A stretch of DNA of 29,194 bases from a virus. Made by a program: the position numbers and the translations under genes. The notes under the pieces are model-generated. The model did not search any database, was not told the origin of the DNA, and worked only from the letters and a program-made list of their open reading frames with translations. Below are positions 1 to 29,194 of this stretch, piece after piece. How positions within the stretch are numbered: position 1 is the first letter of the stretch; every line of letters starts with the position of its first letter. The DNA is taken from positions 1-29,194 of IMG/VR virus record IMGVR_UViG_3300030430_001171. One strand, given 5' to 3'.

Positions 1-104
1 AGTGCAACGTTTAACGTTATAGTTGACAGAGTTAGTAAATTTGGTGGTGCAATAGTAAAACTTTTTCAAGGAAAAGGTAAAGAGGCACTACAAGACGTTA
101 AAGG
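1..104. repeat. Terminal redundancy, left copy
   Basis: These 104 bases recur at 29091-29194 with a single difference (T at 99, C at 29189). The repeat lies inside the tape-measure gene and the frame runs through it without interruption, so it is the overlap expected from a circular or circularly permuted genome assembled as a line. It is not a repeat with its own function. Confidence 0.93.
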
Positions 105-1131
105 TGCTTTTGTTGGAATAGGTGAAGAAATTAGAAAAGATACTAAAGACGCTATAGCACTAAAACAAGCTACAGTAAATTTAAGAGATAGTCAAAGAGA
201 ATTAAACGTAGAAACTGCAAGGCAACGTTCAGAAATAGAACGTTTAAAGTTAATTGCTGAAGATGTAACAAAGTCTGAACAAGAAAGGTTAGACGCAGCT
301 CAACAAGCCTTTAAAATTGAAAATGATTTGTTAGACAAAAGAGTTGCAAACGCTGAGGAAAATCTACGTATAACAAAAGAAGAGAACGCTATAGGTGAAA
401 GTAGCGCTGAAGATTTAGACAGAGAGGCACAAGCTGAGATAGATTTATTTAACATAAAACAAGAAAGTATAACAAAACAAATAGAACTAAATAATAAAAT
501 AAATGCTATAAAAAAAGAGGCTGAGACTAAAAGATTACAAGCGATAGAAGATGAAAAAAAGGCAGAGGAAGAGGCACTAGCGGAAAAAGAAAAAAGAGAA
601 CAAGAGGCAAGAGAGAAAAAAGAAAAAGAAGAGGAAGAGGCAAGAGAGAAAAAAAGAATAGCTGACGAAAAAGCGGCGCAAGATGAAATAGATTTAGAAA
701 ATGCAGTAGAGGGCGCTAAAGAGAAACTAATACAACAAGGTTTTAGTATAGCAGAGGGGTTAACTGAAAAAAGTGACAAAATGTCAAAAGCCGTAGCAGT
801 AGCAAAAACTATATATAATACACAACAAGCTATAATGCAAACTATGGCTAATGTACCAGCGCCTTTTAATACTCTACAAGCGGTAGCTACTGGTATTATG
901 GGTGCTATGTCAATACAAAAAATACTTAGTACAACACCTGATAGCGCAAGTGCAAGTGGTGGAACGACAGCAAGTGGCGGTGGTGGTACACCAGCCCCTC
1001 AAATGGTTAGTGGCGCTTTTGATTTAAGCGGAGTAACTAAGCCTGAGCCAGTACAAGCCTTTGTAGTAACTGATGATATGACAGATAGCCAAGATAAACT
1101 AGCTACAATAAGACGTAGAGCAACAATATAA
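1..1131 (+). CDS. Tail tape measure protein, C-terminal part (gene crosses the circular join)
   Basis: The reading frame is open from base 1 and is the continuation of the gene that starts at 28803. Joined across the circle it gives 472 residues (96 from the right end, 376 here). The protein would set tail length and occupy the tail tube lumen. A long charged coiled-coil rich in E, K and A covers the centre (roughly residues 140-340 of the joined protein). A hydrophobic Ala/Met-rich segment follows (around AVATGIMGAMSIQKIL), then a Gly/Ser/Thr-rich linker, a plan common in short phage tape measures. The usual guide of about 0.15 nm per residue gives a tail near 70 nm; this is inference. An internal ATG at 328 is in the same frame but is not the true start. 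The prohead protease gene follows after 37 bases. Confidence 0.8.
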   Translation, partial: SATFNVIVDRVSKFGGAIVKLFQGKGKEALQDVKGAFVGIGEEIRKDTKDAIALKQATVNLRDSQRELNVETARQRSEIERLKLIAEDVTKSEQERLDAAQQAFKIENDLLDKRVANAEENLRITKEENAIGESSAEDLDREAQAEIDLFNIKQESITKQIELNNKINAIKKEAETKRLQAIEDEKKAEEEALAEKEKREQEAREKKEKEEEEAREKKRIADEKAAQDEIDLENAVEGAKEKLIQQGFSIAEGLTEKSDKMSKAVAVAKTIYNTQQAIMQTMANVPAPFNTLQAVATGIMGAMSIQKILSTTPDSASASGGTTASGGGGTPAPQMVSGAFDLSGVTKPEPVQAFVVTDDMTDSQDKLATIRRRATI

Positions 1132-1168
1132 AAAATCAAATAATTAATAACTAAATATATATATAAAT

Positions 1169-1894
1169 ATGCCTTGTATAAAATGCGAAAACGGAAAATA
1201 TAAGTACGGTAATAACGGTCAGTGTAAATATGACACTAAAGCAGAGTGTGAACGTGCAAATAAAGACAAATACGAAGAGACTAAGCCACCAACTAAAGTA
1301 GTTGAGTTAGTAATAGAGGAAAATAACGAAAGTTTAACTATAGACGCTATTAGCCTTGTTAGTGAACCAGCGATACAAGAGGACTTTGTGTTTTTTAACA
1401 AAAAAAAGAACAATTTAACACTTGCAAAAATAGATGAGGACAAAAGAATGCTAGTTAGTCCAGCTCTTATACCTAATAAGTCTATTTATAGATATAACGC
1501 CGATACTGACAGCGAATATTACGTATATTTTAGTCCTGAAACTGTTAGACAAGCTAGTGAGTTGTATTTAAAGCATAATAACCACCATAAAGCAACTTAC
1601 CAACACCAAGATAGAGTAAGTGGTGTTTTAACTGTAGAGAGTTGGATAATAGAAGACCCTAAAATGGATAAATCTAAACTTTATGGCTATAATTTACCCA
1701 AAGGCAGTTGGATGGTTAAAATGCGTGTCGATAATGAAGACCTTTGGGAACGTATAAAGGCTGGTGAATTAAGAGGTTTGAGCATAGAGGGGTATTTTGT
1801 TGATAAAATGCAAAAGATGAGTGAAAAACAACCTACAGACCACGAAATATTAAGCGCTTTAAACGAGATAATTAGCGAAAATCAAATAAAATAA
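1169..1894 (+). CDS. Prohead maturation protease, XkdF-like, with N-terminal Cys-rich peptide
   Basis: A 241-residue protein. Residues 1-31 hold a Cys-rich module (C3, C6, C19, C27; NGKYKYGNNGQC), probably a small metal-binding or disulfide element seen at the start of many Bacteroidota phage head proteins. The rest fits the XkdF-type phage serine protease. There is a His in HQDRVSG (about residue 146) before GVLTVESWII with Ser158, then GSWMVKMRV and the closing motif RGLSIEGYF (202-210). Its expected job is to cut scaffold and capsid during head maturation, and the scaffold and capsid genes come next. Catalytic residues are assigned from family pattern only. The start ATG has an A/T-rich leader and no Shine-Dalgarno. 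Confidence 0.72.
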   Translation: MPCIKCENGKYKYGNNGQCKYDTKAECERANKDKYEETKPPTKVVELVIEENNESLTIDAISLVSEPAIQEDFVFFNKKKNNLTLAKIDEDKRMLVSPALIPNKSIYRYNADTDSEYYVYFSPETVRQASELYLKHNNHHKATYQHQDRVSGVLTVESWIIEDPKMDKSKLYGYNLPKGSWMVKMRVDNEDLWERIKAGELRGLSIEGYFVDKMQKMSEKQPTDHEILSALNEIISENQIK

Positions 1895-1899
1895 AAATT

Positions 1900-1916
1900 T
1901 TTCTATTATATAATAA
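1900..1916 (+). promoter_or_regulatory. Candidate late promoter motif before the scaffold gene
   Basis: TTTCTATTATATAATAA lies in the 38-base gap before the scaffold gene, 17 bases ahead of its ATG at 1933. The TTTCTATA-plus-AT-box pattern recurs at 4319, 19025 and 20945, each time just upstream of a structural or packaging gene. No -33 TTG element is visible. Its role as a promoter is inferred. Confidence 0.4.
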
Positions 1917-1932
1917 CCTTTAATAAATAATT

Positions 1933-2628
1933 ATGGACTTAAAATCAAAAATTAGAGTAGCTTTAGGACTTGAGGAAGAGATTAAGCTACAATTTCAAGC
2001 AAAAACAGAGGACGGTACTATTATAGTATCTACCGCAGAGGAATTAGAGGCTGGTGTAGACGTTTCTGTATTAACAGAGGACGGTACTACTATATTATTA
2101 CCAGCGGGAACGTATAAACTAGATACTGGTGTAACTTTTAGAGTAGAGGAAGAGGGAATAGTAGCTGAAGTTATGGAAAGTGAAACTGAGGAAGAGGACG
2201 AACAAGAAGTAGTAGAAGAGGTAGAGGCGTCAGAGCAAAATTTAAAGCATACAGACGAACACGATTACAAAGACATTGAAGAGAGAATGACTAAGCTAGA
2301 GGAGGCTGTAGAGGAGTTAGTAAAAGAGTTTGGTAAAGACAAAGAAGAGATGTCAGAAGAGTTAAGCGAAGATACAAACGAAGATAAAAACGAAGTATCT
2401 GACAAACCTAAGACTATAAAAACTACGGAAGTTGTAGAGTTTAGCGCAGAAGACGAAATTAAAAAGTTAAAGGCTGAGAACGAGGAACTTAAAACTAAAT
2501 TAAGTGAAACACCAGCAGATAACCCAATAAACGCTAACAAATTTAGCGCAGAAAAACCACCTATGACAAAGGCAGAGTATAATAGGTTGTCAAAGAGAGA
2601 AAAATTCTTAATGAATTTAGGTAAATAA
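1933..2628 (+). CDS. Capsid scaffold protein
   Basis: A 231-residue, strongly acidic and charged protein placed between the prohead protease and the major capsid gene, the classic scaffold position. Residues 1-75 look beta-rich with repeated EDGTTI-type turns. From about residue 75 on it becomes a Glu/Lys/Asp-rich helical or coiled-coil region (a long run of acidic residues near 76-100, heptad-like MTKLEEAVEELVKEF, and later KKLKAENEELKTKL). The tail ends in TKAEYNRLSKREKFLMNLGK, a short basic helix of the sort used to contact capsid protein. The protein is identified by composition and position, not by a conserved motif. Confidence 0.7.
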   Translation: MDLKSKIRVALGLEEEIKLQFQAKTEDGTIIVSTAEELEAGVDVSVLTEDGTTILLPAGTYKLDTGVTFRVEEEGIVAEVMESETEEEDEQEVVEEVEASEQNLKHTDEHDYKDIEERMTKLEEAVEELVKEFGKDKEEMSEELSEDTNEDKNEVSDKPKTIKTTEVVEFSAEDEIKKLKAENEELKTKLSETPADNPINANKFSAEKPPMTKAEYNRLSKREKFLMNLGK

Positions 2629-2656
2629 TAAATAATAATAATTAAAATAAATAAAT

Positions 2657-3574
2657 ATGGCTTTTAGTGTAACACAACCGAACTTTACGGGGAAAGCAGC
2701 GGCGGGTTATATATCTGCGGCTCTTAAGGAGGCAAAATCTTTAGAGTTTTTGACTGTCTTAGAAAATATAAAGTACAAAGAAAATATACAAAAAATGGAC
2801 GGTTCTGGTCTAGTAAAAGATAGCGACTGTAACGCTTTTACAAGTGCTGGTGACCTCAGTTTGACCGAGGCGACTCTTGAACCAAAAAGTTTACAAATTA
2901 ACCTTGCGATTTGTAAGGCTACTTTGCTAACTAGCTACGAGGCGCTACAGATGAGAGCTGGACGTGACGCTATGCCGTCTGTATCATTTGAGGACTACGT
3001 AATTTCTTACATAGGTGAGATTATAGCAGACGCTACAGAAAAATCTATATGGCGTGGAGTTGCTACAAACAATGGTGAGTTTAATGGTTTTAATGGTTTT
3101 ACTTTATTACCAGCAAATGACGCTACAGTAGTACAGTCGTCAGCGTCAGCAGCTTATACGGCTGGTAACATTGTAGCTAACTTACAAACTTTAACTGCAG
3201 ACATTTTAGGCGGTACTGCAGCTGACGTATTACATAAAGACGACGCTTATATCTTTATGAATAGAAAAACTTACCAGTTCTATATTCAAGCTATGAGTAC
3301 GTTAAACTATATGAATATGTCACAAATGAACGCTGACTACCAACCATTCTTTGAAGGCATAAAAATAGCCGTGGTAGACGGTATGATAGACAATCAGCTA
3401 GTGTTTGCTGAGAGTTCAAACTTATTCTTTGGTACTGACTTATTAAGTGACCATACAAGAATTAGCTTACTTGACCAATCAGTAGTAACTGGTTCAGATA
3501 ACATTAATTTAGTAGCTAGATATACAGCGGGTGTTATTCAAGGAATTGGTGCTAACGTAGTTAGACAATCATAA
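2657..3574 (+). CDS. Major capsid protein
   Basis: A 305-residue protein directly after the scaffold gene. It is not coiled and has balanced composition. It contains an early helix region (AGYISAALKEAKSLEFLTVL), a central segment EDYVISYIGEIIADATEKSIW resembling the spine helix of HK97-fold capsids, and a late beta segment ending GVIQGIGANVVRQS. Expected role: forms the icosahedral shell. Base use differs from its neighbours: GAC, GCT and other preferred codons are more common and the third-position AT bias is weaker, as expected for the most highly expressed gene. The call rests on position, length and fold-like pattern; a search would confirm it. Confidence 0.8.
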   Translation: MAFSVTQPNFTGKAAAGYISAALKEAKSLEFLTVLENIKYKENIQKMDGSGLVKDSDCNAFTSAGDLSLTEATLEPKSLQINLAICKATLLTSYEALQMRAGRDAMPSVSFEDYVISYIGEIIADATEKSIWRGVATNNGEFNGFNGFTLLPANDATVVQSSASAAYTAGNIVANLQTLTADILGGTAADVLHKDDAYIFMNRKTYQFYIQAMSTLNYMNMSQMNADYQPFFEGIKIAVVDGMIDNQLVFAESSNLFFGTDLLSDHTRISLLDQSVVTGSDNINLVARYTAGVIQGIGANVVRQS

Positions 3575-3587
3575 TAAACTAGAATAC

Positions 3588-3611
3588 GGTAGGGGTGTAA
3601 AAACCTCTACC
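3588..3611 (+). terminator. Hairpin after the major capsid gene (weak terminator or attenuator)
   Basis: GGTAGGGGT (3588-3596) pairs with ACCTCTACC (3603-3611), nine pairs including one G-T, with a six-base loop. Only TTAACTTTA follows, so the T tract is poor. The element could stop part of the transcription after the capsid gene or protect the capsid mRNA 3' end, giving a step down in expression before the tail gene. Confidence 0.5.
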
Positions 3612-3630
3612 TTAACTTTAAATAAATAAT

Positions 3631-4230
3631 ATGGCTTGTACAAATTTAACAAAAGGTAGAGAGTTACAATGTGACAGAGTAGCTGGTGGTATAAAAAATA
3701 TTTATTTTGGAGTTTATGACGATTTTGACGCTAACGCTACAACTGGCGAAATTTTAGGTACTGGTATTGTTATTTCTAGTGGGTCTGTAACTGATATAAA
3801 TATGGGTAGCGGTACTTTTTTAAGAAGATACGCACTACCAAGAGGCGAAAGCAGTTTAACAGAAACTATAGTGGGTTCTACTGAAAACGGAACTATACAC
3901 TACACACCGCAAGTAACTATAAAACTTAATCACTTAACTACTGCAGACCAAAACGAGTTAAGATTATTAGCGTTAAGTAAATTAATTATATTTGCTGAAC
4001 TTAACCAGTTAAACGCAAGTGGTAAAAACGTAATAGTTTGTATGGGTGTTGAAAACGGTATGAGACTAAACAGTGGTACTAATTTAAGTGGTGCTGCTTT
4101 TGGTGACCATAACGGATATAGCTGGACTTTTGACGGTATGGAGAAAGTACCTATGTCTACAGTAGCAGACTATACAACAAGTCCATTTGACAATAGCGAC
4201 TTTGCTAACGTGCAAGTAGATATAAATTAA
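3631..4230 (+). CDS. Probable major tail tube protein
   Basis: A 199-residue beta-rich protein with frequent Gly, Thr and Ser (SGSVTDINMGSGTFLRRYAL, HYTPQVTIKLNHLT, NGYSWTFDGMEKVPM). The size and the alternating strand pattern match tail tube subunits of Bacteroidota siphophages, where a final FDGMEK-type strand is common. It follows the capsid gene and is closed by a strong terminator, as for an abundant structural protein. An alternative is a capsid decoration or head-tail protein. No enzyme motif is present. Confidence 0.55.
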   Translation: MACTNLTKGRELQCDRVAGGIKNIYFGVYDDFDANATTGEILGTGIVISSGSVTDINMGSGTFLRRYALPRGESSLTETIVGSTENGTIHYTPQVTIKLNHLTTADQNELRLLALSKLIIFAELNQLNASGKNVIVCMGVENGMRLNSGTNLSGAAFGDHNGYSWTFDGMEKVPMSTVADYTTSPFDNSDFANVQVDIN

Positions 4231-4267
4231 TAGTTATAAACTTTAACATTGATGTTTTTATATAATT

Positions 4268-4295
4268 AGAGGTAGTTTTTGCTACCTCTTTTTTT
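4268..4295 (+). terminator. Rho-independent terminator closing the capsid block
   Basis: A perfect eight-pair stem, AGAGGTAG (4268-4275) with CTACCTCT (4282-4289), loop TTTTTG, followed by a run of T to 4295. It ends the tape measure to tail tube transcription block. A new promoter-like motif follows at 4319. Confidence 0.9.
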
Positions 4296-4318
4296 ATAAT
4301 ACAAATAAATACTTAATA

Positions 4319-4332
4319 TTTCTATATAATAG
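4319..4332 (+). promoter_or_regulatory. Candidate late promoter motif just before the 4334 gene
   Basis: TTTCTATATAATAG ends two bases before the ATG at 4334. It follows a strong terminator, so a new promoter is needed here. If TATATAAT (4323-4330) is the -7 box, transcription would begin at or very near the ATG and the message would be leaderless. This is inferred from spacing. Confidence 0.5.
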
Positions 4333-4333
4333 T

Positions 4334-5449
4334 ATGATACAACTAACTTACTTTACAGTTGCAAAGCCACAAAATATATATATCTGTACGGAAGATGAGA
4401 GAATAGATACTACAGTAGCTAAAGACCAGTTAGACTTTATGTTTAAATTAACTAACGATATGACTGGACAGATTATATATGTTTATAGTGGTAGTGTTAG
4501 TGTATTAGATAGATATACATTGTTAAGTTTAGCAGCTACAGACGTTACAAATCAAAATTTATTTAATGGTTTCTTTAATGGCTTACCAGTAGGTTACTAT
4601 GGTTATGAGCTTTACGAATTGACTAAAGAAAGTTCAGCTAGTATATCTAAAACTTGTTCTACTGCGCCTAAAGATACTACGGGTACTATTGGTGTAGTAA
4701 ATTTAAGTTTAAGTGGTACGACAGTATTTACACAAAATTTAAACGGTAAAAATGACGTTTACGATAAACAAGTGACAAATTTAGACGCTGGTACTTATAC
4801 TTTTAACATAGACAATCAATGTGGAGACAATATACATACTGGCGGTATGTTAATAAACTCTATAAACTCACAAAGTGACAATACAAGGTTTGTAGAAATA
4901 ACAAGTGTTACGCAAACGTCTACTGGTATTAATTTTACTGTAGTTTCTAAAATGCCTATTGGTCACTCTTACGCTTTTAGTCAAGGTGGTGCAAGTGAAA
5001 CACAAATAACTGACATAACAACTAACCCACAAACTACTACGCATAGTTTTAGTCAAGTAGGCAACCCGACTTTAGCAGCAAATTTAGTTGAATTAAAACA
5101 ATATAACCAAACTGGAGGAGCAGTAGGTGGTGGTGCTATAGTTGGTTCTACTGTAAATATAAGACCATTAAGCAACCCTAGTAGTTATTTTGGTATTACA
5201 ATAGTTTTAGCTAGTAATGATGTATTATTAGAACACGGAACAAGTACAGTTAAAGAAAAGGGTAACGCTTTTATAAGTTCTATATATGGTGCAACATCTA
5301 CAAGTACAACAAAAGGTTATTACACACTACAAGGACAAGTAACAGAGGGTAAAATGTATATAAGTCAGGGTGACGAAAATTTAAAAGAGGTGACTTATAA
5401 AGAATATGAAGAGGCAACGAGTACAAATTATATATATTACGGACAATAA
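4334..5449 (+). CDS. Virion surface or fibre-like protein with a long beta-rich central region
   Basis: A 371-residue protein and first gene of a new transcription block. The N-terminal ~95 residues (ending LPVGYYGYELYEL) and the C-terminal ~35 residues (TYKEYEEATSTNYIYYG) match a short structural protein widespread in flavobacterial phages, as I recall. Between them lies about 230 residues of Ser/Thr/Gly/Asn-rich beta sequence that looks like one or two Ig-like or adhesin domains (NLDAGTYTFNIDNQ, TSTGINFTVVSKMP). A likely role is a head or tail surface protein carrying a variable adhesion domain. No catalytic motif is visible. Function is inferred from architecture and from the LamG neighbour. 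Confidence 0.45.
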   Translation: MIQLTYFTVAKPQNIYICTEDERIDTTVAKDQLDFMFKLTNDMTGQIIYVYSGSVSVLDRYTLLSLAATDVTNQNLFNGFFNGLPVGYYGYELYELTKESSASISKTCSTAPKDTTGTIGVVNLSLSGTTVFTQNLNGKNDVYDKQVTNLDAGTYTFNIDNQCGDNIHTGGMLINSINSQSDNTRFVEITSVTQTSTGINFTVVSKMPIGHSYAFSQGGASETQITDITTNPQTTTHSFSQVGNPTLAANLVELKQYNQTGGAVGGGAIVGSTVNIRPLSNPSSYFGITIVLASNDVLLEHGTSTVKEKGNAFISSIYGATSTSTTKGYYTLQGQVTEGKMYISQGDENLKEVTYKEYEEATSTNYIYYGQ

Positions 5450-5460
5450 AAAAATTAAAA

Positions 5461-5733
5461 ATGGGTTTAGACAACAACAACGATTTATTAAGAGAACAAC
5501 TAGGTAAGGGTACTGTAGAAATATTTACTACAGTTGCGCAAACAAGTAAAAACTACTATGCGGTATACTTTCCAGTAACAAGCGTAGTTAGTTCAATAAC
5601 TGTAGCAGACGCAACGGGTGAAAGTGCTTTAGTCACGACACTACCAGCGGGTACAACTTTATTTATGAACGTGACCAGCATACAACTTAGTAGCGGTATA
5701 GGTATAGGATATGACGAGGGTTTAAAAGAATAA
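5461..5733 (+). CDS. Small conserved virion-associated protein (function unknown)
   Basis: A 90-residue protein 11 bases after the previous gene. Its pattern (GTVEIFTTVAQTSKNYYAVYF, a Val/Ser-rich strand, LPAGTTLFMNVTSIQLSSG) is a compact beta sandwich that I recognise as a recurrent small protein in structural regions of Bacteroidota and marine phages. It could be a decoration protein or a fibre adaptor. It has no Cys, no membrane segment and no signal peptide. Confidence 0.45.
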   Translation: MGLDNNNDLLREQLGKGTVEIFTTVAQTSKNYYAVYFPVTSVVSSITVADATGESALVTTLPAGTTLFMNVTSIQLSSGIGIGYDEGLKE

Positions 5734-5734
5734 T

Positions 5735-6439
5735 ATGCAGTCACTAAAATTAGCACAAACTTTAAATACTACAAAAACTGGCTATAATATTTACTCAGTA
5801 GACTTAGACGGTGTAGACGCTTTTATAGATATTGGCGAAAGCAAAACCTTAATTAGCGGTCAGCGTGGGTCTTGTAGTGCGTGGGTTAAAATAGATACTA
5901 CAAGTACAAGCTCTACAATCTGGCAGGGACGTGTAGATAGTAATAACTATGTAAATCTATTTTATCATAACGGAAGTACAGAAATAAGAATAGCTTATAG
6001 GTTAGGCGGTTCTACAAAATTAGCCTCACATACAGTAGACTTTGAAAATGACGGTAAATTTCACCATATTTTAGCAACTTGGACACCTACAAGAATAGAA
6101 CTATTTATAGACGGTATATCACAAGCCGTTAATACGTTTAGTGGTACTTTTACTGGTACGTTTGCTAACTCTATGATAGGGCAAAATACTTTAGCTGGTA
6201 ATTTTTTACACGGTAAAGTAGCGCAACTAGGCTTATTTAATGCAGTAGTAGGTATATCTGACGTTTACGTAGCTAATAGTGAGCCAATAGATTTAACAAG
6301 TAATAGGTTTTTAGTTGCATACTATAAACTAGACGAGGGTAGCAGTACTGTTGCTTTAGATAGTAGCGGTAATGACAAAAACGGTGTTTTAAATAATAAT
6401 GCAACTTATAGTACAGATGTACCTTTTAAAGCTGGATAA
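5735..6439 (+). CDS. LamG/concanavalin-like adhesin
   Basis: A 234-residue protein with a LamG-type (laminin G_3, concanavalin A-like) beta-sandwich pattern. It has GSCSAWVKI, then VNLFYHNGSTEIRIAYRLG, then FHHILATWTPTRIELFIDG, then a glycine-rich SMIGQNTLAGNFLHGKVAQLGLFN strand set. A tail, YYKLDEGSSTVALDSSGNDKNG, resembles the end of LamG repeats in phage fibres. Such domains bind polysaccharide, so a role in attachment to host surface glycan is likely. The gene starts one base after the stop of the previous gene and abuts the next, indicating one operon. Confidence 0.7.
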   Translation: MQSLKLAQTLNTTKTGYNIYSVDLDGVDAFIDIGESKTLISGQRGSCSAWVKIDTTSTSSTIWQGRVDSNNYVNLFYHNGSTEIRIAYRLGGSTKLASHTVDFENDGKFHHILATWTPTRIELFIDGISQAVNTFSGTFTGTFANSMIGQNTLAGNFLHGKVAQLGLFNAVVGISDVYVANSEPIDLTSNRFLVAYYKLDEGSSTVALDSSGNDKNGVLNNNATYSTDVPFKAG

Positions 6440-6661
6440 ATGAAATATACAATACTAAATAAACAAGAATTAGAAAGCGTTAATTTTACAGAGGTTTTAG
6501 AAACTTCAGCAAATACGTTGAGATACAACAACGCAAATACAGAATTTTTACTTAAATTTGAGGGAGATACACCTACTTTTTTAGTAGATAAACAATTATA
6601 TGACTACGAGGGTATAATGCAAATACTAAACAGTCCTGAGTGGACGCAACCAACAGACTAA
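6440..6661 (+). CDS. Small unknown protein between LamG protein and portal
   Basis: A 73-residue protein (MKYTILNKQELESVNF... ending SPEWTQPTD) that begins immediately after the LamG gene stop and ends two bases before the portal start. It is acidic with alternating helix and strand and has no recognisable motif. Tight packing shows co-translation with its neighbours. It may be a chaperone or adaptor for the adhesin or portal; nothing in the sequence decides this. Confidence 0.5.
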   Translation: MKYTILNKQELESVNFTEVLETSANTLRYNNANTEFLLKFEGDTPTFLVDKQLYDYEGIMQILNSPEWTQPTD

Positions 6662-6663
6662 AT

Positions 6664-8823
6664 ATGGACGATATAATTAACATTAATTTAAGCTACAATA
6701 CTGCGCCTATAGTTAAAGAGGTAAACGGTAAAAACTATATAGAATATGGTACTGATGACTGGAAAAACTTGTACCCACAATTTCTAATAGATTTATACTA
6801 TAACAGCTCTACAAACGCTAGTATAATAAACGCTACAAGCGAACTTATAGCTGGTGAAGATATTGTAATAGATGACGAGGACGAAAGAGATATAGACTCA
6901 GTTGTAAAGCTCAAACAATTTATGGCTAACCCTAACTCTAACGAAACTTTACACGAGTTGATTAAAAAGTTAGCTTTTGACTTTAAATTACAAGGTGCTT
7001 TTGCTTTAAATATTGTATGGTCTAAAGACCGTACTAGAATAGCAGAAATACACCACGTAGGAGTAGAGAAAATTAGAATAGAAAAACCTGACGTAATGGG
7101 TAAAGTAAATGGCTACTATGTTTGTGCTGACTGGTCAAATACAAGACAAAACAAACCACATAGAGTACCAGCCTTTAACGTTAATGATAGAACAAGCGCT
7201 AACCAAATATTATATAGTGGTTTATATTCGCCTAATATGAACTGCTACTATACACCTGACTATATTGCGGGTAACAACTGGTCTTTAATTGACCAAAAAG
7301 TTAGCGAATTTCACTTAAATAATATAACAAATGGGTTTAGCGGTTCTTATTTTATATCTTTTGCTAATGGCGTACCGACGCAAGAAGAGAGATTTCAGAT
7401 AGAGAGAGCTTTAACAGAAAAATTTACTGGTAGTGGTTCAGCTGGACGTTTTATACTTACTTTTAGCGAAGATAGAAATAGAGTACCTGAAATAACACCT
7501 ATACAAGTATCTAATGCCGATAAGCAATTTTTGGCTTTACAACAACTACTCGTTTCAAACATACTTACAGCTCATAGAATTACGTCGCCTTTGCTTATGG
7601 GTATAAGAGATAGTGGCGGTGGTTTAGGTAGTAATGTAGACGAACTTAACCAAAGCGCAAATTATTTTCTCAACACAGTATGTAAACCTTACCAAAACCA
7701 TATAATAAAGGTGCTTAGAAAATTATTTAGAGTGAACAATATGGATATGCCTATAAGTTTTGTACAAATAAAGCCTATAACTACGCAGTTTACTAGCGAA
7801 GATTTAAAGGCGGTTATGCAACAAGACGAAATACGTGAAGAGCTTGGTTTACCACCACTTAACGAAGAGGTAGAGGTTAAAGAAGAGTTAGCTAAAGTTG
7901 GTAGTATGATTACAGACGGTGTAGAGTTGCCCGTATATGACACTATAGAAGAGGCAGAGGCAGAGGCAAAACGTTTAGGATGTGAGGGTTACCACGAACA
8001 TAAACAAGACGGCAAAACCGTTTATATGCCGTGTACAGACCACAAACAAATAACAAGTTTAAAAAATTGTAACTGTAAAGAAGAGTTTATAACACCAAAC
8101 CCTTGTCAAGCTGGTTACGAGGCAATAGGTACTAAAATAAAAAATGGTAAACGTGTACCTAATTGTGTACCTATAAATGCACAAGAGCAAATAAAAAGAT
8201 TTTCTAACAAAACTGAACTAGAACAATTTATAGAAGATTATGGCGAGGACTTACCTGATGACGCTATAGTATTAGACCAAGAGAAAGTAGTAGACGAACA
8301 CGAAGATTTTAACTTTGAAGATGAGTTAAATAAAATAGCTAATAAAAAAATAGAATTAGCTAGTACGGGTACTGCAAGACCTAACGCTAGAAGTGTACAA
8401 GACGGCGTAAACGCCTCATATAACGACTACTACAAAGTAAGGTATGAATATACAAGAGATAACACCTTAGGTAGTAGTGGCGAAAGTAGAGAGTTTTGCA
8501 AACTTATGATGAGAGCAAAAAAATTATATCGTAAAGAAGATTTGTTAAGACTAACAAATATGCCCGTAAATAGAGGTTGGGGTAAAAACGGTGCAGACAC
8601 CTACTCTATATGGCTTTTTAAAGGTGGCGGTAATTGTTACCACTACTTTAAAAGAGTAGTTTTTAAGTCGTCTTTAAGAAACGCTAAAAATGATATAAAC
8701 GACAGTCAAATAATAACAGACGTAAAGGCGCTTAGTGAGGGCTTTACTCTACGTAGAAATAGTGGGCTTGTAGCTAAAGCACCTAAAAGAATGAAAAATA
8801 ACGGATTTTTAAAACCTAGATAA
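6664..8823 (+). CDS. Portal protein with long C-terminal extension
   Basis: A 719-residue protein. The ATG at 6664 is chosen over an in-frame GTG at 6640, which lies inside the previous gene. Residues 1 to about 400 fit a phage portal: DDWKNLYPQFLIDLYYNS at the start, a stem-like LIKKLAFDFKLQGAFALNI, EFHLNNITNGFSGSYFISF, and ITSPLLMGIRDSGGGLGSN before the crown region. After that come Cys/His peptide modules: GCEGYHEH with YMPCTDH (439 on) and NPCQAGYEAIGTKIKNGKRV with PNCVP (479 on). A terminal domain from about residue 590 (YKVRYEYTRDNTLGSSGESR, WGKNGADTYSIWLFKGGGNC) resembles head-morphogenesis tails of Bacteroidota phage portals. It forms the DNA entry ring. Confidence 0.75.
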   Translation: MDDIININLSYNTAPIVKEVNGKNYIEYGTDDWKNLYPQFLIDLYYNSSTNASIINATSELIAGEDIVIDDEDERDIDSVVKLKQFMANPNSNETLHELIKKLAFDFKLQGAFALNIVWSKDRTRIAEIHHVGVEKIRIEKPDVMGKVNGYYVCADWSNTRQNKPHRVPAFNVNDRTSANQILYSGLYSPNMNCYYTPDYIAGNNWSLIDQKVSEFHLNNITNGFSGSYFISFANGVPTQEERFQIERALTEKFTGSGSAGRFILTFSEDRNRVPEITPIQVSNADKQFLALQQLLVSNILTAHRITSPLLMGIRDSGGGLGSNVDELNQSANYFLNTVCKPYQNHIIKVLRKLFRVNNMDMPISFVQIKPITTQFTSEDLKAVMQQDEIREELGLPPLNEEVEVKEELAKVGSMITDGVELPVYDTIEEAEAEAKRLGCEGYHEHKQDGKTVYMPCTDHKQITSLKNCNCKEEFITPNPCQAGYEAIGTKIKNGKRVPNCVPINAQEQIKRFSNKTELEQFIEDYGEDLPDDAIVLDQEKVVDEHEDFNFEDELNKIANKKIELASTGTARPNARSVQDGVNASYNDYYKVRYEYTRDNTLGSSGESREFCKLMMRAKKLYRKEDLLRLTNMPVNRGWGKNGADTYSIWLFKGGGNCYHYFKRVVFKSSLRNAKNDINDSQIITDVKALSEGFTLRRNSGLVAKAPKRMKNNGFLKPR

Positions 8824-9387
8824 ATGAGTTACGTATTATTTATATCAGAAAACAAATTAAAACAGTCTACAGCTATTAATATGAATGTAGACGTAGAGTT
8901 TTTACTACCTTATGTACGTCAAAGCCAAAAACTTTATATTGAGCCTCTACTTGGTACAAAATTATACCAAAAGTTAGAAACAGAAATAAGCGCTGGTACT
9001 TTAACTGGTGTGTATAAAACTTTAGTAGAAGATTATATAGCTGACACTTTAGTTAATTACGCTTTTTATCATTGCATACCTTTTTTACGTTTTAAGGTAG
9101 AAAACGGTAACATATATAGTAAAACAAGCGAAACTGGTAATAGTTTAACTACAGAGGAAAGCCAACATTTAAGACAAGAAATTTTAAACACGGCTCAATA
9201 CTATAACGAAAGGGCGGTAGAATATCTTTGTAACAATAGTGGTAGTTACCCTGAATACTCTACAAATAGTGGCGCTGACATTTCACCGTCAAAAAGTTCG
9301 TACTACTCAAATATGAATTTAGAAAGACCGTTAGAGCAAGGTACAGAGCTGACACTAGCAGACTTTTTAGTAGGTGGTAGAAGATGA
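8824..9387 (+). CDS. Head-tail connector protein (DUF6712-like)
   Basis: A 187-residue, mainly helical protein starting right after the portal stop. The first 80 residues (LFISENKLKQSTAINMNVD, YVRQSQKLYIEPLLGTKLYQ, then a helix ending YIADTLVNYAFYH) match the adaptor or gp6-like connectors annotated as DUF6712 in Bacteroidota phages. It would bind below the portal to close the head. The last 50 residues are Ser/Thr/Asn-rich and probably flexible. Its stop (TGA) overlaps the start of the next small gene by ATGA. Confidence 0.65.
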   Translation: MSYVLFISENKLKQSTAINMNVDVEFLLPYVRQSQKLYIEPLLGTKLYQKLETEISAGTLTGVYKTLVEDYIADTLVNYAFYHCIPFLRFKVENGNIYSKTSETGNSLTTEESQHLRQEILNTAQYYNERAVEYLCNNSGSYPEYSTNSGADISPSKSSYYSNMNLERPLEQGTELTLADFLVGGRR

Positions 9388-9506
9388 AAAAGTATTATAA
9401 GGTAAAAGAGGCTAATAAAATAAAGTTAAAGACTTACATAAAAAGTAAGGACAATAAAAAAAAGAATGAAAGAAATACAAGACACCGCCCAAGTAACGTT
9501 AGCTAA
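9384..9506 (+). CDS. Very small basic protein
   Basis: A 40-residue open frame starting with an ATGA overlap on the connector gene. It is extremely basic (MKKYYKVKEANKIKLKTYIK and a Lys/Asn/Arg tail ending RPSNVS) and ends inside the next small gene, which starts at 9466. The overlap coupling makes expression plausible. It could bind nucleic acid or simply act as a translational coupler. No family is recognised. Confidence 0.4.
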   Translation: MKKYYKVKEANKIKLKTYIKSKDNKKKNERNTRHRPSNVS

Positions 9507-9633
9507 CGGTACGGCAATAGGCATAAGTTTAGTTGAGGTTAACGAAATACTAACGCTTATATCTTTGACTTTAGCAATAGCTTTTAGTATATATAAATTT
9601 GTAAAGTATGGCGAAAAAAAACAAGCTAAATAG
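9466..9633 (+). CDS. Small one-TM membrane protein, candidate holin
   Basis: A 55-residue protein. Residues 1-26 are polar to mildly hydrophobic (MKEIQDTAQVTLANGTAIGI). Residues about 28-46 form a single membrane helix rich in Leu, Ile and Ala, followed by a short basic tail (YKFVKYGEKKQAK). Its size, the N-out/C-in type charge pattern and its place just before the M15 peptidase fit a pinholin- or holin-like lysis protein. It overlaps both small neighbours (start 9466 inside the previous frame; the next start is 9608). The second membrane protein at 10252 is an equally good holin candidate. Confidence 0.55.
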   Translation: MKEIQDTAQVTLANGTAIGISLVEVNEILTLISLTLAIAFSIYKFVKYGEKKQAK

Positions 9634-9745
9634 TAACAACCCACGTTACAAAAAAGTAGAAAAAACTAAGGAAAAAAAAGTAGAAAAAAAGTTAGTTCAA
9701 GTGGTCAAAGGAGTAAAAATTTACACTATAAACAATTTAACATAA
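9608..9745 (+). CDS. Small Lys-rich protein
   Basis: A 45-residue open frame overlapping the end of the holin-like gene by 26 bases. It is rich in Lys and Asn at the start (MAKKNKLNSNNPRYKKVEKT) and ends VVKGVKIYTINNLT. It has no membrane segment. It is kept because it is tightly packed in the operon, fills what would otherwise be a gap and ends with a clean stop. Function unknown. Confidence 0.4.
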   Translation: MAKKNKLNSNNPRYKKVEKTKEKKVEKKLVQVVKGVKIYTINNLT

Positions 9746-9747
9746 TA

Positions 9748-9762
9748 TATATACAGTATATA
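9748..9762. promoter_or_regulatory. Perfect 15-base palindrome before the lysis peptidase
   Basis: TATATAC, A, GTATATA form a perfect inverted repeat in the 100-base gap upstream of the M15 peptidase. It could be an operator or part of an AT-rich promoter. The gap shows no canonical TAnnTTTG box. Confidence 0.25.
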
Positions 9763-9845
9763 CCGTTTCTCTAGTGTTTTTACGTTCTATTTTTTTTAAT
9801 ACTAATATACTACAAACACTTAAAAATGCCTTAAAACGTTTAAAA

Positions 9846-10220
9846 ATGCCTAAAACACTAAATCTTAAATATTTTAAAATAGAAGAGTTTGCAAGTCCTG
9901 ACGACCTAAAAAGTTCTTGTAAAATGAACAAAAAATTTTTAGAAAAATTAGACTATGCACGTGGAAATGCTGGTTGTAAGTTTGTAATTAATAGTGGTTT
10001 TAGGACAATAGAATGGAACGCAAAAATTGGCGGTAGAGTAGGCTCTTCGCATACAAAAGGTTTAGCAGTAGACATACATTGTGTTGATAGTCGTAATAGA
10101 GCTTTAATAATAAACGCACTAATTAGCGTTGGTATCAGACGTATTGGAATAGCTAAAACTTTTATACATTGTGATGTTGATAAAGATAAAGACCAAGATG
10201 TTATATGGCTTTATAATTAA
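9846..10220 (+). CDS. Endolysin, M15 family peptidase (peptidoglycan L,D/D,D-peptidase type)
   Basis: A 124-residue protein. The ATG at 9846 is preferred; an in-frame GTG at 9774 would add 24 residues unlike the family. It has the M15 zinc site: SGFRT (50-54), GGRVGSSHTKGLAVDIH with His69 and Asp76 (SxHxxGxAxD), and FIHCDVD with His108 and Asp110. This is a single catalytic domain without a cell wall-binding domain, as usual for phages of Gram-negative hosts. It would cut peptidoglycan cross-links or stem peptides at lysis after a holin opens the inner membrane. No signal peptide is visible. Holin-like genes lie on both sides. Confidence 0.85.
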   Translation: MPKTLNLKYFKIEEFASPDDLKSSCKMNKKFLEKLDYARGNAGCKFVINSGFRTIEWNAKIGGRVGSSHTKGLAVDIHCVDSRNRALIINALISVGIRRIGIAKTFIHCDVDKDKDQDVIWLYN

Positions 10221-10251
10221 ATAACTTTGAGTATTAACTAAATTAAATTAT

Positions 10252-10446
10252 ATGAACGAATTACTAAAAAACTTTCTTATTGGTAAAATTTTAAAATCTA
10301 AAAAAGCGTGGTACACTATAGCTGGTATTATTGTACAGTTATTGCACGAGAGTTTTGGATTAGACCCACAAGAAACACAAGCTATTTTATATTCTATTAT
10401 TGCCCTTGTTATAGGTCAAGGTTTAAGTGATAGTGCAAAGAAATAA
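10252..10446 (+). CDS. Small membrane protein, candidate holin
   Basis: A 64-residue protein with a basic N-terminus (GKILKSKKAW) and two hydrophobic stretches (about residues 21-33 and 45-57, AILYSIIALVIGQG), separated by a short acidic loop (LDPQETQ). The positive start, two short membrane helices and the position directly after the endolysin match small phage holins. The metallophosphoesterase frame starts inside its 3' end. Confidence 0.6.
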   Translation: MNELLKNFLIGKILKSKKAWYTIAGIIVQLLHESFGLDPQETQAILYSIIALVIGQGLSDSAKK

Positions 10447-11155
10447 TAGATATAGATTAAAGCCGCATGAAATAGCGGCACTAAAAAGAATGCGAGAAAC
10501 CGAAACTAGCAACGTGCTAGTTGTCGGTGACTTGCACGAACCTTTTTGTTTAGACGGATATTTAGACTTTTGTATAGAACAATACGAAATATGGAACTGC
10601 AACAAAGTAGTTTTTATTGGTGACATAGTAGATAATCACTATAGTAGTTTTCACGAAATAGATATTGAGGCTGATTATACTGGTAAACAAGAACTAGAAC
10701 TATGTATAAAAAAAATAGCACGTTGGTATAAGGCGTTTCCTAAAGCTACTGTAATTTTAGGTAACCACGATAGAATGATAATGCGAAAAGCACAAACAAG
10801 TTTAATACCTAGTAAATGGATAAAATCATATAAAGAAGTATTAGAAGTACCTAACTGGGAATTTGTAGATAGGTTAGTTATAGATAACGTACAATATTTA
10901 CACGGAGAGGGCGGTACTGCTAGAACTAAATGTAGAGCTGATATGATGAACACGATACAAGGTCATTTACATACACAAGTTTATTGCGAAACATACGTAG
11001 GTCAAAACTTTAGAGTTTTTGGTATGCAAGTTGGTTGTGGTATAGACCACGATAGTTACGCTATGGCTTACGCTAAGAGAGGTAAAAAACCAGCTATAGC
11101 GTGTGGTGTTGTTTTAGGCGGTACAACACCTATAAATTTATTAATGCCTTTATAA
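10427..11155 (+). CDS. Calcineurin-like metallophosphoesterase
   Basis: A 242-residue protein with the full metal-binding motif set in order: GDLHEP (34-39), GDIVDN (65-70), GNHDR (112-116) and GHLHT (179-183). The start is probably the GTG at 10427 or 10433, overlapping the holin-like gene. The ATG at 10490 would remove the conserved RYRLKPHEIAAL leader. Phage enzymes of this type hydrolyse phosphodiesters or phosphomonoesters in nucleotides, RNA ends or DNA; the substrate here is unknown. It lies at the end of the lysis block rather than with replication genes and is translationally coupled at its 3' end to a tiny membrane peptide (TAATG overlap). Confidence 0.85.
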   Translation: MIVQRNNRYRLKPHEIAALKRMRETETSNVLVVGDLHEPFCLDGYLDFCIEQYEIWNCNKVVFIGDIVDNHYSSFHEIDIEADYTGKQELELCIKKIARWYKAFPKATVILGNHDRMIMRKAQTSLIPSKWIKSYKEVLEVPNWEFVDRLVIDNVQYLHGEGGTARTKCRADMMNTIQGHLHTQVYCETYVGQNFRVFGMQVGCGIDHDSYAMAYAKRGKKPAIACGVVLGGTTPINLLMPL

Positions 11156-11229
11156 TGAAACCTAAGCACCAACTACCTATTATTATAGTTTGGGCTTTTG
11201 TACTTATTATATTAGCAACCTTTATATAA
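11155..11229 (+). CDS. 24-residue single-membrane-span peptide
   Basis: A short open frame starting on the last base of the metallophosphoesterase stop (TAATG). The peptide starts MKPKHQLP and then has a continuous hydrophobic run IIIVWAFVLIILATFI to the end, so it is almost only a membrane helix with a basic head. Coupling and the clean hydrophobic profile suggest a real product. Function unknown; a lysis accessory role is possible. Confidence 0.4.
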   Translation: MKPKHQLPIIIVWAFVLIILATFI

Positions 11230-11234
11230 CTTTC

Positions 11235-11253
11235 TTAACACTATAATTGTTAA
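11235..11253. promoter_or_regulatory. Inverted repeat, candidate operator 1
   Basis: TTAACA and TGTTAA with a seven-base spacer (19-base element). It lies upstream of the early promoter at 11294, with a second similar repeat 8 bases downstream. Confidence 0.35.
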
Positions 11254-11260
11254 TAACTTT

Positions 11261-11277
11261 CTAACTTATTATGTTAG
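11261..11277. promoter_or_regulatory. Inverted repeat, candidate operator 2 covering the -33 region
   Basis: CTAAC and GTTAG with a seven-base spacer (17-base element). It covers the place where the -33 element of the 11294 promoter would be. It shares the TAAC/GTTA arms with the repeat at 11235, so a single dimeric regulator could bind both. Confidence 0.4.
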
Positions 11278-11293
11278 TATATATATTTTTTTG

Positions 11294-11301
11294 TATATTT
11301 G
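11294..11301 (+). promoter_or_regulatory. Early promoter, Bacteroidota-type -7 box TATATTTG
   Basis: A perfect match to the TAnnTTTG -7 consensus used by the Bacteroidota primary sigma factor. The next gene starts at 11306, five bases after the box, so transcription would begin at or next to the ATG. No clear TTG lies at -33; a palindrome sits there instead. It drives the early block. Confidence 0.75.
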
Positions 11302-11305
11302 CAGT

Positions 11306-11461
11306 ATGAAAACAATAACAACAACTCAATATTGGATAAACAAAAGAAGTAAACTTGTTTGGAAAGTTCAACAGTCAGAAAATGACATTATTATCTTTAG
11401 ACATAACACAACTAAATTAATAAGTATTGAGAGCTTGTTAAAAAACTATATAAAAAAATAA
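11306..11461 (+). CDS. Small basic early protein, unknown
   Basis: A 51-residue protein, first gene after the early promoter (MKTITTTQYWINKRSKLVWK at the start, ending SIESLLKNYIKK). The pattern of short strands followed by a final basic helix could be a small nucleic acid- or protein-binding fold. First early genes in phages often redirect host functions, but nothing here identifies a target. The mRNA would be leaderless if the promoter spacing is as seen. Confidence 0.55.
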   Translation: MKTITTTQYWINKRSKLVWKVQQSENDIIIFRHNTTKLISIESLLKNYIKK

Positions 11462-11468
11462 TAATAAA

Positions 11469-11669
11469 ATGACAAGACAAATTAAAATAGGTACATTAGT
11501 AAAATCAAAAAAAGATAACAAACTTACTACTTGGAGAGTAAAAGAAATAAATATAGGAATTAGTGGTAAAAAATGGTTTACTTGCGAAGCGAGACACGAT
11601 ACTAAGCTAAACTATGGTTATGATAATATTACTAGAGATTTTAATGAAAAAGAAATAGAATTATATTAA
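11469..11669 (+). CDS. Small early protein with SH3-like beta pattern, unknown
   Basis: A 66-residue basic protein (IKIGTLVKSKKDNKLTTWRV, then a short strand ending WFTCEARHD, and a final acidic helix-like FNEKEIELY). The GTLVKSK...W.V opening resembles small barrel domains in which a leading strand is followed by a basic hairpin. It has one Cys. It starts 7 bases after the previous stop. No family assigned. Confidence 0.5.
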   Translation: MTRQIKIGTLVKSKKDNKLTTWRVKEINIGISGKKWFTCEARHDTKLNYGYDNITRDFNEKEIELY

Positions 11670-11693
11670 TTAATAAAATAAAATAATAAGAAA

Positions 11694-11894
11694 ATGAAAA
11701 AAACAATACAATTAAATAAATATGAAACTTTATGTCAACAAATTGCAGATTATTGCACACAAGAAAGTTTACCAAATTGGTACACAATTGACGAATTATT
11801 AGAACTTAATGAAGTTACAAATCACCATATTAATTTAACTTATAATCAAGTAAAACAACTATATAAATTTAAAGAACAATTAAAACAATTTTAA
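11694..11894 (+). CDS. Small helical early protein, unknown
   Basis: A 66-residue protein rich in Leu, Gln, Asn and Thr (CQQIADYCTQESLPNWYTID, ELNEVTNHHINLTYNQVKQL), mostly helical. It is preceded by AATAAGAAAATG, the same start context as the next gene. Ile and other codons use ATT more than most of the genome, which may mean separate origin. Function unknown. Confidence 0.5.
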   Translation: MKKTIQLNKYETLCQQIADYCTQESLPNWYTIDELLELNEVTNHHINLTYNQVKQLYKFKEQLKQF

Positions 11895-11904
11895 GAATAA
11901 GAAA

Positions 11905-12195
11905 ATGTATAAACTAATTAACAAGAAAACAAAAGCAGTTCATTTATTAAATAGTGAACAATATAAAAAGTTCTTTGAACTAAAAAGAGCAACTAAGCAA
12001 AGAAAGGTAACATACGAACATATAGGCGACAAATACTATACATATAACGTATCTTGGTTTGCTAACAATGTAGAAGATTACGACATAATAAATACGCAAG
12101 ACGAAACACTAAACGATATTATAAATATTGCTTTAGCAGTAGCAACTGTAACGGTTGTAGTAGCTATAACTAAAATAGTTGTGTTATGGATATAA
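11905..12195 (+). CDS. Small early protein with C-terminal membrane anchor
   Basis: A 96-residue protein. Residues 1-70 are polar and basic (MYKLINKKTKAVHLL, FFELKRATKQRKVTYEH). Residues about 73-96 form one strongly hydrophobic helix (IALAVATVTVVVAITKIVVL) ending at the stop, giving a tail-anchored inner-membrane topology. It overlaps the next gene by 10 bases. Early membrane proteins in phages may act in superinfection exclusion or host takeover; that is only a possibility here. Confidence 0.5.
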   Translation: MYKLINKKTKAVHLLNSEQYKKFFELKRATKQRKVTYEHIGDKYYTYNVSWFANNVEDYDIINTQDETLNDIINIALAVATVTVVVAITKIVVLWI

Positions 12196-12476
12196 AAGTA
12201 GAACAATATACATTTTATAATGACGGTGGTTTATATACAAATAACCAAAGGCATATAGGTAAAAGACAATATGAAGATGTGCCAGAAAAAGCAGATTTAT
12301 CAATTATAATAGTAGGAACTGAAACACAAACAGATAAATTGTTTAAAAAGTATATTGAACAACATAATCTAGCATTAGATGAATGTTACGATATAACTAA
12401 TAATATACCAAAAAATAAAATGGATATAGTAAAAAAAAGATATATTAATAATAATAAAAAAGCATTTATAATATGA
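12186..12476 (+). CDS. Unknown early protein
   Basis: A 96-residue protein starting inside the end of the membrane-anchor gene and overlapping the next gene by four bases (ATGA). It shows an alternating strand-helix pattern with ADLSIIIVGTETQTDKLFKK, which resembles a beta-strand followed by a helix of a small alpha/beta domain, and a Lys/Asn-rich end. No catalytic motif is recognised. Confidence 0.5.
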   Translation: MDIKVEQYTFYNDGGLYTNNQRHIGKRQYEDVPEKADLSIIIVGTETQTDKLFKKYIEQHNLALDECYDITNNIPKNKMDIVKKRYINNNKKAFII

Positions 12477-12988
12477 AAACAATAAACATACACGGTAAAA
12501 AATATGTACCAGTATCTGAAAGGCTTAAATACTTTAGAGAAAATTTTAAGGACTATAGCTTAATTACAGATATTATAGAACTTACAGAAAATAGAGTAGT
12601 AATGAAGTCAATAGTAAAAGATAAAAACGGTAGAGAAATAGCTAACGGTCACGCTTACGAAATATTAACAAATCACGGAGTTAATAAAACATCTTTTATA
12701 GAAAATTGCGAAACTTCAGCTAACGGTAGGGCTTTAGCAAATCTTGGGATTATGATAGAAGACAATATATGTAGTGCTGACGAAGTAATTAACGCTATTC
12801 AGCAAGAAAATAAAAAGGTAGAAAAACAAAAGTTAAGTGCTGATAAATTTAAGGCTATGAAAGAGGCTATAAAAAAAGGCGACATTAAAGTAGTAGAAAC
12901 AAGAATGGCTAACTATAAGCTAACAAAAAAACAAGAAACAGAGTTACTAAGATTAATTAACGAGGTAAAAATAGCCTCACAAATTTAA
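12473..12988 (+). CDS. Putative single-strand DNA annealing/recombination protein
   Basis: A 171-residue protein. The N-terminal 100 residues contain VPVSERLKYFRENFKDYSLI, a strand pair with NGREIANGHAYEI, then FIENCETSANGRALANLGI. This arrangement is recurrent in phage proteins annotated as ERF/Rad52-type annealing or Sak-like proteins. The C-terminal part is a Lys-rich helical tail (KEAIKKGDIKVVETRMANYK). Its neighbour is an ssDNA-binding OB-fold protein, a usual partner of annealing proteins. The role would be recombination and replication repair of phage DNA. The family assignment is from pattern memory and is uncertain. Confidence 0.5.
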   Translation: MKTINIHGKKYVPVSERLKYFRENFKDYSLITDIIELTENRVVMKSIVKDKNGREIANGHAYEILTNHGVNKTSFIENCETSANGRALANLGIMIEDNICSADEVINAIQQENKKVEKQKLSADKFKAMKEAIKKGDIKVVETRMANYKLTKKQETELLRLINEVKIASQI

Positions 12989-12992
12989 AAAA

Positions 12993-13286
12993 ATGGATAT
13001 ACAAGGTATTATAATTAAAAAAACAGATTTAAAAACTGGCGAAAGTAAAAACGGTAAGAGCTGGAAAGTACAAAGCGTAGTAGTAGAAAGGCAAGACCAA
13101 GAATATAATAAAATAATATGCGTAGAGGCTTTTGGTGATAAAGTAGACGAACTTGATAACTTTGACATAGGTGAAAACATAACAATAAAAGCAAACGTAT
13201 TTAGCGAAGAGTATAACGGTAATTACTACAATAAAATAAGAGGTTGGCGTTTTGTTAAAGATACAAACGACGATACGCCATTTTAA
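12993..13286 (+). CDS. Single-stranded DNA-binding OB-fold protein (DUF3127-like)
   Basis: A 97-residue protein matching the DUF3127 pattern of small Bacteroidota SSB-like proteins: IKKTDLKTGESKNGKSWKVQ, VVVERQDQEY, ICVEAFGDKVDEL, FDIGENITIKANV and NGNYYNKIRGWRF. This is a five-strand OB fold with a conserved Trp pair, ending in the short acidic DDTPF tip typical of SSB tails that recruit other replication proteins. It lies four bases after the annealing protein gene and before a structured intergenic region. Confidence 0.75.
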   Translation: MDIQGIIIKKTDLKTGESKNGKSWKVQSVVVERQDQEYNKIICVEAFGDKVDELDNFDIGENITIKANVFSEEYNGNYYNKIRGWRFVKDTNDDTPF

Positions 13287-13290
13287 TAAT

Positions 13291-13375
13291 ATAAGGGTAT
13301 AGGTATTGATAAACAACAATAAAATTAGTATTAATATAAAAATAATTTTACAACAAATGCTATACCCTTATTTTT
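13291..13375 (+). ncRNA. Structured intergenic RNA element or long-loop terminator
   Basis: ATAAGGGTATAG (13291-13302) pairs perfectly with CTATACCCTTAT (13360-13371), enclosing 57 bases. Inside, TAAAATTA (13320-13327) pairs with TAATTTTA (13343-13350). T residues continue to 13375. The outer helix with T run looks like a terminator, but the loop is far longer than usual and holds its own hairpin, so a small RNA or an origin-related structure is possible. It fills most of the 100-base gap between the SSB-like gene and the DnaA-like gene. Confidence 0.5.
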
Positions 13376-13386
13376 AAAAATAAATT

Positions 13387-13905
13387 ATGAACGAATTACA
13401 AAAAATAGATAAAGTTTTAGATATTACAAGTCAAGTTTTTGACATAGATAAAGACTTATTGAAAACAAAAAGTAGAAAGCAAAATGTAAATTTAGCTAGA
13501 CAAATAGCGTGTGTATTATCTATGAAACATTTAGGAGTACATAAAGTTAAAGTAGCTAAACGTGTCAAAAGAGATAGGACAAGTATGAACCACTATCTAA
13601 CAAATCATAAAGATAATTACGACAACTGGAAACCTTACAGAGATAAATACGACGAAGTATTTGCAAAGCTCATAAAAGGTAACAGAAAACGTAAAATTTT
13701 ACATAAAAATAAATTTACTAATATTGTAAGTAAAATACAAACTACATATTGTGTAGCACCTGACGTAACAATAAAAATAACGTGCGGTAAATATATACAC
13801 GAGTTTTATGTAGGTGTATTTAATTTTCAAAGAGATTTACTAATTATAAAAAAAGCCTTTGAACAATACGAATATAAAATAGATTATTATACTTATGAGG
13901 GATAA
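13387..13905 (+). CDS. DnaA domain IV-like DNA-binding protein
   Basis: A 172-residue protein. Residues 1-75 follow the DnaA C-terminal origin-binding domain: a helix ending FDIDKDLLKTKSRKQNV, then LARQIACVLSMKHLGV, then a helix-turn-helix and RDRTSMNHYL in place of the DnaA signature RDHTTVLHA. The AAA+ ATPase domain is absent. The remaining 90 residues are a separate basic region with beta strands. It probably binds specific repeats in phage or host DNA at replication start or acts as a regulator. It overlaps the winged-helix replication gene by 11 bases, and the structured gap before it may be an origin. Confidence 0.65.
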   Translation: MNELQKIDKVLDITSQVFDIDKDLLKTKSRKQNVNLARQIACVLSMKHLGVHKVKVAKRVKRDRTSMNHYLTNHKDNYDNWKPYRDKYDEVFAKLIKGNRKRKILHKNKFTNIVSKIQTTYCVAPDVTIKITCGKYIHEFYVGVFNFQRDLLIIKKAFEQYEYKIDYYTYEG

Positions 13906-14488
13906 ACCAAACTATTGGGCTAATATACCAGCTGATGTTAGATACGATAAAAATTTAACACCTAACGCTAAGTTATTATATGCAGAAATAACTGCTTTAC
14001 AACAAATGAACGGTGTTTGTCACGCTGGTACACAATATTTTGCAACTTTATATAATGTTTCAAAAACGTCTATACAAAATTGGCTCAAAATTTTAGAGGA
14101 TAATAACCATATAACTAGACACAAAATATATAAAGAGGGTACTAAAGAAATATTGGCTAGGCACATAAAATTGGTTAATAGACCTACACAAAATAATTTA
14201 AGAGATAATAATACAAGTAATAATAATAATACTACGTATAGTAACAAAAGGCGTTTCAAAAAACCTACTGTTAAAGATATTAAAGAATATTGTTTAGTAC
14301 GTAACAATAATATCTGTGCTTATACATTTTTTGATTTTTACGAGAGTAAAGACTGGAAAGTAGGAAAAACTAAAATGAAATGTTGGAAAGCTAGTATAAG
14401 AACTTGGGAAAAAAGAGATAGTAAAAACAACAAATCTAAAATTGACAACCATTTAGACGAATATTTAAAAGGAAAAAAATACTTATGA
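13895..14488 (+). CDS. Replication initiation protein with winged helix-turn-helix domain
   Basis: A 197-residue protein. Residues 1-95 form an HTH_36-like domain (YWANIPADVRYDKNLTPNAK, LLYAEITALQQMNG, then a wing with TSIQNWLKILEDNNHITRHK). This matches phage replication organisers. A low-complexity Asn/Thr linker (about 105-122) leads to a C-terminal domain with FYESKDWKVGKTKMKCWKAS, the FY..K.W..GK..MK.W pattern of DnaD-like C-terminal regions that load helicase. No helicase gene is seen, so it probably recruits the host helicase. It overlaps the next gene by ATGA. Confidence 0.7.
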   Translation: MRDKPNYWANIPADVRYDKNLTPNAKLLYAEITALQQMNGVCHAGTQYFATLYNVSKTSIQNWLKILEDNNHITRHKIYKEGTKEILARHIKLVNRPTQNNLRDNNTSNNNNTTYSNKRRFKKPTVKDIKEYCLVRNNNICAYTFFDFYESKDWKVGKTKMKCWKASIRTWEKRDSKNNKSKIDNHLDEYLKGKKYL

Positions 14489-14667
14489 AAATAAAAAACT
14501 ATATTATTGAAAATATTAAACTTGAAGATTACCCTAAGTTTTGTGACGCTTATTTAAGTTATGCAGAGGACGAAAACGGTAAGCCTTTTAGTGACAATGA
14601 GTTAGAAACGTGGGAAAAAGAAAACTACGATAAATTTTATCAATTAATATTAGAAAGTATTGTATGA
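14485..14667 (+). CDS. Small acidic protein, unknown
   Basis: A 60-residue acidic protein in the replication operon, with ATGA overlaps on both sides. The pattern LEDYPKFCDAYLSYAEDENG and the later LETWEKENYDKFYQLILES recalls a small conserved phage protein with a D-P-FC-DA signature, function unknown. It has one Cys and is mostly helical. Translational coupling implies that it works with the replication proteins. Confidence 0.5.
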   Translation: MKIKNYIIENIKLEDYPKFCDAYLSYAEDENGKPFSDNELETWEKENYDKFYQLILESIV

Positions 14668-15059
14668 AAACACTAAAAGATTATAGTATAAAAGAGCTAA
14701 CTACAAAAGTTTATGACTTTATTACAAGAGCAAATATAGAAATAGACGGCAAGTTAGACGGTAAAACAATAGCTGGTCAGTCTAAATTTTTTGCAAAAGA
14801 TTTACAAATAAAAAATAGTTTTAAAAATCTATATTTATATCAAATACGTGACGCTTTTTATGAGGGTGTTAGAGATGAACAAGAAGATAGATTTATAAAG
14901 CTAAATATACCAACCTATTTTAGGTGGGTACGTAAACATAAAAAAAGAATAGATGAGGCTTACTACAATGTACATACACTTAACCAAAACCCAAAACAAG
15001 TACAATACTATGATTTTAAAAATTTAAACTTTGAACATAATAAAAATTTAATAAAATGA
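14664..15059 (+). CDS. Unknown protein in the replication operon
   Basis: A 131-residue helical protein. The core (a helix ending FAKDLQIKNSFKNLYLYQI, then RDAFYEGVRDEQED, then IPTYFRWVRKHKKRIDEAYY) matches a protein often found beside replication initiators in Bacteroidota phages, where a GVR.....NI.TY..W motif follows a DL..... helix. It overlaps both neighbours by four bases. The basic final helix could contact DNA. No enzymatic motif seen. Confidence 0.5.
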   Translation: MKTLKDYSIKELTTKVYDFITRANIEIDGKLDGKTIAGQSKFFAKDLQIKNSFKNLYLYQIRDAFYEGVRDEQEDRFIKLNIPTYFRWVRKHKKRIDEAYYNVHTLNQNPKQVQYYDFKNLNFEHNKNLIK

Positions 15060-15382
15060 AAGCAATAACAATAAAAGAACAAGAAGTAAAAAGCGGATCA
15101 GATGCTATACTCTGGCACTTAAAAACTTATGGAAGTATAACAAGCTATGAGGCAATAAAAGAGTATGGCGCTACAAGATTAGCTAGTATAATATTTAAAC
15201 ATAGACAAAAAGGCTATGATATAAATACAATACCTATAAAGAAAAAAACAAGGTTTGGTACAACAACTACAATAGCTAAATATACATATAACCCACCAAG
15301 TACACATAACATAAAGTTAAGTTGCGAATTACCTAAAAAATCTACTAGACCATATATTATAGGTAAATATGACACCTACTAA
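15056..15382 (+). CDS. Small winged-helix protein
   Basis: A 108-residue protein. Residues 14-60 read as a helix-turn-helix of the type used in phage regulators: AILWHLKTYGSITSYEAIKE, then YGATRLASIIFKHRQKGYDI, followed by a wing with basic residues (TIPIKKKTRFGTTTTIAKYT). It likely binds DNA and may be a local transcription regulator or replication accessory. It ends in a short unstructured tail. It contains the only GATC found in the window (15096-15099). Confidence 0.55.
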   Translation: MKAITIKEQEVKSGSDAILWHLKTYGSITSYEAIKEYGATRLASIIFKHRQKGYDINTIPIKKKTRFGTTTTIAKYTYNPPSTHNIKLSCELPKKSTRPYIIGKYDTY

Positions 15383-15785
15383 AAAACCTATAAGCAAACT
15401 AAAAAAAGAGCTGGATAAATACTTTAGTTTGTATATACGTTTACGTGAGGCTACAAATGAGGGTTTAGTACAATGTTTTACGTGTGGTAAAGTAGGACAC
15501 TATAAAAAACTACAATGCGGACACTTTCAAAGTCGTAGACACCACGCAACACGCTGGAACGAGTGGAACTGTCAAGTACAATGCGTAAAATGTAATATGT
15601 ATGAACAAGGAGCGCAATGGAAATTTGGATTAAACCTAAATGCAAAGTATGGTGAGGGTACGTCTAAAGAATTAGAATTTTTAGCACAAACTACAGTTAA
15701 GATTAGTAGAGTAGATTATGAGGAAAATATACGATATTACAAAGCTCTTGTTAATAACTTAAAAAATGAAAAAGCAATAGAATAA
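15369..15785 (+). CDS. ninG: NinG-like recombination protein
   Basis: A 138-residue protein matching the phage lambda NinG family. It has a basic opening KPISKLKKELDKYFSLYIRL, a zinc-knuckle-like core CFTCGKVGHYKKLQCGHFQS, then HHATRWNEWNCQVQCVKCN. The paired CxxC motifs and HF followed by RRHH are an HNH-like endonuclease arrangement. NinG (Rap) promotes recombination and acts on branched DNA. The gene overlaps the winged-helix gene by 14 bases and ends the early block just before the 15795 promoter. Confidence 0.75.
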   Translation: MTPTKKPISKLKKELDKYFSLYIRLREATNEGLVQCFTCGKVGHYKKLQCGHFQSRRHHATRWNEWNCQVQCVKCNMYEQGAQWKFGLNLNAKYGEGTSKELEFLAQTTVKISRVDYEENIRYYKALVNNLKNEKAIE

Positions 15786-15794
15786 AAATTTTTC

Positions 15795-15802
15795 TATATT
15801 TG
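15795..15802 (+). promoter_or_regulatory. Middle promoter, -7 box TATATTTG
   Basis: TATATTTG sits inside AAATTTTTCTATATTTGAAA, five bases before the ATG at 15807, the same spacing as at 11294. It also contains TTTCTATA (15791-15798), the beginning of the late motif, so it may be read by both forms of polymerase. No TTG is seen at -33. Confidence 0.65.
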
Positions 15803-15806
15803 AAAT

Positions 15807-16163
15807 ATGAAACAACCAATATTTGCTAACAAACAACACGAGGTAATAGTTAGCAATTATATAAAAATGTTAAAAGACTTTGTAGTAGATGTTTCAAACG
15901 ACGTAAGATATAAAAACTATAACGACGTTTTACAAGTTATAATAGATTATCATAATAACTACGGTAAAAATGTTAGAGAAAATAACTACTGGGACTGGCT
16001 AATGATATTACCTATAAATGTTTCTGTTATGACTAGTGGCTATTTGTCAGCTATAGAAACTAAAAGAAATAAGACACTTGTACACTCATATAGAATTTTA
16101 GTTACTGAGATGTTACACGACGTAGTAGAAAAAATAGAAAAATTAGAGCCTTATAATGAATGA
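15807..16163 (+). CDS. Unknown protein upstream of the sigma-like gene
   Basis: A 118-residue helical protein (ANKQHEVIVSNYIKMLKDFV, NYWDWLMILPINVSVMTSGY, a later Arg/Lys-rich helix). It is the first gene of the middle block and overlaps the sigma-like gene by eight bases, so it may be an accessory, inhibitor or anti-sigma partner. This is inferred only from position. No family recognised. Confidence 0.5.
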   Translation: MKQPIFANKQHEVIVSNYIKMLKDFVVDVSNDVRYKNYNDVLQVIIDYHNNYGKNVRENNYWDWLMILPINVSVMTSGYLSAIETKRNKTLVHSYRILVTEMLHDVVEKIEKLEPYNE

Positions 16164-16713
16164 TATATATACACTTATAAGCAAACTAACGCCGATATAT
16201 AAAGAGTTAGCTAACAAATATACAAACGATATTAACGAGGCAAACGATAGCGTACAAGATTTAATGGAGTATTTTATAAATATGGATAGACAAACCTTAA
16301 CAAAAATATATAATAATGACGGTGAAACGGGTTTAATAAAGTACGGTAATGTAGTTATAAAAAGAGCCTTAACAAGTGTTAGAAGTCCATTCTATTACAA
16401 GTACAAAAAATATTATAAGCATATATGTAGTTATTATGAAACTAATACTGGTATAAATAGACACGGTAAAACACAAAGCATACAAAATATACCTAGCTTT
16501 GTTGACCCAAACCCGTCTTACGAAAAACTAGAACTTATAGACAAACAGTTAGACAAACTATATTGGTACGATAAAAAACTATTTGAGTTGTACTATTACG
16601 AAAATCATACATACGATAGCCTAGCTAAAGTTACTGGTATTAGTAGAAATAGTTTGTTCACTACTATAGATAAGGTTAGAAATATACTTAAAGACGAGTT
16701 GTGTAATGAATAG
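16156..16713 (+). CDS. Sigma-factor-like protein (candidate late transcription regulator)
   Basis: A 185-residue protein. Residues about 15-40 (YKELANKYTNDINEANDSVQ, DLMEYF) resemble the start of sigma-70 region 2, where a helix with D-x-x-D-D/Q-E recruits core polymerase. Residues 130-180 (KLYWYDKKLFELYYYENHTY, then DSLAKVTGISRNSLFTTIDK) are a good sigma region 4 helix-turn-helix. The middle is basic and Tyr-rich. Together this is a divergent ECF-like sigma or late activator. It would direct host RNA polymerase to late promoters; the TTTCTATA motifs are candidates. It is coupled to neighbours by overlaps (16156 and 16706). Confidence 0.6.
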   Translation: MNDIYTLISKLTPIYKELANKYTNDINEANDSVQDLMEYFINMDRQTLTKIYNNDGETGLIKYGNVVIKRALTSVRSPFYYKYKKYYKHICSYYETNTGINRHGKTQSIQNIPSFVDPNPSYEKLELIDKQLDKLYWYDKKLFELYYYENHTYDSLAKVTGISRNSLFTTIDKVRNILKDELCNE

Positions 16714-17107
16714 ATATTTTACAAATAACCAAATATATAAAGAACGACTAGATATATGTAATAGTTGCGAGTATTTTTTTAAGCCAACTGGTCAATGCAA
16801 AAAGTGTTTGTGTTTTATGAAAATTAAGGCTAGGCTAAGTTTTATGGGTTGCCCTATAAATAAATGGACTAAAACAACTAAGGTAGAAATGCCTAAAGAT
16901 ATACCAGCCGAACTTATAGAAGAGGTAATAAAAATATACCCTGATATAAAAACTGGTAGGGCTAAAAACCACGAAGTTAAGTATAAAATGATAGAGTTAT
17001 ATAATACAATATTCAATACAAATTACGATAAGGGTACAAGTTGCCGTAGTTGTTTAAGCACTTGTTTAAAAGGTATAAAAAATATATATATAAAGTATGG
17101 TAAGTAG
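16706..17107 (+). CDS. Cys-rich putative zinc protein (DUF6171-like)
   Basis: A 133-residue protein. Residues 14-54 carry C18, C21, C31, C34, C36 and C49 (RLDICNSCEYFF, QCKKCLCFMKIKARL, GCPINKW), the pattern of a small phage zinc-binding protein often annotated DUF6171. A helical middle follows. A second C-terminal Cys cluster (TSCRSCLSTC) precedes a final basic end. Its stop lies inside the hairpin stem at 17092. The role may be transcriptional or in head assembly; it is not known. Confidence 0.55.
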   Translation: MNRYFTNNQIYKERLDICNSCEYFFKPTGQCKKCLCFMKIKARLSFMGCPINKWTKTTKVEMPKDIPAELIEEVIKIYPDIKTGRAKNHEVKYKMIELYNTIFNTNYDKGTSCRSCLSTCLKGIKNIYIKYGK

Positions 17108-17167
17108 TCATCTAAGTTTTCTTGTTTATTGTTTTTTTGTTATTTCTACTATTTACCATACTTTTTT
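17092..17167 (+). terminator. Long-loop terminator or small RNA after the Cys-rich gene
   Basis: AAAGTATGGTAA (17092-17103) pairs perfectly with TTACCATACTTT (17153-17164). A short extension GTAG/CTAC is possible inside, with a bulge. T residues follow to 17167. The enclosed segment is 49 bases and very T-rich. The layout matches the hairpin at 13291 (12-pair stem, long loop, T run). Confidence 0.6.
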
Positions 17168-17179
17168 AAAATTTAAAAT

Positions 17180-17305
17180 ATGATAGAATTTTTAAGACAC
17201 GCTACGGGCTTATGCGGTGAACCACACCCAAGTTTGCTTACTTTACTGTTTGGTACACCTATAGTAGGATATTTACTAATGAAATTTAAAAACAAAAACA
17301 AATGA
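17180..17305 (+). CDS. Tiny membrane-associated protein with GLCGEPHPS motif
   Basis: A 41-residue protein (MIEFLRHATGLCGEPHPSLL, then a hydrophobic run TLLFGTPIVGYLLMKF and a Lys/Asn tail). The TGLCGEPHPS segment looks like a conserved motif that I recall from tiny proteins in other Bacteroidota phages. A single membrane helix follows it. Its stop overlaps the start of the next gene by ATGA. Function unknown. Confidence 0.5.
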   Translation: MIEFLRHATGLCGEPHPSLLTLLFGTPIVGYLLMKFKNKNK

Positions 17306-17454
17306 GTATATTTTTTGGAATTATATTAGGTTTTTTTGTGTTTGCTTTTATAATTATAAGCTATTTAGAGTATAGAGCTGACCTACACGAAATGCACATA
17401 CTAAAAGATAAATTAAAAAAATATGAAGAGCAAGAAAAAATTAAAAATACCTAA
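17302..17454 (+). CDS. Small membrane protein with cytoplasmic coiled tail
   Basis: A 50-residue protein: membrane helix at residues 3-20 (IFFGIILGFFVFAFIIIS), then a charged helix (EYRADLHEMHILKDKLKKYE) to the end. It overlaps both neighbours (ATGA at 17302; the next ATG at 17423 is inside it). It could form a small complex with the previous membrane protein. Function unknown; it resembles spanin-like or exclusion proteins only in general layout. Confidence 0.5.
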   Translation: MSIFFGIILGFFVFAFIIISYLEYRADLHEMHILKDKLKKYEEQEKIKNT

Positions 17455-17647
17455 CTATTATATAGGTAAAGTATATGGCTATGAGGCTAGAAAAATTATA
17501 GAGGATTACGACTTAGGTTTTAATGTAGGTAACGCAGTAACTTATTTATTGAGAGCAAACAACAAACATAAAAGCCCTATAGAGTGTATAGAGAAAGCTA
17601 TAAACCACTTATATTTTGAGTTAGACGTAATAAACAATAAAAAATGA
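17423..17647 (+). CDS. DUF3310-like nucleotide-kinase-associated small protein
   Basis: A 74-residue protein following the DUF3310 pattern: a basic opening with PNYYIGKVYGYEARKIIEDY, then DLGFNVGNAVTYLLRANNKH, then IECIEKAINHLYFEL. This matches the GNA.KYL.R...K....L.KA signature found in T7-like and many other phages, often next to or fused with nucleotide metabolism enzymes. Its biochemical role is not established. It overlaps the methyltransferase by four bases. Confidence 0.7.
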   Translation: MKSKKKLKIPNYYIGKVYGYEARKIIEDYDLGFNVGNAVTYLLRANNKHKSPIECIEKAINHLYFELDVINNKK

Positions 17648-18390
17648 CACTTTATAATGGTGACTGCTTAGAAGTAATGAAATTAATACCTGATAGAAGT
17701 ATTGACGCAATAATTACAGACCCACCATACGGAACAACTGCTTGTAAATGGGATAGTGTTATAGACTTTAAATTAATGTGGGAACAAATTAATAGAATTA
17801 TAAAATTAAACGGTGCAATAGTTTTGTTTGCAACACAACCTTTTACAAGTGCTTTAGTAATGAGTAACCCTAAATATTTCAAATACGAGTGGATATGGAA
17901 AAAATCACACTCAACTGGACATCTTAACTCTAAGAAACAACCAATGCGTCAACACGAAAATATATGTGTATTTTATAAAAGTCAATGTACATATAATCCA
18001 CAAATGATAGATAAAACATATATAGATAAAAGAACAAAAAGTGGTGATAATAACGACGTTGATGTTTATGGAGATTTTAAAAAAGTGACAAGACAAATAC
18101 CAACAACAAAGGGTTACCCAAAAACAATACAATATTTTGCAACACCATATAAAGGTGGTGAGGGTGGTAAGCACCCAACACAAAAACCAGTTGATTTAAT
18201 AGAATACTTAATAAAAACATATACCAATAAAGGTGAAACAGTTTTAGATTTTACAATGGGTAGTGGTACAACTGGAGTTGCAGCAAAAAACTTAGATAGA
18301 AAGTTTATTGGAATTGAAAAAGATAAAAACTATTATAAAATTGCTAAAGATAGAATTAACAAGCAAAAAAAACAATTAAAAATATTATGA
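17644..18390 (+). CDS. Site-specific DNA methyltransferase (beta-class, N6A/N4C type)
   Basis: A 248-residue methyltransferase. Motif IV DPPYG is at 26-30, then the target-recognition region with WKKSHSTGHLNSKKQPMRQH, then KHPTQKP (motif X-like) and motif I DFTMGSGTTG near 202-211. The catalytic motif before the SAM motif is the beta-class order. It would methylate adenine or cytosine in phage DNA, probably to resist host restriction. No restriction gene is beside it, so it is an orphan. Codon use is unlike its neighbours: ATT is common for Ile where the genome prefers ATA, suggesting recent gain. Target site unknown. Confidence 0.85.
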   Translation: MTLYNGDCLEVMKLIPDRSIDAIITDPPYGTTACKWDSVIDFKLMWEQINRIIKLNGAIVLFATQPFTSALVMSNPKYFKYEWIWKKSHSTGHLNSKKQPMRQHENICVFYKSQCTYNPQMIDKTYIDKRTKSGDNNDVDVYGDFKKVTRQIPTTKGYPKTIQYFATPYKGGEGGKHPTQKPVDLIEYLIKTYTNKGETVLDFTMGSGTTGVAAKNLDRKFIGIEKDKNYYKIAKDRINKQKKQLKIL

Positions 18391-18641
18391 CTTTATATAT
18401 ATGCGAGTGCGGTAAAGAGCAAAAACAAATAAGTAAAGCTACTATTGTGCTTAGAGATAATAAGTGGGTATGTAAACAAGCTCTATGTAGTTGCGATAAA
18501 TATATGAATAGTAAAGCTAAAGAGGGTATGCCTAACTTAATACGTACTGAACCTACTTTAAGTAACAAAGGCGACAAAATGTGGGATAGTACAAAAGAAA
18601 AAATATGCGGAGAGAGAGGTATAAACGAGCCTTTTGACTAA
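18387..18641 (+). CDS. Small Cys-rich protein
   Basis: An 84-residue protein with four to five Cys in zinc-ribbon-like order (YICECGKEQ, WVCKQALCSCDKYM), then a GMPNLIRTEPTLSNKGD tail. It seems conserved in flavobacterial phages as a small companion of recombination genes; this is from memory. It overlaps the methyltransferase by ATGA and the NinB-like gene by one base, so it is in the same operon. The function may involve DNA or RNA binding. Confidence 0.5.
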   Translation: MTLYICECGKEQKQISKATIVLRDNKWVCKQALCSCDKYMNSKAKEGMPNLIRTEPTLSNKGDKMWDSTKEKICGERGINEPFD

Positions 18642-19024
18642 TGAAGTTTGTTATAAAAAATACAACCGACAAACATAGTCTATTTAATTATTTAAAGCAG
18701 TTAGACAACGACTATATAGTAGATGTTAAAAAACAAAAAAATAATAGGTCAATAATGCAAAACAATTACTACTGGGCTTGTATAGTACAACCTTTAGCAA
18801 AAGAACTAGGCTACTATAACGACGAAATGCACGACGCACTTAAAGTAAAGTTTAGTAGTGAATGGTCAAGTATAGAACGTGACGATAAAACAATAGGTCT
18901 ACAAATTGTAAACAGTACGGCACGTATGAACACAAAAGAGTTTGAGATATATACAGAAAGTATAAGAGTTTGGGCGCTGACTGATTTAAACGTAAGACTA
19001 ATGCTACCAAATGAATATAATTAA
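18641..19024 (+). CDS. NinB-like recombination protein
   Basis: A 127-residue protein. RSIMQNNYYWACIVQPLAKE, then GYYNDEMHDALKVKF, a Ser/Asp loop with TARMNTKEFEIYTESI, and a final MLPNEY. This QN..YW...V..LA.E.GY..EE.H..LK..F pattern with a late T...EF..Y...I..WA motif fits the NinB/Orf family, which loads on ssDNA and helps annealing. It lies right before the terminase promoter. The assignment is by pattern; a related DUF1367-type protein is possible. Confidence 0.6.
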   Translation: MKFVIKNTTDKHSLFNYLKQLDNDYIVDVKKQKNNRSIMQNNYYWACIVQPLAKELGYYNDEMHDALKVKFSSEWSSIERDDKTIGLQIVNSTARMNTKEFEIYTESIRVWALTDLNVRLMLPNEYN

Positions 19025-19043
19025 TTTCTATAATATAATATAA
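19025..19043 (+). promoter_or_regulatory. Candidate late promoter motif before terminase
   Basis: TTTCTATAATATAATATAA begins immediately after the NinB-like stop, 43 bases before the small terminase ATG. It is the best-spaced copy of the late motif and allows a leader of about 20 bases. The candidate is defined by recurrence only. Confidence 0.45.
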
Positions 19044-19067
19044 GTTGAATAATCAAGTTTTTTCAAG

Positions 19068-19331
19068 ATGAATACACACGGTGGTAAAAGAGTAGGAGCT
19101 GGACGTAAAAGTAAAGCTGACGAACAAAAGCTAATAGAAAATCTAACGCCTATGAATAGTTTGGCTTTACAGTCGCTACAAGAGGGCTTAGAAAAAAAAG
19201 AACAATGGGCGGTTAAATTATTCTTTGAATATTTTTACGGTAAACCTCAACAAAGAGTAGATGTTACTACAAACGACGAAAGCCTTAATATGCCTTTAAT
19301 AAACTTTGTAGAAACTGAAACTAAACGATAA
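19068..19331 (+). CDS. terS: Terminase small subunit
   Basis: An 87-residue protein with the opening GGKRVGAGRKSKADEQK, the GG.R.GAGRK signature of many small terminases and DNA-binding helix-turn-helix proteins. A helix-rich core follows (MNSLALQSLQEGLEKKEQWA, VKLFFEYFYGKPQQ) and an acidic tail. It binds phage DNA at the packaging site and directs the large subunit. Its final 20 bases overlap the open frame of the large subunit, which has no normal start, so the two may be linked (see findings). Confidence 0.8.
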   Translation: MNTHGGKRVGAGRKSKADEQKLIENLTPMNSLALQSLQEGLEKKEQWAVKLFFEYFYGKPQQRVDVTTNDESLNMPLINFVETETKR

Positions 19332-20517
19332 ATATAAACAACTATTTGAAAGCGACGCTAGATACTTTATAATAACTGGCGGTAGAGGTAGTGGTAAAAG
19401 TTTCGCAGTAACAGTATTTCTAACATTACTAACAATGACTAAAAATATTAGAGTATTGTTTACACGTTATACTATGGTTTCAGCACACTTAAGTATTATA
19501 CCTGAGTTTTTAGAAAAAATTACACTACTAGGTTTTGACAATTTATTTAGCGTCAATAAAGCTGAGGTAGTTAATTTAGGTAACAAAAGCGACATACTAT
19601 TTAGAGGTATAAAAACAAGCGCTGGTAATCAAACTGCAAGTCTAAAAAGTTTAACTGGTGTAAGTACGTGGGTATTAGATGAGGCAGAGGAATTAATAGA
19701 CGAAGATATATTTGATACTATTGACCTGAGTATAAGAGAAAAAAATATACAAAATAGAATTATACTTATACTTAACCCAGTTACTAAAGAACACTGGATA
19801 TATAATAGGTTTTTTTTAAACAAAGGCGTAGAGGCTGGTTTTAACGGCGTTAAAGACAATATATGCTATATACATAGTACATACCTAGACAATATAGATA
19901 ATCTGTCTAAGAGCTTTATAGGGCGTATAAACACTATAAAACATAATAACATAAAAAAATATAATCACAAAATACTTGGTGGTTGGTTAGACAAAGCAGA
20001 GGGTGTAGTATTCGAGAATTGGACTATAGGCGAGTTTAACCCCGACAACTTGCAAACATCTTGCGGTATGGACTTTGGTTTTTCTGTAGACCCTGACAGT
20101 TTAGTAGAGGTTGCAATAGATAAGAAAAAAAAGAAGATGTATTTAAAAGAGCATATATACAAGAACGGTCTAAAGTCACACGAACTAGCAGAAATAGTAT
20201 TAGACAAAGTAGGCAATAAACTTATAATAGGTGATAGCGCGGAGCCTAGACTTATAGAAGATTTAAAACATTTAGGCGTAAATATAAAGCCAGTAAAAAA
20301 GGGTACAATAGAAAGCGGTATAACACGTATGCAAGATTACGAGTTAGTCGTATGTCCTAATTCTACTAATATAGCTAAAGAACTAAATAACTATATATAT
20401 GCAGATAAAGGCTCTAAGCTCTATGTAGACGCTTACAACCATAGTATAGACGCAATAAGATATAACGTTATTTACCACTTAGACAACCCTAATTACGGTA
20501 AGTATTTTGTGCAATAA
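19315..20517 (+). CDS. terL: Terminase large subunit
   Basis: A 400-residue ATPase-nuclease if it starts at the CTG at 19315. Walker A GGRGSGKS is at 22-29 and Walker B VLDEAEEL near 120. A coupling region follows with ILILNPVTKEHWIYNRFF, then the RNaseH-like nuclease with Asp253 (GMDFGFSVDP), Asp307 (GDSAEP) and Asp379 (HSIDAIRY). This is the Terminase_3 (PBSX/XtmB-like) layout. The frame opens right after a TAG at 19309-19311, and no ATG, GTG or TTG occurs before the Walker A. The first ATG (19435) would delete Walker A and cannot be the start. It packages DNA into the prohead and is followed by a strong terminator. Confidence 0.9.
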   Translation: MKLNDKYKQLFESDARYFIITGGRGSGKSFAVTVFLTLLTMTKNIRVLFTRYTMVSAHLSIIPEFLEKITLLGFDNLFSVNKAEVVNLGNKSDILFRGIKTSAGNQTASLKSLTGVSTWVLDEAEELIDEDIFDTIDLSIREKNIQNRIILILNPVTKEHWIYNRFFLNKGVEAGFNGVKDNICYIHSTYLDNIDNLSKSFIGRINTIKHNNIKKYNHKILGGWLDKAEGVVFENWTIGEFNPDNLQTSCGMDFGFSVDPDSLVEVAIDKKKKKMYLKEHIYKNGLKSHELAEIVLDKVGNKLIIGDSAEPRLIEDLKHLGVNIKPVKKGTIESGITRMQDYELVVCPNSTNIAKELNNYIYADKGSKLYVDAYNHSIDAIRYNVIYHLDNPNYGKYFVQ

Positions 20518-20520
20518 AAA

Positions 20521-20550
20521 AAAGGGGCTTTTAAACCCCTTTAATTTTTA
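20521..20550. terminator. Bidirectional rho-independent terminator
   Basis: AAAGGGG (20521-20527) pairs with CCCCTTT (20536-20542), loop CTTTTAAA, with A residues on the left and T residues on the right. It ends the terminase operon on the plus strand and the minus-strand gene that converges on it (stop at 20553). Confidence 0.9.
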
Positions 20551-20552
20551 GT

Positions 20553-20786
20553 TTATAAATTATTAAAATCTGACTCGTATTTAGTTAAATTTCTAAATTT
20601 TAAAAAGTTCTCTACCATTAACTCAATATGTATAGGGGTAATAAATATACAGTTGTTAAAAGTTTTGCCGTCAGTTAACTCGTGTGTTGAGTTACATACA
20701 TAAGTTAATTGTCCGTGTGTAAAGGTAAACCTTTTCTGAGTTAGAGCTTTAGCTAATTTTGTTTCAATTGATGTTAAGTTTTTCAT
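20553..20786 (-). CDS. Lone minus-strand gene, unknown function
   Basis: A 77-residue protein, the only minus-strand gene supported here. It is basic at the start (MKNLTSIETKLAKALTQKRF) and then has a strand-rich middle (TFTHGQLTYVCNSTHEL, NCIFITPIHIEL) and a short helical end with NFLKFRNLTKYESDFNNL. It has two Cys and no membrane helix or helix-turn-helix that I can see. It has its own host-type promoter on the minus strand and shares the terminator at 20521. Such isolated units are typical of morons: host-benefit, exclusion or anti-defence genes. No homologue is recognised. Confidence 0.65.
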   Translation of the reverse strand: MKNLTSIETKLAKALTQKRFTFTHGQLTYVCNSTHELTDGKTFNNCIFITPIHIELMVENFLKFRNLTKYESDFNNL

Positions 20787-20808
20787 TTTGTTATTGTTTT
20801 TGTTGGTA

Positions 20809-20839
20809 CAAAGATAAGTACTTTTTTTTAACTACCAAA
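20809..20839 (-). promoter_or_regulatory. Minus-strand promoter with TATCTTTG and TTTG boxes
   Basis: On the minus strand, TATCTTTG (20816-20809) matches the -7 consensus TAnnTTTG. TTTG (20839-20836) lies 19 bases upstream, the right spacing for the Bacteroidota -33 element. This is the best complete host-type promoter in the window. The -33 box sits inside one arm of the inverted repeat ACCAAA (20834-20839) and TTTGGT (20855-20860), a candidate operator. The gene starts 23 bases after the -7 box. Confidence 0.7.
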
Positions 20840-20944
20840 CTTTTTTAACACTTTTTTGGTAAAAACTTTATTTTACTCTAGTAACTTTTTTTAAATTAAT
20901 AAAAAAAAAGTGGTAATTTAGGTGAGTAAACTAAATATAAACTT

Positions 20945-20958
20945 TTTCTATATATAAC
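20945..20958 (+). promoter_or_regulatory. Candidate late promoter motif before the tail assembly chaperone
   Basis: TTTCTATATATAAC ends one base before the ATG at 20960. The AT box directly abuts the start codon, as at 4319, so this message would also be leaderless. The motif is in the 173-base divergent gap opposite the minus-strand promoter. Confidence 0.5.
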
Positions 20959-20959
20959 T

Positions 20960-21601
20960 ATGAATATAAACGTTGAGAAAGACGGAACTAAAAAAAGGTA
21001 CAAATTAATAAACAGTTGGTCAGATGTTACCTTAGAAAAATGGCTTAAGCTAATAGAGTTTGAGGGCTTGACAAAAACACAAGAAAGTTTAGAAACTATA
21101 AACTTGTTAAGTACAATGCCTAAAAAAATTATAAGGCAACTTAGTGTACAAGACGTAGCTATGATTATGACTACGTTAAACAAGTATAAAATAAACACTA
21201 ATAAGCGTTTAAGAAAAACGTTTACTTTAGATAAAATAGAATATGGCTTTCACCCTAACTTAGAGGAATTAACACTAGGTGAGTGGGCAGACATAGAAAC
21301 ATTTGTACAACAAGGCATACAAGACAATATGGCTAATATAATGGCTATATTGTTTAGACCAATAAAAGAAAGTAAAAATGACGCTTATATTATAGAGGCT
21401 TATGACGGCAACATAAGTGTAAGAGCTGAGAAATTTAAAAAGATGAGTGCAGAGCAAGTACAAAAGTCTTTGGTTTTTTTTTGGACTTTCGTAAACGAGT
21501 TGTGCAAGATTTCGCTATCATATTTGAAGGCTCACCTCAACGAAGTGAAGAAAACAATACCAACGAAAGTTTTGCAGAAAAATGGGGCTACTTTGGTATG
21601 A
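20960..21601 (+). CDS. Tail assembly chaperone, short form (gpG-like)
   Basis: A 213-residue protein matching the lambda G-type tail chaperones of Bacteroidota siphophages: KRYKLINSWSDVTLEKWLKL at the start, GFHPNLEELTLGEWADIETF in the middle, a predicted helix with NMANIMAILFRPI, and AEQVQKSLVFFWTFVNELC near the end. It coats the tape measure during tail building. At 21474-21482 nine T residues make a slippery site within codons GTT TTT TTT TGG, and the second frame is open downstream, so a longer fused form is also made (21481-21735). Confidence 0.7.
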   Translation: MNINVEKDGTKKRYKLINSWSDVTLEKWLKLIEFEGLTKTQESLETINLLSTMPKKIIRQLSVQDVAMIMTTLNKYKINTNKRLRKTFTLDKIEYGFHPNLEELTLGEWADIETFVQQGIQDNMANIMAILFRPIKESKNDAYIIEAYDGNISVRAEKFKKMSAEQVQKSLVFFWTFVNELCKISLSYLKAHLNEVKKTIPTKVLQKNGATLV

Positions 21602-21735
21602 TGTATAGGCTATGTAGCGGAGATATAAGTAAACTAGAAACTATAGCTAAAATAAACGTCTTAGAGGCTTTTACTTGGCTTAGTTATGAAACTGACTTAG
21701 AAAGTTTAAAAAATGTAAATGTAAATGGTAAATAA
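21481..21735 (+). CDS. Tail assembly chaperone, frameshift extension (gpT-like)
   Basis: This frame is read by -1 slippage at TTTTTTTTT (21474-21482) from the 20960 gene: ...Val-Phe-Phe, then Leu-Asp-Phe-Arg. It is not an independent gene, since its apparent start is a TTG inside the slippery region. The fused product would be 174 + 84 = 258 residues. The T part is acidic and helical (SFAEKWGYFGMMYRLCSGDI, SKLETIAKINVLEAFTWLSY), as in gpG-T proteins, and would contact tail tube or tape-measure proteins. Confidence 0.75.
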   Translation: MDFRKRVVQDFAIIFEGSPQRSEENNTNESFAEKWGYFGMMYRLCSGDISKLETIAKINVLEAFTWLSYETDLESLKNVNVNGK

Positions 21736-22216
21736 TAAGACATATAACAACGTAATAGAAACGCTAAAAAATTTAGGTACAAATCATTTTCAAATAAGCA
21801 CTACTACAGTTGGTGACATATTCGATATTGACTTAGAAAAAAATACTAAGTACCCTTTAATGCACCTAAACCCAGTAAACGTAACTACAAGACGTACAGA
21901 GTTAGTATATAACTTTCAAGTGTTCATAATGGACTTAGTAGAGCCTGACGGTAGCAACGAACAAGCGGTATATAGCGAAGTACTACAAATATGTATTGAT
22001 ATAATAGCTATATTGTCAAACTCACAATTTCAAGCCCAATTATCTTTAAATATAAACGCACCAGTATATTTTGCTGAGGGAGATTTTACGTTAGAGCCAT
22101 TTAAGGAACGTTTCGACCAGTCAGTAACTGGCTGGGTTTTTAACTTAGGTATAACTGTAGAAAATAGCTTTCAAAGTTGCGAAATACCTATGGATAATGT
22201 AGCAATAGGTGAATGA
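21725..22216 (+). CDS. Tail completion or terminator-like protein
   Basis: A 163-residue alpha/beta protein directly after the chaperone genes (11-base overlap). It opens with TYNNVIETLKNLGTNHFQIS, then beta strands (RTELVYNFQVFIMDLVEPDG), a helix AVYSEVLQICIDIIAIL and final strands with SVTGWVFNLGITVENSF. The mixed fold and position suggest a tail terminator or completion protein that caps the tail tube. The motif is common in Bacteroidota prophages, but its name is uncertain. Confidence 0.45.
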   Translation: MVNNKTYNNVIETLKNLGTNHFQISTTTVGDIFDIDLEKNTKYPLMHLNPVNVTTRRTELVYNFQVFIMDLVEPDGSNEQAVYSEVLQICIDIIAILSNSQFQAQLSLNINAPVYFAEGDFTLEPFKERFDQSVTGWVFNLGITVENSFQSCEIPMDNVAIGE

Positions 22217-22229
22217 TAAAATTTAAAAT

Positions 22230-22661
22230 ATGGAAGATAACAATACAACTAATACCACCAAAAATAACAATAAAGCTATGACTTACGAAGACGTGTTATT
22301 AAAGCTAGAGGCAATAAGTATAAAATTAGAAAGCTATACTGACTACCCACAAAGCGCTAGTAACAACGCTTGTAAAGTTTTACGCTGGATAGATGAACAC
22401 GGTAGAGACGAGGTACAAGGAATGACGAGGGTAGGAATTACAAGAGCCAATCAGCTTTGCTCAAAACGTCCGATTTCGAGAGACACGATTTCACGTATGG
22501 CGTCTTTTAAAAGACACGAGAAAAACGCTAAAATAAACCCTGAATTAAAGGCGACACCTTGGAAAGATAAGGGCTATGTAGCGTGGTTAGGCTGGGGTGG
22601 TACAAGTGGTATAAACTGGGCAATAAATAAATTAAAACAAATTGATAAAAATAAAAAATAA
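22230..22661 (+). CDS. Small structural protein with SASNNA/ANQLC module
   Basis: A 143-residue protein. Residues 1-25 are an Asn/Thr-rich spacer, followed by a helix (YEDVLLKLEAISIKLESY) and the module YPQSASNNACKVLRWIDEHG, then VGITRANQLCSKRPISRDTI, then MASFKRHEKN, ending AWLGWGGTSGINWAINKLKQ. In many phages this module is fused to portal, protease or MuF-like head proteins. Here it stands alone in the tail block. Function unknown, likely a virion or assembly role. Confidence 0.55.
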   Translation: MEDNNTTNTTKNNNKAMTYEDVLLKLEAISIKLESYTDYPQSASNNACKVLRWIDEHGRDEVQGMTRVGITRANQLCSKRPISRDTISRMASFKRHEKNAKINPELKATPWKDKGYVAWLGWGGTSGINWAINKLKQIDKNKK

Positions 22662-22664
22662 ATT

Positions 22665-23114
22665 ATGGCTGATTTAACAACAACGATTACAGAAAGTTTA
22701 GTGCTTAACGGTGCTAATAGAGGTACTACAAACAATATTGTAACAACTGGTATAACAGATGTTTTTGAACGTATCTTAACTTGCGCACACTCTAACACTA
22801 CTACTATTGCTACTTTTGGAAGTACACCACATTCTAGCGCTGGTGCTTTAGACGTAGAAAACTGTAAGTATGTCAGAGTAACAAACTTAAGTGCAGACCA
22901 AGATATAAAGTTAGCGCTTGTTACAACAAACACTAACTACCAAGTAACAGTAAGAGCTGGTAGTTCACATATATTATTTCAAGCTGAAGAGGGCGCTATA
23001 GGTGAAACTGACACAAGCCCAGCTTTTGGTACTTTAGAAGATATTACTAGCATACAAGTTAGACCGTCAGCAAGTACAGACGTACAAGTAGAAATATTTG
23101 TAGCCTTAGTATAA
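22665..23114 (+). CDS. Virion-associated beta protein, unknown
   Basis: A 149-residue beta-rich protein (LTTTITESLVLNGANRGTTN, ITDVFERILTCAHSNTTTIA, YVRVTNLSADQDIKLALVTT, final SIQVRPSASTDVQVEIFVAL). Its repeated Thr/Asn strands and lack of catalytic residues suggest a small decoration or tail surface protein; similar ones occur in uncultured marine phages. It ends with a one-base overlap (A of TAATG) on the next start. Confidence 0.5.
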   Translation: MADLTTTITESLVLNGANRGTTNNIVTTGITDVFERILTCAHSNTTTIATFGSTPHSSAGALDVENCKYVRVTNLSADQDIKLALVTTNTNYQVTVRAGSSHILFQAEEGAIGETDTSPAFGTLEDITSIQVRPSASTDVQVEIFVALV

Positions 23115-23671
23115 TGGAACTAACTAATTTAGAAAGGTACTTAGAAAGTTTTGGTAAATATGTTGTACAACAAAGTAAAAGCAATTTAACTAAAGCTAAA
23201 AAAAACGTAAGCAAAGATTTATACAACTCTATTAAATACAAAATTGAATTTAGTAACGGTCAGTTCAGTGTAGATTTTTATATGCGTGATTATGGTACTT
23301 TTGTAGATAAGGGTGTTAGTGGTAAAAGCAATATACAAGAGTTTGTAAATTATAATAATAAGAAAGTTGAGAGTCCTTATAAATACACTACTAAAGGACC
23401 ACCAGTAGATATACTTTCTAAATGGATTAAAGCAAGAGGTATAAAGCCAACTGGTTTTAAACGTGGGCGTTCTACAAAAACTGGTCAATTTATTAGCGGT
23501 TTTGCATATTTAATAAGTAGAAAAATATTAAGAGAAGGTATAAAAAGCACTAGCTTTTTTCAAAGACCATTAAGTTTAGCCTCACGAAAGTTTGGCGTAA
23601 ATATATTAAGGGCTTTAAAAGAAGATGTATTAACAGTATTTAGTAAACAAATAAAAACAAGCGTACAATAA
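23114..23671 (+). CDS. Head-tail joining neck protein (HK97 gp10-like)
   Basis: A 185-residue basic protein. It begins with a helix-rich region LERYLESFGKYVVQQSKSNL, then KKNVSKDLYNSIKYKIEF, then a strand set with YGTFVDKGVSGKSN and later KWIKARGIKPTGFKRGRSTK, followed by FAYLISRKILREGIKSTSFF. The pattern ...Y..FV..G..G....P....L..WI..R is the HK97 gp10-like neck protein, which links the connector and the tail. It is separated from the connector gene at 8824 by half the genome, an unusual order. Confidence 0.7.
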   Translation: MELTNLERYLESFGKYVVQQSKSNLTKAKKNVSKDLYNSIKYKIEFSNGQFSVDFYMRDYGTFVDKGVSGKSNIQEFVNYNNKKVESPYKYTTKGPPVDILSKWIKARGIKPTGFKRGRSTKTGQFISGFAYLISRKILREGIKSTSFFQRPLSLASRKFGVNILRALKEDVLTVFSKQIKTSVQ

Positions 23672-25170
23672 TGGCTAATTTAAATTTAGAACAACAACCA
23701 AAATACGACCCGTTTCCAGCAACGCAAGACGTTATATTTACAGTTAGCGACAACACAGTAGTTACAAGCGAAACAAGAGTTAAGTTTATAGCTAATGTAT
23801 ATATATCTACAGATAAAGCTCTTTTAGGAACGTCACCTACTTTACAAGCAACTTTAAAAACTACACCTAACAATGCTGGTGTTGGTATGTTTGATTTACG
23901 ACCAATACTTGAAAGTTTTGTTAAGTCAGATAGTTTAGCTAGTGGTAATACATCTACTGGTGCGCCTATAGGTGCTTTAGCGCCAACATATAAGGGTAGT
24001 AGTTATGCGCAAGGTAACCAATTTCCTATACACGTTATAGACAAATACGCACTTAGCGAAAATACTATAAAATGGTTATCTGTTAAATTTCAAATAGAAT
24101 ATCTTAACGGTGGCGGTAACCCAAATGCAGTAGAAACAGACGGCGACTTTATATTTACGCAAGACTATTTATTTTACAACGGTTATTTGAGTCATACAGA
24201 TAATTTAACGGGGTCTACTACTAATAGTGACTTTGGTTGGAATTTAGAGAAAGCGGGTTATAACTTAGACGGCTCAGATATTAGCTTTATACAAAACTCT
24301 AATACGTCAAACTATTTGACACCTTGCCCTAAAGAGTTACACGCTAGAGTTACAGATTATGGTACTTTACCTACTTTTAACGTGCTTACAAATGCTACGT
24401 TTTTTACTGGTGCGCCAAATGACACAACTAATAGAAGATACAACTTTACGCAAGTTGCAATGTATGACGCTGACGACAATCCTTTAGTAACTTTTAATAT
24501 AGATAACAATACTGCAGTTGGTGGTTTTGACCAAGCTACTACTAACGCTAGGGCTATGATTATATTTTTAGGTTTATACCCAGCTAACTTAAATAACTGG
24601 TCGTCTGACTTTCAAGCTAATATAGGCCAAACAAGCTACTATACTGTTAAGGGTGTTGGTCACCCAGCGGGTTTAATAACTGCAGAATACAGAATAAATA
24701 TTATATGTGACAGCAGCTTTGGTTATGAGGGCATACGTTTAACTTGGCTTAATAAGTTTGGTACGTGGGACTATTACACATTTAACCAAAAATCTATACG
24801 GTCTTTATCTACAAGTAAAACGCAATATACACAACTTGGCGGTACTTGGAACGAGGCAACTTACCAACCTAATGGTTTTAAGGGCGGTATGAAAAACTTT
24901 AGAGTAAACGCTACAGAAAAAATTACACTAAATACAGATTACTTAACAGACTTAGAGAGTGAATGGATAGAGAGTATATTTAACAGTCCAGAAGTTTATA
25001 TATTAACTGGTGAAACGCTTACAGATAATGCGGGTATAATAAATAAATATGTACAACCAGTAACACTAACTACTACCTCATTTACACGAAAAACTAAAGC
25101 TAACGATAAGCTAATACAATATACTTTTGAAGTAGAACGTAATAGACAACTTAGAACACAAACTACGTAA
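23671..25170 (+). CDS. Large tail structural protein (distal tail/baseplate type)
   Basis: A 499-residue protein, mainly beta. It starts with FTVSDNTVVTSETRVKFIAN and has motifs I recall from flavobacterial tail proteins: GMFDLRPILESFVKSD, YEGIRLTWLNKFGTWDYYTF, then EWIESIFNSPEVYILTG and VTLTTTSFTRKT near the end. It fits a distal tail protein or baseplate component that joins the tube to fibres. It precedes the 913-residue tail protein with a one-base overlap (TAATG). No enzyme motif seen. Confidence 0.55.
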   Translation: MANLNLEQQPKYDPFPATQDVIFTVSDNTVVTSETRVKFIANVYISTDKALLGTSPTLQATLKTTPNNAGVGMFDLRPILESFVKSDSLASGNTSTGAPIGALAPTYKGSSYAQGNQFPIHVIDKYALSENTIKWLSVKFQIEYLNGGGNPNAVETDGDFIFTQDYLFYNGYLSHTDNLTGSTTNSDFGWNLEKAGYNLDGSDISFIQNSNTSNYLTPCPKELHARVTDYGTLPTFNVLTNATFFTGAPNDTTNRRYNFTQVAMYDADDNPLVTFNIDNNTAVGGFDQATTNARAMIIFLGLYPANLNNWSSDFQANIGQTSYYTVKGVGHPAGLITAEYRINIICDSSFGYEGIRLTWLNKFGTWDYYTFNQKSIRSLSTSKTQYTQLGGTWNEATYQPNGFKGGMKNFRVNATEKITLNTDYLTDLESEWIESIFNSPEVYILTGETLTDNAGIINKYVQPVTLTTTSFTRKTKANDKLIQYTFEVERNRQLRTQTT

Positions 25171-27911
25171 TGAGTACGCAACTAATATTATACCCACAAA
25201 ACTATACTGGCTATTCTTATAGTAGTAGTTTATATATACAAGAGTTTGTAAATGACCCTGAGTTTAACGGCTCTTTTTTTGGAACAATACAAAATGCAGT
25301 ATATAACTCTGCTGGTTTTAACAATTTTATGGCTACCGCTCCACCTATTAGTGGTTGGAAAGGTTTTCACTCTAATAGCGGTACTGGTTGGTATAACAAT
25401 ACGTCAGCTCCTACAATAAGTGGTGGCGTTTTAACTTTACACGGTACTAACGGTCCTAGTTCAGTTGGTTCTATATGTGGTGTTTATCAAAAAATAAGTG
25501 GTTTAACTATAGGTCAAAGTTATGAATTAGTTGTAGACCACCCAACCGGTACTGGTTTAAATCAAGGTATTTTTGCTATAGGTGGTTTTGGTACACATAC
25601 ATTTCACCAAAATGACTTTATTGGTCAAGTACCAAACCAGCCAGTAGGCTCTAGCCCAACTATTACAAGTAATGTAGGTACGTCTACTACTTTTACTTTT
25701 ACTGCGACTAATACAGAAATGAATTTGTTATTTAGTTGGTTAAGTAGCTATTTTACTGGTACTGTAGAGATTACTAAAATAAGTGTAAAAGAAAGTAACG
25801 CAGTACCACAGTTAGTTTTTGACGATATAAATGACGGTCAAGTAATTTGTGACTTATACCAAGAGCAAGATATACCGCTTACTTTAAGCGTAGATGAGTT
25901 TACAAATATTATAGAAAAACAACAGTCATATAGTAAAGATTTTGACTTACCAGCAACAAAACGTAACAACCAAATATTTACTCATATATTTGAAATAACA
26001 AAAAGTATAAATAATGTTTTTGACTTTAACCCGTATAAACAAACAAAAGCTAGTTTAAAACAAAACGGTGTATTATTATTTGAGGGTTGTTTAAGGCTTA
26101 TAGAGATAGTACAAAAAAACGGTGAGATAAGCTACAATGTAAATTTGTTTTCTGAAAGTATAGCACTAGCTGAGGTGTTACAAGGTAAAACTTTTAGCGA
26201 CTTAACAAGTGCAATACTAGAACTAGAACACCAATATACAGAGGCAAATATTATTAATAGTTTTACTGGTAATTTAGAGCTTGTATTACCGCTATCTAGT
26301 GGTAGTTTTGCTGGTAACGTTGGTGACACTACTACAGACGTCTTAAAATACCCTTTTGTTAATTGGACTGGTAATATAGACTGTACTGGAAGTGAGCCAG
26401 TAGTAGAACAACTAACAGACGTATTTAGACCATTTATTAAGGTCAAGTATTTAATACAAAATATTTTTAAGTCAGCTGGTTTTAGTTTTACGTCACAATT
26501 TATAAATAGTTCGTTTTTTGACAAATTGTATATGGACTTTAACTCAGGTGCAGACGGTGTACCCGAAACACTAGTAGACCACGAAGTAAACGGTATAGGT
26601 ATTGGTGACGAAACACAATTTTTAACTACGTCTTTTACTAATTTAATTTTAAGTCCACAGCCGTTAACCGGTATGCCTAGCGCTTACAATCAAACGACTA
26701 ATCAATATGTATCGCCATTTAACAATAACGTAATGAATGTTAACGTTAATATAAATTTACTAAACACAGATACAAGCGATAGAGTAGTAGAATATCAAGT
26801 GTTAAGTAAAGGTGTTGTAATATCAAGTGGTTCGGCTACAATTTTAGCTAATTTAGGGCAAATTGATTTTACAGATACTTTTACAGATACTCTTAATGCT
26901 ACTGATATAATAGAAGTACAAATAAAAGCTGACGTAACCAATAAAGTAAGAGTAAAACAAGACTTTGTAAATTTTGTGTTTACTACTAGCGTACATTATA
27001 ATAGTTCATCTATAAGCGGTACAATTTCTAGTACATTTAGTTTTAATGCTTTAAGAGGTGATATTGAACAATGGGAGTTTATAAAGTCAATTATGACAAT
27101 GTTTAATTTAATTACTTTACCTGACCCGTCAAACCCTAATAACATATTAATAGAGCCTTATGTAGATGTGTTTGGTAACGACCCTACCGCAGTTACACCG
27201 ACACAGTTAGACTGGACTTATAAACTTGACACATCTAACATAAATATAAAGCCTATAGAACTAAAACAAAAAATAACATTTAAATATGCAGAGGACGAGG
27301 ACGACTACGCTTTTAATGTATATAAAAAAGCTACTAGCGGTTTTCTATATGGAAGTAAAGTAATAAACAACACAACATATAGTTTAGTTGAGGGCGAAGA
27401 GGAAATAGAGCCTAAAGTATTTAGTGCAACTGTATGTAAACCTATAGAAGATTTGTTTCCAAACTTTTTTATACCAGTTATTTATAGTGGAAGTTTAGAA
27501 GAGGGTATGGAGGCTTTTGACAATAATGCAAGAATACTTATTGACTGCGGTACAATAAATCAAAATTACGAAGTAGACGGCAGTTCATTTACACAGTATT
27601 TAGCTTTTGCACACGTAGATACAATACCTTGTAATGGTGGCGACATAGATATAAATTTTGGCGAATGTCAATTATTTTTAGGAACGTCACCTACTGACAA
27701 TTTATTTAACACATATTATTTAGAGTATTATAATCATTTATACGACCCTAATACTAGAATATTAAAAGCTAAAGTAAATTTAACACCTACTGACATTAAT
27801 ACTTTTAAATTTTATGACATAGTTACTTTAAAAAATAGAAAATATAGAGTTAATAAAATAGATTATAAACCGAACGCTTTATCTACTGTAGAATTTATAT
27901 TACTTAACTAA
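25170..27911 (+). CDS. Large tail tip or baseplate protein with N-terminal carbohydrate-binding-like domain
   Basis: A 913-residue protein. Residues about 50-215 resemble a jelly-roll carbohydrate-binding module (ISGLTIGQSYELVVDHPTG at one edge, then a strand set with VEITKISVKES). Residues about 230-330 hold the conserved Bacteroidota tail segment: KQQSYSKDFDLPATKRNNQI, FNPYKQTKASLKQNGVLLFE, GCLRLIEIVQKNGEISYNVN. The remainder is a long beta-rich body ending TLKNRKYRVNKIDYKPNALS. This looks like a tail tip or hub protein that carries a binding domain at its front. It is the largest gene here and overlaps the fibre gene by one base. Confidence 0.55.
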   Translation: MSTQLILYPQNYTGYSYSSSLYIQEFVNDPEFNGSFFGTIQNAVYNSAGFNNFMATAPPISGWKGFHSNSGTGWYNNTSAPTISGGVLTLHGTNGPSSVGSICGVYQKISGLTIGQSYELVVDHPTGTGLNQGIFAIGGFGTHTFHQNDFIGQVPNQPVGSSPTITSNVGTSTTFTFTATNTEMNLLFSWLSSYFTGTVEITKISVKESNAVPQLVFDDINDGQVICDLYQEQDIPLTLSVDEFTNIIEKQQSYSKDFDLPATKRNNQIFTHIFEITKSINNVFDFNPYKQTKASLKQNGVLLFEGCLRLIEIVQKNGEISYNVNLFSESIALAEVLQGKTFSDLTSAILELEHQYTEANIINSFTGNLELVLPLSSGSFAGNVGDTTTDVLKYPFVNWTGNIDCTGSEPVVEQLTDVFRPFIKVKYLIQNIFKSAGFSFTSQFINSSFFDKLYMDFNSGADGVPETLVDHEVNGIGIGDETQFLTTSFTNLILSPQPLTGMPSAYNQTTNQYVSPFNNNVMNVNVNINLLNTDTSDRVVEYQVLSKGVVISSGSATILANLGQIDFTDTFTDTLNATDIIEVQIKADVTNKVRVKQDFVNFVFTTSVHYNSSSISGTISSTFSFNALRGDIEQWEFIKSIMTMFNLITLPDPSNPNNILIEPYVDVFGNDPTAVTPTQLDWTYKLDTSNINIKPIELKQKITFKYAEDEDDYAFNVYKKATSGFLYGSKVINNTTYSLVEGEEEIEPKVFSATVCKPIEDLFPNFFIPVIYSGSLEEGMEAFDNNARILIDCGTINQNYEVDGSSFTQYLAFAHVDTIPCNGGDIDINFGECQLFLGTSPTDNLFNTYYLEYYNHLYDPNTRILKAKVNLTPTDINTFKFYDIVTLKNRKYRVNKIDYKPNALSTVEFILLN

Positions 27912-28801
27912 TGACAAAAAGAAACCAATTTATAAACGGTCAAACTATTAGACCTGACCAAATAACAACTAACGGTATTGTTTCATTTACAGACGGTACA
28001 AATAACGGCTTGTTAGGTAATCAAGAAAGTTGTGAGGCTTACGGTTATACTTACGATAAATCTACTGGGTATTGTAGAGCTTTTATAAATGAAAATAAAA
28101 TTTTTACAGATTTTAGTAGGGCTACAGTAAGTGAAAATGGAGTACAAAATACAATTAGACAAAACGTACAAAACAGTAATATAACTGGTAACAAAAATAC
28201 TATATCTGGCTATAATAATAATATAAATATTTTAGGAAACGAACACGAGGTAAGCAGAAACTTTAACAATGCAAGTATTTTAGGTGGTACACGTGGTACA
28301 ATAACAAGAGAAAGCGAAGTAGCAATAGCTGGTGGTAAAAGAGCAATAAGTGATAGTACAAATGAAGTTACATTTAACAGTAAACGTAAAACATCTACTT
28401 TAGAATTATCTTGCGTAACAATAGACAACACTGCTACTAATATGACAATACAAGGTGACGGCTCTAGTTTTATAAACGTAGAAAATAACTCTATTATAGG
28501 CTATGACATTTATATAACAAGATTAGAACTAGGTGGTAGTAGTGGTACGGCTGGTAATTACTCATATAGAAATATTAGAGGTGCAGTCAAAATTAACCAA
28601 GTTGGTGTAATGTCATTTGTAGTTGGTTTTAGTAGAAATATAGCAAAAGTAGGAGTAAATGGTACGTGTATAATGGCTGACAGTACAACTGGTGGCGTAC
28701 CGTCAATTAGTGTAAACGTGCAAGATAGAAATAACGTGCAAAATCTTTGGAGTGCTAACGTAACTTTGCACGAGGTAATAAGTGAAACAAATATAGTATA
28801 A
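27911..28801 (+). CDS. Tail fibre with left-handed roll-type repeats
   Basis: A 296-residue protein. The start has MTKRNQFINGQTIRPDQITT. Residues about 80-140 form short Asn/Ile-rich repeats (VQNSNITGNKNTISGYNNNI, ILGNEHEVSRNFNNASILGG) like those of trimeric fibre or YadA-type head rolls. The C-terminal 120 residues are a separate beta domain with LELGGSSGTAGNYSY, VGFSRNIAKVGVNG and VSVNVQDRNN-like strands. It is most probably an appendage that contacts the host surface. It is placed between the tail tip gene and the tape measure. Confidence 0.6.
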   Translation: MTKRNQFINGQTIRPDQITTNGIVSFTDGTNNGLLGNQESCEAYGYTYDKSTGYCRAFINENKIFTDFSRATVSENGVQNTIRQNVQNSNITGNKNTISGYNNNINILGNEHEVSRNFNNASILGGTRGTITRESEVAIAGGKRAISDSTNEVTFNSKRKTSTLELSCVTIDNTATNMTIQGDGSSFINVENNSIIGYDIYITRLELGGSSGTAGNYSYRNIRGAVKINQVGVMSFVVGFSRNIAKVGVNGTCIMADSTTGGVPSISVNVQDRNNVQNLWSANVTLHEVISETNIV

Positions 28802-28802
28802 T

Positions 28803-29194
28803 ATGGCTAAAGAGGAAATAACATTAAGCGTCAAATCAGATATAAGCGCTACAACAAAAGACGTACAAGGTTTAGCGAGTGAATTTAAAGTAATGGGTGT
28901 AAGTTTAAACACTATAAAAAGTAGTTTAAAATCTGTTGGTACTATAGCTAAGAGTTCATTTAAAACTATTACTATGGGTATAAAATCTACTGGTATAGGT
29001 TTACTTGTTATTGCTTTTGGTAGTTTAGTAACATTTTTAACTAAAACAAAACGAGGCGCAGAAATTTTAGAAGTTGCTTTTGCTGGTTTAAGTGCAACGT
29101 TTAACGTTATAGTTGACAGAGTTAGTAAATTTGGTGGTGCAATAGTAAAACTTTTTCAAGGAAAAGGTAAAGAGGCACTACAAGACGTCAAAGG
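28803..29194 (+). CDS. Tail tape measure protein, N-terminal part (continues at base 1)
   Basis: The ATG at 28803 opens a frame that runs off the window end in phase with base 1. The first 96 codons to 29090 encode SLNTIKSSLKSVGTIAKSSF, a short amphipathic and hydrophobic stretch (TGIGLLVIAFGSLVTFLTKT), and KRGAEILEVAFAGLSATFNV, a hallmark of tape-measure proteins. At 472 residues the whole protein is short. The gene starts one base after the fibre stop. The 29091-29194 segment repeats the first 104 bases of the window. Confidence 0.85.
   Translation, partial: MAKEEITLSVKSDISATTKDVQGLASEFKVMGVSLNTIKSSLKSVGTIAKSSFKTITMGIKSTGIGLLVIAFGSLVTFLTKTKRGAEILEVAFAGLSATFNVIVDRVSKFGGAIVKLFQGKGKEALQDVK
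29091..29194. repeat. Terminal redundancy, right copy
   Basis: It repeats bases 1-104 with one change (C at 29189 in place of T at 99). The change is GTC for GTT, both Val, in the tape-measure gene, so the two copies differ silently. This is consistent with small variation in the sequenced population or a single base error. Confidence 0.93.

Follow-up and report, generated by a model that had tools for sequence, protein, structure and literature searches.

CTG as the probable start codon of the large terminase gene in a clade of marine phages

CTG hardly ever serves as a start codon in bacteria. According to Hecht et al., as cited in PMC11983097, only 20 of nearly 85,000 genes of model genomes are annotated with a CTG start, and in E. 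coli the yield from a CTG start is about ten times lower than that from TTG. The CTG start of the FIB rep gene, found on F-like plasmids of E. coli, was proven by N-terminal analysis and by loss upon the change of CTG to CTC (PMC11983097). This codon is tied to low output, and annotations usually place the start of the gene, wrongly, at a standard codon further 3′; as described in the same paper, FIB rep depends on a good Shine-Dalgarno site and does not start within a preceding gene. In phages, the terS gene of Streptococcus thermophilus phage TP-J34 has a predicted AUU start, a rare start in a packaging gene, which was resequenced to exclude an error and is preceded by a strong Shine-Dalgarno site (PMC3952083). 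A CTG start was also predicted for ORF10 of Bacteroides phage phiB124-14, which belongs to the phages of Bacteroidota (PMC3338817), as the phage studied here probably does. No terminase starting at CTG was found in an open-access literature search.

The terL gene described here resembles FIB rep in that a conserved CTG appears to start a gene of a mobile element but differs from it in having no evident Shine-Dalgarno site and in a putative start that lies inside terS. It differs from the TP-J34 case in the subunit (TerL, not TerS), in the codon (CTG, not AUU) and in the Shine-Dalgarno context, while its likeness to phiB124-14 ORF10, a single predicted ORF, is one of start codon and not of conservation. 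Among described phages, Nonlabens phages P12024S and P12024L (genus Inhavirus) share with it a TerL of 62-63% identity, a 17-nt overlap with the upstream gene and a weak non-ATG start; in both of them, however, terL is annotated from TTG, which is one of the standard alternatives to ATG. CTG starts as such are already known, and the putative one of terL is a new and unusually well conserved case.

The DNA analyzed (the window, 29,194 nt in full) comprises positions 1 to 29,194 of IMGVR_UViG_3300030430_001171, a virus record derived from a metagenome. Its ends (1-104 and 29091-29194) repeat each other over ~104 nt, as judged by 25-mers with up to 3 mismatches, and on this ground the record appears to be the circularly complete genome of a phage, about 29.1 kb long. 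Features of the terminase locus are collected in Table 1. TerL is a PBSX-type large terminase subunit: it matches the TIGR01547 profile above the curated threshold (147.7 bits, cut-off 105, E 6e-43) as well as the Pfam families Terminase_3 and Terminase_3C (PF04466, 112.7 vs. cut-off 23.2; PF17288, 55.6 vs. cut-off 26.7). The product of the upstream gene had no Pfam or NCBIfam match; it is named here as a putative TerS from its position and from 30% identity to the product of the gene immediately 5′ of terL in P12024S. Elsewhere in the window, a lone reverse-strand ORF of 77 aa directly follows terL (20553-20786, minus strand), and a 315-nt stretch between forward genes (17108-17422) contains no long ORF.

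Table 1. Coordinates of the terS-terL locus in the window.
Feature	Position	Strand	Basis
terS, putative small terminase subunit, 87 aa, ATG start	19068..19331	+	ORF; position and P12024S similarity
In-frame stop TAG opening the terL frame, two codons 5′ of CTG	19309..19311	+	sequence
CTG, inferred terL start codon	19315..19317	+	clade conservation; outgroup standard starts in this slot or close to it
terL, large terminase subunit, 400 aa counted from CTG	19315..20517, stop included	+	TIGR01547, Terminase_3, Terminase_3C, 38-homologue alignment, N-terminal fold
terS/terL overlap, 17 nt	19315..19331	+	sequence
terS end, CGA TAA	19326-19331	+	sequence
Walker A motif GGRGSGKS of TerL	19378..19401	+	sequence, homologue alignment
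First ATG in frame with terL; Walker A would be lost from a protein started there	19435..19437	+	ORF reading

The terL open frame spans 19312-20517, lies in the +1 frame relative to terS, and reads K-L(CTG 19315)-K-L-N-D-K-Y-K-Q-L-F-E-S-D-A-R-Y-F-I-I-T-GGRGSGKS. No ATG, GTG or TTG is present in this frame between the TAG and Walker A. The original prediction that terL has no standard start before this motif, and that a start at the first ATG would cost the gene the motif, holds in all its coordinates and in the frame relation; this ATG lies 3′ of Walker A. With the CTG start, Walker A occupies residues 22-29 of TerL. In an AlphaFold2 model of this protein, a helix (residues 5-12) and a strand (17-22) lead into the P-loop with a pLDDT of about 87-94, so that an N-terminus at the CTG has the look of a genuine domain boundary; the product of the ATG would be without helix 1, strand 1 and Walker A. 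An 81-codon open frame (11216-11461) that was considered as a second start-less gene of the window has an internal ATG and looks ordinary.

Searches with TerL against viral and genome contigs and a few phage records retrieved 424 loci with 241 distinct TerL sequences. We defined the clade of the window as those with at least 79.7% amino acid identity to its TerL (172 distinct sequences from many metagenomes, the window included), the outgroup as 65 sequences beyond it, and the slot as the codon that lies 21 codons 5′ of Walker A. The slot codon is CTG in 144 of the 172 clade sequences, CCG in 22 and TTG in six. In 106 of the 144 CTG sequences, including that of the window, the stretch from the upstream stop to the Walker A region contains no standard start, and an in-frame stop is located two codons before CTG in 98 of the 144. 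In another 38 CTG-bearing sequences (L055, L075, L140, L160, L300 and others), the in-frame stop is gone, a TTG is present 2-3 codons upstream and the CTG is kept; these may start at TTG. All 22 CCG sequences (L168, L172-L191 and L263) carry a TTG two codons upstream of the slot, which makes this subgroup a natural start-codon switch. In all outgroup sequences (65/65), a standard start (39 ATG, 22 TTG and 4 GTG) occupies the slot or lies no more than a few codons away, and it often falls on the slot codon itself (ATG in L158, L118 and L123; GTG in L128; TTG in L169). With the start-less frame recurring in so many clade members, always with CTG at the slot, and in none of the outgroup, coincidence is not a sufficient account. 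In an alignment of 39 sequences, the N-terminus of the CTG-started protein is only a few residues away from that of nearly all homologues. The alignment of close relatives that had been suggested together with the original prediction has thus been carried out, and it strongly supports one of the two options offered there, a start at this CTG. The place and identity of the terL start codon are well supported by these comparisons.

In a TerL tree made without the start region (a quick tree, with SH-aLRT support only), the clade of the window has a support of 98%. CTG-bearing sequences (L264 and L274) sit on its deepest branch, and the CCG group with upstream TTG and the TTG group each form a single nested clade (97%). 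Because of this arrangement, CTG was probably present in the ancestor of the clade and was replaced only where TTG was available.

Several database records among the relatives call for comment. In OQ791282.1 (Shigella phage Henu10), the coordinates and score of TerL are the same as in Riemerella phage PT15, which suggests a mislabelled or mixed record, and in MZ995504.1 (Riemerella phage) the terL gene is annotated as a DNA methylase. Two clade contigs, PBGL02000003.1 (L167) and PAPR01000004.1 (L168), belong to bins named Euryarchaeota and Pseudooceanicola; given the flavobacterial relatives, these names are probably binning errors.

A CTG codon conserved in this way could also be an ordinary leucine codon held in place by two overlapping reading frames, with TerL starting elsewhere, for example at some other near-cognate codon 5′ of Walker A or, in part of the sequences, at an upstream TTG. 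The terS frame does read all three bases of the CTG: C is position 2 and T the wobble position of a Thr/Ser codon, and G is position 1 of a Glu, Asp or Gly codon (mostly Glu/Asp). Moreover, CTG is kept in 38/38 of the sequences with TTG 2-3 codons upstream, where it is maybe not needed as a start. Against this, leucine is not required at the slot, which in relatives holds a Met, Val or Pro codon. Over a set of 143 CTG-bearing sequences, CTG accounts for 143/143 codons at the slot, compared with 229/4684 (about 5%) over 33 other conserved Leu columns; this set was chosen for CTG, and the unselected figure is the 144/172 given above, with all exceptions having a standard start at the slot or two codons from it. 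The other conserved Leu columns of TerL drift among six codons, none of them being fixed as CTG, and across the genes of the window only 5 of 674 Leu codons are CTG. Leucine conservation was therefore rejected as the sole cause of the CTG. In start-less sequences, no other start-like codon is conserved before Walker A, the loss of CTG in the CCG sequences is always paired with the TTG upstream, and the truncated product of the first ATG would be without the N-terminal elements described above. We consider it improbable that the CTG is nothing but a dual-coding leucine.

The overlap itself allows one to see where the constraint from the terL reading begins. The terS wobble base under the CTG is T in 141/141 sequences, whereas other terS Thr codons, such as that at -16 (ACT 86, ACA 46, ACG 5 and ACC 4), have a mixed wobble, and wobble variation returns just upstream of the CTG; since the wobble T is fixed at CTG and mixed upstream, the constraint begins at CTG. 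A single C to G change would turn the slot into GTG at the cost to TerS of a Thr to Ser replacement, which the clade tolerates at that residue, yet GTG is found at the slot in 0/172 clade sequences. With GTG one tolerated step away, the terS overlap is insufficient as the sole trap that keeps CTG, although it may contribute. The overlap measures 11, 14 or 17 nt in the clade and mostly 14-20 nt in outgroup members with the same frame-1 arrangement.

The second option of the original prediction, a programmed +1 frameshift near CGA-TAA at the terS end, would give a TerS-TerL fusion, with TerL having no start of its own. The two frames overlap in the correct +1 relation, and the absence of a standard start from 106 terL frames of the clade would be accounted for. 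The comparison of relatives did not bear this option out. The position of the terS stop and the final codons both vary, CGA TAA occurs in two sequences only, and no conserved slippery site or stop-codon context for a +1 frameshift was found among the relatives. RNA structure is not conserved either: there are 0 consensus pairs, and single sequences fold no better than shuffles. The stop two codons before CTG (98/144), together with the constraint that starts at CTG, leaves about one codon for the shift. In homologues, ATG, GTG or TTG begins TerL at this very place. A frameshift is thus very unlikely. That an error of sequencing or assembly removed the start codon or broke the frame, conceivable for a single metagenome-derived record and named at the outset as what would refute the finding, is ruled out by the same start-less layout in 105 other distinct sequences assembled independently from many metagenomes, including one (L002) of 99.8% identity.

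Weak initiation at terL does not seem to be confined to the clade of the window. No cultured phage was found within that clade; in the cultured relative P12024S (L082, JQ823122 21928-23136), 48 genes were checked, and terL, with its annotated TTG, is the sole one that does not start at ATG. TTG or GTG starts are found in 26/65 sister TerL genes compared with 3/89 other genes of the window and P12024S (Fisher p = 6e-9, an optimistic value since the sequences are related). This suggests that terL initiation is weak across the whole lineage.

The reading that we favor, with a probability of about 0.88, is that terL is translated from CTG 19315, read by the initiator fMet-tRNA, most likely in a manner coupled to terS and probably with a low output of packaging motor. 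The protein would then begin with fMet-KLNDKYKQLFESDARYFIITGGRGSGKS... (fMet-KLNDKYK...). Since the start lies 17 nt inside the 3′ end of terS, ribosomes that translate terS and terminate on it most likely expose the site, and the same ribosomes most likely supply the weak CTG start. A terL start inside the terS end, with an overlap of 11-17 nt throughout the clade, is in keeping with a translationally coupled gene pair; in E. coli, coupling is not mainly due to leftover ribosomes that reinitiate (PMC7538156). Related flavobacterial phages indicate that the hosts are probably Bacteroidota without Shine-Dalgarno sequences. In Flavobacterium johnsoniae, a member of this phylum, A at position -3 aids initiation (PMC6847099), and position -3 of the CTG is A or G in all clade members. 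No phage tRNA able to read CTG at the start was found, the window containing no tRNA. Since GTG, a single step away, does not occur at the slot in the clade, and since TTG and GTG starts are so frequent in sister TerL genes, one can tentatively propose, at clearly less than even odds, that the weak CTG itself is selected, with ribosomes that do not use Shine-Dalgarno sites and help from terS fixing a low TerL:TerS ratio for packaging.

Natural CTG starts have rarely been demonstrated, and here one is seemingly fixed in an essential gene across a clade of marine phages. Judging from their usual set of start codons, gene finders limited to ATG, GTG and TTG would, for much of the group, call a shortened TerL that has lost the ATP-binding Walker A motif; TerL is a key marker gene of phages. 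The clade would also offer a natural test of how ribosomes of Bacteroidota choose start codons without Shine-Dalgarno sequences and of how the dose of a packaging motor is set.
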